A stretch of DNA of 64,000 bases from Arthrobacter sp. PsM3. GTDB taxonomy: Bacteria > Actinomycetota > Actinomycetes > Actinomycetales > Micrococcaceae. The notes under the pieces were generated by a model, which was not told the origin of the DNA, searched no databases, and saw only the letters and a program-made list of their open reading frames with translations. How positions within the stretch are numbered: position 1 is the first letter of the stretch; each line of letters begins with the position of its first letter. Where the stretch lies: contig NZ_JARUXE010000008.1 of NCBI RefSeq assembly GCF_030433895.1, positions 62,001 to 126,000 of the forward strand, written 5' to 3'. Shown here one piece after another: positions 1 to 64,000 of the stretch. Made by a program: the position numbers and the translations under genes.

Positions 1-752
1 GGGTGGAACTGGAAGAACTCCAGGTCGCGGACGGCGGCACCCGCCCGCCAGGCAAGGGCCAGTCCATCGGCCGTGGCGACGGAGGGGTTGCTGGTCCGGG
101 CGAACAACCGGCCGGCACCTCCGGTGGCCAGGAGCACCGCGTCGGCGTCCAGCTGCCGGGGCTGCCCGTTGCAGAGGTAGGCGACTCCGGTGACCCGGGC
201 GGCGTCCGCCGTCGAACCCGGTCCCTGGTGTCGGGTGAGCAGTTCGGTCACGAAGGTGTTGGTCTCGACCCGCAGCCTGCCCTGGAGCGCGCGGTCCAGG
301 ACGGCGGCGACGAGCGCACGGGCAATACGGGCGCCCGTCGCGTCTCCGCCGGCGTGCAGGATGCGCGCGGCGGAATGCGCGGCTTCCAGGCCAAGCGCCG
401 GGCCTCCGCCGGGTCCGGCGTCGAAGTGCACACCGAACCGCTGCAGGCCTGCGATGTCCCCTGCCGCTTCGGCGCACAGAACCCGCACGGCCTCGGGGTC
501 GTTGAGCCCCGCGCCGGCGGCGAGGGTGTCGGCGATATGCGCCGCGACGGAATCGCCGGGCGCCGCCTCCCCCGCCGTGAGCACGGCCGAGACCCCGCCC
601 TGGGCGTAGAAGGTGTTGCTCTGCTCCAGGGTTCCCTTGCTCAGAAGCACCACCTCACAGGCCGGCTGGCCGTCGAGCACCGCGTCGGACGCCAGCAGCG
701 CCGCGTACAGTCCCGCGATGCCGCTGCCGACCACCACCAGCCGCCTGGTCAC
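1..752 (-). CDS. nadB: L-aspartate oxidase (partial, C-terminal half off the window)
   Basis: FAD enzyme that oxidises L-aspartate to iminoaspartate, the first step of de novo NAD synthesis; NadA condenses the product with dihydroxyacetone phosphate. About 250 codons are visible; the family is about 530-570 aa, so roughly half lies left of position 1. Visible motifs are the N-terminal dinucleotide fold VVVGSGIAGLYAAL, then SNTFYAQGGVSA, AARILHAGGDATG and EFFQFHP at the very edge. The GTG start was chosen because it overlaps the nadA stop as GTGA (749-752), which implies translational coupling. It is the last visible gene of nrtR-nadA-nadB. Identity is secure; the unseen C-terminus cannot be judged. 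Confidence 0.95.
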   Translation of the reverse strand, partial: MTRRLVVVGSGIAGLYAALLASDAVLDGQPACEVVLLSKGTLEQSNTFYAQGGVSAVLTAGEAAPGDSVAAHIADTLAAGAGLNDPEAVRVLCAEAAGDIAGLQRFGVHFDAGPGGGPALGLEAAHSAARILHAGGDATGARIARALVAAVLDRALQGRLRVETNTFVTELLTRHQGPGSTADAARVTGVAYLCNGQPRQLDADAVLLATGGAGRLFARTSNPSVATADGLALAWRAGAAVRDLEFFQFH

Positions 753-2062
753 GGCCGCGCCGCCAGCATCCGCTCGAGTGCAACCTTCGCCGGGGCGGCG
801 ACCTCGTCCTCCACCGTGATGCGGTTGACCACCTCGCCCCTCACGAGCGCTTCCAGGACCCAGGCGAGGTAGCCGGGGTGGATGCGGTACATCGTGGAGC
901 AGGGGCAGATCACCGGGTCCAGGCAGAAGATCGTGTGCTGCGGATTCTCCGCGGCCAGCCGGTTGACGAGGTTGATCTCGGTGCCGACGGCGAAGACGGC
1001 GGGTTCGGTCGCGGCGGCAATGGCCTTGCGGATAAAGTCGGTGGATCCGGCGGAATCGGCGGCGTCCACCACTTCCATCGGGCATTCCGGGTGCACAATC
1101 ACCTGCACGCCCGGGAATTCGGCGCGGGCCTTTTCGATCTGGCCGACGTTGAAGCGCTTGTGGACCGAGCAGAAGCCGTGCCACAGGATCACGCGGGAGT
1201 CCTGCAGGGCCTGCTCTTCGTTGCCGCCGAGGTCCTTGCGCGGGTTCCACATCGGCATCTGCTCCAGCGGCACGCCCATGGCTTTGGCGGTGTTGCGGCC
1301 CAGGTGCTGGTCCGGGAAGAACAGCACGCGCTGGCCGCGCTCGAAGGCCCATTCCAGCACCGTGGCGGCGTTGGAGGAGGTGCAGACGATGCCGCCGTGC
1401 TCGCCGCAGAAGCCCTTGAGGGCGGCGGAGGAGTTCATGTAGGTGACCGGGACGACCGGGACCCGGCCGTCGGCGTCGGGCTCGGTGCCGAAGAGCTCCT
1501 CGAGCTGTTCCCAGCACTCGGTCACGGAGTCGATGTCCGCCATGTCCGCCATGGAGCAGCCCGCGGCGAGGTTGGGCAGGATCACGGCCTGGTCCGGCCG
1601 GGACAGGATGTCCGCGGTCTCGGCCATGAAGTGCACGCCGCAGAAGATGATGGCCTCGGCATCCGGGCGCGTCAGCGCGGCGTTGGCCAGCTGGAACGAG
1701 TCCCCCACGAAGTCGGCGTACTCCACCACCTCGTCGCGCTGGTAGAAGTGGCCCAGCACCACGGCGCGGTCCCCGAGCGTTGCCTTGGCGGCCCGGATCC
1801 GCGCGTCGAGCTCGGCGTCGCCGGCACGCTTGTACTCCTCGGGCAACTGGCCCTGCCGGGGGGTCGACGCCGGGGCGCGGTCCGCGACGGAGGCGCCGGG
1901 GCCGTAGGCGGGCACACCGGCGAGGGCCTCGGCGAGGTCGTAGTCCCAGGGGCCGCGGGCGAGCGCCGGACTGCAGGTGGAGGCGCCTGCTGCAATGCCC
2001 TTGGCGCTGCTGGCGGCCTGGTCGCGCGTGATCAGCTGGATCGCCGTGTTGACGCTGCTCAT
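749..2062 (-). CDS. nadA: Quinolinate synthase A
   Basis: [4Fe-4S] enzyme that condenses iminoaspartate with dihydroxyacetone phosphate to quinolinate, the NAD ring precursor. The 437-aa protein is the long actinobacterial type, with about 65 extra N-terminal residues before the catalytic core. Cluster-ligand cysteines are seen in IIFCGVHFMAETAD (near residue 141), GGIVCTSSNA (near 227) and VICPCSTMYRIHPGYL (near 386-388); FFPDQHLGRN is also typical. Its ATG overlaps the nrtR stop as ATGA, and its stop overlaps the nadB start. Probably repressed by NrtR through the palindrome upstream of nrtR. Confidence 0.97.
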   Translation of the reverse strand: MSSVNTAIQLITRDQAASSAKGIAAGASTCSPALARGPWDYDLAEALAGVPAYGPGASVADRAPASTPRQGQLPEEYKRAGDAELDARIRAAKATLGDRAVVLGHFYQRDEVVEYADFVGDSFQLANAALTRPDAEAIIFCGVHFMAETADILSRPDQAVILPNLAAGCSMADMADIDSVTECWEQLEELFGTEPDADGRVPVVPVTYMNSSAALKGFCGEHGGIVCTSSNAATVLEWAFERGQRVLFFPDQHLGRNTAKAMGVPLEQMPMWNPRKDLGGNEEQALQDSRVILWHGFCSVHKRFNVGQIEKARAEFPGVQVIVHPECPMEVVDAADSAGSTDFIRKAIAAATEPAVFAVGTEINLVNRLAAENPQHTIFCLDPVICPCSTMYRIHPGYLAWVLEALVRGEVVNRITVEDEVAAPAKVALERMLAARP

Positions 2063-2703
2063 GGTGTGCTCCTGTTGTCTGGGTCAAGGCCTGGGCGGCC
2101 GGTAAAGCGATAGAGGCGGGGCGGGCGGTGTTTGCCGCCCTGCAGGTACTGGTCGGTTTCTTCGATCTCCGGCGTGGCTTTGACCTGCCGGCGGAAGTTG
2201 GCCGGGTCCAGTTCGCGGTCCAGGACGGCCTCGTAGACCTCCCGGACCTGCGCGAGGGTGAAGTATTCGCCCAGAAGGTGGTACGCGATGGATCCGTAGG
2301 CCATCTTGTTGCGGAGCCGCCAGAGCGCGTATTCGATGATGGCGTTGTGGTCGAAGGCCAGTTCGCCGAGCCGGTCCGCGCGGAACCACCGCACGTTTTC
2401 GGATTCGGCCGCGAGCGCGGCCTCGGTGGGCTGCACCAGCGCCCAGTACACGATGGAAACCACACGCTGGGTGGGCGAACGGTGCAGCCCGCCGAACGCG
2501 TAGAGCTGTTCGAGGTAGCTGGGCGCCAGGCCGGTGGTCTCCTGGAGGTTGCGCGAGGCGGCGTCCGGCAGGGACTCGGAATGGGTCAGCGGGCCGCCGG
2601 GCAGTGCCCACAAGCCCTTGAAGGGTTCGCGGATCCGGCGTACCAGCGGGATCCAGAGGGTGGGGCGTCCGGAACGCTCGCTGGGGCGCAGGGCGAAGAT
2701 CAC
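2059..2703 (-). CDS. nrtR: NrtR-type Nudix-related regulator of NAD biosynthesis
   Basis: Predicted transcription regulator: an N-terminal Nudix-like domain that senses an NAD-related metabolite, and a C-terminal winged-helix domain that binds DNA. Seen: Nudix-like GLWALPGGPL then SLPDAASRNLQETTGL, where the catalytic REXXEE glutamates are not intact (NLQETTG), as expected for a sensor rather than an enzyme; the C-terminal block TLAQVREVYEAVL...LDPANFRRQV fits the NrtR helix-turn-helix. First gene of nrtR-nadA-nadB. The start is odd: GTG 2703 is the first canonical start, but family-like residues (LAPPSLAIST) continue upstream in frame to a TGA at 2776-2778 with no ATG, GTG or TTG. A plain Nudix hydrolase is the less likely alternative. 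Confidence 0.85.
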   Translation of the reverse strand: MIFALRPSERSGRPTLWIPLVRRIREPFKGLWALPGGPLTHSESLPDAASRNLQETTGLAPSYLEQLYAFGGLHRSPTQRVVSIVYWALVQPTEAALAAESENVRWFRADRLGELAFDHNAIIEYALWRLRNKMAYGSIAYHLLGEYFTLAQVREVYEAVLDRELDPANFRRQVKATPEIEETDQYLQGGKHRPPRLYRFTGRPGLDPDNRSTP

Positions 2704-2843
2704 CGTGGAGATGGCCAGCGACGGCGGCGCGAGCTGGCGTTCCGCGACGTTGGCTGCTGTTGTGTAAACGGTGGTTCACCCCGCATTCTCAGGCTCCGGA
2801 CCGCTCCCCTGGGATGGCCCGGATGTTCCGGCCCGACCGCCGG

Positions 2844-2874
2844 ATTAGTTATAGTCAAAATGACTAGAACTAAT
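2844..2874. promoter_or_regulatory. 31-bp palindrome, candidate NrtR operator
   Basis: Near-perfect inverted repeat: ATTAGTT at 2844-2850 pairs with AACTAAT at 2868-2874, and TAGTCA at 2852-2857 pairs with TGACTA at 2861-2866, around an AAA centre; only 2851/2867 fails to pair. It lies in an AT-rich pocket of a GC-rich region, upstream of nrtR-nadA-nadB on the minus strand. NrtR proteins are known to bind palindromes and repress NAD genes; assignment to this NrtR is inference from position. Confidence 0.7.
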
Positions 2875-2953
2875 TCTACGACGCGGCCGGCCGGGGGCAA
2901 AATGTTTCAGCTCACATTCGGGCGCTTCCGGGTGCGCCCGGGGGCCGGACGGC

Positions 2954-3427
2954 TCACTCCCCCGCGGCGGCGGCTTCCAGCAGCGGGAGCGTGCGGCCCT
3001 GGAAATGCGTGTTGAGCACAATCACCGAGGAGGAACGGAGCACCGTCCTGGTCGCAATCATGGCGTCGAGCACACGCTGCAGGTCCGGGTTGGAGCGGGC
3101 CGCAATGCGGGCCATCAGGTCCGAACTGCCGGAGACGGTATGGATTTCGATCAGTTCCGGGATCGCCGCGAGGGCCTCGACGACCGCGTCGTGCCCCAGG
3201 TCCTGATTGATCGTCAGGGAGCAGAAGGCGACCACGGGAAAACCGAAGCGGGCCGGATCCGGCTGCGGCACCCACGAGCCGATAACCCCGCTGTCCTGCA
3301 TCCGGTCCAGCCGTGACTGCACGGTGGCGCGCGCAACCTTGAGCACACGGGAGGCCTCCAACACCGAGGCGCGGGGCGAATCGGTGAAGAATCGGACAAT
3401 CTTCGCGTCCAGAGGGTCAACGTCCAT
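2954..3427 (-). CDS. Lrp/AsnC-family transcriptional regulator
   Basis: Feast/famine regulator of 157 aa: N-terminal winged helix (DPLDAKIVRFFTDSPRAS, then the recognition helix around VARATVQSRLDRMQ) and a C-terminal ligand-binding RAM domain (residues ~65-150, with VSGSSDLMARIAA). The ATG at 3427 is chosen because AGGAGG lies 8 bases upstream; an in-frame start at 3460 would add 11 residues but skips that site. It is divergent from the amino-acid permease at 3603, the usual layout for a local Lrp controlling an amino-acid transporter. The effector is not predictable from sequence. A weak C-terminal tail (LLEAAAAGE) ends the gene. Confidence 0.92.
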   Translation of the reverse strand: MDVDPLDAKIVRFFTDSPRASVLEASRVLKVARATVQSRLDRMQDSGVIGSWVPQPDPARFGFPVVAFCSLTINQDLGHDAVVEALAAIPELIEIHTVSGSSDLMARIAARSNPDLQRVLDAMIATRTVLRSSSVIVLNTHFQGRTLPLLEAAAAGE

Positions 3428-3602
3428 CAAATGTTCCTCCTGAAGCCGGGTTCGCATCACAAACCGTCGGGAATCCTGCGTTTCCTGCCATCAAACTGCC
3501 ACCATGTTCTCACGGCCGGCGCACCGCGACCCCGCTCCGTGGCGGTAAATTCAAGGGGTCCCACAAGGACCAATGATCCAAACCACACGAAGGTTCGCCA
3601 GC

Positions 3603-5015
3603 ATGACAATGAAGTCCACCGCAGAGCGCCCCGGCCTGAAACTCGGCCACAGCATGAAGCCACGCCAACTCACCATGATGGGACTCGGCAGTGCCATCGG
3701 CGCCGGCCTGTTCCTGGGCTCGGGGGCCGGCGTCAAGGCCGCCGGACCCGCCGTCCTGATTTCCTACCTCGTCGCCGGAACCCTGATCATCCTCGTGATG
3801 TGGGCCCTCGGCGAAATGGCCGCAGCCAACCCCAACAGCGGCGCGTTTTCCGTCTACGCCGCCAAGGCCATGGGCCGCACCGCGGGGGCCACCGTGGGCT
3901 GGCTCTGGTGGCTGCAGCTGGTGGTGGTCATCGCCGCCGAGGCCCTCGGCGCCGCAGCGCTGCTCTTCACGGTGTGGCCTGTGATCCCGGTCTGGGCCCT
4001 GTCCCTGATCTTCATGGTGCTGTTCACCGCGATCAACCTCGCCGGCGTTAAGAACTTCGGCGAGTTCGAGTTCTGGTTCGCCATCCTCAAGGTGGCCGCC
4101 ATCCTGCTGTTCCTGGGCATCGGGACCGCCCTGCTGCTGGGCTGGCTGCCGGATGTCGAGTCCCCCGGCCTGTCCAACATCACTGCCGACTTCGCCCCGG
4201 CCGGCCTGGGCGGCATCGCCACGGCGCTCTTCGTGGTCATCTTCGCTTTCGGCGGCACCGAGATTGTCAGTGTGGCCGCCGCCGAAACCGAGAACCCCCA
4301 GCACAGCGTGGCCCAGGCGATCCGCACCGTCGTGTGGCGGATCCTGGTCTTCTACATCGGCTCGGTCTTCGTCATTGCCGCCGTCCTTCCGTACACCTCG
4401 GACGCCCTGGCATCGCCCTTCGCCGGCGTCCTGGACCAGGCCCGCATCCCCGGCGCCGGTGCCGCCATCACCCTGGTGGCCGTCGTCGCGCTCCTCTCGG
4501 CCCTGAACGCGAACCTCTACGGCGCGTCCCGGATGGTCTACTCGCTGTCCGAACGCGGCGAGGCCCCCCGCTTCCTGTCGAAAGTGAACAAGTCACGGGT
4601 GCCGATGCTCGCCGTCGGCGTCTCCGTGGCCTTCGGGTTCCTGGCCGCCGTGCTCGAGCTGGTCTTTCCGGAGCGAATCCTTCCGGCGCTGTTCCAGCTG
4701 GTCGGCTCGACCTGCCTGATGGTCTGGGGCTCGGCGCTCGTGTCCCAGCTGATCCTGCGCCGCCGCGCCGACCGCGAGGGCACCACCCTCCCGCTGCGGA
4801 TGAAGGGCTTTCCGGGACTGACGATCTTCGGCCTGGTGCTCCTGGCCCTGATCTTCGCCGTCGGCTTCAGCAGCCCGGACAGCAGCAGGCAGCTCGTCAG
4901 CACCATCGTCCTGGTCGCCGGCATTGCGGCGGCCTGCTGGATCGGCGCCCGGCTGACCCGGAACCGCGCCGCGGAACCGGCCGGGCAGGCCGGGCCCGCC
5001 GACGCCGGACAGTAG
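3603..5015 (+). CDS. Amino acid permease (APC superfamily)
   Basis: Integral membrane amino acid/proton symporter of about 470 aa with some 12 hydrophobic segments. TM1 carries the APC signature GLGSAIGAGLFLGSGAGV at the substrate site, and the family motif continues with GEMAAANPNSGAFSVYA. The sequence resembles the AAT/GABA-permease branch; the substrate cannot be named. ATG 3603 has a GAAGG about 10 bases upstream; an alternative in-frame ATG at 3573 adds 10 residues. It is divergent from the Lrp regulator, which is its likely controller. The protein ends just before a short GC-rich repeat run at about 5011-5076. Confidence 0.92.
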   Translation: MTMKSTAERPGLKLGHSMKPRQLTMMGLGSAIGAGLFLGSGAGVKAAGPAVLISYLVAGTLIILVMWALGEMAAANPNSGAFSVYAAKAMGRTAGATVGWLWWLQLVVVIAAEALGAAALLFTVWPVIPVWALSLIFMVLFTAINLAGVKNFGEFEFWFAILKVAAILLFLGIGTALLLGWLPDVESPGLSNITADFAPAGLGGIATALFVVIFAFGGTEIVSVAAAETENPQHSVAQAIRTVVWRILVFYIGSVFVIAAVLPYTSDALASPFAGVLDQARIPGAGAAITLVAVVALLSALNANLYGASRMVYSLSERGEAPRFLSKVNKSRVPMLAVGVSVAFGFLAAVLELVFPERILPALFQLVGSTCLMVWGSALVSQLILRRRADREGTTLPLRMKGFPGLTIFGLVLLALIFAVGFSSPDSSRQLVSTIVLVAGIAAACWIGARLTRNRAAEPAGQAGPADAGQ

Positions 5016-5076
5016 CCGGGCGAGCCGGACGGTAGCCGGGCGCACGCCGGGCGCTAGCCGCAGGCTAGCCGGGCGA
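5011..5076. repeat. Degenerate TAGCCGGGCG repeats
   Basis: The motif TAGCCGGGCG or a close variant recurs about four times just after the permease stop codon, the first copy overlapping the stop. No hairpin-plus-T-run is present, so it is not a standard terminator. Function unknown. Confidence 0.5.
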
Positions 5077-5089
5077 GGCCCTGCAAGCT

Positions 5090-5153
5090 GACCGGACTGC
5101 ACAAATTGTTGACCCAAATGCGTGGCGGGCTGGCACTTTTGTGCAGTCTGGTC
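5090..5153. promoter_or_regulatory. Spaced inverted repeat upstream of the E1 operon
   Basis: A 16-base arm at 5090-5105 (GACCGGACTGCACAAA) is the reverse complement of 5138-5153 with one mismatch; the centres are about 48 bp apart. It sits 20-80 bp upstream of the E1 alpha promoter and looks like paired operator half-sites or a looping site. The binding protein is unknown; the Lrp at 2954 is one candidate. Confidence 0.5.
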
Positions 5154-5170
5154 ACTCATTTAACGGCTGA

Positions 5171-5199
5171 TTGCGCACCGCCCGGCGGGTGACTAGGGT
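5171..5199 (+). promoter_or_regulatory. Promoter of the E1-lipoyl-hydrolase operon
   Basis: TTGCGC at 5171-5176, a 17-base spacer and TAGGGT at 5194-5199 form a plausible sigma-70 type promoter. The box ends 7 bases before ATG 5207 and there is no purine-rich ribosome site between, so the mRNA is probably leaderless. Confidence 0.6.
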
Positions 5200-5206
5200 C
5201 ACAGCC

Positions 5207-6241
5207 ATGGATACACTTCCCGCGGCTTCCGGCGGCGCCGCCGAACCGCTGACACCTGCCCAGCTCCGCGAGCTCTATTCGCTGATGGTGGCGGTCCGCC
5301 ACCTCGATACCTCGGCCATCGCCTGGCAGCGCCAGGGGATCATCCCGGGCTATGCCCCGGAAATCGGCCAGGAGGCGGCCCAGGTGGGCAGCGGCTACGC
5401 CGTGGACACCACCCGGGACTTCGTCTTCCCGACCTACCGCGAGATGGGGGTGGCCCGCACCATGGGCATCGACATGGTGGCGTACATGTCCACCCACAAG
5501 GCCACCTGGCACGGCGGCCTGTACGACCCGCTGGAATCCCGGCTCGCCCCGATCCAGGCCGTCGTGGCCGGCTCCGTGCTGCACGCCGTCGGCTGGGCCC
5601 ACGGCCAGACCCTGGACGGCAAAGACGGCGTCGCGATGACGTACTTCGGCGACGGCGCTTCCTCCCAGGGCGATGTCCACGAGGCCCTGAACTTCGCCGC
5701 CGTGATGAAAGCCCCCGTGGTGTTCTTCGTCCAGAACAACGGCTGGGCCATCTCGGTCCCCACCGAACGCCAGGTGGCCGGCGGCTCCGTCGCCGCCCGT
5801 GCCGCCGGCTACGGCATGCCGGCACTGCAGATCGACGGCGACGACGTCGTCGCCGTCGTCGAGGCCACCAGGCGCGCCTTTGCGCATGCCCGCTCCGGCA
5901 GGGGCCCCGTGCTCATCGAAGCCATGACCTACCGCCGCGGCCCGCATTCGACCTCCGACGATCCCGGACGGTACCGCTCTCTCGATGAGGAGCGCGACGG
6001 CGCCGGCCTGGACCCGCTGCAGCGCTTCCGGCAGCGGCTGCTCGCCGACGGCGTCGCCGACGAGGCCTTCTTCGCCGGGGCACTCGCCGCGGCCAAGGCA
6101 GAGGAGGAACAGATCCGCACCGGCATCCAGGCCCTCGGCTCCCGCCCCGGCACCGAAATGTTTGACCTGGTCTTCCAGGAAACCACCCCTGCCCTGCAGG
6201 CCCAGGCCGCCAACTGGCGCGAGGAGTCCGAACATGTCTAA
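5207..6241 (+). CDS. 2-oxoacid dehydrogenase E1 component, alpha subunit
   Basis: Thiamine-diphosphate-binding half of an alpha2beta2 E1 that decarboxylates a 2-oxoacid (or cleaves acetoin) and passes the acyl group to a lipoyl domain. In 344 aa the ThDP motif is GDGASSQGDVHEALNF...VQNNGWAIS, and the phosphorylation-loop region RRGPHSTSDDPGRYR resembles branched-chain 2-oxoacid dehydrogenases more than pyruvate dehydrogenases. ATG 5207 is preferred because a TAGGGT box ends 7 bases before it. The stop overlaps the E1 beta start by 8 bases. The substrate is unproven: the gene set also resembles acetoin-cleaving systems. Confidence 0.9.
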   Translation: MDTLPAASGGAAEPLTPAQLRELYSLMVAVRHLDTSAIAWQRQGIIPGYAPEIGQEAAQVGSGYAVDTTRDFVFPTYREMGVARTMGIDMVAYMSTHKATWHGGLYDPLESRLAPIQAVVAGSVLHAVGWAHGQTLDGKDGVAMTYFGDGASSQGDVHEALNFAAVMKAPVVFFVQNNGWAISVPTERQVAGGSVAARAAGYGMPALQIDGDDVVAVVEATRRAFAHARSGRGPVLIEAMTYRRGPHSTSDDPGRYRSLDEERDGAGLDPLQRFRQRLLADGVADEAFFAGALAAAKAEEEQIRTGIQALGSRPGTEMFDLVFQETTPALQAQAANWREESEHV

Positions 6242-7277
6242 CTCGATTCTCGAAAGCGAAACTTCAGTGGAAAGCCCCGCAGCCGGCACCGTGATGTCCA
6301 TGCAGCAGGCCCTGAACCGGGCGCTCGACGAGGTGCTGGCGGAGAACCCGAAGACCCTGATTTTCGGCGAGGACTGCGGCCGGCTCGGCGGGGTCTTCCG
6401 GATCACCGACGGCCTGCAGGCCAAGCACGGCGAACAGCGCGTCTTTGACACCCCGCTCGCGGAGTCGGGGATCCTCGGCATGTCCGTGGGCCTGGCGATG
6501 GCCGGGTTCCACCCCATTCCCGAGGTGCAGTTCGACGGCTTCGCCTACCCGGCCATCAACCAGATCGTCTGCCAGATCGCCCGGATGAACTACCGCAGCC
6601 GCGGCACCCTGCCGATGCCCATCACGCTGCGGGTTCCCAGCTTCGGCGGTATCCGCGCCCCTGAACACCACGGCGAAAGCCTCGAGGCACTCTTCGCCCA
6701 TGTGCCGGGCCTGAAGGTGGTTTCGCCGTCGAACCCGCACGAGGCGTACCACCTGCTCAAGTACGCGGCGACGCGGCCGGACCCGGTGATCTTCATGGAG
6801 CCGAAGTCACGCTACTGGCAGAAGGGCGAGGTGGATGTTGCCCGTCCTGACCCGGCCGGCGGCTCCCCCACCGGCGCGAAGGTCATGCGCGAGGGCCGGC
6901 ACCTGACCCTCGTCGCATGGGGCGCCATGGTGGCCCGCTGCCTCCAGGTGGCCGAACTCGCCGCCGAGGACGGGATCGACATCGAGGTCCTGGACCTGCG
7001 CTGGCTCAAGCCGATCGACGCCGCGGCGCTGGCCGCCTCCGTGCGCAAGACACGGCGCGCCGTCGTCGTCCATGAGGCGCCGCTGACGTCCGGGCTGGGC
7101 GCCGAGGTGGCACAGCTGATCACCCAGGGCTGCTTCGACACCCTCAGGGCGCCGGTGGAACGCGTCACCGGCTTCGATGTCCCGTATCCCTCGGGCGACC
7201 TGGAAGACGAATACATCCCGAACATTGACCGGATCCTCTTCGGGATCCAGCGAGTATTGGAGTACAAACGTGGCTGA
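6234..7277 (+). CDS. 2-oxoacid dehydrogenase E1 component, beta subunit
   Basis: Beta subunit (347 aa) of the ThDP-dependent E1; it completes the active site with the alpha subunit encoded just upstream. Seen: MSMQQALNRALDEVL, FGEDCGRLGGVF, the DTPLAESGILGMSVGLAM block, QIARMNYRSRG and the C-terminal transketolase-like domain with LRWLKPIDAAAL and VHEAPLTSGLGAEVA. The protein starts about 20 residues before the conserved core. Its ATG lies inside the E1 alpha stop region (8-base overlap) and its stop overlaps the next GTG by 8 bases, so all three are translationally coupled. Confidence 0.92.
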   Translation: MSNSILESETSVESPAAGTVMSMQQALNRALDEVLAENPKTLIFGEDCGRLGGVFRITDGLQAKHGEQRVFDTPLAESGILGMSVGLAMAGFHPIPEVQFDGFAYPAINQIVCQIARMNYRSRGTLPMPITLRVPSFGGIRAPEHHGESLEALFAHVPGLKVVSPSNPHEAYHLLKYAATRPDPVIFMEPKSRYWQKGEVDVARPDPAGGSPTGAKVMREGRHLTLVAWGAMVARCLQVAELAAEDGIDIEVLDLRWLKPIDAAALAASVRKTRRAVVVHEAPLTSGLGAEVAQLITQGCFDTLRAPVERVTGFDVPYPSGDLEDEYIPNIDRILFGIQRVLEYKRG

Positions 7278-7599
7278 AATTTCCTTCCCGCTTCCGGACC
7301 TCGGCGAGGGCCTGATCGAGGCAACCGTGCTGGAATGGCTCGTGGGCCCGGGTGACCAGGTCGAGCGGAACCAGCCCCTCGTCGAGGTTGAAACCACGAA
7401 ATCAGCCGTGGAATTGCCCAGCCCGCAGGCAGGTAAAGTGGTGCGTATCCACGGCGGGCCCGGTGACAAAATCAATGTCGGCGAGCCCCTGATTGTGTTT
7501 GAGGTCCCGGACAACACGGCCGGCATCGTGGGCACGGTCCCGAAGGAAGAGGCACCGAAGCGCCGGGTCCGCCTGAGCGCCGTACTTGATGAGGACTGA
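7270..7599 (+). CDS. Free-standing lipoyl-domain protein (E2 without catalytic domain)
   Basis: A 109-aa protein consisting of one biotinyl/lipoyl attachment domain: FPLPDLGEGLIEATVLEW, the lipoyl-lysine hairpin VETTKSAVELPSP (Lys44) and GDKINVGEPLIVFE. After residue ~80 only a short charged tail follows: there is no E1/E3-binding domain and no acyltransferase domain with its HxxxDG motif. The stop codon is real and the next gene starts 4 bases later, so this is not an obvious frameshift of a longer E2. It should be lipoylated and accept the acyl group from the adjacent E1. No E3 gene follows. The closest described architecture is AcoC of acetoin systems, where a lipoyl domain is fused to an alpha/beta hydrolase. 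Confidence 0.85.
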   Translation: MAEISFPLPDLGEGLIEATVLEWLVGPGDQVERNQPLVEVETTKSAVELPSPQAGKVVRIHGGPGDKINVGEPLIVFEVPDNTAGIVGTVPKEEAPKRRVRLSAVLDED

Positions 7600-7603
7600 G
7601 ACC

Positions 7604-8431
7604 ATGAGCGGCAGACACACCGGCGAACGGCATTCCCACACCGTCGAGGGCACCGACCCCCAGCTGTTTGTCGGTGTGCATGAACCCGCGTCCGACGCCG
7701 GACTGCGCCCGGTGCTGCTGCTGCACGGCTTTTCCTCCTCCTCCAAACTCAACTGGGAGGACACCGGCTGGCTGACCGCGCTGCTGGAGGCCGGCCGCCG
7801 CGTCATCACGGTGGACCTGCCCGGCCACGGCCGCAGCGGGGCGCCCGAGGACATGGACTCTTACACGCCCAGCAGGATCCGCGCTGACCTGCTGCAGATC
7901 GCGTTCGACGCCGGGGTCCGCCCCCTGCGCGACGGCGACCCGTCCAGCGGGCTGGACCTGATCGGCTATTCGCTCGGTTCCCGGCTCGCCTGGGAGTTCG
8001 GCGCCACCCAGCACGAGCTGGTGCACCGGCTGGTCCTGGGCGGTCCGAACGTCGCCGACCCGCTGGCTGAATTCGATCTGGTCGCCGCGCAGCGCTACCT
8101 GGCCGACGGCACCCCGATCACCGACGCGTCCACCGCCGGGCTTCTGAAGATGGCCCAGATGCTGCCCAGCAACAACATCTTCTCGCTGCTGTCCCTGGTG
8201 GAGGCCATCAAGAACGAGCCGTTCGATCCCGCCGAGGCGGTGCCGCACATGCCGATGCTGCTGGTCGCCGGTGAGAAGGATGAGCGCGCCGCGTCAATGC
8301 CGGAACTGGCCGCCCTGGGCGCGAAGGCCGGTGCCATGGTCGAACAGCTGGTCCTGCCGGGCCGGAACCACACCAACGCGATCACCAGCCGCGCCTTCAA
8401 GCAGGGAGCCATCAGCTTCCTCGCCGTCTGA
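7604..8431 (+). CDS. Alpha/beta hydrolase of the lipoyl-E1 operon (AcoC-like C-terminal half)
   Basis: Alpha/beta-hydrolase-fold protein of 275 aa. Seen: oxyanion region LLLHGFSSSSKLNW, the strand-turn VDLPGHGRSG, nucleophile elbow LIGYSLGSR (Ser), a probable acid in VAGEKDERAA and the catalytic histidine in GRNHTNAI. It begins 4 bases after the lipoyl protein stops, so it belongs to the same transcript. In acetoin dehydrogenase AcoC proteins a hydrolase-fold domain replaces the usual E2 acyltransferase; here the two parts are separate genes. It could transfer or hydrolyse the acyl-lipoyl thioester, but that role is inference. Confidence 0.85.
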   Translation: MSGRHTGERHSHTVEGTDPQLFVGVHEPASDAGLRPVLLLHGFSSSSKLNWEDTGWLTALLEAGRRVITVDLPGHGRSGAPEDMDSYTPSRIRADLLQIAFDAGVRPLRDGDPSSGLDLIGYSLGSRLAWEFGATQHELVHRLVLGGPNVADPLAEFDLVAAQRYLADGTPITDASTAGLLKMAQMLPSNNIFSLLSLVEAIKNEPFDPAEAVPHMPMLLVAGEKDERAASMPELAALGAKAGAMVEQLVLPGRNHTNAITSRAFKQGAISFLAV

Positions 8432-8460
8432 CCTCCGGCCCGTCCAACTGCAACTCACTG

Positions 8461-8523
8461 CAACGCGGGGTCACCTACGGCCCATCCACGTCGTCCGGAT
8501 GGGCCGTAGGTGACCTCGCGTTG
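8461..8523. repeat. Long palindrome, copy 1 of a dispersed family
   Basis: Arms of 27 bp (8461-8487 and 8497-8523, one mismatch) around a 9-base loop; the outer arm begins CAACGCGGGGTCAC. It lies between convergent genes. Copies 2 and 3 are at 11226-11288 and 22009-22070. It may act as a bidirectional terminator, but lacks a T-run. Confidence 0.85.
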
Positions 8524-8534
8524 GTTCCGGGCTG

Positions 8535-9050
8535 CTAGTAGTCGACGCCCGGTTCGGGGGTTCCTGCCATCTGGAAGCAGGCGGACGAGGACAGGACGTT
8601 GAGCGCGTTCCGCTGCGGGTTGAACTCGACCGAGTGCCGGAACCCTTCCTCGCTGACGATCACCAGTTCCGGGTCCCCGTTGACGCTGGTCTTGTCCCGG
8701 ACGGTCCAGCCGTTCCTGGCCGACCAGTCTGCCTTGATCTGGGCCAGGAGCGCCGCGCCGTCGGCGTCCCCGCTCAGGACCACGTCCATGGTGCCCGGCC
8801 AGTAGTAGCCCCCGCCCTCGCACTCGAAGAGGGCCCGGGAGGTCTCGGTGTGCCTCGTCGTCGATACCGCCGCGGAGGGGACCGCGGCCAGCAGCTCGTC
8901 CTGCTGGGCGCGGGTGGACTGTTTGGCGGTGGCAAGATCCATGCTGGGGCTCCGGGGTTCGGTGGCGGGGGCACAGGCTGCCAGTGCGGCGGCCAGGCAG
9001 GTGACGGACGCGGCTGCAGACAGCCGGGTGAGAAGTGCGGCGGCCCTCAT
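8535..9050 (-). CDS. Predicted lipoprotein, partner of the WXG-hydrolase
   Basis: A 171-aa exported protein I do not recognise. The N-terminus is a lipoprotein signal (charged MRAAALLTR, hydrophobic stretch, lipobox LAAC near residue 26), so the mature protein should be anchored outside the membrane. The rest is a compact mixed domain with two further cysteines (FECEGGGYYW and SSSACFQ). Its ATG overlaps the stop of the WXG-hydrolase gene as ATGA, so the two are co-translated. That tight pairing suggests a partner, processing factor or immunity protein for the upstream product; no family evidence separates these. Confidence 0.8.
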   Translation of the reverse strand: MRAAALLTRLSAAASVTCLAAALAACAPATEPRSPSMDLATAKQSTRAQQDELLAAVPSAAVSTTRHTETSRALFECEGGGYYWPGTMDVVLSGDADGAALLAQIKADWSARNGWTVRDKTSVNGDPELVIVSEEGFRHSVEFNPQRNALNVLSSSACFQMAGTPEPGVDY

Positions 9051-10360
9051 TTGCGGCCCCCATAGATTGCGCGCGCGATGTCCTCCCGAGCCTCCCGGTT
9101 CCTGGTGTCCTGGGCGCTGGCGATCAGGCTGTGGTTCTCGATCTTGGCCATCGGATCCGTTGTGATCCTCACCGGGCCGAACTCAAAATTCCGGGCGGGG
9201 TCATCGTAGATGTGCTTCCTGAAGGCTCGGTCGCCCAAGGGGTACTTGTCGCCCACCAGCCCCAGCTGCTGGGCGGTGGCAAGGGCGTCAAAGTCATAGG
9301 CGAAATGGTGGTAATCGGTGGCAGGATCGGCTTTCCAGCCCTCCGGCATCCAGGCGCCGGACAGGGAGATCTGGCTGTCATAGTGTGTCCCGAACATCTC
9401 AGACGACGCTACCGCAGCTTCGCCCCAACTGTGCGACACCGCCACCGTTTGGGCCGCGGGCGGGTTCTGCGCCGCGAGGCCCTCTTCGAAGGCCGCGAGC
9501 CTCCGGCCCGCCTGCTCCCCAAAGGGCTTGTCGGCCGACTGCACAAACGTCTGGTCCTGGGGGAACTCGCTGTTCTTGTAGACAAAGGCCGCCGTGCTCC
9601 CGGCCGGATCCGATTGCTGGAGGTAGGCTGCCATTTTCTGGGCGCCGCCGGCGTAAAAGTCCCCCGCCTTCGCAAACGTGCCCGGGACATACGTCAGGAC
9701 AGTCGTGGTGCTCCCGTCGTAGCGGCCGAGCAGCTCGATGAGATTTCCCTTGCCTGGATCGTAGGCGACGAGTCTGATCTGGCGGGCCAGCACTTTCCGG
9801 AGGTAGCGGGCCTCCTCGCCCGTGCTGGGCCCGTTCGCGTCAAGCAGTGCCAGTTGCCCGGCGGCAGCCACCTTATTGGCCTCGATCCTGACGGAAATGG
9901 GGAGCCCGTCCAGGTTGCCGGCCGTGAAGGGGTGGAGCCGGGAGAACTCAGCCTGCCTTTCCGCGCCAAGGCCCGGCCACAGGTCATGGACCTGCTGCGG
10001 AGACAGTGCCGCCAGCTCGGCAGGGGTGGGCAGGGCGCCCGGCGGTGCCGCCGGCCCCGCCGGGGCGGCCGGCATGGCAGCCGAGCCGGCGCTGCTGGCG
10101 TGCTCCTGCTGGTCCGCGTTGGCAGTGAGCTCCCGCTGCATCGTCTCCAGCAGATGGACCGCCTGGACCATGGAACGGGAATGGGCCGTTTCCCAGTCCG
10201 ATCTGAAGCTTCTGGCATCGTTGCCCTGCCAGTGGCGGGACGCCGCCAAGTCGGCCGCCAGCCGGCGGCGCAGGCCGTTGAGTGCCGAGGCGCTGCTTCC
10301 GGCCTGCGAGGCAAGGGTGCGCAGCTGCGCCACATCCGCGCCATACAAGGTTCCGGCCAT
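9047..10360 (-). CDS. WXG-type N-terminal domain fused to an alpha/beta hydrolase
   Basis: A 437-aa protein with two parts. Residues ~1-100 form a helical hairpin with a central W-x-G (RHWQGNDARSFRSDW), typical of type VII secretion (ESX-like) substrates; there is no Sec signal. After a Pro/Ala linker (~105-125), the C-terminal part (~150-437) is an alpha/beta hydrolase like DUF1023, with nucleophile region VAVSHSWGEAAVASSE. ATG 10360 is chosen because GGGGGA lies 5 bases upstream; an earlier in-frame start at 10426 lacks one. Together with the lipoprotein it forms a two-gene unit. A secreted lipase/esterase or antibacterial effector is plausible; no secretion machinery is in the window. Confidence 0.8.
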   Translation of the reverse strand: MAGTLYGADVAQLRTLASQAGSSASALNGLRRRLAADLAASRHWQGNDARSFRSDWETAHSRSMVQAVHLLETMQRELTANADQQEHASSAGSAAMPAAPAGPAAPPGALPTPAELAALSPQQVHDLWPGLGAERQAEFSRLHPFTAGNLDGLPISVRIEANKVAAAGQLALLDANGPSTGEEARYLRKVLARQIRLVAYDPGKGNLIELLGRYDGSTTTVLTYVPGTFAKAGDFYAGGAQKMAAYLQQSDPAGSTAAFVYKNSEFPQDQTFVQSADKPFGEQAGRRLAAFEEGLAAQNPPAAQTVAVSHSWGEAAVASSEMFGTHYDSQISLSGAWMPEGWKADPATDYHHFAYDFDALATAQQLGLVGDKYPLGDRAFRKHIYDDPARNFEFGPVRITTDPMAKIENHSLIASAQDTRNREAREDIARAIYGGRK

Positions 10361-10561
10361 TGATTCCCCCAGGTAGTTCGGCCCCACACGCCGTGCCGCC
10401 AGCACGGCCTGCCATCCACCGGACATGCTACAGGCGTTTTTCCATTCGCTGGATGGATAGAACTGCCCGTCGGCGGGATCCGTGCACTTCCCTCGCGCAG
10501 CTCCCCCGGCCGGACGTAGGCTGGCCGCAGCAGAGTGGGCGGGAACCGGAGGAGGGTCTCC

Positions 10562-11221
10562 ATGGGCATGCGTTACACCGACCGCGGGGAGGCAGGCAGG
10601 TCCCTCGCCTCCGCCCTTCGCCAGTTCCGCGGACGGCCGGACACCGTGGTGCTGGGCCTCGCGCGCGGCGGGGTCCCCGTGGCCGCCGCAGCCGCCGCAG
10701 CGCTGCAGCTGCCGTGGGACGTGCTTCCGGTCCGCAAACTGGGGATTCCGGGCCTCGCAGAAACTGCGTTCGGCGCCTTGGCCTGGGCCGGCGGCGGGGT
10801 GGTGGTGCGGATGCTGAACCGGTCCCTCTCGGACCGGCTCCTAAGCGTTGGCGTCCGCCAGTCCGCGCTGGACGAGGTCGAAAGCACCGCAAGAGCCGAA
10901 CTGGAACACCGCGCCGGGACCTATCCGGGGCCGCGGCTGCCGCTGAAGGGCCGATCCGTCATCGTCGTCGATGACGGGCTGGCGACCGGAGCGACGATGC
11001 GGGCCGCCGTCGGGGCGGTGCGGGCGGCCGGTGCGGCAACCGTCGTCGTCGCCGTTCCGGTGGCGTCGCTGGAGGCACAGACGACACTGGAGCAGGCCGC
11101 CGACGCCGTCTTCAGCCTGTTCATCCCCGGCGGGTTCCGCGCCGTCGGCAGTTACTACCGCGACTTCCGACAGGTGCGGGACGACGACGTCGTCCGGCTG
11201 CTGGGTGCCCGGCCCGCCTGA
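10562..11221 (+). CDS. Phosphoribosyltransferase-family protein
   Basis: A 219-aa type I phosphoribosyltransferase-fold protein. The PRPP-binding loop is VIVVDDGLATGATMRAA (residues ~137-153), and the N-terminal half has VVLGLARGGVPVAAA and DVLPVRKLGIPG, typical of the group often found near stress proteins or hydrolases. The substrate is unknown. ATG 10562 is preferred because GGAGG(AGGG) lies upstream; a start at 10535 would ignore it. It is divergent from the WXG-hydrolase gene and transcribed toward palindrome copy 2. Identity of the fold is secure; function is not. Confidence 0.88.
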   Translation: MGMRYTDRGEAGRSLASALRQFRGRPDTVVLGLARGGVPVAAAAAAALQLPWDVLPVRKLGIPGLAETAFGALAWAGGGVVVRMLNRSLSDRLLSVGVRQSALDEVESTARAELEHRAGTYPGPRLPLKGRSVIVVDDGLATGATMRAAVGAVRAAGAATVVVAVPVASLEAQTTLEQAADAVFSLFIPGGFRAVGSYYRDFRQVRDDDVVRLLGARPA

Positions 11222-11225
11222 ACAG

Positions 11226-11288
11226 CAACGCGGGGTCACTTAGCGCCCATCCGGAGGCTCCGGATGGGCGCTAAGTGACCCCGCGTTG
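11226..11288. repeat. Long palindrome, copy 2 of a dispersed family
   Basis: Perfect 31-bp arms (11226-11256 and 11258-11288) almost without loop. Same outer core CAACGCGGGGTCAC as copies 1 and 3, but the inner segment reads TTAGCGCCCAT on this copy. It lies between the convergent phosphoribosyltransferase and MFS genes. Confidence 0.9.
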
Positions 11289-11345
11289 GTTAAAAGGCGA
11301 GGGGCACGGACCTTGCGGCCCGTGCCCCTGCTGTCTGGCTGGTTG

Positions 11346-12701
11346 TTAGTGCTTTGCCGCGTCAGCGGGCGTGTGGTGCACGACGCCGAGCGGGCGGCCC
11401 TTGGTTTCCCCGGCGAGGAGGACACCGACGGCGGAGATGACACAGAGGATCATGATGTAGATGCCGATGGAACCGGTCCACCCGGTGCCCTGCAGCAGGG
11501 CCTCCGCGATGGTGGCTGCGAACGCACCGCCCAGGATGGCACCGAAGGCGTAGCCGATGGAGATGCCCGAGTAGCGCACGTTCGCCGGGAACATCTCGGC
11601 GTACATCGCGGACATCGGGCCGTAGGACAGGCCCAGGCCGATGGTGAGGACGAACAGCGCGACACCGTAAAGCACGATGTTCTTGGTGTCGATCAGGGCG
11701 AACATCGGGATCATCCAGGCGAAGACAATGCCGTAGCCGATCAGGAAGGTCTTGACGCGGCCGATCTTGTCCGAGAGCCAGCCGCCGATCAGGGTGAAGA
11801 TCAGCCAGCCGAAGGAAGCCAGCGTGGTGGCCAGCAGGATCTGCGCGACGGGCATCTTCAGGGACTTGGTGGCGTAGGAGATGAAGAACGCGATCAGGAG
11901 GTAGCCGGCGGCATTGTTGCCGATGAAGATCATCGTCGAGTAAAGGACGGCCTTCTTGTGCTTCCGGATGAGCTCGCCCAGGGGCGCTTTGCTCTCCTCC
12001 TTGCGCTCGGAGAGTTCCTTGAAGACCGGGCTCTCGGCAACGGCGCGGCGGATCAGGTACCCGACGACGATCAGCACGATCGAGAGCAGGAACGGCACAC
12101 GCCAGCCCCAGGACGCGAAGTCCTCCTTGGACATGGACGTGTTGAGGAAGTACAGCAGGCCGGTGGCGAGGATCATACCCACCGGAACACCGATCTGCGG
12201 GTACGCGCCGAACAGGCCGCGCTTGCTCATGGGAGCGTGCTCGACGGCCATCAGGGCGGCGCCGCCCCATTCACCGCCGGCGGAGAAGCCCTGGATGACG
12301 CGGAGCAGGATCAGCAGGACCGGAGCCCAGAAGCCGATCTGGGCGTAGGTCGGCAGCATGCCGATCAGCGCCGTGGCGGCACCCATCATGATGAGGGTGA
12401 AGACCAGCATGGCCTTGCGGCCGAGGCGGTCACCCAGGTGGCCGGCGACGACGGCGCCAAGCGGGCGGAACAAGAAGCTGATGCCGATGAGGGCAAAGGA
12501 CAGGATCTGCGCCAGGCCCGGGTTGGAGGCGTTCAGCGGTGCCAGGAACAGCGGTGACAGCAGCGTTGCTGTCAGCTGCGCGAAGATGAAGAAGTCGTAC
12601 CACTCGATGGTGGTCCCGACCAGGGTGCCCGCGAGGACCTTGCGTTCCTCGTGCTTGCTGCTGGGGCCCGCCTCAGAATCGACACTTGAAGTTGCGGTCA
12701 T
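11346..12701 (-). CDS. MFS transporter, metabolite:H+ symporter (MHS) family
   Basis: A 451-aa, 12-TM secondary transporter. Seen: the MHS opening TLVGTTIEWYDFFIF, the MFS loop GHLGDRLGRKAML between TM2 and TM3, and the second-half equivalent GGWLSDKIGRVKTFL; GFSAGGEWGGAALM is also typical. MHS proteins import organic acids with protons; next to hpaB/hpaC/hpaE the likely substrate is an aromatic acid such as hydroxyphenylacetate, by context only. ATG 12701 has a GGAG about 6 bases upstream. A TetR-type palindrome lies in its promoter region (12776-12793). Confidence 0.9.
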   Translation of the reverse strand: MTATSSVDSEAGPSSKHEERKVLAGTLVGTTIEWYDFFIFAQLTATLLSPLFLAPLNASNPGLAQILSFALIGISFLFRPLGAVVAGHLGDRLGRKAMLVFTLIMMGAATALIGMLPTYAQIGFWAPVLLILLRVIQGFSAGGEWGGAALMAVEHAPMSKRGLFGAYPQIGVPVGMILATGLLYFLNTSMSKEDFASWGWRVPFLLSIVLIVVGYLIRRAVAESPVFKELSERKEESKAPLGELIRKHKKAVLYSTMIFIGNNAAGYLLIAFFISYATKSLKMPVAQILLATTLASFGWLIFTLIGGWLSDKIGRVKTFLIGYGIVFAWMIPMFALIDTKNIVLYGVALFVLTIGLGLSYGPMSAMYAEMFPANVRYSGISIGYAFGAILGGAFAATIAEALLQGTGWTGSIGIYIMILCVISAVGVLLAGETKGRPLGVVHHTPADAAKH

Positions 12702-12775
12702 TGAAACTCCGTTGCTGGGGGCAGGGATACTGCCCGGGGTGGGTGCGGTGCGGATAACTGAATGCCTCTTGAATT

Positions 12776-12793
12776 ACTGATCGAACGGTCAGT
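12776..12793. promoter_or_regulatory. TetR-type palindrome upstream of the MHS transporter
   Basis: ACTGA at 12776-12780 and TCAGT at 12789-12793 flank a further CG...CG pair, giving an 18-bp near-palindrome (ACTGATCGAACGGTCAGT). On the minus strand TATGAT-like boxes lie just upstream, so a bound repressor would block the transporter promoter. A second small palindrome (ATGTGTG/CACACAT) is at 12817-12836. Confidence 0.55.
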
Positions 12794-12844
12794 TAGTATT
12801 CAGATCATACTATGAAATGTGTGACAGGACACACATCTTTGGAA

Positions 12845-12878
12845 AAAAGCTTCACCGCCGCCAAAAAATGACGGCGGA
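12845..12878 (-). terminator. Probable terminator after hpaB
   Basis: On the minus strand CCGCCG and CGGCGG form a stem around a T-rich loop directly downstream of the hpaB stop, followed shortly by a run of six T. The stem is short, so efficiency is uncertain. Confidence 0.5.
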
Positions 12879-12892
12879 GCCTCCCGCGGCGC

Positions 12893-14347
12893 TCAGTCGG
12901 CGCGGTGCAGGAAGTCCCGGACCCGGGCGCGGACGGGCGCGCGGTCGTAGCCGTTGACCATGGCCGCGGCCATCCTCACTGGATCGCCGAAGAAAAAATA
13001 CTCGTACAGCGACTGCCGGCCGGAGAACCCGGAGACCGAAGCGTCGAAGGCCAGCTTGAACAGCCGGACGCGCTCGGGGCCGGTGAGCGACTTGCCCTGA
13101 AGGTACATCTCGATGTCGGCCCGGGCATCGCTGTTGACATCGGCCTCGCCGGGCAGGGCCATCAGCCCGGAGGCGCAGAACTTCCGGATGATCTGCGGGA
13201 AACGCTGGGCGACTTTCGGGTACCAGTTGCGGGCGGCGTTTAGCGTGGACCACTTCGGCAGCATCACGCCGGCCTCGTTAAGCGCCGCGTCCACCTCGGA
13301 GGCCCGGACCAGCGCCCTGCCGATTTCGACGTCGACGATCAGTTCGGCGATGTCCTCCTGGATGTGCTGGAAACCGTCGATGCCGATCGAGTCGGCGAGT
13401 TCGGAGGCCAGGCCCAGGAAGAACTCGCTCTTGGCGATGGTCCTGGTGACCACCTGGTGCGTCATGAGGGCGCCGGCGCCGGTTTCGGAGTAGAAGCCAT
13501 TGCACAGCTGCGGGTTGCCGAGCATGAAGATGCGCTCGTTGGGGACAAAGACATTGTCGAAGATCGCGACGGCGTCCATTTCCTCGTAGCGCGACGCGAG
13601 CGGCTCGTCGTGGGTGCTGCCGCCGTTGTACAGCGAGGTGCGGCACAGGTAGCGCAGGCCCGGCGTGTCGTTGGGGATGGCGAAGGCGTAGGAGTAGGGG
13701 GCGTCCTCCGGCGTGCCGCGGAGCACGGTGGAGGGAAAGACGAGGAGCTCGTCCGCGATCGGGGCGATGGTGGCCAGCATGCGGGCGCCACTGATGACGA
13801 TGCCGTCCCCGCGCTCCTCGACAATCCGGGCCGACAGCTGTCCACCGAGCTGTTCGGAGCCGGAGACGGAGCGGTTGGCCTGCGGCGGGATCAGGGTGTG
13901 CGTGGCAAGGACATCGTTTTCACGGGCCCACTCGTAGTAGTTGCGGATGTTTTCGCCGAACTTGGGGTCAGCCTGGGAAAACCACTTTCCGGCCGTGCTG
14001 AGGGCGGTGAGCGAGGAGTTCATGTAGTCCCCGGAGCGGCCCAGGAAACCGTTGGAGGACTCGGCCCAGGTGGAAATGGCACGGCGGCGGCGTTCAAGGT
14101 CCGCGACCGTCTTCGGCACCAGGAAGGAGGCGTTCACCAGGTCTCCCGTGGTGGGCGAGGTGTACGTCAGTGCGGCCTGGTACCTGGGGTCGTGCTGCAT
14201 GTCGAAGAGCTTGGCATAGGAGCGTGCCACGTTCCGGAAGGCGGGGTGCTCGGCGATCTTCTCGCTGACAACCTCCCCGTCGATCACCACATGGGGTGAC
14301 ATTGCGTTGAGTCTGTCCAGGTACTGCTGTCCGGTGCGGATTCCCAT
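12893..14347 (-). CDS. hpaB: 4-hydroxyphenylacetate 3-monooxygenase, oxygenase component
   Basis: FADH2-dependent oxygenase of 484 aa that hydroxylates 4-hydroxyphenylacetate (or a related phenol) to the catechol. Seen: start MGIRTGQQYLDRLN, the flavin/substrate segments TYTSPTTGDLVNASFLVPK and YYEWARENDVLATHTLIPPQ, then DEPLASRYEEMDAVAIFDNVF and VFVPNERIF; length matches the family. It needs reduced flavin from HpaC, encoded 75 bases upstream in the same direction. Exact phenolic substrate is uncertain because HpaB-like enzymes also act on chlorophenols and other phenols; the neighbouring hpaE supports the homoprotocatechuate route. Confidence 0.93.
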   Translation of the reverse strand: MGIRTGQQYLDRLNAMSPHVVIDGEVVSEKIAEHPAFRNVARSYAKLFDMQHDPRYQAALTYTSPTTGDLVNASFLVPKTVADLERRRRAISTWAESSNGFLGRSGDYMNSSLTALSTAGKWFSQADPKFGENIRNYYEWARENDVLATHTLIPPQANRSVSGSEQLGGQLSARIVEERGDGIVISGARMLATIAPIADELLVFPSTVLRGTPEDAPYSYAFAIPNDTPGLRYLCRTSLYNGGSTHDEPLASRYEEMDAVAIFDNVFVPNERIFMLGNPQLCNGFYSETGAGALMTHQVVTRTIAKSEFFLGLASELADSIGIDGFQHIQEDIAELIVDVEIGRALVRASEVDAALNEAGVMLPKWSTLNAARNWYPKVAQRFPQIIRKFCASGLMALPGEADVNSDARADIEMYLQGKSLTGPERVRLFKLAFDASVSGFSGRQSLYEYFFFGDPVRMAAAMVNGYDRAPVRARVRDFLHRAD

Positions 14348-14422
14348 TGCTGTTTCTCCAGTCGTCGGTGTACTGAGTCGTACGAGGCTGAGTTGATGTG
14401 CAGCTGAGCCGTTAGCGGGAGT

Positions 14423-14959
14423 TCAGAGCAGCTCTTCCATGCCCAGCAGGCTTTCCGGGATGGTGGTGAAGGTGCCGTTCGCGAAGGCCAGCGCATCGCC
14501 GTTGCGGTAGTTGAAGTCCACTACTTCGCCGATATACAGCGTGTGGTCGCCGCCGTCGTACGCCGCCCAGGGCTTGCACTCAAAGTAGGCAAGCACATGG
14601 GAGAGCCGCGGAGCCGTTCCGCCCTCGACCCAGAGCGGCTCGGGTCCGGGACGGCCGGCGAAGTGCATCGCGAGCTGCCGCTGCTCCGCACCAAGGATGT
14701 TGACCGTGAAGGGCCGGCCGGCGAGCTCGTCGTGCGCCTTCGCGGTGCGGGCGATGCTGACCAGCACCAGGGGCGGGTCCATGGATACGGAGGTGAAGGA
14801 ATTGACCGTAATGCCATGGCGCTTCGAAGCGCCGTCGAAGGTCACGATCGCGACGCCGGTGGCGAACCGGCCCAGGCTCCCGCGGAAGTACTGGGCCCGG
14901 GGCAAGGACGTGCGGCCCGGAACCACCGGAGCAGGCTCGGTGCGGGGCTTGGCAATCAT
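14423..14959 (-). CDS. hpaC: Flavin reductase, HpaC type
   Basis: NADH:flavin reductase of 178 aa supplying FADH2 to HpaB. Seen: FRGSLGRFATGVAIVTF, then HGITVNSFTSVSMDPPLVLVSI (flavin binding) and the C-terminal DHTLYIGEVVDFNY. ATG 14959 is chosen because AAGGGATC lies just upstream; the longer in-frame reading to 15118 runs through the operator and promoter and is rejected. First gene of hpaC-hpaB, transcribed divergently from the iclR-type regulator across the double operator at 15018-15052. Confidence 0.92.
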   Translation of the reverse strand: MIAKPRTEPAPVVPGRTSLPRAQYFRGSLGRFATGVAIVTFDGASKRHGITVNSFTSVSMDPPLVLVSIARTAKAHDELAGRPFTVNILGAEQRQLAMHFAGRPGPEPLWVEGGTAPRLSHVLAYFECKPWAAYDGGDHTLYIGEVVDFNYRNGDALAFANGTFTTIPESLLGMEELL

Positions 14960-15017
14960 CGTTGATCCCTTGCGTCTGGTGATGGCTGTTTGGTGGGGGT
15001 GCGTTCCGTCACACTCT

Positions 15018-15052
15018 GTTCTATAATCGAACACATCGTTCCCATATAGAAC
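15018..15052. promoter_or_regulatory. Tandem IclR-type operator between hpaC and the regulator
   Basis: Two 15-bp palindromes of the form GTTC-N7-GAAC lie at 15018-15032 and 15038-15052, their centres 20 bp (two helical turns) apart; the outer halves GTTCTATA and TATAGAAC also mirror each other. A TATAGA-like box for hpaC overlaps them. IclR-family proteins typically bind such pairs. Confidence 0.75.
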
Positions 15053-15131
15053 GCTAGCGCACTGTGAGGCAGAGCACAAGGGCCGCCCGGTGCATCCCGG
15101 ATCCACGACCGCCCGCACCTAGGATGGACCA

Positions 15132-15848
15132 ATGACCCCGACCGCCGGCAGCGCCCAGGCCTCCCCGTCCCAGACGTTGTCGCGCGGCATCCGCGCGCTG
15201 GAAATCCTTGCCGACGCCCAGCACCCACTGACCATCGCCGAACTGGCCGATGCGATGGGGGTGCACCGCTCCGTGGCGTACCGCATCCTCCGCACCCTGG
15301 AAGACCACTCGCTGCTGGTGCGGGACGACGGCGGCCGGGTCCAGCCCGGCCCCGGCCTTGCCGTCCTGGCCCGGGGAGTTTCGCGGAACCTGCAGGCGGC
15401 GGCCCTGCCGGAGCTCACCCAGCTCGCCAATGCCCTGACGATGAGCGCCTTTGTTGCCGTCTGGGACCACGAGGAATGCGTCACGCTCGTCACCGTGGAT
15501 CCGCGGCACACCGGCGCCGCAGTGGTCCAGCATCCCGGCTCCCGGCACCCGATCAGCGCCGGCGCCCCCGGCATCGCGATCCAGTCGGCCTTCTCGGAAC
15601 AGGACTGGGCCGCCAAGGCACCCGGCATCCCCTACCGGGCCGAAGCGGCCGAGGCACGACGCCGGGGCTACGCGGCCAGCCATGACGAGGTCATCTCCGG
15701 CGTCTCCTCGCTCGCCGTCCCGATCCGGGTTCCGGGCGGGCGGCCGGCGGCACTCGCCGTCGTCTACATCCGCGCCGCCCAGGATCCCGCGGAGGTCGCC
15801 GCGGCCCTGGCGGCCAGCGCACGGAACATCGAAAGCCAACTGGCCTGA
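15132..15848 (+). CDS. IclR-family transcriptional regulator of the hpa genes
   Basis: A 238-aa regulator: N-terminal winged helix (SRGIRALEILADA, then LTIAELADAMGVHRSVAYRI as the helix-turn-helix, residues ~35-55) and a C-terminal effector-binding GAF-like IclR domain containing HPISAGAPGIAI and SGVSSLAVPIR. It is divergent from hpaC and the tandem operator lies between them, so it most likely controls hpaC-hpaB in response to the aromatic substrate. A TAGGAT box ends 6 bases before the ATG; AGGA in that box could also serve as a ribosome site, so the transcript may be leaderless. Confidence 0.9.
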   Translation: MTPTAGSAQASPSQTLSRGIRALEILADAQHPLTIAELADAMGVHRSVAYRILRTLEDHSLLVRDDGGRVQPGPGLAVLARGVSRNLQAAALPELTQLANALTMSAFVAVWDHEECVTLVTVDPRHTGAAVVQHPGSRHPISAGAPGIAIQSAFSEQDWAAKAPGIPYRAEAAEARRRGYAASHDEVISGVSSLAVPIRVPGGRPAALAVVYIRAAQDPAEVAAALAASARNIESQLA

Positions 15849-15965
15849 GGTCCCGGGGCGCCGCCCCCGCCGGGCCGCGCGGCTCCCCCGGCTTCACCGT
15901 TTCCCCCGGTTCCGCCGGCTTCACCGGTGAATGCTTGACAAGCGGCCGCGTCTCAGGCAGTTTGT

Positions 15966-15977
15966 ATCGTATACGAT
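15966..15977. promoter_or_regulatory. GntR-type operator upstream of hpaE
   Basis: ATCGTATACGAT is a perfect 12-bp palindrome in a short AT-rich stretch about 25 bp downstream of a TTGACA element (15936-15941) and upstream of the leader ORF. It looks like a GntR-family site; no gntR gene is in the window. Confidence 0.5.
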
Positions 15978-16000
15978 TTCACGCTCAATGAGGAGATGTG

Positions 16001-16072
16001 ATGGCGCAGCTTCGCAGCATTGCCCTGCTGGACACGCTCCCCGCAGATGCAAAGGATGATTCCCATGGCTGA
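16001..16072 (+). CDS. 23-residue leader ORF overlapping hpaE
   Basis: A short ORF (MAQLRSIALLDTLPADAKDD...) with a strong GAGGAG ribosome site 5 bases before its ATG. Its TGA lies 6 bases inside hpaE (start 16065), so translation of the leader probably feeds or gates hpaE translation. No known family. It could also be a decayed gene end, but the good ribosome site argues for real translation. Confidence 0.5.
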   Translation: MAQLRSIALLDTLPADAKDDSHG

Positions 16073-17570
16073 GCACTACGTCCCGGACGACCTCCCCACC
16101 CGCATCCGCCACTACATCAACGGCGAATTCGTTGACTCCGTCAGCGGCAGGACCTTCGACGTGCTGGACCCGGTGTCCAACACCAACTACGCCACCGCCG
16201 CCGCCGGCCAGAAAGAGGACATCGACCTCGCCGTCGCCGCCGCGCGCGAGGCCTTCACCGCCGGCCCGTGGCCGCGGATGAAGCCGCGGGAACGGGCCCG
16301 CATCCTGAACAGGATCGCCGACGCCGTCGAGGCCCAGGAGACCCGCCTGGCGCAACTGGAGACCTTCGACACCGGGCTGCCGATCACCCAGGCCAGGGGC
16401 CAGGCCCTCCGGGCCGCGGAGAACTTCCGCTTCTTCGCGGACCTCATTGTCGCCCAGTTCGACGACGCCATGAAGGTCCCCGGCGCCCAGATCAACTACG
16501 TCAACCGCAAGCCGATCGGCGTCGCCGGCCTCATCACGCCGTGGAACACCCCGTTTATGCTCGAGTCCTGGAAGCTCGCCCCGGCGCTGGCCACCGGCAA
16601 CTGCGTGGTCCTGAAGCCCGCCGAATTCACGCCGCTCTCCGCCTCGCTCTGGGCCCGGATCTTCCAGGACGCCGGCCTGCCCGACGGCGTCTTCAACCTC
16701 GTCAACGGCCTCGGCGAGGAAGCCGGCGACGCCCTCGTCAAACACCCCGATGTGCCGCTGATCTCCTTCACCGGAGAAACCACCACCGGCAGGACGATCT
16801 TCCGCAATGCCGCGGAGAACCTCAAAGGCCTGTCCATGGAGCTCGGCGGCAAGAGCCCCGCGATCATCTTCGCCGACGCCGACCTCGACGCCGCAATCGA
16901 CTCCACCCTGTTCGGGGTCTTCTCGCTCAACGGCGAACGCTGCACCGCCGGTTCCCGCATCCTCGTCCACCAGGACATCTACGAGGAATTCTGCGGGAAG
17001 TACGCCGCCCGGGCCAAAAACATCGTGGTCGGTGACCCGCACGATCCGGAGACCGAGGTCGGCGCCCTGGTCCACCCCGAGCACTACGCCAAGGTGGCCT
17101 CCTACGTGGAGATCGGCAAAACCGAGGGCCGGCTGCTCGCCGGCGGCGGACGCCCCGAGGGGCTTCCGACCGGCAATTACATTGCCCCGACGGTGTTCGC
17201 CGACGTCGCCCCGGACGCGCGGATCTTCCAGGAGGAGATCTTCGGCCCGGTCGTGGCGATCACGCCGTTCGCGGACGACGCCGAGGCGCTGGCTTTGGCG
17301 AACAACACGAAGTACGGGCTGGCCGGCTACGTCTGGACCAACGACCTGACGCGGGCGCACAACTTCTCGCAGAACCTGGAAGCCGGCATGGTCTGGCTCA
17401 ACAGCCACAACGTGCGGGACCTGCGCACCCCGTTCGGCGGCGTCAAGGCCTCCGGGCTCGGCCACGAGGGCGGCTACCGCTCGATCGACTTCTACACCGA
17501 CCAGCAGGCCGTCCACATCACCCTCGGCACCGTCCACACCCCGAGGTTCGGCGCCTCGGCGGCGCAGTAG
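16065..17570 (+). CDS. hpaE: 5-carboxymethyl-2-hydroxymuconate semialdehyde dehydrogenase
   Basis: NAD-dependent aldehyde dehydrogenase of 501 aa in the homoprotocatechuate meta-cleavage pathway, acting after ring opening. Seen: GLITPWNTPFMLESWKLAPAL, SFTGETTTGRTIF (cofactor loop), the catalytic glutamate in SMELGGKSPA, the catalytic cysteine in NGERCTAGSR and EEIFGPVVA. HpaE assignment rests on overall resemblance and on hpaB/hpaC next door; other betaine/semialdehyde dehydrogenases are the alternative. ATG 16065 has AAAGGAT upstream. hpaD, hpaF, hpaG, hpaH and hpaI are not in the window, so the pathway must be completed elsewhere. Confidence 0.85.
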   Translation: MAEHYVPDDLPTRIRHYINGEFVDSVSGRTFDVLDPVSNTNYATAAAGQKEDIDLAVAAAREAFTAGPWPRMKPRERARILNRIADAVEAQETRLAQLETFDTGLPITQARGQALRAAENFRFFADLIVAQFDDAMKVPGAQINYVNRKPIGVAGLITPWNTPFMLESWKLAPALATGNCVVLKPAEFTPLSASLWARIFQDAGLPDGVFNLVNGLGEEAGDALVKHPDVPLISFTGETTTGRTIFRNAAENLKGLSMELGGKSPAIIFADADLDAAIDSTLFGVFSLNGERCTAGSRILVHQDIYEEFCGKYAARAKNIVVGDPHDPETEVGALVHPEHYAKVASYVEIGKTEGRLLAGGGRPEGLPTGNYIAPTVFADVAPDARIFQEEIFGPVVAITPFADDAEALALANNTKYGLAGYVWTNDLTRAHNFSQNLEAGMVWLNSHNVRDLRTPFGGVKASGLGHEGGYRSIDFYTDQQAVHITLGTVHTPRFGASAAQ

Positions 17571-17705
17571 CAGGCCGGCTGCCCGGCCGGTGCGCTGTCA
17601 CCTGTCCGGCACCCGATGCGCCATCACTTAACGTCCTTATGAGGCAGTGCAGGCAACCAGGACTGATAGCGCAACCGCGGGTCAGCCGTCGGGTGCAGCC
17701 GCGGG

Positions 17706-20700
17706 TCAGCTCCCGGCGTCGTCGGAAATGTGCAGGGTGGAACCGTTGCGTCCCTTGACCACCTGCAGCTGGGTGCCGATGCGCTGTTTCATTTCCGCTA
17801 CATGGCTCACGAGCCCGACCACGCGGCCGCCGTCCCGGAGTCCCTCGAGGGCGTCCATGACCTGTTCCAGGGCCTGTTCGTCGAGGCTGCCGAAGCCCTC
17901 GTCCACGAACAGCGTTTCGATGTCGACCCCGCCGGATTCCTGCTGCACCACGTCCGCGAGGCCGAGAGCCAGGGCGAGCGAGGCCATGAAGGACTCGCCT
18001 CCGGACAGCGTTGCGGTGTCGCGCCGCTGGCCGGTCCACTGGTCCACCACTTCCAGGCCGAGGCCGGATTTCGCCCCGCGAGCTGCTTTGGCGTCTGTGT
18101 GCTGAAGGGTGTAGCGGCCGTCGCTCATGCCGACCAGCCGTTCCGAGGCCGCCAGGGCCACCTGCTCGAGCCTCGCGGCCAGAACGTAGCTGTTCAGGCT
18201 CATGCGGTAGTTGTTGTCTCCGGCGCCGCGGGCCGCGTCGGCGACCGCGGTCAGCAGTTGCGCCCGTTCGCGTGGTTCCCGGCCGGTGGCGGCGAGTTGG
18301 GCATAGCTGGCGGCGATCGTGCCGAGGGTCCGCACTGACTTCTCCGCGAGGCCGGCCGCGAGTTCCGCGTCCCGGGCCGCGCGTTCAGCTGCGGCCGCGT
18401 CCGCGCGGAGCTGTTCCACGGACTCCTCGCCGAGGGGGCCCTCCGTTTCCAGCTCGTGCGCCGCCAGCACGAGTTCCTCGCCGGCAAAGAGCTCTCCGAT
18501 CCGGGCCGCTTCGTCCTGTCCGGCCCGGACGGCGGCATCCAGTGCCGCCGCGTCCGCGGCCGGGAGCAGCACGGCCCGGGCGGCGTCCGCGGACTCGAAG
18601 CCGGTGCCCGGAAGTGCCAGCTCGAGTTGCTGCCGGGCTTCACCGGACCGGGTGCCTGCCTGTTCCAGCCGGGTCCGCGCCGCATCTGCGCGTTCCAGCA
18701 CGGCGATTGTGCCGTCCAGCGCTGTGATCCGGTCGGCCAGGGCCGGGTGGCCGGCCCGGAGTTTGTCGAGGGCCAGTTCGAGGGTAGCGGCCTGCCCCCT
18801 GACCTCCGTGAGGGTGGATTCGGTCTGGGCGATGCTGGATGCCCCGGCCGACCGGGCCAGCTCGGCGGCGGCGATCTTCTCTTCCAGTTCGGTATGCCGC
18901 GCCCGGCTGACGGTGAGGTCCGCCGCTGCCTGGCGGGCTTCGGCGGCGCGTTCCCTGGCCAAGGTGGCGTCCTGGCTGGCGTCCTCGGGCGCGGTGTTTC
19001 CGCCCTGGGCCGCCAGGACGGCGAGGTCCTGCTGGGCATCGGAGAGTTCGCGTTCGAGCGCCGCGAGGGCGGTCTCCGCCATCTCGCAGGCGTGCTGCGC
19101 GGCTTGTTCGGCCTCCGCTACGGTCAGCGCGGACGCAGCGGCCGGCGCTGGGACCGGGTGCTCGGGGCTGCCGCAAACCGGGCACGCGACGCCGGCCTGC
19201 AACTGGGAAGCGAGTTCGGCCGCGGCGTTGGCCAGCCGTTCCTCGCGCAGATCGAGCCAGCGCTGCCGCCGGTCCTGGTACTCCCCGCGGGCCCGGCCAT
19301 GGCGTTCGGCCACGGCTCCGCAGGCCGTCCCGGCCGCGGCGTAGCGCCGGACCAGGACAAGAAGTTCCTCCGCGGCGGCTGCTTCCTTCGTCCGCAGCTG
19401 CACTTCGGCGGCGAGTTCTTCCAGCGGGCGCAGCCCGGCGAGGAGGGCAACTGATTCATTGCGCAGGGCAAGCAGGGCTGCTGCCCCGGAAGCCTGTCCG
19501 TCTTCCAGCTGCGCCAGGACCTGGCGCAGCTGCGCGGTCCGGCTCCGGAGACCGGCGAGCCTGGCTTCATCGGGCAGCCGAGCCTCCAGCACCGCGCGCA
19601 GGGAGCGCAGCCCCCCAAGCGCGGACCGCACGGCGCCGCCGCCGAAAGTGCAGCCGTCGAGGGTGGAGGCGCCTGCCGTCCCGGTCCGGAGCGTGCCGAG
19701 TTCGGGGTCGGTGCGGGCCGCGGCGCGCAGGTCTTCCGCGGCGGCGGCCATGGCGGCTGCGGCCAGTTCCTCCGCCGTCCCGGCGCTGTCCACCGCCTGC
19801 AGTTGCCCGCCAAGGACTTCGGCCCGGCGGTGCAGGCCCAGCTGCCGGCTCTTGGCGGCGATTTCGGGAGCGGCCGCCCCCGCCGCGGAGCGCCGGCGTT
19901 CGGCCGCGGCCAGCCTTGCCTGGCGCGCAGCACGCGCCGTAGCGGCGTCCTTGGCCGACAGGCGGTGGGCGCGCAGCCCCTCGGCCTGCAGCGCGGCCGC
20001 GCGGGTCTGTTCCGCGGCGGTGGCGGCACTGGCTCCGAGCCAGGCCAGGAAGGAGTCCGGGTCGGTCCGGTCCGGCGCCTCCGCCGTGTCGAGATCCAAA
20101 GCGGCTGTTTCGGACTCGGCCTGGGCGAGCAGGAGCTCGAGCCGGCCGTTGAGGCTGGCGACCTCGGCCCGGGCGGCCTGCGCCTTCCGGCCGAGCTCCT
20201 GTTCCACGGCTTCGAAACGCTGGGTGCCGAAGAGGCTCTGCAGCAGCTCGAGGCGGTCGGTGGCCTTGGACCGCAGGAACGCAGCGAAGTCGCCCTGCGG
20301 CAGCATCACAACCCGGGTGAACTGGTCCCGGTTCATGCCGAGGACCTCGGCGATCTCGGCGCCGGCCTCGTCGTTGCGGCCGGACTTCTCGGTCCATTCG
20401 CCGTCGACACGTTCGCGCAGGACGGTATTGGCCTGCTGGAGGGTGAAGCCCTTCTTGCCCCGGGCACTGGGTTTGTCCCAGGCGGGAGAGCGGGAGACTT
20501 CGAAGTGCCGGCCCCGGGCGGAGAACTCGCAGGTGACCCGGGGTTCCGCAGCGCTCCCGGCGTGGTCGCTGCGCAGCCGCTTTCCGTCCTGCCGTGCCCC
20601 CGGGACGGAACCGTAGAGCGCGAAGCAGATGGCGTCCAGGACGCTGGTCTTGCCGGCTCCGGTGGGGCCGTTCAGCAGGAACAGCCCGTGTGCGCTCAGG

Positions 20701-20771
20701 CGGTCGAAATCGATGTGTTCGGTGGCCGCGAAGGGTCCGAAGGCGGAGATCTCGAGACGGTGGATCCTCAC
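17706..20771 (-). CDS. sbcC: SbcC, ATPase subunit of the SbcCD nuclease
   Basis: SMC/Rad50-like ATPase of 1021 aa that, with SbcD, cleaves DNA hairpins and protein-blocked ends. Seen: Walker A GPTGAGKTSVLDAI near residue 40, long Ala/Glu-rich coiled coils, the zinc hook CPVCGSPEHP near residue 530 at the coil apex, signature ATLSGGESFMASLAL and Walker B ETLFVDEGFGSLDE. The length fits the family. Its ATG overlaps the sbcD stop (ATGA). The role matters here because long palindromes, SbcCD substrates, occur nearby, including copy 3 just beyond sbcD. Confidence 0.96.
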   Translation of the reverse strand: MRIHRLEISAFGPFAATEHIDFDRLSAHGLFLLNGPTGAGKTSVLDAICFALYGSVPGARQDGKRLRSDHAGSAAEPRVTCEFSARGRHFEVSRSPAWDKPSARGKKGFTLQQANTVLRERVDGEWTEKSGRNDEAGAEIAEVLGMNRDQFTRVVMLPQGDFAAFLRSKATDRLELLQSLFGTQRFEAVEQELGRKAQAARAEVASLNGRLELLLAQAESETAALDLDTAEAPDRTDPDSFLAWLGASAATAAEQTRAAALQAEGLRAHRLSAKDAATARAARQARLAAAERRRSAAGAAAPEIAAKSRQLGLHRRAEVLGGQLQAVDSAGTAEELAAAAMAAAAEDLRAAARTDPELGTLRTGTAGASTLDGCTFGGGAVRSALGGLRSLRAVLEARLPDEARLAGLRSRTAQLRQVLAQLEDGQASGAAALLALRNESVALLAGLRPLEELAAEVQLRTKEAAAAEELLVLVRRYAAAGTACGAVAERHGRARGEYQDRRQRWLDLREERLANAAAELASQLQAGVACPVCGSPEHPVPAPAAASALTVAEAEQAAQHACEMAETALAALERELSDAQQDLAVLAAQGGNTAPEDASQDATLARERAAEARQAAADLTVSRARHTELEEKIAAAELARSAGASSIAQTESTLTEVRGQAATLELALDKLRAGHPALADRITALDGTIAVLERADAARTRLEQAGTRSGEARQQLELALPGTGFESADAARAVLLPAADAAALDAAVRAGQDEAARIGELFAGEELVLAAHELETEGPLGEESVEQLRADAAAAERAARDAELAAGLAEKSVRTLGTIAASYAQLAATGREPRERAQLLTAVADAARGAGDNNYRMSLNSYVLAARLEQVALAASERLVGMSDGRYTLQHTDAKAARGAKSGLGLEVVDQWTGQRRDTATLSGGESFMASLALALGLADVVQQESGGVDIETLFVDEGFGSLDEQALEQVMDALEGLRDGGRVVGLVSHVAEMKQRIGTQLQVVKGRNGSTLHISDDAGS

Positions 20772-21955
20772 AGGGACATTCCTTCCAGGCGCACGGATTC
20801 CAGGGCTTCGGCCAGGGCCGCTGCCTCGCGGTCGTCGGCTTCCCGGCCACGGACGTGTTCCAGGAACCCGCAGCAGATGGAGAGGTCGTCCGCCGCCCCG
20901 GCGAGTTTGCTGCTGTAGCTGGTCTTGGCGGTGCTGCCGGCACCTTCCGGATCGAAAGCGAGCACGAGCGTGTCAGGGAACCGTGAGCGCAGCCGCTCCA
21001 TGGCCTGGGCCGGGCGCTGCGCGTCGGTCAGGGTGATCTGGCAGTAGGCGGCTTCCGCCCCCGCGAAATCGTCGGCGGAGAGCAGATCCTCCAGTTTGCC
21101 GCGCAACACGGCCAGCGCCCGGGGCGCCTCCCACAGCACCTCGCGGACCTCGCCGATGCCGCCCGCCTCCACGTCCAGGAGCCAGCTGCCTTTCCTATGC
21201 TGCGCTTCGGAGAAGGAGTAGGCGAGCGGCGAACCGGAATAGCGGACCGAGGGCGAGAGTTCCTGCCGGCCGTGCAGGTGGCCGAGCGCTGTGTAGCCGA
21301 AGCCGTCGAAGAGGTCCAGCGGGACAGCGCCGACGCCGCCGATGCTGAGGTCCCGCTCGCTGTCGGAGCTGATCCCGCCGCTGGCGAAGGTATGGGCCAG
21401 CACCACGGAATGGACCGTCCGGGTCCCGGAGCGGGCTGCAAGATCGGCGCGGATCCGTGCGGTGGCCGCCCGGGTCACCTCGAAATGGCTGGCCGTGTCG
21501 ACGCCGAGCTGTTCGGCCACGAGCCGCGGCTCCAGCCAGGGAATGCCGTAGATGGCCAGCACGGGTCCCGTCCCGCCGTCGGCGTCCGTCCCGCCGTCGA
21601 GCGGGAACAGTACGGGCTGGTCCAGCTCGGCGAGCCGGGTGCGCAGGTGCACTCCCCCGCGCTCCAGCAGGCGGGACGCGAAGCCGAGCCGGATGGCCGA
21701 GTCGTGGTTGCCGCTGGTCAGCACCACCTTGGCGCCGGCCCCGGTCAGGCCGACGAGGGCGTGGTCGAGGAGCCGGACGACGTCGACCCCCGGCAGGGCG
21801 CGGTCGTAGACGTCGCCGGCAATCAGGACGACGTCGACCGCCTCGTCCCGGACGAAGGTGACGAGCTGGTCGATGAACGCGCGCTGGGCGTCAAGCATCC
21901 CGACGCCGTGGAACGACCGGCCCAAATGCCAGTCCGAGGTGTGCAATAACCGCAT
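20768..21955 (-). CDS. sbcD: SbcD, nuclease subunit of SbcCD
   Basis: Mre11-like metallo-phosphoesterase of 395 aa. Active-site motifs are in order: MRLLHTSDWHLGRSFHGVG (Asp and His ligands), IAGDVYDRALPG, TSGNHDSAIRLGFAS and LAHTFASGG...ALGHLHGRQ. The C-terminal cap binds SbcC. The minus-strand TACCGT box ends 6 bases before the ATG, so the mRNA is probably leaderless. First gene of sbcD-sbcC. Confidence 0.96.
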   Translation of the reverse strand: MRLLHTSDWHLGRSFHGVGMLDAQRAFIDQLVTFVRDEAVDVVLIAGDVYDRALPGVDVVRLLDHALVGLTGAGAKVVLTSGNHDSAIRLGFASRLLERGGVHLRTRLAELDQPVLFPLDGGTDADGGTGPVLAIYGIPWLEPRLVAEQLGVDTASHFEVTRAATARIRADLAARSGTRTVHSVVLAHTFASGGISSDSERDLSIGGVGAVPLDLFDGFGYTALGHLHGRQELSPSVRYSGSPLAYSFSEAQHRKGSWLLDVEAGGIGEVREVLWEAPRALAVLRGKLEDLLSADDFAGAEAAYCQITLTDAQRPAQAMERLRSRFPDTLVLAFDPEGAGSTAKTSYSSKLAGAADDLSICCGFLEHVRGREADDREAAALAEALESVRLEGMSL

Positions 21956-22008
21956 GCTCCTACGGTATCGGCTGGCACCGACAGGATTGCGCCACCGCTC
22001 CGGAACAG

Positions 22009-22070
22009 CAACGCGGGGTCACTTACGGCCCATGCCGGGGCGCGGGATGGGCCGTAGGTGACCCCGCGTT
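22009..22070. repeat. Long palindrome, copy 3 of a dispersed family
   Basis: Arms 22010-22033 and 22047-22070 (24 bp, one mismatch) around a 13-base loop; same outer core as copies 1 and 2. It lies between sbcD and the aquaporin gene, both on the minus strand, so it is not restricted to convergent junctions. Confidence 0.85.
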
Positions 22071-22107
22071 AGTAGGTCCGGGGTGCGGGGAGGGATCCGG
22101 GTGCGGA

Positions 22108-23070
22108 CTATTCCCCATGCCCGGGGCGTGTTCCGCGCCCTGCGCCTGCTCCGGGCCCAGCGTCGAAGAAGTCGCGGGCTTCGTCGCTGCCGGTGTCCGC
22201 CGGGGCGGAGACGCGTGCGTCCCCGCCGTCCGGTCCGGCGTCCGGTCCGTCGTCGTCCCCGGTCTCCGGCGCCGTGTCCGGCACGGGCACGGTCACGGCG
22301 GCCGGCGCCGTCCGCGCGAAACCGCGGTAGACCAGTCCCGCGAGGGCCGCGCCCACGAGCGGGGCAACCCAGAAGAGCCACAGCTGCCCGAGCACGTCGG
22401 GGCTGCTGAAGAGCGCCGACGCCGTGGCGCGCGCCGGATTGAAGGGCGTGTTGCCGGGCGCCTGGCCGAACTGCAGCAGCACCGCCGTGGTGAGGCCGAC
22501 GGCGAAGGGCGCCGCCAGCCGGGACGGGTTGCGGGCGGACGTGGTGCCCAGGTAGACGGCGACCAACAGGGCGGCGCCAAGCACCTCAATGAGCAGCACA
22601 CCGGCCATCGGGGCCTGGATGACGGAATGCTCGCCGAAACCTGCGGCCACCGTGTCGAAGGCGGTCCGGGTGTCGGTGATGTTGGGCACGGTGCGCAGGA
22701 GACCGAAGAGCGTCACCGCGGCGAGCAGTGCGCCCACCAGCTGCGCGCCGACGTAGGCCGCCGCATCAGCAAGCCGGATGCGGCCCGCAATGGCGTTTCC
22801 AGCCGTTACCGCGGGGTTGAAGTGGCCGCCGGAGAGGTACCCGAACGCCAGCATGGCCGCGGTGAGCGCCAGCCCCGCGGCGAGGGAAGCGGGGAGCGGG
22901 CTCGACTGCGGAATGGTGAACAGCGGGACGCCCAGGCCGGCGATCACCACGAAGAACGTCCCGAGTGCCTCGGCGGACAACCGGCCCAGCAGGCCGGGAC
23001 GCGTCGGATCGTCGGAGGTGGAGGCCGGCTCAAGGACGGCCGGCTCGGGGGCTGGCGCACGCGTGTTCAT
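22108..23070 (-). CDS. Aquaporin / MIP-family channel
   Basis: Membrane channel for water or small neutral solutes. Six hydrophobic segments and both hallmark NPA loops are present: GGHFNPAVTAGN in the first half and NTPFNPARATASAL in the second. About 320 aa, longer than typical (230-280) because of an N-terminal 30-residue polar region and a C-terminal Asp/Gly/Pro-rich tail of about 60 residues beginning after YRGFARTAP. Start ATG 23070 has AAAGGAA 8 bases upstream. The longer in-frame reading to 23541 has no initiation signal. The water versus glycerol choice is not decidable by eye. Confidence 0.9.
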   Translation of the reverse strand: MNTRAPAPEPAVLEPASTSDDPTRPGLLGRLSAEALGTFFVVIAGLGVPLFTIPQSSPLPASLAAGLALTAAMLAFGYLSGGHFNPAVTAGNAIAGRIRLADAAAYVGAQLVGALLAAVTLFGLLRTVPNITDTRTAFDTVAAGFGEHSVIQAPMAGVLLIEVLGAALLVAVYLGTTSARNPSRLAAPFAVGLTTAVLLQFGQAPGNTPFNPARATASALFSSPDVLGQLWLFWVAPLVGAALAGLVYRGFARTAPAAVTVPVPDTAPETGDDDGPDAGPDGGDARVSAPADTGSDEARDFFDAGPGAGAGRGTRPGHGE

Positions 23071-23141
23071 GTTCGGTATTCCTTTGCTGGGGGTCAGCGT
23101 GCAGTCTGCCAGCGGAGTCTGGACGTTGGCTGGACCCGGGC

Positions 23142-23510
23142 TCAGGGTCCCAGCGCGATCGCGGCCACGGCGCTGGTCCCCAGCACGATGACCCCGGCGG
23201 CGGCCCAGCGCATGAGGGAGGCCGGGGCTGCGTAGGAGGAATCGCGGAGCTGGTGCACCCGGGCCAGGACGCAGAGGCACAGCACCCCGGTCGCGACCAT
23301 CGCCGCCAGTGCGCAGACTCCCAGGTAGTCGGTGGTCCCGGCTCCTGCCCATCCGGCTGAGCCGCGCACGGGTGCGGACTGCGATCCTGCGACCGCCCAG
23401 CTGCGCCAAATCAGCAGGTCGGCCGCGAAAAGAGCCAGCAGGGTCCGGCCCCAGGACAGCGATGTCCGTTCCGGCTGCAGCCCGGGGTCCCGGACGGCGG
23501 CGGCGCTCAC
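23142..23510 (-). CDS. DUF202 small membrane protein (second of pair)
   Basis: A 122-aa membrane protein with about three hydrophobic segments: an N-terminal RTSLSWGRTLLALFAADLL, a central LAAMVATGVLCLCVL and a C-terminal AGVIVLGTSAVAAIAL. The ERTSLSWGRT motif is typical of DUF202. Function unknown. The GTG start overlaps the stop of the preceding DUF202 gene as GTGA, so the two are co-translated and probably form a complex. Confidence 0.8.
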   Translation of the reverse strand: MSAAAVRDPGLQPERTSLSWGRTLLALFAADLLIWRSWAVAGSQSAPVRGSAGWAGAGTTDYLGVCALAAMVATGVLCLCVLARVHQLRDSSYAAPASLMRWAAAGVIVLGTSAVAAIALGP

Positions 23511-23863
23511 CGCGCGACCAGGAGCAGCACGGCCAGGACAAACGCCGCGGCCGTCACCCCGATGGTCATCACCAGCATCACCCCGGAAAACGGCAGCTCG
23601 CGGTTGTTGCGCATGGCCGCCTCCATCTGACCCCAGCGGCGGTAGGCCAGGCCGGCCAGGACGGCACCGATGACCGCCAGTGCGACGCACATGGCGATCC
23701 GCAGCGGGGCGGGAGCGATGTCCGGGAACAGCTGGTCGATGCCAAGGGCCCCCACGATCAGGGCGAGGGAAGTCCGGATCCAGGCCAGGAACGTCGTTTC
23801 GTTGGCGAGCGAGAACCGGTAGTCGGGCGTGGATCCGGTCTTCCGCCATGCTGGTTCGCGCAT
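23507..23863 (-). CDS. DUF202/YidH-like small membrane protein (first of pair)
   Basis: A 118-aa protein with the DUF202 signature ANETTFLAWIRTSLALIVGA followed by two more hydrophobic segments (IAMCVALAVIGAVLAGLAY and MLVMTIGVTAAAFVLAVLLL). Members occur in tandem pairs like this one; the function is unknown. ATG 23863 is the only good start. The next gene overlaps by GTGA. Confidence 0.85.
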   Translation of the reverse strand: MREPAWRKTGSTPDYRFSLANETTFLAWIRTSLALIVGALGIDQLFPDIAPAPLRIAMCVALAVIGAVLAGLAYRRWGQMEAAMRNNRELPFSGVMLVMTIGVTAAAFVLAVLLLVAR

Positions 23864-23933
23864 TGGTCGCCTGCTGTCCCGGTCTTGACTTGTGCACCGG
23901 CGCCGACATGGGGCCGGGGTAAAATTCTAACTA

Positions 23934-25064
23934 ATGAGCAACGAGCCCGCCATCACCCCAGCACCGGCACCAGCCCCCTCGCACGAATCCCGGATCCACG
24001 GATGCCTGCTGGGCGGCGCGCTCGGTGATTCGCTGGGATACGCGGTCGAATTCGACGAGATCTCCACCATCCGCGTGAAGTTCGGCCCGGAAGGGCTGCA
24101 GGATTTTTCAGCGCTCGACGGCGGCAGCCACTTCTCCGACGACACGCAGCTCACGCTGTACACCGTGGACGGGCTGCTGGAGGCGCTGGAGTGGGCCAAC
24201 TCGGGCGTGGGCGCGGACACCAACGCGTGCCTGTGGCTCGCCTACCTGCGCTGGCTCGGCACCCAGGGCGTGCCGGTTCCGGAGGCGGCGCCGTTCCAGC
24301 CGCCCCGCTGGATCGATTCCCATGAGGTCCTCAGGCACCGCCGCGCGCCGGGGAACGCCTGCCTGAGCGGACTGGCCACCGGGGAGATGGGAACCTTCTA
24401 CCGTCCGGTCAACCCGGACTCCAAGGGTTGCGGCACGGTGATGCGCTCAGCGCCGTTCGGCCTGGTCCCCTACATCGAGGCCGGCGCCGTCTATAAGATC
24501 AGCGCGGACGCGGCCTCGCTGACCCACGGGCACCCCGCGGCCCGGCAGAGCGCCGGGGTGTTCAGCCTCGTCATCCATGCCCTGACCGCCGGACGCGGCC
24601 TGCGCGAAGCAGCACAGTTCGCGCTCGGGGAACTGGACGCAGGCCACCTGCGCAAGGGCGAAGTTCCCGACCCGGACCTCGTGGCGCGGCTTGAGGCGGC
24701 GTTGCGCCTCGGCGGCGCGGGAGAACGGCTGGGCCCCGAGGAACTGGTCCGGGAACTCGGCGAAGGCTGGGTGGCCGAGGAGGCTCTCGCCGTCGCACTG
24801 TATGCGGTCCTCGCCACGGCGCCGGATCCGGCCGCCGGTCATCGGGCGGCGGCCGCCGGTCATCCCGAGGCCCACTTCCGCGCGGCGATCGCGCTCGCGG
24901 TGAACCACAGCGGCGACAGCGATTCCACGGCGTCCATTGCCGGCAACATCCTGGGCACGTTCTACGGTGAGGACTGCCTTCCGGCGCAGTGGCTCGCCGC
25001 GCTCGAGGCCCCGGAGGTCATCCGGGGCATGGCGTCGCGGCTGGCGGCCGTCACCGGCGCCTGA
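23934..25064 (+). CDS. ADP-ribosylglycohydrolase family protein
   Basis: A 376-aa DraG-like protein that would remove ADP-ribose from a protein or small-molecule substrate, using two Mg ions. Metal-ligand motifs are seen near both ends: GALGDSLGYAVEF and HFSDDTQLTL at the start, and NHSGDSDSTASIAGNILG at the end. A Pro/Ala stretch (residues 5-16) precedes the domain. A TAAAAT box ends 8 bases before the ATG and there is no ribosome site, so it is probably leaderless. No partner ADP-ribosyltransferase is in the window, so the substrate is unknown. Confidence 0.9.
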   Translation: MSNEPAITPAPAPAPSHESRIHGCLLGGALGDSLGYAVEFDEISTIRVKFGPEGLQDFSALDGGSHFSDDTQLTLYTVDGLLEALEWANSGVGADTNACLWLAYLRWLGTQGVPVPEAAPFQPPRWIDSHEVLRHRRAPGNACLSGLATGEMGTFYRPVNPDSKGCGTVMRSAPFGLVPYIEAGAVYKISADAASLTHGHPAARQSAGVFSLVIHALTAGRGLREAAQFALGELDAGHLRKGEVPDPDLVARLEAALRLGGAGERLGPEELVRELGEGWVAEEALAVALYAVLATAPDPAAGHRAAAAGHPEAHFRAAIALAVNHSGDSDSTASIAGNILGTFYGEDCLPAQWLAALEAPEVIRGMASRLAAVTGA

Positions 25065-25125
25065 CCCTGCCCCTGAAGACCCTGCCTCTGCACGCGGCGG
25101 CTATCCCGGTGCCGTGGGGGCCGGC

Positions 25126-25674
25126 TCAGGCGCGGCGGAGTGAAATATTGTTGCAGGCCTCGCACACGTCCTCGGGGATCAGGCCGCGGCGCTGCAGGAA
25201 GCCGAAGACGGCGCAGCCAAGGCAGAAGCCGGCGAACGCCTCAAGGGAAGCAGCCACAACCAGGACGGCAAGCAGGATCCAGGCGGCCGGCGCCAGCCCC
25301 GCGGCCAGCAGCACGGCGGCCGTCGTCGACAGTGCAGCTCCGATGCCCTGCGCGAAGCGCTTCGGCGGCCCCGGCACCAGCCGGGTCTTCCCCAGCCTCG
25401 GCGTCAGCACCTTGACGGACAGCTGGGCCAGCGGCGAGATCCGCGGGCCGAACAGCACACGCAGCCAGAACCCCGCGGCAATGACTGCCAGGCCCCAGCC
25501 GAAACCGGTCAGCAGCGTCGCCACGGACAACAGCACCACCAGGGCCGCCGTGACGCGGGCCGCATACTCGTTGACCGGGTTCGGGAACGCGAAGACCGCG
25601 CGCCAGCCGCGTCCGTCCTGCGGGGCAGTTGCGGGTGCCGGAGCCGCGGAGGGGGCCGTGCTCAGTTTGCTCAT
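25126..25674 (-). CDS. DUF4395 membrane protein
   Basis: A 182-aa membrane protein with the DUF4395 layout: FAFPNPVNEYAARVTAALVVL, further hydrophobic segments, a CLGC pair in FAGFCLGCAVFGFL and a later CEAC pair near the C-terminus. The four cysteines suggest metal binding or redox chemistry; DUF4395 proteins often occur near sulfur or thioredoxin genes, which are absent here. A minus-strand TAGCCT box ends 6 bases before the ATG, so it is probably leaderless. Convergent with the ADP-ribosylglycohydrolase gene. Function unknown. Confidence 0.85.
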   Translation of the reverse strand: MSKLSTAPSAAPAPATAPQDGRGWRAVFAFPNPVNEYAARVTAALVVLLSVATLLTGFGWGLAVIAAGFWLRVLFGPRISPLAQLSVKVLTPRLGKTRLVPGPPKRFAQGIGAALSTTAAVLLAAGLAPAAWILLAVLVVAASLEAFAGFCLGCAVFGFLQRRGLIPEDVCEACNNISLRRA

Positions 25675-25755
25675 TGTTCAAGGCTAGGAGCAGGGCCGCC
25701 CCGGGGGAAATGTTTGTTGCGCCGCATGACCGCGGAACCCCTGCACCGGCCGGGT

Positions 25756-26775
25756 TCAGGCAATCGCGGCGGAGGCGATGTGGCCGCCCACCATCTGCAG
25801 GAATTCGCCCTCGGAAAGGACCTCGATCCGCTGCCCCCGGTCGTGCAGCTCCAGCACGCGCCGGGCCTTGCCGGTGAGCCGGCCGGAGCGCAGGTCGGCG
25901 GCCACGAACCCGTCGCCCACCACCAGGACGGTCGTGCGGGCCGTAACCCGGCTCTCCGGCCGGGCGCCGAACTCGGCGGAACGGATCTTCGCCTCGGGCC
26001 GGGGCATCACGAGCTCGCCGGTAAACACAACGGTCTGGCCGAACAGCGGATGGCCGGGCTCGGCCAAGGCGTTCGGCAGCGGGTTGGCCCCCTCCTCCGG
26101 CCAGCCGGGCTGGTAGGCGCGGACCGGCGTCACGGCGGCTCCTCCCCCGGCGAGTGCGTCCAGGGCTGACTGGCTGGCCTTGGAGAGCGGATCGCGCAAC
26201 GGGTCAAAGGCCTGCTGGCGGGACACCGCCAGGCCCAGCGACAGGTACAGCTCAGCGATGCTGCCGGCGCCGTTGCGCGCGGCGATGTCAATCAGGATCC
26301 CGGCGCAGGCCCGCGCATCCTCGGCGGCGTCGTGATGGTTGACCAGCGGGACACCGGCTTCCTCGGCCGCGTAGGGCAGGGAATTGGACACGAGCGAGTA
26401 GCAGCGGCGGGCGAGCATCACCGTGCAGACGTAGTCGTAGGCCGGGCCGGGCAGGCCGGAGACCTCGAGTCCGGAACGGATCACACCGAGGTCGAAGGCG
26501 GCATTGTGGGCGGCCAGCACGTCGCCGCCGATGAAGGCGCCGATCTCCGGGAAGAGTTCACCGAAGCGGGGCAGCCCGGCCACCTGCTCGGGCCGGATTC
26601 CGTGGATCCGGACGTTGTGGTGGTCGAAGCGGTCGTGGTTTTCCGGCGGCCGCATCAGCCAGGAGGCTTCCTCGACCACAACGCCGCCGCGGACCTTGCT
26701 CAGCCCAACAGCGCACGGTGAACCGCGGAAGCCGTTCGCGGTCTCAAAGTCGATCGCCGTAAAGTCCAAACCCAC
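25756..26775 (-). CDS. DnaQ-like 3'-5' exonuclease with C-terminal BRCT domain
   Basis: A 339-aa protein. Residues ~1-170 are a DEDDh exonuclease: DFTAIDFETANG (Asp, Glu), HNAAFDLGVIRS (Asp) and HDAAEDARACAGI (His and final Asp). Residues ~245-330 are BRCT-like: FGQTVVFTGEL, TTVLVVGDG and KARRVLELHDRG. This architecture is common in Actinobacteria and probably works in DNA repair; the partner is unknown. GTG 26775 is supported by a TAAAGT box ending 6 bases upstream, hence leaderless. Confidence 0.9.
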   Translation of the reverse strand: MGLDFTAIDFETANGFRGSPCAVGLSKVRGGVVVEEASWLMRPPENHDRFDHHNVRIHGIRPEQVAGLPRFGELFPEIGAFIGGDVLAAHNAAFDLGVIRSGLEVSGLPGPAYDYVCTVMLARRCYSLVSNSLPYAAEEAGVPLVNHHDAAEDARACAGILIDIAARNGAGSIAELYLSLGLAVSRQQAFDPLRDPLSKASQSALDALAGGGAAVTPVRAYQPGWPEEGANPLPNALAEPGHPLFGQTVVFTGELVMPRPEAKIRSAEFGARPESRVTARTTVLVVGDGFVAADLRSGRLTGKARRVLELHDRGQRIEVLSEGEFLQMVGGHIASAAIA

Positions 26776-26897
26776 GCTCCAACTTTAGCGCCGGATTCCG
26801 GCCCGGCCCGCACAGGCCGCGCCCGCGCCGCGGATTGCACCTTGGTGGCGCCACCGGCCGGGAGCGCCCGACGGCGGCCGTCAAGTACCCTTGACAG

Positions 26898-27680
26898 GTG
26901 AACCTTTTAGCTCTGAGTGACTTCGCCGTGTCCACGATCGGCGGCGCGGGCCCGGTACAGCCGCAGCTGGCCTCATTCCTGCCCGACTGGCTGAACCCCC
27001 AGGTCTTCCTGGCCAACCCCGCCCTCGCGCCCTGGGTTGTGCTGCTGGTCTGCGGCATTATCTTCGCCGAGACCGGCCTGCTGATCGGCTTCTTCCTGCC
27101 GGGCGACTCGATGCTGTTCACGGCCGGGCTCCTGGTGGCCACCGGAACCATCAAGGTGAACATCTGGCTGCTGGTCATGCTGGTCATCGTCGCGGCGATC
27201 ATCGGGAACCAGGTCGGCTACCTGATCGGGTCCAAGGCCGGCCCGGCCATCTTCAACAAGCCCAATTCCAAGCTCTTCAAGCGCGAAAACGTCGAAAGTG
27301 CCCACGCGTTCTTCGAGAAGCACGGCGGCAAGGCGCTGATCCTGGCCCGTTTTGTGCCGATCATCCGGACCTTTGTCCCCGTGATCGTGGGCGTCGCCCA
27401 GATGAGCAAGCGCAAGTTCTTTGTGTTCAACGTCATCGGCGCCGTGCTGTGGGGCGGCGGGGTGACCCTGCTGGGCTACTTCCTCGGCGACACCTTCCCG
27501 TGGGTCCGCGAAAACCTGGACATCATCTTCATCGCGATCGTCCTGGTCTCGGTGATCCCGATCGGCATTGAGGTCATCCGCGGCGTCATCGCCAAGCGCC
27601 AGGCGGAAAAGTACGGCACGGGCCTCGTCGAGGAGTTCATCGAGGAGCACGAGCCCGAAGAGGAACGCAAGACGCCGTAG
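26898..27680 (+). CDS. DedA-family membrane protein
   Basis: A 260-aa membrane protein of the DedA superfamily, implicated in lipid carrier or phospholipid flipping and in membrane homeostasis. Seen: FAETGLLIGFFLPGDSMLFTAG, the loop GYLIGSKAGPAIF, and the conserved RFVPIIRTFVPVIVG with its arginines in the re-entrant region, then NVIGAVLWGGGVTLLGYFLG. The C-terminal tail is acidic (EEFIEEHEPEEERK). The GTG start lies 6 bases after TACCCT with no ribosome site, so it is probably leaderless. The precise transported lipid is unknown. Confidence 0.92.
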   Translation: MNLLALSDFAVSTIGGAGPVQPQLASFLPDWLNPQVFLANPALAPWVVLLVCGIIFAETGLLIGFFLPGDSMLFTAGLLVATGTIKVNIWLLVMLVIVAAIIGNQVGYLIGSKAGPAIFNKPNSKLFKRENVESAHAFFEKHGGKALILARFVPIIRTFVPVIVGVAQMSKRKFFVFNVIGAVLWGGGVTLLGYFLGDTFPWVRENLDIIFIAIVLVSVIPIGIEVIRGVIAKRQAEKYGTGLVEEFIEEHEPEEERKTP

Positions 27681-27731
27681 CTCCCGTTCCGGGCAGGCAA
27701 CCCGGCAGGCGCTCCGGAGAAATGGCGCAGA

Positions 27732-27768
27732 GGATGGCGCCCCACTGTGTGGGGCGCCATCCTTTTTG
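27732..27768 (+). terminator. Rho-independent terminator after dedA
   Basis: AGGATGGCGCCCCA (27732-27745) pairs with 27751-27764 around a short loop, followed by T5. A partial echo of the right arm follows at 27771-27781. Confidence 0.85.
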
Positions 27769-27909
27769 TGGGTGCCATCCTCTTTAAGGGTTACGGGACA
27801 GGGGCTCCGCCCGTCAGATGCGGTCCGGGGGCACTTCGACACGGACACGACGAGGACACCGCACCGAAAGCGCCGGAATCGTGTCCAAAGGCGCCCCGGA
27901 CGGCGACAC

Positions 27910-28640
27910 CTACCTTCCGGAGAGTGCCTCCACAATCGCCGGGAGCAGCGCCCGGAACGCGTGCCCGCGGTGGCTGATGGCGTTCTTCTCCTCGGGACTG
28001 AGCTCGGCGCAGCTGCGGTCCAGCCCGCTGGGCTGCAGCACCGGGTCGTAACCGAAGCCGCCAGCCCCGCGCGGTTCGCGCAGCAGCGTCCCTTCCAGCT
28101 GTCCGTACTCCACAACTTCCCGGCCCTCCCCCGGGCCGGAACCTGCGCCGGAACCGGGAACGGCCAGCGCCGCGGCGCAGACAAACGCGGCGCCGCGGTA
28201 CTCGTCGGGAACGTCGGCCAGCTGGTCCAGCAGCAGCCGCAGGTTGGCGGCGTCATCCCCGTGGCGTCCGGCCCAGCGGGCCGAGAAGATCCCGGGCGCC
28301 CCGCCCAGCACATCGACCGCGAGCCCGGAGTCGTCGGCGATCGCCACGAGCCCGGTCGCCTGCGCCACCGCGCGTGCCTTGAGCAGCGAGTTCTCGGCGA
28401 AGGTCACACCGGTTTCGGCGACGTCGGGAGCGCCGACGGCGCCCGCATCCACCACCTGGCTGTCGACATCTAGGCCGGGAACCTGCCCGCGCAGCAGCTC
28501 ACGGAGTTCCCGGAGCTTGCCCTGGTTGTGCGTGGCGAGAACCAGCACGGGCGCGGCGCCGTGCCGTCCCGTTTTTTGCTGTGATGCGTTCGGCTGCGCC
28601 GGGTCCGGCCGGGATGCGCCATGCTGTGACGCGCCGCCTG

Positions 28641-28644
<4 letters not shown>
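27910..28644 (-). CDS. rdgB: XTP/dITP diphosphatase (RdgB/HAM1 family)
   Basis: Nucleotide-pool sanitiser that hydrolyses dITP and XTP. In 244 aa: [16 protein letters not shown] (substrate loop), [37 protein letters not shown] and GFGYDPV, then [13 protein letters not shown]. The N-terminal ~30 residues are an Ala/Gln-rich extension with no homology that I recognise. The protein is about 30 aa longer than usual (Ala/Gly/Pro insert in the middle as well). GTG start overlaps the rph stop as GTGA, so rph-rdgB is coupled. The same pair occurs in mycobacteria. Confidence 0.95.
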
Positions 28645-29399
<755 letters not shown>

Positions 29400-29431
29400 G
29401 CCCCTAGCTTATCGACCCGCACCGGACCAGC

Positions 29432-29476
29432 CCGGCACGTCCGGCACGTCCGGCACGTCCGGCCCGTCCGGCCGCA
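29432..29476. repeat. Five tandem 9-bp units
   Basis: CCGGCACGT occurs three times exactly (29432-29458), then as CCGGCCCGT and a degenerate CCGGCCGCA. It fills the gap between the MBL gene stop and the rph promoter. Copy number may vary between strains. Confidence 0.8.
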
Positions 29477-29496
29477 CCGGGACCGAAGGGTTCCGC

Positions 29497-30294
29497 TCAG
29501 ATCGTGTAGTGCACGCCCGCGACGGCGACGGCCACGTGCTGGCCGAAGACCCCTTTGGCTTCCGCCATGACGGTGGTCGGGGACGTCCAGACCGGGATGT
29601 GGGTCAGCAGCAGCCGCCGGGCCCCGGCGGCAACGGCAGCGTCACCGGCGCGTTTGCCGGTCAGGTGCACGTCCTTGATGCCGTCGTCGCGGCCTTCCTC
29701 GAAGGCGGCCTCACAGAGGAACAGATCGGCGTCGCGGGCCGCGTCCTCGAGTCCGCTGCAGGAGTCGGTGTCCCCCGAGTAACTGAGCACCCGGGTGACG
29801 GGGTTGCCGTCCTTGTCCGGTTCGGTGACCTCCACGCGGAGCGCGTAGGCCTCCTCCACCGGGTGGTTGACGGCGTACGGGGTGACCGTGAACGGGCCCA
29901 TGGCCACCGGCTTGCGCTCGGACCAGTTGCTGAAGTCGAATTCCTCGTGCATCCCGGGGTCCAGCTCCAGGCCGTAGGCCGTGGCCATCCGGTCCGCTGT
30001 GGCGGCCGGCCCCCAGACCGGGATCCTGCCGCGCCCCCAGCCGCCCGGCTTCCAGCGCACCGCGACGTGGAGACCGCACAGGTCCATGCAGTGGTCCGGG
30101 TGCAGGTGGGTGAGGAAAATCGCGTCAATGTCCTCCAGGTCCGTGTAGCGCTGGATGGCGCCGAGTGCCCCGCTGCCGAGGTCCAGGACGATCTTCCAGT
30201 TCCGTTCGCCGTCGTTGGCGGTCAGCAAATAACACGACGCCGGCGAGCCCGGCCCCGGAAAGGATCCGGTGCAGCCCACGATGGTCAGCTTCAC
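29497..30294 (-). CDS. MBL-fold hydrolase, cyclic nucleotide phosphodiesterase-like
   Basis: A 265-aa metallo-beta-lactamase-fold protein. Zinc ligands are seen in [10 protein letters not shown] (H63, H65, D67, H68), then NHPVEEAY (His), SYSGDTDSC (Asp) and LLTHIPVW (His). It sits between murI and rph, the same position as mycobacterial Rv1339, which I recall as an atypical cAMP phosphodiesterase; cyclic nucleotide hydrolysis is therefore plausible but unproven here. GTG start overlaps the murI stop as GTGA. Confidence 0.88.
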
Positions 30295-31304
30295 AGGGCG
30301 GGTCCTCCAACGAAGTTGGAGATCCGGGGACGGCCCGCGCCGGCCTGCGCGGCGGCGATCATTTCCGGTGTGATCCTGGCCAGGCTGCCCGTGGGGTACT
30401 GGGCCGCGACGTGGTCGACGTGCCGGACGCTGAGCACCTCGGGGCCGAGGAAGCGGCGGGCGAGGTGCTCGAACTGTACGGCGTCGCCGGTGGCGATGAA
30501 ATTGTGCGTCGGGGCGCTGGCGTCGGTGCGTTCCAGCCCGCGGGAGGCCAGCGCCCGGTAGACGTCCTTGGCCGTCTCCTCAGCGCTGGAGACCAGGGTG
30601 ACGTCCTCCCCCAGCACGAAAGAGATGACGCCGGTAAGCAGCGGATAGTGCGTGCAGCCCAGCACCACGGTGTCCACGCCGGCGGCTTTGAGCGGGGCCA
30701 GGTATTCGCGGGCGACGGCGAGCAGCTCCGGCCCGGTGGTGATGCCGGCCTCGACGTAGGACACGAACGCCGGGCAGGCGACGGACGTGATGTGCAGGTC
30801 CGGGGCGGCGGCGAACGTGTCCTCGTAGGCGCGGGAGCCGATGGTGGCGGAGGTGCCGATGACGCCGACGCGGCCGCTGCGGGTGGCTGCGACGGCGCGG
30901 CGCACGGCCGGCTGGATCACTTCGATGACGGGGATCCCGTAGCGGGCGGTGTAGCGTTCGCGGGCATCGCGGAGCACGGCGGCGGACGCGGAGTTGCACG
31001 CTATGGTCAGCAGCTTCACGCCCGAATCCACGAGTTCGTCCATCACGCCCAGGGCGTTGGCCCGGACCTCGGCGATCGGGAGCGGACCGTAGGGGCCGTT
31101 GGCGGTGTCCCCGACGTAGAGGATGGATTCGTTGGGCAGCTGGTCGATGATGGACCGGGCCACGGTGAGTCCGCCGACGCCGGAATCAAACACACCGATG
31201 GGACGCGACCCCATCCGGCTGGCGGTCTGGCTGCTGGCGGTACTGCTCGCTGGAGAGTCCGCAACAGCTGCCGCTGCCGGATCCTTGCTCGATGCTGAAG
31301 TCAT
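30291..31304 (-). CDS. murI: Glutamate racemase
   Basis: Converts L- to D-glutamate for peptidoglycan. Seen: [29 protein letters not shown], the two catalytic cysteines in IACNSASAA and LGCTHYPLL, and FVSYVEAG. The 337-aa protein begins with about 30 Ser/Ala-rich residues before the conserved core at [13 protein letters not shown] 31304 is preferred because a TATCCT box ends 9 bases before it; an earlier in-frame start at 31346 precedes that box. Coupled to the MBL gene by GTGA. Confidence 0.95.
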
Positions 31305-31424
31305 GATTATTCGAGGATAGGGCTTAGCCACGGGCGCGGCCATCACATTGTGTCGTCCGACTCATGTCTAATTTGTCACACGCGGCGGCAGCCCCGGCCG
31401 CCGCACGGCACCCGGTGCCGCCGT

Positions 31425-31991
31425 TCAGCCGCGAGTGTCCAGCGACTGCAGCATCGCCTGCACCAGGGATTCCTGCAGCCAGGTGGTGAAGTTGTAGACC
31501 AGCGCGAGGTAGCTTTCGACGTCCTCGGCCTGGGACCAGTCCTGCATCAGGTGCACGTGGCCGGCATCCTCGTCGTCGCGGATGTCCAGGCGTTCGGCCA
31601 GCACCAGCCGGACGTCGTTGAGCGCCATGGACCAGTGCCGCGCGTCGGCGGGGCTCAGCACCAGTTCATCCTTGTCCAGCCCGAGGGACGCGGCTTTCAA
31701 CGCGCCGATCTTGCTCTCGCGCAGCGACCGCTCGGTATACCGGCGGAACTCCAGCGAGGCGGCGGCGTCGTTCTTCGAGACGTTCGGGAGCAGCCGGCGC
31801 AGGGCACGGTCCGAGGGTTCGCGCGCCTCGCTATCGAGTCCCACGAGCGCGGCGAGCGGATCCTGGTTGGCGCGTTCCTCCGGCTCCAGCATGGACACGA
31901 CGTCGTCGAAGAGGCTGCGGAGCAGTTCCCGCTCGGCCGGTTCCAGATAGCCGGTGATGCCCTTGATTCCGGACTTGAATGCCTTAGCCAC
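31425..31991 (-). CDS. DUF2017 protein encoded with ClpS
   Basis: A 188-aa actinobacterial protein (MAKAFKSGIKGITGYL by GTG start) with charged helices and no cysteine cluster or membrane segment. Family signature segments include LLRSLFDDVVSMLEP and WSMALNDVRLVLAERLDI. The function is unknown; its consistent place directly after clpS suggests a link with protein quality control. GTG 31991 overlaps the clpS stop by 8 bases. A longer in-frame reading upstream overlaps clpS and is rejected. Confidence 0.87.
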   Translation of the reverse strand: MAKAFKSGIKGITGYLEPAERELLRSLFDDVVSMLEPEERANQDPLAALVGLDSEAREPSDRALRRLLPNVSKNDAAASLEFRRYTERSLRESKIGALKAASLGLDKDELVLSPADARHWSMALNDVRLVLAERLDIRDDEDAGHVHLMQDWSQAEDVESYLALVYNFTTWLQESLVQAMLQSLDTRG

Positions 31992-32352
31992 GTTTTCCTT
32001 TGCCTTTGCCTGAACCTGAGCCGTCGCCGCCGCCGGTGGCCTTTTCCACCGTGGCCCAGAGACCGTAGCCATGCATCGCGACCGCGTGCTGCTCCACCTG
32101 CTCCTTGCTGCCGTGCGCCACGATGGAGCGTCCCTTCTTGTGGACCTCCAGCATGAGCTTGTTCGCTTTGGCCTCCGAATAACCGAAGTAGCTGCGGAAC
32201 ACGTAGGCCACGTAGCTCATGAGGTTCACCGGATCATTCCAGATCACGAGGTTCCAAGGGATATCCGGGGCGGTCAGGACATCGGTCGACGTCACTGTTC
32301 CGGTCTGGGTGCTCTCCTGGGTGTCAGGGCCGAGCGCAACGCTGAGGGTCAT
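31984..32352 (-). CDS. clpS: ATP-dependent Clp protease adaptor ClpS
   Basis: Adaptor that delivers N-degron substrates to ClpA/ClpC. Seen: PWNLVIWNDPVNLMSYVAYVF with the N-degron pocket residues, EAKANKLMLEVHKKGRS and VAHGSKEQVEQHAVAMHGYGLWATVEK. 122 aa with a Ser/Thr-rich start and a Gly/Lys-rich tail. The minus-strand TAGAAT box (32359-32364) ends 6 bases before the ATG, so it is leaderless; its promoter overlaps that of pncB in a 37-base divergent gap. Confidence 0.95.
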   Translation of the reverse strand: MTLSVALGPDTQESTQTGTVTSTDVLTAPDIPWNLVIWNDPVNLMSYVAYVFRSYFGYSEAKANKLMLEVHKKGRSIVAHGSKEQVEQHAVAMHGYGLWATVEKATGGGDGSGSGKGKGKRG

Positions 32353-32389
32353 CTGTCCATTCTATGGGGATGCGCACTAGAGTGAATTT
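32353..32389. promoter_or_regulatory. Compact divergent leaderless promoters of clpS and pncB
   Basis: Only 37 bases separate the two starts. TAGAAT on the minus strand (32359-32364) and TAGAGT on the plus strand (32378-32383) each end 6 bases before their start codon. The upstream element of each must overlap the other promoter, so the genes probably compete for polymerase. Confidence 0.65.
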
Positions 32390-33718
32390 GTGAGTACCTC
32401 AGCTGGCTGGGAGCGTCCCCGCACGTCCCTGTACACCGACCATTACGAGCTGACCATGCTGCAGGCCGCGCTGCATTCCGGCGCCGCCCACCGCAAGTCA
32501 GTGTTCGAGGCCTTTACCCGGCGCCTGCCGGACGGGCGCCGCTACGGCATTGTGGGCGGCACCGGCCGGCTGCTCGAGGGCATCGCGGACTTCCGCTTCG
32601 GCGACACCGAAATCGACTTCCTGCGCCGGACCAAGGTGGTCAACGAGGAGACCTTGGACTATCTGGCCGGGTTTTCCTTCTCCGGCGACATCTGGGGCTA
32701 CGCGGAGGGCGAAGCGTACTTCCCCAACTCCCCCATCCTCATCGTCGAATCCACCTTCGCCGAGGCCTGCATCCTCGAGACGTACATCCTCTCGATCCTC
32801 AACCATGACAGCGCCATCGCCTCCGCGGCCTCGCGCATGATCACCGCGGCCGGCAGCCGGCCCTGCGTGGAGATGGGATCGCGCCGCACCCAGGAGGAAT
32901 CCGCCGTCTCGGCCGCCCGGGCAGCGATCATCGCCGGCTTCGACAGCACCTCAAACCTTGAGGCGGGGCTGCGCTACGGGCTGAAGACGGTCGGCACGGC
33001 CGCGCATTCCTTCACCCTCCTGCACGACACGGAACGCGAGGCGTTCGAGGCGCAGATCGCCTCGATGGGCGCCGGAACCGCGCTGCTGGTGGACACCTAC
33101 GACGTCGAGGCGGCGGTGCGCACCGCCGTCGAACTGGGCGGCGACAAACTCGGTGCGGTTCGTCTGGACTCCGGCGACCTCGTGGCCCAGGCGCAGTGGG
33201 TCCGCCGGCTCCTCGACGAGCTGGGCAACGAGCGGACCCGCATCATCGTCACCTCCGACCTGGACGAGTTCGCCATCGCCGCCCTGCAGTCCGCACCGGT
33301 GGACTCCTACGGCGTTGGGACTTCACTCGTGACCGGCTCCGGCGCGCCGACGGCCAGCATGGTCTACAAGCTGGTCAGCCGCACGGACGACGACGGCGAT
33401 TTCGTTTCCGTCGCCAAGGCCGCCAAGAACAAGACCAGCAAGGGCGGACGCAAGTACGCGCTGCGCAAGCTCAACGAGCGCGGCACGGCCACCCAGGAGA
33501 TCGTCGGAATCGGCCGCCGCCCCGAGGACGACGGCAACGACCGGCCGCTGCTTCACCAGTTCGTCAAGAACGGCGAACTGGTGCCCGGCTGGACCGGCGC
33601 GGAGGGCGTGCTGCGTGCCCGCAAGCGCCACGCGGACACCATGAAAGAGCTTCCCGCTGTCGTGAACCGGCTGCAGCGCGGCGAAGCAGCCATCCCCACC
33701 ATCTACGAGGAGAACTGA
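32390..33718 (+). CDS. pncB: Nicotinate phosphoribosyltransferase
   Basis: Joins nicotinate to PRPP in the NAD salvage pathway. 442 aa: SLYTDHYELTMLQAAL, IVGGTGRLLEGI, ASAASRMITAAG, the active-site block EMGSRRTQEESAVSAARAA (with the His/Arg equivalent region), GVRLDSGDLVAQA-like VRLDSGDLVAQAQWVR and GVGTSLVTGSGAPT. The start is a leaderless GTG 6 bases after TAGAGT. Translationally linked to pncA, which starts in the stop codon (TGATG). No obvious NrtR palindrome lies in its promoter. Confidence 0.95.
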   Translation: MSTSAGWERPRTSLYTDHYELTMLQAALHSGAAHRKSVFEAFTRRLPDGRRYGIVGGTGRLLEGIADFRFGDTEIDFLRRTKVVNEETLDYLAGFSFSGDIWGYAEGEAYFPNSPILIVESTFAEACILETYILSILNHDSAIASAASRMITAAGSRPCVEMGSRRTQEESAVSAARAAIIAGFDSTSNLEAGLRYGLKTVGTAAHSFTLLHDTEREAFEAQIASMGAGTALLVDTYDVEAAVRTAVELGGDKLGAVRLDSGDLVAQAQWVRRLLDELGNERTRIIVTSDLDEFAIAALQSAPVDSYGVGTSLVTGSGAPTASMVYKLVSRTDDDGDFVSVAKAAKNKTSKGGRKYALRKLNERGTATQEIVGIGRRPEDDGNDRPLLHQFVKNGELVPGWTGAEGVLRARKRHADTMKELPAVVNRLQRGEAAIPTIYEEN

Positions 33719-34380
33719 TGTCCCGCGCCCTGATCATCGTCGACGTCCAGAACGATTTCTGCGAAGGGGGCTCCCTGGCCGTCGCAGGCGGGGCTGAGCT
33801 GGCCGGCGCCATCAGCGAATACGTCGACGCCCACCACGGACAGTTTGACCACATCGTCGCGACCCAGGACTGGCATGTCGATCCGGGCGCGCACTTCTCG
33901 GAGGACCCGGACTTCATCGACAGCTGGCCGAAGCATTGCGTGGCCGGAACCCGAGGTGCCGAGCTCCACCCGGACCTCGACACGGAATACATCCAGGCCT
34001 ACTTCCGAAAGGGCCAGTTCACCGCGGCGTACTCGGGCTTTGAAGGACTTCTCGCGCCGGACGACGCCGTGCCCACCGGGGACCGGAAGCCCGGCGCCAT
34101 GCCCGTATCCGGCGGCGGCTTCGAGGCAGGGACCCCCGCCGGCGCTGACTTCGGCGCGGGTGAGGATGCGATCGGGCTCGACGACTGGCTGCAGAGCCAC
34201 GATGTCGAGGACGTGGTGGTCGTCGGGATCGCCACCGACCATTGCGTCAAGGCGACCGCCCTGGACGGGGTGCAGGCCGGGTACTCCGTGACCGTGCTGC
34301 GCGATCTGACTGTGGGGGTTGCCGAGGATCTTGACGACGCAGTCGCCGAGATGGAACTCGGCGGGGTCGACATCGCCTGA
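33718..34380 (+). CDS. pncA: Nicotinamidase
   Basis: Hydrolyses nicotinamide to nicotinate, which PncB next door then uses. Catalytic triad by alignment in mind: D9 (VDVQNDF), K98 (YFRKGQ) and C176 (ATDHC); metal ligands D51, H53 (TQDWHVD), H59 and H73. The 220-aa protein is about 35 residues longer than the mycobacterial enzyme because of a Gly/Ala/Pro-rich insert around residues 113-150. It begins in the pncB stop codon (TGATG at 33716-33720), so the two are coupled. Confidence 0.95.
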   Translation: MSRALIIVDVQNDFCEGGSLAVAGGAELAGAISEYVDAHHGQFDHIVATQDWHVDPGAHFSEDPDFIDSWPKHCVAGTRGAELHPDLDTEYIQAYFRKGQFTAAYSGFEGLLAPDDAVPTGDRKPGAMPVSGGGFEAGTPAGADFGAGEDAIGLDDWLQSHDVEDVVVVGIATDHCVKATALDGVQAGYSVTVLRDLTVGVAEDLDDAVAEMELGGVDIA

Positions 34381-34420
34381 GCAGCTGCGGCTTCCCGGCA
34401 GCTTCCTGGGCTGCGGCTTC

Positions 34421-34450
34421 CCGGAGGCGTCTGTCCCGGAGGCGTCTGTC
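34421..34450. repeat. Two tandem 15-bp units
   Basis: CCGGAGGCGTCTGTC occurs twice head to tail in the pncA-lipoprotein gap, with looser CTGCGGCTTCCCGG echoes just upstream. No coding or hairpin logic is obvious. Confidence 0.75.
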
Positions 34451-34597
34451 CCGGCTGCCTCTTCCCCGGGTGCGCCGGGACGGCCTGCGCGATTGCGGCG
34501 ACATCCGGCCGCACCGCTGACCGGAAAACGGTGCCCCCGCAGTAGACTCGAAATCCTGGCCATTATCGTCTGACCCGTACGAACCCCGGAGTACATC

Positions 34598-34942
34598 ATG
34601 AAAAAGACCCTGACCGTCCTGATCGCTGCCGGGGCCCTGCTCGGCGCCGCCGGCTGCGCGGCCCCGCAAGACACCACCGCGGAGACCTGCGCCCGGGTCC
34701 AGACTGTCGGCGCGGGACCCACGTCGAACGCGGACAAAGCCGGCATGATCCGCCTCGCCAACCGGCTCAGGCCCGTTGAGGCCACCGCGTCCGCGGAACT
34801 GAAGACCCCGCTGCAGTCCATCATCGAATTCCTGGACGAGTCGGCGAAGGAAACGCCGGACACCGGCAAGCTGCAGGAGATGCAGGGCAAGTACACCTCT
34901 GCGGGCCAGGCCCTCACCCAGGCCTGCGGCGGCGGCCAGTAA
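34598..34942 (+). CDS. Small predicted lipoprotein
   Basis: A 114-aa exported protein I do not recognise. The signal is clear: MKKTLTVLIAAGALLGAAGC, with Cys20 as the lipidation site. The mature part is mostly helical with two more cysteines (ETCARVQ and TQACGGG), which could form a disulfide. ATG 34598 has a CCGGAG site about 7 bases upstream. The gene stands alone between pncA and a strong terminator. Function unknown. Confidence 0.85.
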   Translation: MKKTLTVLIAAGALLGAAGCAAPQDTTAETCARVQTVGAGPTSNADKAGMIRLANRLRPVEATASAELKTPLQSIIEFLDESAKETPDTGKLQEMQGKYTSAGQALTQACGGGQ

Positions 34943-34997
34943 CAGCGGTCCGCGGCTGCGAAAGCCGCAAACCTGCTACTGCAGAACTTACAAAAGA

Positions 34998-35025
34998 GGG
35001 ACCGGGTGATCCCGGTCCCTTTTTT
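34998..35025 (+). terminator. Rho-independent terminator after the lipoprotein gene
   Basis: GGGACCGGG (34998-35006), loop TGAT, CCCGGTCCC (35011-35019), then T6. A classic plus-strand terminator. Confidence 0.95.
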
Positions 35026-35082
35026 GTGCCGTTGGCATTTGGCCCGGTGGATTTTGTGCCCTGGCTCCTATGCCGGCGGCGG

Positions 35083-36873
35083 CTACTTCCGGCCGATGAA
35101 CCAGTCCTGGAGCTTCCGCAGCCGGGTCTGCAGCTGCTCCTCGTTGGCCTGGGCCACGGCCGGACCACCGCAGACCGTCCTGAGCTTGGTGTGGATGACG
35201 CCGTGTGGCGTGCCAGTCCGCGCGGACCAGGCCGCGACATTCTTGGCCAGTTCGGTGCGCAGGTCCATCAGCATCCGGTGATCCGGCAGTGCCGGTACGG
35301 CAGCAGCGGCCGCAGCCGCGCCCTGCGGGGCGCGCGCGTTCTTGCGGTTGAGCTGCTCATGCTGGCGCTGGCGCAGCAGCGTGCCGACCTGTTCGGCGTC
35401 GAGCAGGCCGGGAATTCCGAGGAAGTCGAGCTCGTCCTCCGAGCCGACCTCGCCGCCGGTGCCGAACTCGCCGCCGTCGAACAGCACGCGGTCAAAGGAG
35501 GCCTGCGAATCCAGGGCCTCGAACTTGCCCTTTGTCAGCGAATCGGAGGCCTTCTCCTCGCGGTTCGCCTCGTCCATGAGCGAGTCTTCCGGGTTGAAGA
35601 GGCCGTCGCCGTCCTCCTTCTCGGGGCGGTCCAGGGCATGGTCGCGCTCTGCCTCCATGGAGTTGGCCAGCGCCATCAGCTGCGGCACGGAGGGCAGGAA
35701 GACCGACGCCGTCTCGCCGCGTTTCCGGGCGCGCACGAAGCGGCCGACGGCCTGGGCGAAGAACAGCGGGGTGGCGGTGGAGGTTGCGTACACCCCAACG
35801 GAGAGCCGTGGAACGTCCACGCCCTCGGAGACCATCCGCACGGCCACCATCCAGCGCTTCTCGCTGGCGGTGAACTCCTCGATCTTGCTGGAGGCCTTGG
35901 CATCATCGGAGAGGATCACTGTGGGCGACTCGCCGGTGATCCTCTTCAGCTGGCCGGCGTAGGCGCGCGCGTCCTCGTGGTCGGTCGCAATGACAAGCCC
36001 GCCGGCGTCGGGAACTGTCCGGCGCACCTCGCTGAGGCGTTTGTCGGCCCCGGCAAGGACCGCCGGGATCCACGCCCCGGTGGGGTTCAGCGCGGTCCGC
36101 CAGGCGTGGGAGGTGACGTTCTTGGTGACCGCCGATTCGCCGAGCGAGGCCGCCATCTCCTCGCCGGCGCTCGTGCGCCAGCGCATCTGGCCGGAGTAGG
36201 CCATGAACATCACCGGACGGACCACGTGGTCCCGCAGCGCCTTGCCGTAGCCATAGGTATAGTCCGCCTTCGAACGCCGGATGCCGTCCCGGTCCTCGGC
36301 GTATTCCACGAACGGGATCGGCGAGGTGTCGGAACGGAACGGAGTACCCGTCAGCGAGAGCCGGCGTGCCGCGGGCTCGAAGGCTTCGCGGAGTCCGTCG
36401 CCCCATGACAGCGCCTCGCCGCCGTGGTGGATTTCATCGAGGATGACGAGGGTGCGGGCCGCCTCGGTCTTGGCCCGGTGCAGCATCGGCTTGCTTGCCA
36501 CCTGCGCGTAGGTGACCGCGACGCCGATGAAACCGCGGCCGTGCTGGCCGTCGGCGTTCTTGAAGTTCGGATCGATGGCGATCCCCACCTTGGCGGCGGC
36601 GTCGGCCCACTGACGCTTCAGGTGGTCGGTGGGCGCCACGATGGTGACGCGGTTGACGACGTTGGCCTCGATCAGCATGGACGCCACCCGCAGCGCGAAG
36701 GTGGTCTTGCCGGCGCCCGGCGTGGCGACCGCCAGGAAGTCCCTGGGATGGGTGCTGAAGTAGCTGTCGAGGGCCTCCTGCTGCCAGGCACGGAGCTTCG
36801 GTGCGGTGCCCCAGGCGGCCCGCTCGGGATACGCGGGCGGGAGGACGGGTCCGCCAAAGAGTGTCTCTGTCAT
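35083..36873 (-). CDS. DEAD/DEAH-box helicase (superfamily 2)
   Basis: A 596-aa helicase of unknown role. Motifs in order: Walker A ATPGAGKTTFALRVA (residues ~49-63), VAPTDHLKRQW (Ia), DEIHHGGEALSWGD (II), LTGTPFRSDTSPI (III), then VIATDHEDARAY, MVSEGVDVPRL (V) and AQAVGRFVRARKRG (VI). The C-terminal ~200 residues are acidic and Ala-rich and carry no recognisable nuclease. ATG 36873 has GGAGGG about 8 bases upstream. Probably acts on DNA or RNA repair; partner unknown. DUF3039, encoded upstream, is a frequent neighbour of such genes as I recall it. Confidence 0.9.
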   Translation of the reverse strand: MTETLFGGPVLPPAYPERAAWGTAPKLRAWQQEALDSYFSTHPRDFLAVATPGAGKTTFALRVASMLIEANVVNRVTIVAPTDHLKRQWADAAAKVGIAIDPNFKNADGQHGRGFIGVAVTYAQVASKPMLHRAKTEAARTLVILDEIHHGGEALSWGDGLREAFEPAARRLSLTGTPFRSDTSPIPFVEYAEDRDGIRRSKADYTYGYGKALRDHVVRPVMFMAYSGQMRWRTSAGEEMAASLGESAVTKNVTSHAWRTALNPTGAWIPAVLAGADKRLSEVRRTVPDAGGLVIATDHEDARAYAGQLKRITGESPTVILSDDAKASSKIEEFTASEKRWMVAVRMVSEGVDVPRLSVGVYATSTATPLFFAQAVGRFVRARKRGETASVFLPSVPQLMALANSMEAERDHALDRPEKEDGDGLFNPEDSLMDEANREEKASDSLTKGKFEALDSQASFDRVLFDGGEFGTGGEVGSEDELDFLGIPGLLDAEQVGTLLRQRQHEQLNRKNARAPQGAAAAAAAVPALPDHRMLMDLRTELAKNVAAWSARTGTPHGVIHTKLRTVCGGPAVAQANEEQLQTRLRKLQDWFIGRK

Positions 36874-37108
36874 TTAGGTGCCCTCCATTCCGCGTACTGC
36901 TGGCGCTGCCGGAGAAACCCAAATAAGCACAAAAACACCAATCTTTTTCGGATGAACCGTAAGCAACCACCGGCCGGCATGGGCCGGCATCATTCACCGG
37001 GGGGAACAGGCCCTCCGGCGCAGGGTGGAACGGAGAGGCGGAACGGAGGTGCGGAACGCAAAGGGGCCGCACGCAGGGGCCCGGAGCCTCGCGGCCCGCG
37101 GGGACCAG

Positions 37109-37426
37109 CTACTTGTCGCCGGAACCGCTGCCGCCGTCTTTGCCCGGGCGCAGGCCCTCATAGACCTCTTTGCATTCGGGGCAGACAGGGAACTTCTTCG
37201 GATCGCGGCCCGGCGTCCAGACCTTGCCGCACAGGGCGATGACGGGTTCGCCGGACAGCGCGGATTCCATGATCTTTTCCTTGCGCACGTAGTGCGAGAA
37301 GCGTTCCCGGTCACCGGGTTCCACTTCCTGGCGCAGTTCCTCGCGCTCGATTGTGGCCGTCGACGTCCCGGCTCCGGAGAGCTCGCGCATCGGGTCGTTT
37401 TCGAGGGGATCGGTCATGCTGTTCAT
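37109..37426 (-). CDS. DUF3039 zinc-ribbon-like protein
   Basis: A 105-aa protein of the actinobacterial DUF3039 family. It contains ERFSHYVRKEKIMESALSG and a metal-binding set of residues in ALCGKVWTPGRD and FPVCPECKEVY (three cysteines in two clusters plus the histidine before them). Function unknown. ATG 37426 is preferred because a minus-strand TAAGAT box (37434-37439) ends 7 bases upstream, giving a leaderless start; an internal ATG at 37417 is the alternative. Confidence 0.85.
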   Translation of the reverse strand: MNSMTDPLENDPMRELSGAGTSTATIEREELRQEVEPGDRERFSHYVRKEKIMESALSGEPVIALCGKVWTPGRDPKKFPVCPECKEVYEGLRPGKDGGSGSGDK

Positions 37427-37496
37427 GAGACCCATCTTAGCCGCTGGATCGGACGCAATGGCTACGCGGCCGGGACGGGACCGCTGGGACGGGCTG

Positions 37497-38279
37497 CTAC
37501 AGCCCCTGCCACGACGGCTTGTTCTCATAGCTGTGGCGGTAGTAGTCGGCGAGCCGCAGCGAGGACGCCGCGGCCTCGTCAACCAGGATCGTGGCGTGCG
37601 GATGCAGCTGCAGGACGGAGGCGGCGCAGATGGCGGCGACGGGCCCTTCCACGAGGTCGCGGACCGCCTGGGCCTTCTGCGCGCCGGCCGCGATGAGAAT
37701 CACATGCCGGGCCTCCAGGATGGTTCCCAGGCCCTGGGTAAGGACGTGGTGCGGGACGTGGGACAGGCTGCCGAAGAACCGTGCATTGTCCCGGCGTGTC
37801 TGCTCGATCAGGGTCTTGACCCGGGTCCGTGAGGCAAGGGATGAACCGGGCTCATTGAACCCGATGTGGCCGTCGGTGCCCACCCCCAGCAGTTGCAGGT
37901 CCACTCCCCCCGCCCCGCGGATGGCATCCTCGAAGGTACGGCAGGCTGCCGGGATGTCGGCGGCCTGGCCGTCAGGCCCGTGGACGTTCGCCGGGTCGAT
38001 GTTGACCCGTTCGGTGAATTCGCGCCTGATCACTTCACGATAGGACTCGGGGTGGCCGGCCGGCAGACCCACGTACTCGTCAAGGGCGAAGGCACGGACC
38101 CGGCTGAAATCCAAGCCGTCCCGTTCGTGCCGCAGCGCCAGTTCGTTGTAGACCGGCAACGGCGACGAACCGGTCGCCAGGCCCAGGACGGCGTCGGGCT
38201 TGCGCCGGAGCAGTGACTCGATCGCGTCCGCCGCGAGGGCGGCGATCAGCTTGGTGCCGGACAGAATGACGACTTCCAT
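37497..38279 (-). CDS. nagB: Glucosamine-6-phosphate deaminase
   Basis: Converts glucosamine-6-phosphate to fructose-6-phosphate and ammonia, linking amino sugars to glycolysis. 260 aa: GLATGSSPLPVYNEL (phosphate loop), AFALDEYVGLPAGHPESY with the catalytic Asp, LLGVGTDGHIGFNEPGSS with the ring-opening His, and AAICAASVLQLHPHA. GGCAGG before the ATG may serve as ribosome site. No nagA or transporter is adjacent in the window. Confidence 0.95.
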   Translation of the reverse strand: MEVVILSGTKLIAALAADAIESLLRRKPDAVLGLATGSSPLPVYNELALRHERDGLDFSRVRAFALDEYVGLPAGHPESYREVIRREFTERVNIDPANVHGPDGQAADIPAACRTFEDAIRGAGGVDLQLLGVGTDGHIGFNEPGSSLASRTRVKTLIEQTRRDNARFFGSLSHVPHHVLTQGLGTILEARHVILIAAGAQKAQAVRDLVEGPVAAICAASVLQLHPHATILVDEAAASSLRLADYYRHSYENKPSWQGL

Positions 38280-38482
38280 GGCCTGCCTTTGCGCTTGCCT
38301 TGCCCCGTTGCGGTTATGCCGTAGTGGCAGGTTATCGCAGTCCCGGCCCCGGCGCGCGCGTCTGCGGTTGACGGCCAGCCCGGCCAGCAGGGCACGGCAG
38401 CGCCGCGGCGCCCCAGCACGACCCCCATCTGGGCCAGTCCGGCGTCCGCCCGGCCCAGGGCGGCGAGCAACCCTGAATCTCG

Positions 38483-39583
38483 CTAGAAGGAGTGGCGGGG
38501 AACGGCACGTTCGTACTGCGGCGGCCAGGCCAGCTCATGGCCCAGCTCGAACGCGGCCCGCAGCCACCAGTGCGGATCGCGCAACGCGGCACGGGCGATG
38601 AAGACGCCGTCGGCCTGGCCGGTGGCCACGGCATGCTCGGCCTGGCCGGCGGACGTCAGCAGACCCACGGTACCGGTCCTGACGCCGGTTTCGCGCCGGA
38701 TCCGCGCGGCAAACCCGGTCTGGTAGCCCGGACCGACCGGGATTTGCTGGTAGGCCACAGCTCCGCCGCTGGAGACGTCCACAAGGTCCACGCCGTGTTC
38801 CGACGCCGCCTTGGCCATCCGCACCGAAGCCTCCACATCGATGCCCCCTTCGGCCCAGTCAGAGGCAGAGATCCGCAGCAGCAGCGGCATGGAGTCGGGG
38901 ATGACGTTCCGCACGGCGTCGACCACCGCGAGGGTCAGCCGGTTCCGGCCGGCCTCGTCGCCGCCCCAGCGGTCGGTGCGGTCGTTGACGAGCGGACTCT
39001 GGAACTGGTGCAGGAGGTAGCCGTGGGCGCCATGGATTTCGATCGTGTCGAACCCGGCGCCGACGGCCCGGGCGGCGGCGGCGGCGAAATCGGCGATCAC
39101 ACCCTCGATCCCCTCCTCCGTCATCGCCGAGGGCGCCTCGTACCCGTCAAAAGCTGAGGTGCCGGGACCCAGGGTGGGCCAGCCGCCGTCGGCGGCTGCC
39201 ACTGTGCCCGTCTTGCCGGAGAACGGCCAGTAGGAGGACGCCTTCCGGCCGGCGTGCGCCAGCTGGGCGCCAATCTTGGTCTCTGCCGCGCCGTGCCGGT
39301 GCACGAAGGATGTGATCCGTTCCCACGCCGCCGCCTGCTCGTCGTTGTAGAGTCCGGCGTCCCGGGGGCTGATCCGTCCTGCGGCGTTCACGGCGGCCGC
39401 CTCGGTGAGGATCAGGGCTGCGCCGCCGGTGGCGAAGGAACCCAGATGCATCAGATGCCAGTCATTAGGAACCCCCTCTCCGGTCTCCGGCTCACAGCTG
39501 TACTGGCACATCGGGGAGACCCAGCCGCGGTGTTGCAGGTGCAGGGAGCGCAGTTCGAGCGGCGTGAAGAGCGCCGAACCCAT
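38483..39583 (-). CDS. NADH:flavin oxidoreductase, old yellow enzyme (YqjM type)
   Basis: FMN ene-reductase of 366 aa. Seen: LFTPLELRSL, VSPMCQYSCEPETGEGVPNDWHL (with the YqjM-type Cys), QLAHAGRKAS, the active-site HGAHGYLLHQF and RTDRWGG, and LRISASDWAEGG. Physiological substrates of such enzymes are electrophilic enones or nitro compounds; the specific one is unknown. Its ATG shares a base with the stop of the thioredoxin-like gene (TGATG), so they are co-translated. Confidence 0.93.
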   Translation of the reverse strand: MGSALFTPLELRSLHLQHRGWVSPMCQYSCEPETGEGVPNDWHLMHLGSFATGGAALILTEAAAVNAAGRISPRDAGLYNDEQAAAWERITSFVHRHGAAETKIGAQLAHAGRKASSYWPFSGKTGTVAAADGGWPTLGPGTSAFDGYEAPSAMTEEGIEGVIADFAAAAARAVGAGFDTIEIHGAHGYLLHQFQSPLVNDRTDRWGGDEAGRNRLTLAVVDAVRNVIPDSMPLLLRISASDWAEGGIDVEASVRMAKAASEHGVDLVDVSSGGAVAYQQIPVGPGYQTGFAARIRRETGVRTGTVGLLTSAGQAEHAVATGQADGVFIARAALRDPHWWLRAAFELGHELAWPPQYERAVPRHSF

Positions 39584-40593
39584 CAGAAGAGCACCCGGGC
39601 CAGGTTCTGGCGCGCTTTCGCGACGCGGTCGTCGGCTGTGCCCACGACGTCGAACAGCTCCAGCAGCCTGACCCGGGCGGTTTCCCGCTCCGGCCCGAAG
39701 TTCCTGCCGATGAACGCGACGATCCGGCCGAGTCCGTCCTCGACGTGCCCGCCGGCGACATCGAGGTCGGCCACACCGAGCTGGGCTTCCAGGCTGTCCG
39801 GCTCAGTGGCGGCTTTTTGGCGCAGCGCTTCGCTGTCCGCGGCCGACAGCAGCTGGAGCCGGCCCATCAGCTCCACCTGGGCGAGTCCGGCCTTGGCGTC
39901 GGCATCTGCGGGCATCTCCAGGAGGGCCTGCCGGTAGGCGTCCGCGGCAGCGGCGTAGTCGCCGGCTTCGATCGCGTCGAACGCCTTCTGGTGCAGGGGC
40001 GGCAACGGCGGGGCCTCGGCCTCGGCGGCGCCTGGTCCGCCCGCGCCGATCCGTCCGCTCACGCCGTTGGCCGCGGCGACCTTGAGCAGTTCATCCAGCA
40101 GGCTGCGGACCTGCGGTTCCTCGGCGCCGCCCTGGAAGAGGGGCACCGGCTGGCCTTTCACGAGGGCCACTGCGGTGGGGACGGCCTGCACCTGGAACGC
40201 CTGGGCCAGCTGCGGGAACACCTCGACGTCGGCGGCACCGAGGACCAGCTGGCCCTCGTAGCTGTCCACGATGCGCTCGAGGACGTCAACCAGTTCGGCG
40301 GAGCCCGGCGAGTACGCCGCCCACAGGGCAACGACTACGGGCACCTGCGCCGACAGCTCAACGAGTTCCTGGAAATTGGCTTCGGTGATGTCCACCCGAA
40401 GCGGTCGGCCAGGGTGCTCCGCACCGCCGTTGCCCGCGCCGGGCCCACCGGGGATGCCGGGCGCGCCGCTCGGGCCGGTGCCGGCCGGTGGCGCCGCGGG
40501 ACGCTGTTTGAGCGAGGACAGGTCGACGGCGCCCCGCAGGTTGAGCGGGTTGGCGGCAGCTGGCGGGACGGGGCGGGAAGCTGGCGAAGTCAT
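39583..40593 (-). CDS. Thioredoxin-like TPR protein (YbbN/CnoX-like), redox site lost
   Basis: A 336-aa protein with a Pro/Gly-rich N-terminus (~1-65), a thioredoxin-fold domain (~66-175) and C-terminal TPR-like helices (~205-330, e.g. AIEAGDYAAAADAYRQALLE). In place of the CXXC site the active-site loop reads WAAYSPGSAELV, so it cannot act as a disulfide exchanger; such proteins work as chaperone-like holdases. A minus-strand TAGAGT box ends 6 bases before the ATG, so it is leaderless. Linked to the OYE gene. Confidence 0.87.
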   Translation of the reverse strand: MTSPASRPVPPAAANPLNLRGAVDLSSLKQRPAAPPAGTGPSGAPGIPGGPGAGNGGAEHPGRPLRVDITEANFQELVELSAQVPVVVALWAAYSPGSAELVDVLERIVDSYEGQLVLGAADVEVFPQLAQAFQVQAVPTAVALVKGQPVPLFQGGAEEPQVRSLLDELLKVAAANGVSGRIGAGGPGAAEAEAPPLPPLHQKAFDAIEAGDYAAAADAYRQALLEMPADADAKAGLAQVELMGRLQLLSAADSEALRQKAATEPDSLEAQLGVADLDVAGGHVEDGLGRIVAFIGRNFGPERETARVRLLELFDVVGTADDRVAKARQNLARVLF

Positions 40594-40655
40594 GGTTCCA
40601 CTCTAGCCACATCAGCCCGGGCAGGTGCCACGGGCGGGCCCCCGGCAACAGAAAA

Positions 40656-40677
40656 GACCCGGCCTTACGGCCGGGTC
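40656..40677 (-). terminator. Terminator after the exported-protein gene
   Basis: GACCCGGCC (40656-40664) and GGCCGGGTC (40669-40677) form a stem with loop TTAC; read on the minus strand it is followed by TTTT. It ends the transcript of the gene at 40751. Confidence 0.85.
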
Positions 40678-40750
40678 CCTCCTGTCCGTGCTGCTGCTGT
40701 CGGCGCTGCCTGTGCCAGCGGCGCCTGCGCGGGTGCCGCTTCTGGCCGGC

Positions 40751-42553
40751 CTACTTGAAGTTGGCCCCCACGAGGCCGCGGGTGGCGGCGACGAGTTTCA
40801 TTGGATCCTGGGATCCGGCCGGCGGGATGTAGACGGCCACGGACTCGGCGAAGTTCAGCACCATGCCGGTGCTGGTCTCCTTGCCGCCGGCCAGGGCCGC
40901 CGCGTCGTCACCGATCGTCAGCTTGTCGCCGGCGGCCTTGGGGGTGCCGTCGAACGCGAAGTCCAGGCGGCCCAGGGCCAGTGCCCCGCCGTCGGCAGTC
41001 CGGAACACTGTGACGCTCTCCGGGACGATCTTGTGGGTAAAGGAGAAGGTGCCATTGACACCTGAGTTCACCACGTCGGTCTGGTAGGCCAGCGTGTCAG
41101 CGATGTACGGCGAGGACTCACCCTCGGCGACCTTGTTCTTGTAGGCGGAGTCAGCCGAGTTCAGCCGGTCGCCCAGCGCGCCCAGCGCTTCCTCGCCGCT
41201 GTTGAGGAGACCCGATTTATCCGAGCCTCCCAGGGTCTCGGTGCCGCCGCGTGCGATCCCCGGGAAGGTCGTTCCCGGCTGCAGCGGCGTGGTGAGGACC
41301 AGCTTGTAGTTCTCCCGCGGGGAGGCCTGGGTCAGGGTGAGCAGCTGCGGAACCACATTGCCTTCGCCCTGGGTGACCGCCATGACCGTGCGCGGCCAGC
41401 TGCGTTTGTCGGTCACCACGGTGGTAAGGAGCTTCGTGGCGCGGACCGGCATCCGGGCCTCATAGGAGCCGACCTGGGAGCGGATCTTGTAGTTCTGCGT
41501 GCGGACCTCAAGTTCGGGGCCGGCCACACGCGGTTCAAGCTTGCTGGCGTCCTTGGCGGCATCACCGGCGTCGACGGCACTGGCAACCTGCTCAAGGATG
41601 CGGCGGAACTGGGCATCGACCAGCACCGGTGAGTCCGGCGCCTGCCCCGCGGCGGCGGAGGAGGTGCCCGGCGACGGGGCGGGCGTCTGGCTGGCCTGGG
41701 CCGCCACACCGGTCCCGGCGACGGCCGTGGCTGTCAGCATGGCCACGACGAGGCCGGGGCGCCGCAGGCGCGGGGCGGCGGTTGCGGCTTTGGCCGGGAG
41801 CTTTCCGGAGTCCTTGGTCGGGACGCCCTTGGGGGTGCCGCCGGTCGCATCAGGGGCTTTGGGGCCACCGGCGGCCGGGTCCCCGGCGGGCACCGTTGGG
41901 GTCGCTCCGGCAGAGCTCCCGCTGCCGGTCCCGGCACGGGGGCCGGACTTGGGCTTGAGCACCAGCAGGGCGGCGCCGGCCAGCACCAGCAGGCCGCCGA
42001 GGACTATAAACGGAATGGCCCACGGGGTGGAGGTGTCATTCGGGAAGGTCATGGTGATGGAGCTGGGGGCCGGCTTGGTGCCGTCCGTGGCGAGCAGCAG
42101 GGCCCAGTCGCCGTCGGCCGGCGGGGTCCAGTTGTACTTCAGCTCGCCGCTGGCGTTCTCCGTGGTGACCCACAGGTCGGAGCCGGCCGGCGAGGGAGCG
42201 GTCGGTGCCCCGTCGGCATGCGTCACCTGCAGCGCCTTGCCGTCCTCGGAGACGCCGGAGACGGTGTTGTGGGCGGTCGTGCCGACCCAGGCGTCGACGT
42301 CGTCCGGGCGGCCGGCGGCCAGCAGGAAGCTGCCCTCGCCCTTGACATTGATCGTCACCGTGCCCTCGTGCAGGGTGCGCAGCTTCTCGTCGAAAACGGT
42401 CAGGGGCGCGGCGGTGGCGCCGGCTGGTACGGTGGCGGTCACGGACTCGGCCGGAGCCCAGAATGTCTTCTGGCCGATCCCTGCCAGCAGTGTCAGGAGG
42501 CCCAGCAGCACTAGTGCAACTGCAGTCTTGAAACGCAAAATATTACCTATCAT
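40751..42553 (-). CDS. Large membrane-anchored exported protein of unknown function
   Basis: About 600 aa with no enzyme motif that I recognise. Layout: N-terminal signal or anchor (RFKTAVALVLLGLLTLLAGI), an extracellular domain (~45-190), a second hydrophobic segment (~190-210), a Gly/Pro/Thr-rich stretch (~215-275), a third hydrophobic segment (~280-300), a Pro/Ser linker and a larger C-terminal domain (~320-600). The two polar domains are therefore outside the membrane or on opposite sides, depending on topology. ATG 42553 is tentative, as no ribosome site is clear. Function unknown. Confidence 0.8.
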   Translation of the reverse strand: MIGNILRFKTAVALVLLGLLTLLAGIGQKTFWAPAESVTATVPAGATAAPLTVFDEKLRTLHEGTVTINVKGEGSFLLAAGRPDDVDAWVGTTAHNTVSGVSEDGKALQVTHADGAPTAPSPAGSDLWVTTENASGELKYNWTPPADGDWALLLATDGTKPAPSSITMTFPNDTSTPWAIPFIVLGGLLVLAGAALLVLKPKSGPRAGTGSGSSAGATPTVPAGDPAAGGPKAPDATGGTPKGVPTKDSGKLPAKAATAAPRLRRPGLVVAMLTATAVAGTGVAAQASQTPAPSPGTSSAAAGQAPDSPVLVDAQFRRILEQVASAVDAGDAAKDASKLEPRVAGPELEVRTQNYKIRSQVGSYEARMPVRATKLLTTVVTDKRSWPRTVMAVTQGEGNVVPQLLTLTQASPRENYKLVLTTPLQPGTTFPGIARGGTETLGGSDKSGLLNSGEEALGALGDRLNSADSAYKNKVAEGESSPYIADTLAYQTDVVNSGVNGTFSFTHKIVPESVTVFRTADGGALALGRLDFAFDGTPKAAGDKLTIGDDAAALAGGKETSTGMVLNFAESVAVYIPPAGSQDPMKLVAATRGLVGANFK

Positions 42554-42756
42554 CAGCGGACACGTAACTTCAATAGTAACCATTTTGTTACCACGGAGTC
42601 AGATCGGGCTGTTTGTCAATCCCTCCCTCGCCGCCCCCGGCCGCTGCTTCGCCGCGCCATAACAAGGCTGCTGATAGTGTTTGCGGTGATCATCACACCC
42701 GGGCCGCGACAGCGGCGTCGCAGGGAATATTCAGAGGACAAAGGGCTTTCAACGCA

Positions 42757-44055
42757 GTGACTGGACACACGGATTCGTCCCCCTCAGGACCGGAAGAAAG
42801 CCAGGAATCCGGCAGCACGGCGGGTGGTCCGCAGGAGCAGTTTCCCCCCCGCCGGACGGCCCTGGCCGGGATGCTGAACTCGATGGCCCACCGCTTGCGC
42901 CAGCCCCTTCCCGGGGCCCAGCCGCGGCTCCGCTTCGAGATGCCCCCGGAGCAGGAAGCCGACGAAACGACGCCGGAGAGCGAGACCAGCGCCCGCTTCG
43001 GCCACCCCGGCCCGCGCATGTCCTCACAGCACCCCCTCTACGTCGGGTTCATGGGGACAGTCGGCGTCGGCGTGGCCCTGCTCGTCTACTGGATCGGTTC
43101 CAACACCACGCAGCTGCTGCTCTGGATCGTGGCGGCACTCTTCATCGCCCTGGGCCTGGACCCTGTGGTGCGCTGGCTGGAGGGGAAAAAGTTCCCCCGC
43201 GCGGCGGGCATTGTGGCCGCTGTTGCCACCCTGGGACTGGCCATTGCCGCCTTCTTTGCCACACTGATCCCCACGATTGTCCAGCAGGTCACCCAGATCG
43301 TCGAGGAGGCGCCGCGCTGGGTCACGGACTTCATCAACTCCGACTTCTTCCGCAGCATCGACAACCAGTACGGGGTGCGTGAACGCATCACCCAGGAGCT
43401 GGAGAAGTTCGTCAACAACCCGGAGGCCATGGGTGGCATCTTCGGCGGCGTCGTCGGCTTCGGCTCCACCGTGGCGAACGGCCTGTTCGGCGCCCTGATC
43501 GTGCTGGTGCTGAGCCTCTACTTCCTCGCGGCCCTGCCTGCCATGAAGAAATGGGGCTACCGGCTTGCCCCGCGGTCCCGCCGGGCCCGGGTCGCGGCGC
43601 TGTCCGAGGAAATCACCGGATCGGTGGGAAACTACGTGATCGGCCAGGCCGTCGTCGCGCTCGTGAACGCAACCTTCGCGTTCATCGTGATGTCGATCGT
43701 CGGCGTTCCGTTCGCCGTGCTGCTGGCGTTTGTCGTGGCCCTGCTCGCCTTCATCCCCCTCGTCGGCGGGCTGATCGCCGGCGTGATTGTCACACTGATC
43801 GCCCTCACGGCAGGCTGGCAGACTGCTGTGGTCTACGCCATCTGCTACTTCGCGTACCTGCAGTTCGAGGCCTACTTCATCTCCCCGCGCATCATGCAGA
43901 AAGCCGTTGCGGTGCCGGGCGCCGTCGCCGTCATCTCGGTGATCGCCGGCGGCAGCCTGCTGGGCGTGCTGGGCGCACTGATCGCGATCCCCACCGCGGC
44001 CGCGATCATGCTCCTGATCAAGGAAATCTTCATCGTCCGCCAGGACAAGCACTAA
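42757..44055 (+). CDS. AI-2E-family (PerM-type) transporter
   Basis: A 432-aa membrane protein with about eight hydrophobic segments and a large central soluble loop (VTQIVEEAPRWVTDFINSDFF to the FGGVVGFGSTVANG region), then GNYVIGQAVVALVNA and YLQFEAYFISPRIMQKAV. The family is named after an AI-2 exporter, but most members have unknown substrates. The first ~90 residues are polar and Ser/Pro-rich. GTG 42757 is chosen; an internal ATG at 42871 is possible. It converges on the hydrolase gene across the terminator at 44089. Confidence 0.88.
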   Translation: MTGHTDSSPSGPEESQESGSTAGGPQEQFPPRRTALAGMLNSMAHRLRQPLPGAQPRLRFEMPPEQEADETTPESETSARFGHPGPRMSSQHPLYVGFMGTVGVGVALLVYWIGSNTTQLLLWIVAALFIALGLDPVVRWLEGKKFPRAAGIVAAVATLGLAIAAFFATLIPTIVQQVTQIVEEAPRWVTDFINSDFFRSIDNQYGVRERITQELEKFVNNPEAMGGIFGGVVGFGSTVANGLFGALIVLVLSLYFLAALPAMKKWGYRLAPRSRRARVAALSEEITGSVGNYVIGQAVVALVNATFAFIVMSIVGVPFAVLLAFVVALLAFIPLVGGLIAGVIVTLIALTAGWQTAVVYAICYFAYLQFEAYFISPRIMQKAVAVPGAVAVISVIAGGSLLGVLGALIAIPTAAAIMLLIKEIFIVRQDKH

Positions 44056-44088
44056 CCAGGACGAGCACTAAAAGTTTTCCGCGACGAA

Positions 44089-44132
44089 AAAGGGACAGCC
44101 GCTGCGTGGATCCACGCAGTGGCTGTCCCTTT
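44089..44132. terminator. Long bidirectional terminator hairpin
   Basis: AAAGGGACAGCC (44089-44100) pairs with GGCTGTCCCTTT (44121-44132), and the internal 44102-44119 is itself a palindrome (CTGCGTGGATCCACGCAG). It separates two convergent genes and ends in A and T tracts on both strands. Confidence 0.85.
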
Positions 44133-44156
44133 CCCCAGCGGAAAGGCAGGCGGAGC

Positions 44157-44966
44157 TCAGGCCTGGGCCGTGGCCACCGGGCCGTTCCACTCCTGCGCCA
44201 GTTCGGTGCCGGCAGATCCGCCGGATCCGCCCGGCAGCACCTCGCCGACAATCTCGTTGAGCACCCGGCCGGCGTACTTCTCCCCCACCCACAGGTGCCT
44301 CGCACCGTCCACGCCCACGACGCGGGCCTGCGGCACCACCGCAAAGCGCTCCATGGCCTCGGCCGGCTGGAGGTAGTCGTCCAGCTCGGGGACCAGGACC
44401 TTGAGCGGTTTGCCGGAGGCGGCCCATTCCTTGAGGTGCACGTCCGTGGCGCGGTGCAGCGGGGGCGAGAGCAGGATGGCGCCCTCCACCTCGGAGGCCA
44501 CCGGTTCCGACGCCCCGTACATCAGCGCGAGTTCGGTGCCGAAGGACCAGCCCACCAGCCAGCGGTTCGGCAGGCCGCGGTCGACGGCGAACTGCACGGC
44601 CGCTTCGACGTCGAGGCGTTCGCCGATCCCCTCTTCGAACGCCCCCTCGGAAGTTCCCCGCGGCGATCCCGTGCCGCGCGTGTTGAACCGGAGCACGGCG
44701 ATGCCGGCCAGGGCGGGCAGCCGGTAGGAGGCTTTGCGGTAGACGTGCGAGTCCATGAAACCGCCGTGGGTCGGCAGCGGATGGAGGGTGATCAGGGTGG
44801 CCTTCACCTCGCCGGACTCCGGGAGTGCCAGCTCGCCTACAAGCCGGTGGCCGTCGCTCGTGCGGAGCACGACGTTCTCCCGGCGGGCCGGGAGAACGGT
44901 GGAGGCGCGGATCACGGTCGGTGCGGAAGGCTGGCTGAAGACGTACGACGCCGGGTCAAAACTCAT
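44157..44966 (-). CDS. Alpha/beta hydrolase
   Basis: A 269-aa serine hydrolase-fold protein. Seen: TLHPLPTHGGFMDSHV (oxyanion region), VLRFNTRGTGSPRG, nucleophile elbow LVGWSFGTE, LVPELDDYL and the terminal histidine in DGARHLWVG. These features fit the dienelactone hydrolase/BAAT-like branch; substrate unknown. A minus-strand TAAGCT box (44973-44978) ends 6 bases before the ATG, so it is leaderless. Confidence 0.87.
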   Translation of the reverse strand: MSFDPASYVFSQPSAPTVIRASTVLPARRENVVLRTSDGHRLVGELALPESGEVKATLITLHPLPTHGGFMDSHVYRKASYRLPALAGIAVLRFNTRGTGSPRGTSEGAFEEGIGERLDVEAAVQFAVDRGLPNRWLVGWSFGTELALMYGASEPVASEVEGAILLSPPLHRATDVHLKEWAASGKPLKVLVPELDDYLQPAEAMERFAVVPQARVVGVDGARHLWVGEKYAGRVLNEIVGEVLPGGSGGSAGTELAQEWNGPVATAQA

Positions 44967-45000
44967 GCGTCCAGCTTAGCGAAAGCCGCCGGCGGGTCAG

Positions 45001-45354
45001 TCAGCGGTACCGGTAGCTGCGAGAGCTCCAGCAGTTGGTATGCCAGTGCCGCCGCTCCGCCAGCCCGGCGGCCGCCCCGAAAAGGTGGTCCTCGGACCAC
45101 ACCACGAGGTGTGCCACACCGGGCTGCACCGCCGTCGAACAGCCCGGACAGATGTAGGTCTTTTCGGCCCGGCTCGCGGTGATCGGCCGGACCGACCATT
45201 CCCCGTCCGGTGCGCTCTCCCGGCGGGCAAAGCCGGAGCGCGCGCGCTCAAGGTCCAGTTCCGGCACCGGGCCGCCCTTGGCTCCGGGCTTCTGTACTTT
45301 GCCGGGCCCGGGCCGTCCGGGGACGGCGCGGCGGGGGCGGTTGGAACGGGGCAT
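45001..45354 (-). CDS. Zinc-binding protein, actinobacterial conserved
   Basis: A 117-aa protein with a basic N-terminus ([16 protein letters not shown]) and a metal-binding core: CPGC near residue 70, then HLVVW and WHTNCW near residue 107, giving a Cys2-His-Cys-type set. Databases often label such proteins ATP/GTP-binding, but no nucleotide motif is visible here. It is divergent from nucS. A CAGAAT box ends 6 bases before the ATG, so it may be leaderless. Function unknown. Confidence 0.75.
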
Positions 45355-45413
45355 GGTTCCATTCTGCCCCAGTCCGGGTGCCTGTTCTCCCCGCAGACGG
45401 TAGTGTTGACCGG

Positions 45414-46109
45414 GTGCGTTTAGTCATAGCCCGTTGCTCCGTTGATTATGTCGGACGGCTCAAAGCCCATCTCCCGCTGGCCACCCGGCTCCTGCTGGTC
45501 AAGGCCGACGGTTCCGTTTTGGTCCATTCGGACGGCGGCTCCTACAAGCCGCTGAACTGGATGAGCCCCCCGGCGTCCCTGCGGGTCTCCACCCCGGACG
45601 AGGTCGATGTTGAAACGGGCGTGGTCGAGCAGTGGACCGTCCAGTCCGCCAAGACCGACGACCGGCTGATCATCAACATCCATGAGCAGATCCATGACAC
45701 GTCCCATGAGCTCGGCCAGGACCCCGGGCTGATCAAGGACGGCGTCGAGGCGGACCTGCAGCGGCTGCTGGCTGACCAGATCGAGCTTCTCGGCACCGGG
45801 TTCTCCCTCATCCGCCGCGAGTACTTCACGGCCATTGGCCCGGTCGACATCCTGGCCAGGGACGCCAAGGGCGGCACCGTGGCCATCGAGCTTAAGCGGC
45901 GCGGGGACATCGACGGCGTGGAGCAGCTCACGCGCTACCTCGAACTGCTCAACCGCGACCCCCTGCTGGCCCCGGTCCGCGGGATTTTCGCCGCCCAGCA
46001 GATCAAGCCCCAGGCCAAGGTGCTGGCGAACGACCGCGGCATCGACTGCGTCACCCTCGACTATGACGCCATGCGCGGCGTCGACGACGTCGAATCGCGG
46101 CTCTTCTAA
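45414..46109 (+). CDS. nucS: Mismatch endonuclease NucS/EndoMS
   Basis: Mismatch-specific endonuclease that substitutes for MutS-MutL in many Actinobacteria and lowers mutation and recombination of divergent DNA. 231 aa: [17 protein letters not shown]-terminal DNA-binding domain, then the nuclease block [24 protein letters not shown] with the Asp and ExK motif, [13 protein letters not shown], and an ESRLF C-terminus that resembles a beta-clamp binding tail. GTG 45414 starts 7 bases after TAGTGT, so it is probably leaderless. No mutS or mutL is in the window. Confidence 0.94.
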
Positions 46110-46614
46110 GAGTCACCACGATTCCACCGTGGCGGTCCCCCCGGGACCGGGGCCGGTTGCCACATGGTTTCCGGCATGGCGTTCCCGGAGCCGGGACGGC
46201 CATTTACCGGGATCAGTGATTTAGCCACGCTCCATTGTTCCGTCAGAGCACGAATTCCGGCAGGGAATGCCCTGCCGCACTTTTCGGTCCGGCCGGCGAC
46301 GGGCGCGGAACTTTCGACAACACCATTACGAAACGTGGCGCCGGTAATCCGCTTTGAAATCGTTCATCGATTCTTTGTACAAAATTTATGGAATTCTGCC
46401 CCGCGGCCGTTGACCTGAGGCAACTGGCATGAAATTCTTAGACCAGTCTTTGTGTAGGTGTTTTTTCATGCTCGCAAGACATGTTGCGAGCGTGAAGCTC
46501 CTGCCGCCGAAGCCCGGTAATTCCGGACCCACAGCCAAGGTTCTTCTCGCGGAGTGACCAAGTCCGGTACGAAGTGTGCCGGACTTAACCCAGATCCATA
46601 ATGAGGAGAAATAC
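46110..46614 (+). promoter_or_regulatory. Gap holding the cspA promoter and long structured leader
   Basis: The 505-base gap has no credible ORF. TTGAAA at 46354-46359, an 18-base spacer and TACAAA at 46378-46383 form a promoter, leaving a leader of about 225 bases. The leader holds two hairpins: 46464-46477 with 46484-46497 (14-bp stem), and 46560-46570 with 46576-46586. The region 46110-46350 shows nothing I can assign. Long, folded leaders are typical of cold-shock mRNAs. Confidence 0.7.
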
Positions 46615-46818
46615 ATGGCACAGGGAACTGTCAAGTGGTTCAACGCTGAAAAGGGCTTCGGCTTCATCACCCCGGATGACTCCGACGGCGATGTCTTCGT
46701 TCACTACTCGGAGATCCAGACCGGTGGCTTCAAGACCCTCGACGAGAACGCCCGCGTTCAGTTCGAAATCGGCCAGGGCGCCAAGGGCCCCCAGGCTACC
46801 GGCGTGACGCTGGTCTAG
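46615..46818 (+). CDS. cspA: Cold-shock protein
   Basis: Small OB-fold RNA chaperone of 67 aa. Both RNA-binding motifs are intact: KGFGFITP (RNP1) and VFVHYSEI (RNP2), with the usual start [20 protein letters not shown] lies 5 bases before ATG 46615. It has its own promoter, long leader and terminator, so it is monocistronic; induction on cold through the leader is inferred from structure. Confidence 0.96.
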
Positions 46819-46855
46819 CACCCCGCAGCGGATCTGCCTGCGGCAGTCCCCGCGC

Positions 46856-46895
46856 AAAGATGGTCCCCGGCATCCGTGCCGGGGACCATCTTTTT
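46856..46895 (+). terminator. Terminator after cspA
   Basis: A long GC stem (46856-46872 with 46877-46893, loop TCCG) flanked by A and T tracts and ending in T5. Also suited to stop minus-strand transcripts from 46921. Confidence 0.9.
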
Positions 46896-46920
46896 GCCCT
46901 CGTACGCCCGTGGTACCGGA

Positions 46921-49473
46921 TCAGCGCACCAGTGTCCGGAGCAGCCGCGCACTTTGCCGCACCGACAGGCCCGGGAGATAGGCCTGGCTGAGCGCCCTGC
47001 CCATGGCGGGCAGCTGCAGCGGGTCCTGGTAATAGAGATACAGGGTCCGGTACTCGGGCTTGAAGCGGGACTTGAAGGTGGCGAGTGAGCGGAAACCGTA
47101 GACAGGCTCCAGCGCCTTGCCGACGACGTCCAGGATCCCTGCCAGAGCCTCGGATCCGGCCTCATCCCCGGCGCCTGCGGCCTGCGCGGTGTCTTTCGCC
47201 AGCGGCGATCCGGACAGGGAGATGACCTCCACGGAGGTCCGCAGCTCCTTCACGGCAGAGGCGATCAGGAATTCCATCACCCCCGGGAAGGAATCACCGC
47301 GCCTGCGCATAACATCCAGCGTCCAGCTCACGAGGCGCCCGTCCGCATACACCGGCAGCCAGCTGGTGACGCCCTGCACCTGCCCCTCGGCGTCCACCGC
47401 AAGGCAGCAGAGCACCTCCTCGTCCTGCAGTTCGTCGATGCCGCCGAGGGTGAAGCCCATTTCCGGAACGGATTTCTGGGCGGCCCATTCCTCCGAGACC
47501 TCGATCAGCTGGGCGCGCAGCGCGGGCGCGAAGTCGGCGTAGCGTCCCCACACCGCGTGCACCCCGGTCTTCTCGGCCCGGTTCAGGGCGGTGCGGACGT
47601 TCTGCCAGTCCTTGCCCTTGAACTCCAGTGAGCGCACAGCCAGCCGGGTTTCCTGGGCTACGGCGACCCGCCGGAAGCCGCGGCGCTCCAGCATTGGCCA
47701 CAGCTCGTCGGTGCAGGAGTAGAAGCTCGGAATGAGGGCATGTTCGGCGCAGTACTGGATGAAGCCGGCTGCGGTCTCCTCGCGGAACGCCGCCGGGCCG
47801 AAGGGTCCGGCCAGCGTCAGCGCGACATTGCCGTGCTGCTGGTAGGCCACCCCGCCGTGGCCATCGGGGGCGAACCAGTACTTGTTGGGCTCCCACAGCG
47901 CCATCCAGGACAGGGAGTCGCCGCCCTGGCGGATCAGGCCGCGGGCCACCTCGCGGTCCTCGGCTCCGGCGTCGGTGCGGTGCAGCCGGCGTTGCAGGAC
48001 CAGCCAGACGGCGGCCAGGGCAACCGACCAGAAGATAATCCCGGAGGTGGCGAAAAGGAAGGCCTCGACCGCGTTGCGGCCCTGGAAGATGCGGCTGTAG
48101 ATACCTGGGATGGGGAGCGGCAGGTACTGGCGGGAGAGTTCGGCAGCCAGGCCCAGCAGCCCGCCGTCGCGGTCCATGCCGCCGGCGGCGAACCAGACTC
48201 CGGTGTAGCACGAGGCCAGCACGAGCCAGGTGCCGCCGACGGCGGCGGCGAGGGCCCGGCGGGCCCGGGGACTCGTTTCGACCCGGAACTGCCGGTGGTT
48301 GGCCGCGAGCAGCACCACCAGCACGAGCGGAACCACCACGAGGGGCAGCACGTGGACGAAACCTGATCCCATCACCCCGGTACGGGGCCGGTTGGGGTAC
48401 TGCGGAATCCTGGCGATCAGGGACAGGTAGACGGCGGCCATGGCCGTCACGGCGAGCTGGAGCGTGATCGCGATCCGGAGGGCGAGGCGTCGGCCGTGCC
48501 GCATGCCGTCCGCGCAGATCAGCAGCAGCACCACCGGGACGACCGCCAGCGCGAGACCCAGAGGACCCGCAAAACCGGCGCGGCCGGCCTCGAGGCAGGT
48601 GACGTCGATGCTGCCGCCGCAGATCTGTTCCAGCTGGTTCAGCGTGGGCAGCGGGTTCAGGACGACATCCCGCAGCAGGGCCAGCGGCCCGGTGGGGGTC
48701 CGGACCGTGGCCGTCAGAATGGGGCCGACGGCGAAGATCGCCACGGTGAGCGCGAGCAGGTTGCGGGTCTCGCGCCCGGTGGAGCGGTGGCGGTGCAGGG
48801 TGCCCTTGTCGCCCTGGATCCACCACCCGGCCGACAGCCCGGCCAGTGCCCCCGCGAACCCGACGACGGTCTCCGGGTGCCCCACGTACAGCACGAGCAT
48901 CAGCGAAATGGAGACCACGGCGGTCCGCAGCCGCCGCTGCCACAGCGTGGGGAGCAGCCCGCTGGACGCCAGCGAGACGGCGAGGACCGCGGCGTAAGGG
49001 CCCATCAGCCGCGCGTCCACCATCCGGCTCAGCCAGCCGTCGTCGACGTAGCGGGCAAGCTGCGTCAGCAGCAGGAACAGCGTGACCGCGGCGAACTGGG
49101 CGACGAAGTAGAACACGGCCGTGCGCCGCGTGCCCAGCTTCCGTTCGGCGAAGCCCAGCAGGACCAGGATCATCAGCGCGGCCGCGGCGTAAGCCAGCAG
49201 GTTCGTGGCAAAGAACATCGAGGTGAACAGCGACCACCACCGCCCGGACTTCAGGTCCGGGGCGCCGACGGACGCCACGTCCAGCAGGGATTCCGGTGGC
49301 CCGGCAAGGAAACTTCCGGTGGCCGCACCGGTGATCAGGAAGGCCGCGAGGACCGCCAGGGTGAAGGGGATGGCGCGCAGATGGCCCAGTGACTGCCGCA
49401 GGCCTTCACGGCCCAGGCCCCGGAGGGAGGCAAGTCCCGTCCCCGGCTGCCGTGCCGTTGCTGCCGGGCTCAC
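46921..49473 (-). CDS. Aminoacyl-phospholipid synthase-like membrane protein
   Basis: An 850-aa protein in two parts. The N-terminal ~500 residues have about eleven hydrophobic segments; the first block resembles a rhomboid fold (SLFTSMFFATNLLAYAAAA). The C-terminal ~340 residues are a GNAT-like phosphatidylglycerol aminoacyltransferase domain (DUF2156): GDSLSWMALWEPNKYWF, EFKGKDWQNVRTALNRA, SWTLDVMRRRGDSFPGVMEF and RFKPEYRTLYLYYQDP. It likely transfers an amino acid from tRNA to a membrane lipid. It overlaps the esterase gene by ATGA. Amino acid and lipid are unknown. Confidence 0.87.
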   Translation of the reverse strand: MSPAATARQPGTGLASLRGLGREGLRQSLGHLRAIPFTLAVLAAFLITGAATGSFLAGPPESLLDVASVGAPDLKSGRWWSLFTSMFFATNLLAYAAAALMILVLLGFAERKLGTRRTAVFYFVAQFAAVTLFLLLTQLARYVDDGWLSRMVDARLMGPYAAVLAVSLASSGLLPTLWQRRLRTAVVSISLMLVLYVGHPETVVGFAGALAGLSAGWWIQGDKGTLHRHRSTGRETRNLLALTVAIFAVGPILTATVRTPTGPLALLRDVVLNPLPTLNQLEQICGGSIDVTCLEAGRAGFAGPLGLALAVVPVVLLLICADGMRHGRRLALRIAITLQLAVTAMAAVYLSLIARIPQYPNRPRTGVMGSGFVHVLPLVVVPLVLVVLLAANHRQFRVETSPRARRALAAAVGGTWLVLASCYTGVWFAAGGMDRDGGLLGLAAELSRQYLPLPIPGIYSRIFQGRNAVEAFLFATSGIIFWSVALAAVWLVLQRRLHRTDAGAEDREVARGLIRQGGDSLSWMALWEPNKYWFAPDGHGGVAYQQHGNVALTLAGPFGPAAFREETAAGFIQYCAEHALIPSFYSCTDELWPMLERRGFRRVAVAQETRLAVRSLEFKGKDWQNVRTALNRAEKTGVHAVWGRYADFAPALRAQLIEVSEEWAAQKSVPEMGFTLGGIDELQDEEVLCCLAVDAEGQVQGVTSWLPVYADGRLVSWTLDVMRRRGDSFPGVMEFLIASAVKELRTSVEVISLSGSPLAKDTAQAAGAGDEAGSEALAGILDVVGKALEPVYGFRSLATFKSRFKPEYRTLYLYYQDPLQLPAMGRALSQAYLPGLSVRQSARLLRTLVR

Positions 49474-50852
49474 TGGGTAATCCCCCAGCGGGATGCCAGG
49501 AAGTCGAGCCCGGCGGGCAGCCCCTTGGACCCGGTCTCCCAGGAGTGCCCGGCATCGGGGATCCGGCGGGCCTCCACGGAGAATCCGGCAGCGCGGGCAG
49601 CCTCCGACAAGAGATTCATATAACCAATGAACTCAGGGTCCCGCTCGCCGGCACCAAAATAGATGCCATGCCCTTCATAGCGGCGCTCCTGCATGAGCCG
49701 CAGCGGTGTCTGGCGGTCGAAGGCTTCGGTGTCGCCGGCGAAGGCGGCAGCGATGGTCTTCTCCCGCTCCTTGGCGAGGGCCGGTTCCTTCTCGCTAGAG
49801 AAGGCCAGCGCGGAGCTGTAGATGTCGGGATGCCGGGTCACCATCTGCATCGCGCAGGTCGCGCCGAAGGAGAAACCCCCGGCCGCCCACTTCGAGGGGT
49901 CCGGATCCACGTCCAGCGTCCGGTTGATCCAGGCCGGCACGTCCACAGCGAGGAAGGTGTCCGCCCGCGCGATCCTGCTGTCCATGCAGAGGGTGTTGCC
50001 CGAGGCGGAGCCGTTCGGGTCAACAACCACCACCACCGGGGCCACGCCGTGGTGCGCTGCCGCAAACTGGTCCATCCGGGCCCGCAGCGCCCCGCCGGTG
50101 AGCCAGTCCGCCGGACCGCCCGGCTGGCCCGAGAAGAGGACCAATACAGGCAAGGCAGGCCGGGGCGTGGCCCGGTAGGCCGGCGGAAGATAGATGTAGG
50201 CCTCCCGGCTTTGGAACCCCGAGCTGGTACCGGGGATTACGGCGCGCCGCAGCACACCGCTGGCGGGCAGATCGGCCGGCGGCTTCCAGCCCGCCAGGCC
50301 GGGGCCGGCGGGGGCTCCGGGAGTACTTTTCAGCGCATCTTCCAGCGGCTGGATCCGCGCCACGGCGGTGCCCATCAGGTCGCTCACCGTGTGGTTGAGG
50401 CCAAAGTAGCCGTTGATCTGGACGGCGGAGAACAGCAGGACGCCAAGCAGTGCACCCGTCGCCGCTGCAATCCTCCGGGCGGGCCGCCGGCTGCCCTCGG
50501 GTGCGGGGGTCCGGGCGCCCGTGCGGCGCCAGCTGACCCACAGGACCGTGATCCAGAGCAGCAGAGCCGTGACCGCGGGAAGGGACCAGGCAAGAACCTC
50601 ACGCGGCAGCTCCCCCGGGAAGACGGAAAGGGCATACACCAGCAGCCAGTGGGCGGCGGCCAACAGTGCGGCGGCGCAGAAGATGGCGGCGGCGGGGGCA
50701 AGCAGGGACTGGAGCCAGCGGGGACCCGGCGGCTGGCTGGTGCGGCGTTGTCCGCCCCGCCAGAGAAGGTAGCCCATTCCCGCCGCTCCGGCGGCCCAGG
50801 CAATCCACAGGACCGGGCCGTCGACGAGCCGCAGGTCTTCGATGAAGTCCAC
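49470..50852 (-). CDS. Membrane-anchored esterase, putative aminoacyl-lipid hydrolase
   Basis: A 460-aa protein with about four N-terminal hydrophobic segments (residues ~13-150) and a C-terminal esterase-D-like alpha/beta hydrolase domain (~210-455). The nucleophile elbow is AAGGFSFGATCAM, preceded by LVLFSGQPGGPADW and followed by the terminal histidine in DAGHSWETG. It overlaps the aminoacyl-lipid synthase (ATGA). Corynebacteria carry a hydrolase (AhyD) beside an aminoacyl-lipid synthase; this pair may work alike, by inference. Starts 5 bases after the DUF2550 stop. Confidence 0.87.
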   Translation of the reverse strand: MDFIEDLRLVDGPVLWIAWAAGAAGMGYLLWRGGQRRTSQPPGPRWLQSLLAPAAAIFCAAALLAAAHWLLVYALSVFPGELPREVLAWSLPAVTALLLWITVLWVSWRRTGARTPAPEGSRRPARRIAAATGALLGVLLFSAVQINGYFGLNHTVSDLMGTAVARIQPLEDALKSTPGAPAGPGLAGWKPPADLPASGVLRRAVIPGTSSGFQSREAYIYLPPAYRATPRPALPVLVLFSGQPGGPADWLTGGALRARMDQFAAAHHGVAPVVVVVDPNGSASGNTLCMDSRIARADTFLAVDVPAWINRTLDVDPDPSKWAAGGFSFGATCAMQMVTRHPDIYSSALAFSSEKEPALAKEREKTIAAAFAGDTEAFDRQTPLRLMQERRYEGHGIYFGAGERDPEFIGYMNLLSEAARAAGFSVEARRIPDAGHSWETGSKGLPAGLDFLASRWGITQ

Positions 50853-50857
50853 CGGGG

Positions 50858-51289
50858 CTAGCGCCAGGTGCCGACGCCAATGACCGGCCCGGCCTCAAGC
50901 CAGGACGACAGCCCCGTGTAGGCGTCAAACCGCATGGCGAGCAGGACGCCCTGCCCTTCGTACCGGAGTTCGACAATCACGGCGTCGGGCTGGATCTTGA
51001 CGAGCTCGGATTCAGTGGGCTTGCGCCGGCCGACAAGCTCGAGCGAGCTCCGGCGAAAGGTGTGCTTCGGCCTCATGCTCAGGGAGGCGAGCCGGAACCA
51101 CTCGAGGTCGTTGTCCTGATAACGACAAACCCCCATCTGCCAGCTGTTTCCAGCCGTGCAAATGGAGGCGTCCACCGTGCCCAGGGCGCGCCGCAGATTG
51201 AAGCGGCGCACCCCGGAAATGCACAGTGCCAATACCAGCAACGCAAAGATCGTTGCCAGGACGATGAACGGAAAAACTGTATCGTTCAT
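50858..51289 (-). CDS. DUF2550 membrane protein
   Basis: A 143-aa protein with one N-terminal transmembrane segment (FPFIVLATIFALLVLALCIS) and a cytoplasmic or extracellular DUF2550 domain: DASICTAGNSWQMGVCRYQD, EWFRLASLSMRPKHTF and DAVIVELRYEGQGVLLAM. It follows atpC directly, as in mycobacteria. Function unknown. ATG 51289 begins 10 bases after the atpC stop; a longer in-frame start at 51397 would overlap atpC and is rejected. Confidence 0.88.
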   Translation of the reverse strand: MNDTVFPFIVLATIFALLVLALCISGVRRFNLRRALGTVDASICTAGNSWQMGVCRYQDNDLEWFRLASLSMRPKHTFRRSSLELVGRRKPTESELVKIQPDAVIVELRYEGQGVLLAMRFDAYTGLSSWLEAGPVIGVGTWR

Positions 51290-51299
51290 CAAGGTCGTG

Positions 51300-51584
51300 C
51301 TAGCGGATCCCCGCAGTAGCTGCGTCGCCCATTTGGGCGTTGTCAGCGACAATGACGACCCGGTTGTTGTCGACGGAGAAGAAGCCGCCGTCGACAACTA
51401 CGGCAATGCGGTCACCGGAGACCGGCTGGATTGCCAGCTCGCCTTCGGCCAGAATCGCCAGCAGGGGCGAGTGGCCGGGCAGGATTCCGATTTCACCATC
51501 GCTGGTGCGGGCCTTGACCATTGTGGCCGCTCCGGACCACACGAAGTGGTCCGCTGCGACAATCTCAACCTCAAGCTCAGCCAT
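51300..51584 (-). CDS. atpC: ATP synthase epsilon subunit
   Basis: Rotor and regulatory subunit of F1, 94 aa. Seen: LEVEIVAADHFVWSGAATMV, GEIGILPGHSPLLAIL and VDGGFFSVDNNRVVIVAD. It lacks the long C-terminal helical hairpin of enterobacterial epsilon, a common actinobacterial state, so regulation by that arm is reduced. The start lies 1 base after the atpD stop. Last subunit gene of the atp operon. Confidence 0.95.
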   Translation of the reverse strand: MAELEVEIVAADHFVWSGAATMVKARTSDGEIGILPGHSPLLAILAEGELAIQPVSGDRIAVVVDGGFFSVDNNRVVIVADNAQMGDAATAGIR

Positions 51585-51585
51585 A

Positions 51586-53073
<1,488 letters not shown>

Positions 53074-53120
53074 TTAAGTTTACTTTGGTGCAGGTACCGC
53101 AGGATCCAAGCTCGGGGAGG

Positions 53121-54014
53121 CTAGGACGCGTTCAACGCGTCGGCACCGGCCACGATTTCGGAAAGCTCCTGCGTAATTTCAGCCTGGCGGGCAGTGTTGC
53201 GCAGACGCGTGAACTTCTTGATGAGGTCCGTGGCATTGTCACCGGCGGACTTCATTGCCCGCTGGCGGGCAGCAAGCTCCGAAGCCGCTGCCTGCAGCAT
53301 TGCGGCGAAGATACGTGATTCGATGTAGCGCGGCAGCAGAGCATCAAGAACCTGCTCCGTTTCCGGCTCGAATTCGTAGAGCGGGAGGAGGTCCGTTTCG
53401 GACGCCGCCTGCTCTTCGACAACCTCCAGCGGGAGAAGACGGACAACCGTCGGCTCCTGCGTGACCATGGACTTGAAGCGTGTGTAGACGACATGGATCT
53501 CGTCAACGCCGCCCTCTGCGTAGTCCGTCGCAAAGTCAGCCAGCAATGCCTCGCCGATTTCCTGTGCGGTGGCAAACTCCGGCGCATCCGTGCCGCCGGT
53601 CCAGACCCGCCCGTAGGGACGGTTCCGGAAGTCGAAGTATGCCTGCGCCTTGCGGCCGACCAGGTAAAACTTGACTTCCTTGCCCTCCTCGACGAGCAGC
53701 TCGTTGAGGCCTTCCGCCTGCTTGAGCACGCTCGCGGAGTACGAACCTGCGAGGCCACGGTCCGAGGTGATTACCAGGACGGCGGCCCGGCGGATCTGCT
53801 CCGGCTCGGTGGTCAGCGGGTGGTCGATTTCGCTCTGGCTTGCGACAGCAGAAACGGCACGCGTGATGGCGTTTGCGTAAGGCAGTGAAGCTGCTACGCG
53901 TGCTCGGGCCTTGCCGATGCGCGAGGTAGCGATCAGTTCCATCGCCTTGAAGATCTTGCGCATCGACGTCGTCGAGCTGATCTTCTGGCGGTAGACCCGG
54001 ATCTGGGCTCCCAT
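53121..54014 (-). CDS. atpG: ATP synthase gamma subunit
   Basis: Central rotor shaft of F1, 297 aa. N-terminal [18 protein letters not shown] helix, then [13 protein letters not shown], the nucleotide-fold segment [14 protein letters not shown], and C-terminal [17 protein letters not shown] followed by [22 protein letters not shown]. Both terminal helices that form the shaft are present. The stop lies just before atpD. Confidence 0.97.
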
Positions 54015-54089
54015 ACTTATCCTTTCCTAAGATCCCGGTGGCCGGGACTGCCGGAACCTTGTGGGTCCCGGCTGTCCCTGCCAGCGAAA

Positions 54090-55727
<1,638 letters not shown>

Positions 55728-55814
55728 CTGCAGTCCCTGCTCTCCTGTTTTCGTGATCATCGTTGCTCACGATGACCGGGGTTTCGTTTCGTTAAGTTGT
55801 GCTTGTCCGGCTAG

Positions 55815-56638
55815 CTAAGCAAGCTGACGGTGAAGCTGGCCCAGGCGGGCGAGGACCGAAGCGTCTACCACTTCGTCACCGACCTGGATCCGGATGCCAC
55901 CAATCAGCGCCGGGTCAACGTTCATGTTGATCTTGAGCTCGCGCCCGTAGAGGGCATTGAGCCCCGCCTGCAGACGGCTGGTCTGGGTCTCCGTCAATGC
56001 ACGGGTGACGCTGACCGTTGCAATCCAGCGCTGCTGGCGCTTGGCCGCAAGCTCGGCGAAACGACGGACGAGTTTGGTCACCTTGAGGCCACGTGGCTGC
56101 GATACCGCCTGTCCGATGAGGACCTTCGCCTCCTCGCTTGCACTGGGTACAAGCCGTTCAGCGAGGACAACCTTGGCAGCCGGGCTCGCCTGCGGTTCAG
56201 ACACGGCACGCTGTACCTCGTGGTTGGATTCGACGACCTGGTTGAAGGAGAACAGGTCGTTCTCCAGCGCTTCCAGACCGCTGATCCCTGAGGCAGAGAC
56301 GGCAGACTTGTTTTCAGCAACGGCGATTACCACCGAAGCGGCAAGAGTCTCGAGGGCATCGCCGATATCCCGAGCCGATGCCCAGCGTGAGCCGGCCAGT
56401 CCGCTCGTGATTTCCACAGCATCAGCGGAGACTTTACCGCCGAAGAGCTGCTTGATAAGCGCCGACTTTTCGTCACCGCTGCGGGACGGATCGGTCAGGG
56501 CGCGGCGCAAGCCGGCCGAACTGTCCACTGTTCCCAGGATTCCGAAGAGTTCCTTGGCCAACTGCAGCGAGGCAAAAGGAAGCTTGGCTTCCAGCGCCAC
56601 CAGGGCCGCGGTCAGCGATTCGCTCGATACACCTGCCA

Positions 56639-56639
<1 letters not shown>
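55815..56639 (-). CDS. atpH: ATP synthase delta subunit
   Basis: Stator subunit that joins F1 to the b subunits, 274 aa. Family features include the N-terminal region VALEAKLPFASLQLAKELF and the C-terminal block VVDASVLARLGQLHRQLA with VDPALIGGIRIQVGDEVVD just before. It is about 90 residues longer than the E. coli subunit (177 aa), as in related Actinobacteria. The ATG shares a base with the atpF stop (TAATG). Confidence 0.95.
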
Positions 56640-57190
<551 letters not shown>

Positions 57191-57240
57191 TCACCCGTCC
57201 TTATCTACTTGGTTCTGGATGTTCGCTGGGTTCTGAAGGT

Positions 57241-57459
57241 TTACTTGAGAACGAACGCGAAGACCAGGCCGAGGATGGCGAGGGCTTCAGTCAGTGCAAG
57301 GCCGAGGAATGCGATCGGCTGCAGAACGCGCTGGGCTTCCGGCTGGCGTGCGACGCCGTTGATGTAAGCAGCGAACACGAGACCCACACCGATACCACCG
57401 CCGATGGCCGAGAGGCCATATCCGATGAGGTTGAGGGAGCCGTTGATGGAGCCTTCCAT
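57241..57459 (-). CDS. atpE: ATP synthase c subunit
   Basis: Proteolipid of the rotor ring, 72 aa. Two helices with the [17 protein letters not shown] glycine motif in the first, the loop RQPEAQ, and the ion-binding Glu58 in [18 protein letters not shown]. Proton (not sodium) coupling is expected from the lack of the Gln/Thr sodium set, by inference. ATG 57459 has AAAGGA upstream; the start 5 codons earlier is less likely. Confidence 0.97.
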
Positions 57460-57539
57460 TTTTCTTCCTTTCAAGATGCCACCCGTGTGGCAGGTTGTTT
57501 GGGTTGCTTCATCCCCCGGAGGGGAAGTTTGTGGGTGCC

Positions 57540-58340
57540 TTAGTGGCTGTCGGCGTGCAGTGCGCCTTCGATGTAGATCGCGGTCAGCAGCGTGAACACG
57601 TACGCCTGCAGGACCATGATCAATGCCTCAAGCATGTACATGGCGACCGCGCCGCCGAGGACGAGGACCGAGGCGCCCTTCAGCAGGACGTTCTCCTGCA
57701 TGACGAGGAACTCGATTCCGGAACCGGCAATCATCACGATGAGGTGGCCGGCCAGCATGGTCGCGAACAAACGCAGACTGTGCGTGACCGGGCGGACCAG
57801 GAAGTTGGAGATGATCTCGATCGGAATCACGATCGGAAGAATGTAGCCCGGGACTCCGGACGGCACGGTGGCCAGCTTGAAGTAGCGCAGGCCGTTCTTC
57901 TTGACGCCGATGGCGATCCACGTGAAATACACGATCGCGGCCATCACGTAGGCGCCGCCGACATGCGAGAAGGTGGGGAGCTGGATCACCGGAATGGCGC
58001 CGTAGATGTTGTTCACCAGGATGAAGAAAAACAGGCTGAACAGCAGCGGGACGTACTTCATAAAGTCTTTGCCGCCGATGATGTCCTTGCCGATGCCGTT
58101 GCGGACGAAGCCGTAGGCGGCTTCACCTGCAAACTGGAGCCTGCCGGGGACGAGCTGACCCTTGCGGGCAGCCATCAGAAAGAATGCGGCGATAATAACG
58201 ACCGAAAGGATCACAAGCAGCATCTGCTTGGAGAATCCGTCGGCCGCCCCCCACGGCAGGATTGCCGGCAGGTGGATTTCTTCAATTCCAGGAGGCGTAA
58301 AAGTTCCTGAATCTTGGGCCGGGAGCGCAAGCGCGATCAA
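57540..58340 (-). CDS. atpB: ATP synthase a subunit
   Basis: Proton-channel subunit of F0, 266 aa with about six hydrophobic segments. Conserved parts are [40 protein letters not shown] with the essential arginine, and the C-terminal [22 protein letters not shown] start at 58340 is chosen: AGAGGAAA lies about 8 bases upstream and no ATG or GTG is available before the first conserved helix. Confidence 0.96.
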
Positions 58341-58431
58341 CGCGTTTCCTCTCTGCAGTGTCCATCATTGGGCGTTGGGCGGGGAGCGGCGACATTGCTG
58401 TCAGCCATTCCCCCTGTGAAATTTTTTGGCA

Positions 58432-58761
58432 TTACTGTTTCGCGTCCTGGGACGGGCCACCTGCAGCGCCGTCTTCACCAGTCGAATTTCGGAGGCTGGT
58501 GAGGCCGTGCACATGAGAAAGATAGAACCCTCCCGCGGCTCCAAGCAGAGCGCCTGCGAGCACAATCCAGCGGGTTCCCCACAGATTATCCAGACCCCAC
58601 CCTATCAAACTCCAGACCATGATTCCGCCAACAATGTAGCTGAAGACGGCGATTCCGGCGTTGTATCCGCCGTCGCGTCCGTTGTCCGAAACACCGGGGG
58701 CGCCGGCGGTGGTTTTGGGCGTGCCGGGCTTCTTCTGGTGTCGTTCTTTGCGGCTAAACAT
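58432..58761 (-). CDS. AtpZ-like small membrane protein of the atp operon
   Basis: A 109-aa protein with two hydrophobic segments (AGIAVFSYIVGGIMVWSLI and RWIVLAGALLGAAGGFYL) and charged termini, matching the AtpZ family often encoded just upstream of atpB. AtpZ proteins have been proposed to handle divalent cations or to help ring assembly. It overlaps the atpI gene by 8 bases. Confidence 0.85.
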   Translation of the reverse strand: MFSRKERHQKKPGTPKTTAGAPGVSDNGRDGGYNAGIAVFSYIVGGIMVWSLIGWGLDNLWGTRWIVLAGALLGAAGGFYLSHVHGLTSLRNSTGEDGAAGGPSQDAKQ

Positions 58762-59239
58762 CGGTGCCGCCTTCCGGGGTCTCGGGGTCGTTGTAGAGCT
58801 GGAGCCGCGCCTTGCTGAAACCGTAAATCTCGGCGGCCTGCCACAACACCACAGTCACGACGGCGCCGGCCAGGAACCAGCTCCCGTTCAGCCAGTCGGG
58901 ACTGCCGATGGCGAACAGCACCACGGCAAAGCCGACGACCTTGATGAAATATGTCGCCGCAAACAGGCCGATGGCCCCGGAAGAGTGGTTGCGTCCGCCG
59001 AAGTGGCCGACCAGCAGGCTGATCGCGAAAAAGGCGATGACCAGCGCCCCGCCGAAGAGGGACGAGAGCGCGGCCGCCACGCCGTCGAGCAGGAGCGCGG
59101 CCAGGCTGGTGACCAGCAGGGCGCCGCCGCCAACAGCCGAGCTGATGGCCAGCAGGCGCAGCCACAACGATTTTGTGGGACCCGAGACACCAATTTCTCC
59201 GGCGCCGGACGTTCGTCCGGGTTCGGCGTTGGAGGTCAT
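58754..59239 (-). CDS. atpI: AtpI-like membrane protein
   Basis: A 161-aa membrane protein with about four hydrophobic segments (LWLRLLAISSAVGGGALLV, ALVIAFFAISLLVGHF, LFAATYFIKVVGFAVVL, FLAGAVVTVVLWQAAEI). Size and position at the head of the atp operon match AtpI-like assembly factors and mycobacterial Rv1303; AtpI aids c-ring assembly in some bacteria. Sequence conservation is low, so the name is by context. The C-terminus overlaps the AtpZ-like gene. Confidence 0.8.
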   Translation of the reverse strand: MTSNAEPGRTSGAGEIGVSGPTKSLWLRLLAISSAVGGGALLVTSLAALLLDGVAAALSSLFGGALVIAFFAISLLVGHFGGRNHSSGAIGLFAATYFIKVVGFAVVLFAIGSPDWLNGSWFLAGAVVTVVLWQAAEIYGFSKARLQLYNDPETPEGGTDV

Positions 59240-59337
59240 CAGATCCCAATCGTCGAGGGTTTGCTGGTCAGAGTGGCCCAGGCGAAGGACCGCACCTGAA
59301 TTCTACAATAGATAGAAATTATTCGGAAAAGCCCGCG

Positions 59338-60465
59338 TCATCCCTCTTCGGCCGACGAACGGGGACCCCGCCCCGGGGCCTTGTGGCGCAGGTACGGCCA
59401 GGCCGTGACTCCGGCCATGAGGATCATCGCCGCCAGTCCGCCGACCAGGACGAACTGCCAAGGGTAGATGGCAAACGCCAGGCCGCTGAAGGCCAGTACA
59501 CAGGTCCAGAGGTACATCAGGACAACCGCACCCCGGTGCGAGTAGCCGATGTCAAGGAGTTTGTGGTGCAGGTGGCCGCGGTCCGCCGACCACGGCGAAC
59601 GCCCGAGCGCGGTGCGCCGCACGACGGCCAGGCCGAGATCCAGCAGCGGCAGGAACAGCACGGCGAAGGGCAGCAGGATCGGGATGATGGTGGGGATACC
59701 GTTCGCCCGGTCGTACAGCCCGGAGCTGATCTGCCCGGTGGACACAATGCCGGCCGACGCCATGATCAGGCCGATCAGCATGGCGCCCGAGTCACCCATG
59801 AAGATCTTCGCGGGGAACCAGTTATGCGGCAGGAAGCCGATGCAGGCGCCGACGAGGACGGCGGTCAGCAGGGTTGCCAGGTCCGAGCGGTCCAGCAGCA
59901 CGGCTGTCCGGTGTACCCAGTAGGCCGTCAGGAAGAAGGCCGTCCCGCCGATGATGGCGACGCCCGCGGCGAGCCCGTCGAGCCCGTCGATGAAGTTAAA
60001 TGCGTTCATGGTGGTCACGATCAGGCCGGCCGTCAGCACGATGCTCATGGCGTCGGTCTCGATGACAATGGGCTCGGGGATGAACGGAATGATGGTCATC
60101 CGGACCCCCCAGACCGCCACCACCAGGGCCGCGGCGCTTTGTCCGATCAGTTTGACCCACCAGCGCAGGTCCAGCAGGTCATCCGCCACGCCCACGAGGA
60201 CGATCACGGCCGAACCTGCCAGGATCCCCCAGGGTGCGTCGTTGTTACGGAAGATGTCCTTGACGAAGAACGACTGGCTCGCAATGAGCAGGGCGACGAG
60301 GAATCCGGCGAAGATCCCCAGGCCGCCCAGCCTCGACAGGGGGGTCGAGTGCATGTCACGGCTGCGGATCGGCGAGAACAGTTCCATCCGGTTTCCGACA
60401 AGGCGGGCACCCCAGGTCGCCGTATAGCTCACGACTGCCGCTGAGAGCATCATGAGCAGGTACAT
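59338..60465 (-). CDS. Undecaprenyl-phosphate GlcNAc-1-P transferase (WecA/TagO family)
   Basis: Membrane glycan-priming enzyme of the MraY superfamily, about 375 aa and ~11 TM segments; it places a sugar-phosphate on undecaprenyl phosphate to start teichoic-acid, arabinogalactan-type or polysaccharide synthesis. Seen: GVADDLLDLRWWVKL (DDxxD), NFIDGLDGLAAG, FMGDSGAMLIGL and the C-terminal RGHLHHKLLDIGYSH. The start is uncertain: ATG 60465 is used, a GTG 2 codons earlier is equal. Same relative place as mycobacterial wecA (rfe), upstream of atpI. Confidence 0.92.
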   Translation of the reverse strand: MYLLMMLSAAVVSYTATWGARLVGNRMELFSPIRSRDMHSTPLSRLGGLGIFAGFLVALLIASQSFFVKDIFRNNDAPWGILAGSAVIVLVGVADDLLDLRWWVKLIGQSAAALVVAVWGVRMTIIPFIPEPIVIETDAMSIVLTAGLIVTTMNAFNFIDGLDGLAAGVAIIGGTAFFLTAYWVHRTAVLLDRSDLATLLTAVLVGACIGFLPHNWFPAKIFMGDSGAMLIGLIMASAGIVSTGQISSGLYDRANGIPTIIPILLPFAVLFLPLLDLGLAVVRRTALGRSPWSADRGHLHHKLLDIGYSHRGAVVLMYLWTCVLAFSGLAFAIYPWQFVLVGGLAAMILMAGVTAWPYLRHKAPGRGPRSSAEEG

Positions 60466-60767
60466 AATCACGGCGAAGACACCCGCTTGAAGCCGTCGGC
60501 ACAAGGGTCACCCGGTTGCGGAGCCCGGAACCACGGTGATGCCTTGTGACTCCGGGATTGGGGTGAACTCAGTTGCTGTGGGTCTGTCTTGCAATAAATG
60601 AAACTTCTCCGTCGCCGTGCGCAGGGCAGGCAGTGCGTAGTGCCTGACAGGGCTGTATTACAGTGGACTCTAGTCAAGATACTAATGCCATCGGCCACCT
60701 GTCTTCGCGTCACACGGCCCGTTGCCGGCGGGAAAACCACCGGCGGCCGTGCTGAAAGGAACACTCG
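60466..60767. other. Divergent gap between wecA/tagO and the family-2 glycosyltransferase
   Basis: A 302-base gap with no ORF worth calling. For the plus-strand gene TTACAG at 60658-60663 and TACTAA at 60680-60685 make a weak promoter, and GAAAGGAAC stands just before its ATG. I see no palindrome, RNA structure or terminator here. Confidence 0.5.
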
Positions 60768-61664
60768 ATGACCCTGTCGGTTGCAGTTGCTGCCGTGACG
60801 TTTGACCGTCCCCGGGAGCTGGCAGTTCTGCTGAACGCCATCAACAACCAGACAGCAGCGGTCCGCTCCATCTGCCTTGTGGATTCCGGCACGGTACCCG
60901 CCAGGGACGTCGCGGAAGCGCACCGGAATGTGGACTATGTCCGGTCCGAAGCCAACCTTGGAGGTGCCGGCGGCTTCTCCCTGGCGATCCTCAAGGCAGT
61001 CGCCACCGGCGCCGACTGGATCTGGATGATGGACGACGACGCCGAACCCGCCGACCCGGAGTGCCTGGCCACCCTCGTCCGCGAGGCGGAGGCCCGCGGG
61101 CTTGAGGCGGTCGTCCCCCTCGTCGTCGCCCCGGGCCACCCCGACCGGTTGTCCTTCTTCTTCCGTCTGGACGGCAAGGTCACCCACGACCGGGCCGAGG
61201 TGGAGAAGATCGGTTTCCTGCCGAACGACGGCCATTTCTTCAACGGCGCGCTGATCCGTTCGGATGTCTTCTTCAAGGTCGGGTTGCCGGACATGCGCCT
61301 GTTCATCCGCGGTGACGAGGTGGACTTCACCATCAGGCTCCGCAAGGCCGGGATCAGGTTCGGCACCGTCACGACGACGGCAATCACGCACCCGCACGCC
61401 TTCGCCGAGACCAAGCATGTCTACGGCGCCCGCTGGCATGTGATCGTGCCGGAATCGGCGTTCAAACGCTACTTCTACTACCGGAACCGCGGCTACCTGA
61501 TCCGCCGCCACTTCCGGATCAAGTCGCTCGTCGCCGATGTTGGCGGCTACCTCGGCTACTTCCTGCGCCGGGGGGACCTCCGTGGACTCGCGGACTGGTT
61601 CGGGGCCTTTTCCGCCGGGCTGCGCGGCAAGGGTTTCGGTCCCCTGAAAGACCAGAAGTTCTAG
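60768..61664 (+). CDS. Family-2 glycosyltransferase (galactofuranosyltransferase-like)
   Basis: GT-A fold enzyme of 298 aa using a nucleotide sugar. Seen: VAVAAVTFDRPRELAVLLNA, NLGGAGGFSLAI, the metal-binding WIWMMDDDAEPADPECL, and GHFFNGALIRSDVF followed by RGDEVDFTIRLRKAG. These resemble GlfT1/rhamnosyl-type transferases of the actinobacterial wall, but acceptor and donor cannot be fixed. It is the only plus-strand gene in this stretch and shares its CTAG stop with the convergent wecG-like gene. Confidence 0.88.
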   Translation: MTLSVAVAAVTFDRPRELAVLLNAINNQTAAVRSICLVDSGTVPARDVAEAHRNVDYVRSEANLGGAGGFSLAILKAVATGADWIWMMDDDAEPADPECLATLVREAEARGLEAVVPLVVAPGHPDRLSFFFRLDGKVTHDRAEVEKIGFLPNDGHFFNGALIRSDVFFKVGLPDMRLFIRGDEVDFTIRLRKAGIRFGTVTTTAITHPHAFAETKHVYGARWHVIVPESAFKRYFYYRNRGYLIRRHFRIKSLVADVGGYLGYFLRRGDLRGLADWFGAFSAGLRGKGFGPLKDQKF

Positions 61665-62428
61665 CGCCGGGGCTGTAGCCGGCGCCGGATCAGCAGCCCG
61701 GTGAGCAGCCAGGGCTCACCGAAGACCCGGTAGGCGACGCGCCGCGGGTGGAGGACCAGCCGCCAGGCCCATTCCAGGCCAAGGCGCCCGAGCCAGCGCG
61801 GTGCCAGTTTCTGGATCCCCGCGATCTGCTCGATCGCCCCGCCAACGGCACAGTAGACCGCCGGAGGCAGCGTCGCCAGCCGGCGCGTGAGCACTTGTTC
61901 CTGCAGCGGCATGCCGAGCCCGAGCAGAACCAGCTGCGGACGGAACTCTGCCAGCCACTGCACGGCGGACTCTTCGAGTTCCTCGTTCCAGCCCTCCCCC
62001 GGCATTCCGGCGACCCGGGCGTGCGGGAGCTGGGCAGCCAGCCTGTCCACGGCCTGCGCGTTGGCCACGGGGCCGGCTCCGATCACGGCGATCCGCTTGA
62101 GCCCGTCGACATCGGCCAGCGCGGGGATCCAGTCCGTGGACCCCAGCCGGTAGTCCATCACCGGGACCTCGCCCTGCTGGGCCTCGCCGCCGCGGGCCCA
62201 GAGGATCAGCACCGGGGCGCCGTCAATCAGCACGACGTCACTGTGCTGGTAGAACTCCCGGAAGCCCGGATCGGAGTGGCACAGCGTGACGCTGTGGAGG
62301 TTGTGGCCCACCACGGTGCGGGTCCCGCCCTCCGCGACGAAGCGGCTGAGCACCGCTGTCAGTTCGGGAACAGTCAGGGGTGTGGCGTCCACGTCGAGGA
62401 CGGGGACGCGCTGTCGCGGGAGGCTCAT
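61661..62428 (-). CDS. WecG/TagA/CpsF-family glycosyltransferase
   Basis: GT26 enzyme of 255 aa that adds a sugar (for example ManNAc) to the lipid-linked acceptor started by WecA/TagO. Seen: HNLHSVTLCHSDPGFREF, DVVLIDGAPVLILWARG, the RLGSTDWIPAL segment, LVLLGLGMPLQEQ and AVGGAIEQIAGIQKLAPRWL with the family GxxxxxxG pattern. It overlaps the sua5 stop by ATGA and shares the CTAG stop with the neighbouring gene. It may continue the same polymer as wecA/tagO. Confidence 0.9.
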   Translation of the reverse strand: MSLPRQRVPVLDVDATPLTVPELTAVLSRFVAEGGTRTVVGHNLHSVTLCHSDPGFREFYQHSDVVLIDGAPVLILWARGGEAQQGEVPVMDYRLGSTDWIPALADVDGLKRIAVIGAGPVANAQAVDRLAAQLPHARVAGMPGEGWNEELEESAVQWLAEFRPQLVLLGLGMPLQEQVLTRRLATLPPAVYCAVGGAIEQIAGIQKLAPRWLGRLGLEWAWRLVLHPRRVAYRVFGEPWLLTGLLIRRRLQPRR

Positions 62429-63237
62429 GCGGTTCCGGCCCCCGGGTTACGCTCCGCGGCGGCAGCGGACGCTTCGGCTCGCGCCGCAGCAGGCTCTTCG
62501 GCCACCGGCAACTCCGCCGCGGGTTCCTCCGCAGCGGGCGCTTCGGCCACCGGCGCATCCTCCGCAGCGTCCGGCTCCTCGCCGACGCCCAGCACTTCCG
62601 GGACAACCGTGCGGAGCCGCTCCAGGCTGATGGCACCCTGGCGGACTACCCGAAGCGGCAGGGCAGTGGCATCAACGATGGTGGACGGCAACGCCTCGGC
62701 ACCTTCGGCCGGACGCGGGCCGCCCTCGAGGTAGACCTCCACGGACTCTGCAAGCTGGGCTTCGGCGTCGGCGGCGGTCTGCGCCGCGGCCTGGCCCGTG
62801 CGGTTCGCCGAGGAGACGGCAAGCGGCCCGGTCAGCGTCAGCAGGTCCTGGGCGACGTCGTCGGCCGGGATCCGCAGGGCGACGGTGCCCCTGGTCTCGC
62901 CGAGGTCCCAGTCGAGGGAGGGCTGTGCGTGCAGGATGAGCGTGAGCCCGCCCGGCCAGAACGCCTCGGCAAGGCGCCGGGCCTCGGCCGGAACGTCCGT
63001 GGCCAGGCCGTCGAGGGCGTTGAGCCGCGGGATGAGGACGGGCGGCGGCATCTTGCGGCTGCGGCCCTTCGAGGCCAGCAGCAGGGTCACTGCGAGGGGG
63101 GAGAACGCGTCAGCGGCGATCCCGTACACGGTGTCCGTGGGGAAGACCACGCACTTGTGTTCCCGGATGGCCCGCTGGGCATGTTCAAGTCCTGCAGCGC
63201 GTTCCTCAGCTGCCGTGCAATCGTAGCTAGTCGTCAC
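62425..63237 (-). CDS. Threonylcarbamoyl-AMP synthase (Sua5/YciO/YrdC)
   Basis: Makes threonylcarbamoyl-AMP from threonine, bicarbonate and ATP for t6A modification of tRNAs reading ANN codons. 270 aa: VVFPTDTVYGIAADAFSPLA with the KRxx-type loop KGRSRKMPPPVLI, VALRIPADD and VSSANRTGQ. The last ~55 residues are an Ala/Glu/Pro-rich tail of repeated AEEPA-type units. Starts by GTG 63237. The downstream wecG-like gene overlaps it by ATGA. Partner tsaD/tsaB/tsaE genes are not in the window. Confidence 0.93.
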   Translation of the reverse strand: MTTSYDCTAAEERAAGLEHAQRAIREHKCVVFPTDTVYGIAADAFSPLAVTLLLASKGRSRKMPPPVLIPRLNALDGLATDVPAEARRLAEAFWPGGLTLILHAQPSLDWDLGETRGTVALRIPADDVAQDLLTLTGPLAVSSANRTGQAAAQTAADAEAQLAESVEVYLEGGPRPAEGAEALPSTIVDATALPLRVVRQGAISLERLRTVVPEVLGVGEEPDAAEDAPVAEAPAAEEPAAELPVAEEPAAARAEASAAAAERNPGAGTA

Positions 63238-63272
63238 TGGCCTATTCTTTCATCACTGATGCGTTGCCCCGG

Positions 63273-64000
63273 TCACCGCAGGGCAGTCGGGTCGGCGAGG
63301 ACGGCACTGGTGGCCCGGTCCTTGCCGTTGAGGTCACGATGGGTGGTCACCGCGGTCCACAGCCCGGATCGCTCCAGCATTGCGGCGATCCACCCGGCCT
63401 GGACTTCCGCGTGTTCCATCACGAAGTAGCCGCCGGGCACCAGCAGCCTGGCGGCGGAGGCCGCGGCCGCCGTCGGAAGTTCCATGCCGTCCGCTCCCCC
63501 GCCGTACAGCGCCTCGGGCGGATCGTGCAGCGCCACTTCGGGTTCGATGGGGACTGCTTCGGCCGGTATGTAGGGCGGGTTGGACACAACGGCGTCGAAC
63601 GTGCCGTTGTGCCCGGGCAGGGCATCGCGCAGGTCTCCGCGGATGAGGTGGACGCCGAGGGGAGCCAAGTTTTTTGCCGCCCAGGCGTGCGCGAACTCGC
63701 TGTATTCCACCGCATGGACTTCCGCGCCGGGGACCTCGTGCGCAATCGAGCCGGCGATGGCCCCGGATCCGGTGCCCAGGTCCACGACCTTGGGATGAGC
63801 CAGGCCCTGCAGCCGGTCAATCACCAGCTGGACCACGGATTCAGTTTCCGGGCGGGGAATGAAGACCCCCGGCCCGACCGCCAGTTCCAGGTAGCGGAAG
63901 TGCGCCACGCCGGTGATGTGCTGCAGCGGTACGCGCCGGGCCCGTTCGGCGACGAGCTCCTGGTAACCGTCCGGGGCGGGCGTGTCACCGAGCATCAGGG
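63273..64000 (-). CDS. prmC: Release-factor glutamine methyltransferase (partial, N-terminus off window)
   Basis: Methylates the GGQ glutamine of peptide-chain release factors. About 242 codons are visible; the N-terminal ~50 residues lie beyond 64000. Seen: RVPLQHITGVAHFRYLEL, VFIPRPETESVV, SAM motif VVDLGTGSGAIAGSIA, the NPPY motif in VVSNPPYIPAEAVP and LYGGGADGMEL. It precedes sua5 as in mycobacteria. The last M near 63995 is internal, not the start. Confidence 0.95.
   Translation of the reverse strand, partial: LMLGDTPAPDGYQELVAERARRVPLQHITGVAHFRYLELAVGPGVFIPRPETESVVQLVIDRLQGLAHPKVVDLGTGSGAIAGSIAHEVPGAEVHAVEYSEFAHAWAAKNLAPLGVHLIRGDLRDALPGHNGTFDAVVSNPPYIPAEAVPIEPEVALHDPPEALYGGGADGMELPTAAAASAARLLVPGGYFVMEHAEVQAGWIAAMLERSGLWTAVTTHRDLNGKDRATSAVLADPTALR

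Follow-up and report, generated by a model that had tools for sequence, protein, structure and literature searches.

A putative E2-less 2-oxoacid dehydrogenase unit, with a free lipoyl carrier and a hydrolase, in Arthrobacter and its relatives

A conserved operon in Arthrobacter and related genera encodes both subunits of a thiamine-diphosphate 2-oxoacid decarboxylase (E1 alpha and E1 beta), a free-standing lipoyl domain (LIP) and an alpha/beta hydrolase (HYD). Judged from the genes and their surroundings, there is about an even chance that these form an E2-less 2-oxoacid dehydrogenase unit that acts on aromatic 2-oxo acids and yields the free acid through HYD, without CoA or an E2. A narrower proposal is held somewhat more tentatively: E1, LIP and HYD may constitute a new lipoate-dependent system that converts 4-hydroxyphenylpyruvate to 4-hydroxyphenylacetate with NAD+, again without CoA or E2. 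In Arthrobacter and its kin, it could be the missing tyrosine step of the homoprotocatechuate route or the enzyme behind a reported 4-hydroxyphenylpyruvate oxidase activity.

Organization of the operon

The window, a stretch of 64,000 nucleotides from Arthrobacter sp. PsM3, carries the four genes on its forward strand as one tight operon. E1 alpha (5207..6241, ATG start) matches PF00676 (E1_dh) with 256.5 bits, and E1 beta (6234..7277, ATG start), which overlaps it by 8 bases, matches PF02779 (Transket_pyr) with 143 and PF02780 (Transketolase_C) with 133 bits. LIP (7270..7599, GTG start, 109 amino acids) overlaps E1 beta by another 8 bases; PF00364 (Biotin_lipoyl, 69.2 bits) is its sole Pfam match, and it has no subunit-binding domain. 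HYD (7604..8431), presumed to be an acyl-thioester hydrolase, begins 4 bases 3' of LIP and matches PF00561 (Abhydrolase_1) with 61.4 bits. A sequence-only reading had described four coupled genes without an E2, and both its coordinates and its content proved correct: there is no E2 core inside the operon or near it, and the six matches to PF00198 in the genome all lie on other contigs.

Upstream are a Lrp/AsnC-type regulator (2954..3427, reverse strand; Pfam AsnC_trans_reg, 51.5 bits), presumably of this operon, and an amino-acid permease (3573..5015, forward strand; Pfam AA_permease, 321 bits), which is an optional member. The top NCBIfam model for the permease is TIGR01773 (GABA permease) at 405 bits, below the cut-off of 678, and the PheP and AroP models give about 248 bits. 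A Lrp-type gene also adjoins two of the ordinary E1-E2 operons of the same genome (L079, L080).

A separate lipoyl gene in a recurring order

Relatives of the operon were collected through an alignment of LIP, and the best 80 of its 292 confirmed matches make up the named loci. Since the loci were picked via LIP, genomes without it cannot occur among them. The presumptive lipoyl-lysine, Lys44, lies within the motif ETTKS, and the lysine is kept in all of the best 80. LIP is 54-59% identical to two E2 lipoyl domains of its own genome across 70-74 residues. Its C-terminal tail (residues 81-109) is conserved, with a pN/pS of 0.20 vs 0.21 in the folded part, and the predicted structure has 20 residues in the tail region with a pLDDT below 50. 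In every one of the best 80 loci, LIP has a GTG start and an 8-base overlap onto the E1-beta stop, and its length is 109 amino acids in 77 and 110 in 3. Because start, overlap and length are constant in these loci and HYD follows after only 4 bases in the window, LIP is a gene of its own, and a frameshifted or truncated E2 is ruled out for these 80 loci. A plasmid search with LIP returned 368 records, 367 of them below 60% identity. Of the 20 matches listed, those with an annotation are E2s, except one “hypothetical protein.” The same search with HYD returned 18 records, all below 60%.

The split order suggested from the window recurs in several genera. Among the best 80 of 292 matches, the unit was found in Arthrobacter, Pseudarthrobacter, Paenarthrobacter, Sinomonas, Zhihengliuella and Cryobacterium. 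The run E1 alpha-E1 beta-LIP-HYD is complete in 79 of these 80 loci, and the remaining one (L293) ends at a contig edge before E1 alpha. HYD comes after LIP in all 80, within 200 bases by script in 77 and as judged by eye in the three that fall outside this strict rule (L238, L262, L294). Of the same 80, 76 have a Lrp gene within reach; in Cryobacterium, as at some other loci, no permease gene was found. In Cryobacterium (the genus of genome G657), a HYD orthologue at E 1e-70 is present in 11 of 57 genomes, with E1 beta and LIP directly upstream in all 11. Across the order, LIP orthologues at 77-99% identity occur in 10 of 248 genomes, and the other LIP matches listed (E 1e-20 or better) reach at most 58%. 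The arrangement of two E1 genes, LIP and HYD is not due to chance. No paper on such an operon was recognised among those listed in literature searches, and phrases like phenylpyruvate dehydrogenase may still exist in print.

Could another E2 serve in trans?

The PsM3 genome has four further E1 operons, and in each the E2 is complete, with lipoyl, E3_binding and core domains, so another E2 could serve the unit in trans. E1 and LIP would then be half a complex that borrows an E2 core and E3, acyl-CoA would be made, and HYD would be a thioesterase on acyl-CoA or have some other role. This explanation is unlikely, though it deserves weight. Possible partners abound: E2 cores are found in all 150 genomes of the genus, the 144 with a completeness of 90% or more carry 4-8 each, and the four outgroup genomes that bear the operon have 5-6. 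Sharing of parts is described in the actinobacteria, where OdhA of C. glutamicum works with the E2-E3 of pyruvate dehydrogenase (PMC7568260). The retention of HYD in relatives that have no LIP, described below, also fits a soluble acyl-CoA substrate. However, LIP has no subunit-binding domain for docking, unlike the four operon E2s of its own genome, and the invariable position of HYD behind LIP, at every locus seen, would be left unexplained. The number of E2 cores, considered as a sign of use in trans, had to be set aside: genomes with and without E1 do not differ (means of 5.7 and 5.8), which neither helps nor much harms the idea.

The hydrolase and its retention without E1 and LIP

Ser123, Asp226 and His256 of HYD are invariant across 9 aligned orthologues and are presumed to be its catalytic triad. 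The AlphaFold model has a mean pLDDT of 83.7, and a fold search places it in the general esterase/lipase fold. The sequence-only reading had seen in LIP and HYD a split form of AcoC, the acetoin-system protein. The scores do not support this idea: against NF011457, which we take to be the model of AcoC with its lipoyl plus alpha/beta hydrolase architecture, the two separate proteins score 51.5 (LIP) and 37.7 bits (HYD), far below the cut-off of 307. HYD scores higher on the MenH model (52.9 bits), so nothing links it to AcoC specifically.

Within the genus, HYD is far more widespread than the rest of the unit, with a HYD match in 149 of 150 genomes and E1 alpha in 81. Median dN/dS of HYD is 0.091 in an E1-less clade of 41 rows vs 0.132 in E1-plus genomes; for comparison, NadA gives 0.059 and 0.098. 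Purifying selection thus acts no less on HYD where E1-LIP has been lost, which happened repeatedly, and HYD therefore has another role. A tree of nadA plus HYD calls for at least 7 changes of state for E1-LIP, 4 of them forced by starred branches, and one of nadA alone for 6, counts that cannot separate gain from loss. That losses did occur follows from locus L124, in which remnants of LIP precede an intact HYD and the E1 genes are broken. Pieces of LIP are found in 29 of 68 E1-less loci, 13 of which cover less than 30% of the protein and may be chance. The Lrp/AsnC gene is whole in 34 of 34 E1-plus loci of the genus, and among 67 E1-minus loci 4 have it whole and 1 has a part of it, after one locus of each kind, truncated by a contig end, was set aside. 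Outside the genus, five loci of the family have HYD without E1-LIP (L308-L312); HYD adjoins nadA in L308 and L311, and hpa genes, of the homoprotocatechuate pathway, are in reach in one of the five (L310).

These losses weaken the view of HYD and LIP as a dedicated pair, and the suggestion that HYD works as a partner of LIP only is not supported, since many relatives keep it without E1-LIP. One could go further and suppose that HYD takes no part at all in the reaction of E1 and LIP, being an old esterase gene of the Micrococcaceae or of hpa loci that E1-LIP joined, with LIP served by another partner or acting as a redox carrier. The E1-less part of the genus and the family loci beside nadA or hpa genes are in keeping with this, and single-lipoyl proteins with other roles exist, such as LbpA of sulfur oxidation (PMC6067878). 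It is distinctly improbable all the same, as every one of the best 80 of 292 LIP loci also has HYD and, in the 57 Cryobacterium genomes, all 11 HYD carriers have it only with E1 beta and LIP.

Genomic surroundings and the likely substrate

The E1 sequence itself resembles the pyruvate/branched-chain dehydrogenase type. E1 alpha scores 393.4 bits against TIGR03181 (pyruvate dehydrogenase E1 alpha, type x), just below the cut-off of 411.35, and its top match in the PDB is 1w85_A; those of E1 beta are 1um9_B and 3duf_B. By direct reading, E1 alpha has a GDG...QNN motif, which we take to be the ThDP motif. The branched-chain look noted in the sequence-only reading is thus borne out for E1, but a branched-chain or acetoin substrate is not supported: the frequent neighbours are homoprotocatechuate genes. 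The surroundings of the locus point to aromatic 2-oxo acids as candidate substrates.

In the window, the reverse strand carries a metabolite/H+ symporter of the MFS type beside the hpa genes (11346..12701; TIGR00883, 395 bits, below the cut-off of 443), HpaB, the oxygenase of 4-hydroxyphenylacetate 3-monooxygenase (12893..14347; TIGR02309, 576.8 bits, cut-off 480.2), and a flavin reductase, possibly HpaC, whose true start is probably inside the frame (14423..15118; FerA 118, StyB 109 and Thermus HpaC 103 bits, all below their cut-offs). HpaE, 5-carboxymethyl-2-hydroxymuconate semialdehyde dehydrogenase, is on the forward strand (16020..17570; TIGR02299, 670.3 bits, cut-off 638.4).

Among the best 80 of 292, the 9 Sinomonas loci without exception, and some further loci, show the order E1 alpha-E1 beta-LIP-HYD-HpaG-like-GntR-HpaE-HpaD. 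Judged by identity to the proteins of locus L120 and of the window, the run HYD-HpaG-like-regulator-HpaE-HpaD lies on one strand in those 9, in Zhihengliuella, in L242 and in L120, all within the best 80. In L120, HpaD scores 452 bits (cut-off 321) and HpaE 641 (cut-off 638), and the HpaG-like protein passes a fumarylacetoacetate-hydrolase model's cut-off but not those of HpaG. HYD is followed by this same run in the E1-less genome G673 as well (L310). Altogether, 43 of the best 80 loci have one or more hpa genes within reach, and 28 have neither an hpa gene nor the aminotransferase described below. As controls, the four other E1-E2 operons of the PsM3 genome have no hpa genes, and of 24 loci around weaker homologues of HYD (L083-L091, L313-L327), 2 have clear ones.

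HpaB was compared in 98 genomes, 96 of them from the 150 of the genus. Of the 34 E1-plus genomes, 23 have it at the locus, against 6 of the 61 E1-minus genomes, with 3 more undecided. It is found in none of the 39 rows examined from the 41-row E1-less clade. After correction for kinship, which leaves 5 independent pairs on supported branches, the link between HpaB and E1 is not significant (sign test, median p of 1 on the NadA+HYD tree and 0.5 on the NadA tree). The Cryobacterium loci have no hpa gene in reach, and their neighbour is an aminotransferase. This gene is too weak a proof of an aromatic substrate and was dropped as an argument, because NCBIfam names it a histidinol-phosphate transaminase and a 45% relative sits beside an ordinary E1-E2 operon of the PsM3 genome (L081).

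A unit for aliphatic 2-oxo acids, branched-chain or other, that gives free short acids and has the hpa genes as mere neighbours would suit the E1 similarity, the Lrp regulator, the 28 of the best 80 loci without telling neighbours and the HpaB test, but it is slightly less probable even than a HYD without a role in the reaction, given the same-strand hpa run in several genera and in E1-less G673, the lack of hpa genes at the four ordinary operons, and the fact that related E1s (40-43% E1 alpha identity) already serve three E1-E2 operons of the genome.

Proposed reaction and comparison with known systems

In the proposed aromatic route, E1 would decarboxylate an arylpyruvate, for which tyrosine-derived 4-hydroxyphenylpyruvate is the likeliest candidate, and, by homology of E1 and the lipoyl domain, would reductively acylate the lipoyl group on Lys44 of LIP as a free carrier. 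HYD would then hydrolyse the arylacetyl-dihydrolipoyl thioester to release free 4-hydroxyphenylacetate, the form used by HpaB/C, and the general E3 of the cell would reoxidise LIP with NAD+. Neither CoA nor an E2 acyltransferase would take part. A hydrolase in the unit makes sense if the product is the free acid.

The pyruvate, branched-chain and 2-oxoglutarate dehydrogenase complexes share with the unit an E1 alpha/beta of the ThDP type and a lipoyl domain bearing a lipoyl-lysine turn. The unit differs from them in having no E2 catalytic core or subunit-binding domain; its lipoyl domain is free, and an alpha/beta hydrolase stands in the place of E2. To our knowledge, when a known lipoate complex oxidises acetoin or a 2-oxo acid, the acyl group passes to CoA through an E2. 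The AcoC-type acetoin dehydrogenase also has a lipoyl domain and a hydrolase-fold protein in one E1 operon, whereas LIP and HYD are two proteins and their neighbours are hpa, not aco, genes. The hpa clusters are shared ground, with HpaB and HpaE in the window and HpaG-like, HpaE and HpaD adjoining HYD in relatives; the steps of that pathway are not known to us to include an E1, a lipoyl protein or a serine hydrolase.

GcvH and LbpA are single small lipoyl proteins too; LbpA is described as resembling GcvH (PMC6067878). LIP, in contrast, sits with E1 and has the identities given above to two E2 lipoyl domains of its own genome. For the hydrolytic step, the human serine hydrolase ABHD11 was shown to be an acyl-lipoyl thioesterase that takes an acyl (glutaryl) group off the lipoyl group of an E2 (PMC12643935). 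Its role is one of repair in human cells, whereas for HYD hydrolysis would be the productive step. With this precedent and no E2 in the unit, the lipoyl-dependent route ending at the hydrolase, first suggested by the sequence-only reading, remains the best candidate.

Significance for tyrosine breakdown

Arthrobacter sp. Rue61a is described as growing on tyrosine, with an annotated route through 4-hydroxyphenylacetate and homoprotocatechuate (PMC3534580). Arthrobacter arilaitensis also uses tyrosine, and its genome paper gives the 4-hydroxyphenylpyruvate oxidase gene as not located (PMC2991359). Neither organism is among the best 80 of 292 loci. A 2018 paper puts the number of characterised lipoate-dependent complexes at only five (PMC6067878). 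If the proposal is true, a conserved unit of E1, carrier and hydrolase would show that hydrolysis can replace E2 and yield the free acid, and the unit would be a candidate for the tyrosine-catabolic step left without a located gene in A. arilaitensis.

A conserved four-gene unit

The unit at 5207-8431 of the window consists, in this order, of E1 alpha (344 aa), E1 beta (347 aa), LIP (109 aa, a lipoyl domain only), and HYD (an alpha/beta hydrolase of 275 aa). The E1 alpha/E1 beta and E1 beta/LIP junctions each have an 8-base overlap, and a gap of 4 bases separates LIP from HYD. Upstream are an amino-acid permease and a divergent Lrp-type regulator. The sequence-only reading had described an E1-lipoyl-hydrolase operon lacking E2, and this observation is confirmed as to genes, coupling, and the lack of an E2 core in the unit. 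A profile search of the 4.69-Mb genome also finds no E2 core on C186, the contig that holds the window.

A genome scan for LIP gave 292 confirmed matches, the best 80 of which were kept as named loci. These come from Cryobacterium (11), Sinomonas (9), Arthrobacter, Pseudarthrobacter, Paenarthrobacter, Zhihengliuella, and other Micrococcaceae. In all 80, LIP has a GTG start, an 8-base overlap with the E1-beta stop, a length of 109 or 110 aa, and the lipoyl lysine. HYD follows LIP in 80/80 of these best matches, and LIP without HYD was seen in none. An Lrp gene is within reach in 76, the permease in some only. Across 248 genomes of the order, LIP orthologues share 77-99% identity, with all other listed lipoyl domains at 58% or less. 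The operon E1s form one clade, separate from the four paralogues of the PsM3 genome (support 100/100, tree of 43 rows). E1 alpha, E1 beta, LIP, and HYD are a real, old unit. The 29-residue C-terminal tail of LIP is mostly disordered in the AlphaFold model, and its constraint equals that of the folded domain (pN/pS 0.197 vs 0.212); it is perhaps a docking peptide.

Next to the unit, at 749-2703, are nadA and the gene for a Nudix regulator of NrtR type (PF21906). nadA is within reach in most loci of the genus and also lies beside HYD in two other genera of the family (loci L308 and L311). Along with nadA/NrtR, the window holds a nicotinate phosphoribosyltransferase (32390-33715; 646 bits, over cut-off). 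An ADP-ribosylglycohydrolase-like protein, under cut-off, is at 23934-25061.

Loss of E1 and LIP and retention of HYD

A HYD match is present in 149 of 150 genus genomes, the sole miss being a genome 68% complete. E1 alpha is found in 81 (E 1e-90) and LIP, complete or in large part, in 89 (E 1e-30). We compared 68 genus loci from genomes without E1 (E1-less) and 35 from genomes with it (E1-plus), the E1-plus genomes being sampled in part. The usual E1-less arrangement is nadA / permease-HYD. A whole Lrp gene is present in 34/34 E1-plus versus 4/67 E1-less loci; these counts omit one E1-plus and one E1-less locus truncated at a contig end. In 29 of the 68 E1-less loci, an intact HYD has pieces of LIP in front of it, although the 13 shortest are of doubtful weight.

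Individual loci differ in what is left. In L125 (genome G143), a 569-aa frame at 5475-7181 continues from the permease, in frame, into the last 76 LIP residues; a deletion has joined the transporter to most of the lipoyl domain. In L124 (G120), E1 alpha and E1 beta at 5684-7813 are each in several broken frames, with LIP, HYD, permease, and Lrp intact, which is either a fresh stage of decay or a sequencing error. L145 (G027) and L160 (G086) have HYD, and permease, E1, and Lrp were not found at either locus; LIP is gone in the former and in pieces in the latter.

The nadA+HYD tree requires at least seven changes of state. E1 and LIP have been lost repeatedly in the genus and HYD retained. For pairs with pS 0.1-0.6, median dN/dS for HYD and NadA, respectively, is 0.091 and 0.059 in an E1-less clade of 41 rows, 0.116 and 0.080 in the remaining E1-less rows, and 0.132 and 0.098 in E1-plus rows. 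Losing E1 and LIP has not relaxed selection on HYD, so HYD is useful without them. In Cryobacterium, HYD occurs in 11/57 genomes, with E1 beta and LIP ahead of it in every case.

Homoprotocatechuate genes as neighbors

Homoprotocatechuate (hpa) genes lie 4.5-9 kb downstream of the unit in the window. HpaB and HpaE both score over cut-off; in the same stretch are an IclR-type regulator and a flavin reductase that stays below every cut-off, accompanied by an MFS transporter. At L120, genes for an HpaG-like FAA-hydrolase/RraA protein, a regulator, HpaE, and HpaD continue the unit without a change of strand. The regulator, whose best NCBIfam match is under cut-off, is presumably GntR. The same run is behind HYD in 9/9 Sinomonas loci, Zhihengliuella, and L242. 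At L310, a locus of another family genus that has neither E1 nor LIP, HYD is the first gene of a run with HpaG-like, regulator, HpaE, and HpaD genes, and HYD's other role may be in such a context. No hpa genes were found within reach at L308, L309, L311, or L312.

Among the best 80 of 292, an hpa gene is within reach (about 5 kb beyond HYD, shorter at contig ends) in 43, an aminotransferase instead in 9 (all Cryobacterium), and neither in 28; these 28, with no telling neighbor within reach, count against the hpa reading. The Cryobacterium enzyme, histidinol-phosphate-type, is within reach in 9 of 11 loci (L228-L238), and an aromatic role for it is a guess. L121 has an aminotransferase of this type at 2823-3881, separated from the unit by an ABC transporter ATPase gene. 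No hpa gene was found at the four ordinary E1-E2 operons of the PsM3 genome, and loci of weaker HYD homologues have clear ones in 2/24 (L313, L318; one 39% FAA match in L086 excluded).

HpaB is at the locus in 23/34 E1-plus versus 6/61 E1-less genus genomes, with 3 undecided, and in four of those six (G004, G016, G049, G086) there are still remnants of LIP, which span 35-76% of the protein. With independent pairs (n=5), the association is not significant, and kinship accounts for much of it. In the 41-row E1-less clade, HpaB is at the locus in 0 of 39 rows covered, and the persistence of HYD in E1-less species without nearby hpa genes also counts against the hpa reading.

Possible routes: E2 in trans or release by the hydrolase

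The PsM3 genome has six E2 cores, all on contigs other than C186. Four (C111, C161, C164, C131) are each in an E1a-E1b-E2 operon, with lipoyl, E3_binding, and core domains all present, and one (C88) is in a 607-aa frame with two lipoyl domains. The sixth (C113, 64672-65364) is in an OdhA-like 1304-aa frame with an E1 match and no lipoyl match. It is the converse of LIP, which has the lipoyl domain and lacks the E2 core. Other E2s are present in every genome examined for E2 cores, so E1 and LIP may use the E2 of another operon in trans.

Because the unit itself lacks E2, HYD is the natural acceptor. Going by established E1 and lipoyl family chemistry, decarboxylation of a 2-oxo acid by E1 would leave the acyl group on LIP, presumably lipoylated and with an E3 taking part. 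HYD would hydrolyze the acyl-LIP. Release by a hydrolase suits the hpa route since that pathway uses the free acid, which is not obtainable from an E2. Blakley's 1977 study of tyrosine catabolism by an Arthrobacter reportedly found an oxidase activity. For Arthrobacter sp. Rue61a, which grows on tyrosine, the annotated route passes through 4-hydroxyphenylacetate (PMC3534580). In A. arilaitensis, which uses tyrosine, no gene was located for a 4-hydroxyphenylpyruvate oxidase (PMC2991359). Both papers cite Blakley's study. That a serine hydrolase can take acyl off the lipoyl group is shown by ABHD11 (PMC12643935), a precedent for the reaction proposed for HYD.

By sequence alone, E1 resembles the PDH/branched-chain kind, a point against the aromatic reading, and the sequence-only reading had suggested a branched-chain substrate. 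That substrate gives way, as the hpa neighbors point to an aromatic one, which is likely for this unit. The other half of that proposal, a lipoyl route that would dispense with E2 and end at the hydrolase, stands as the best reading.
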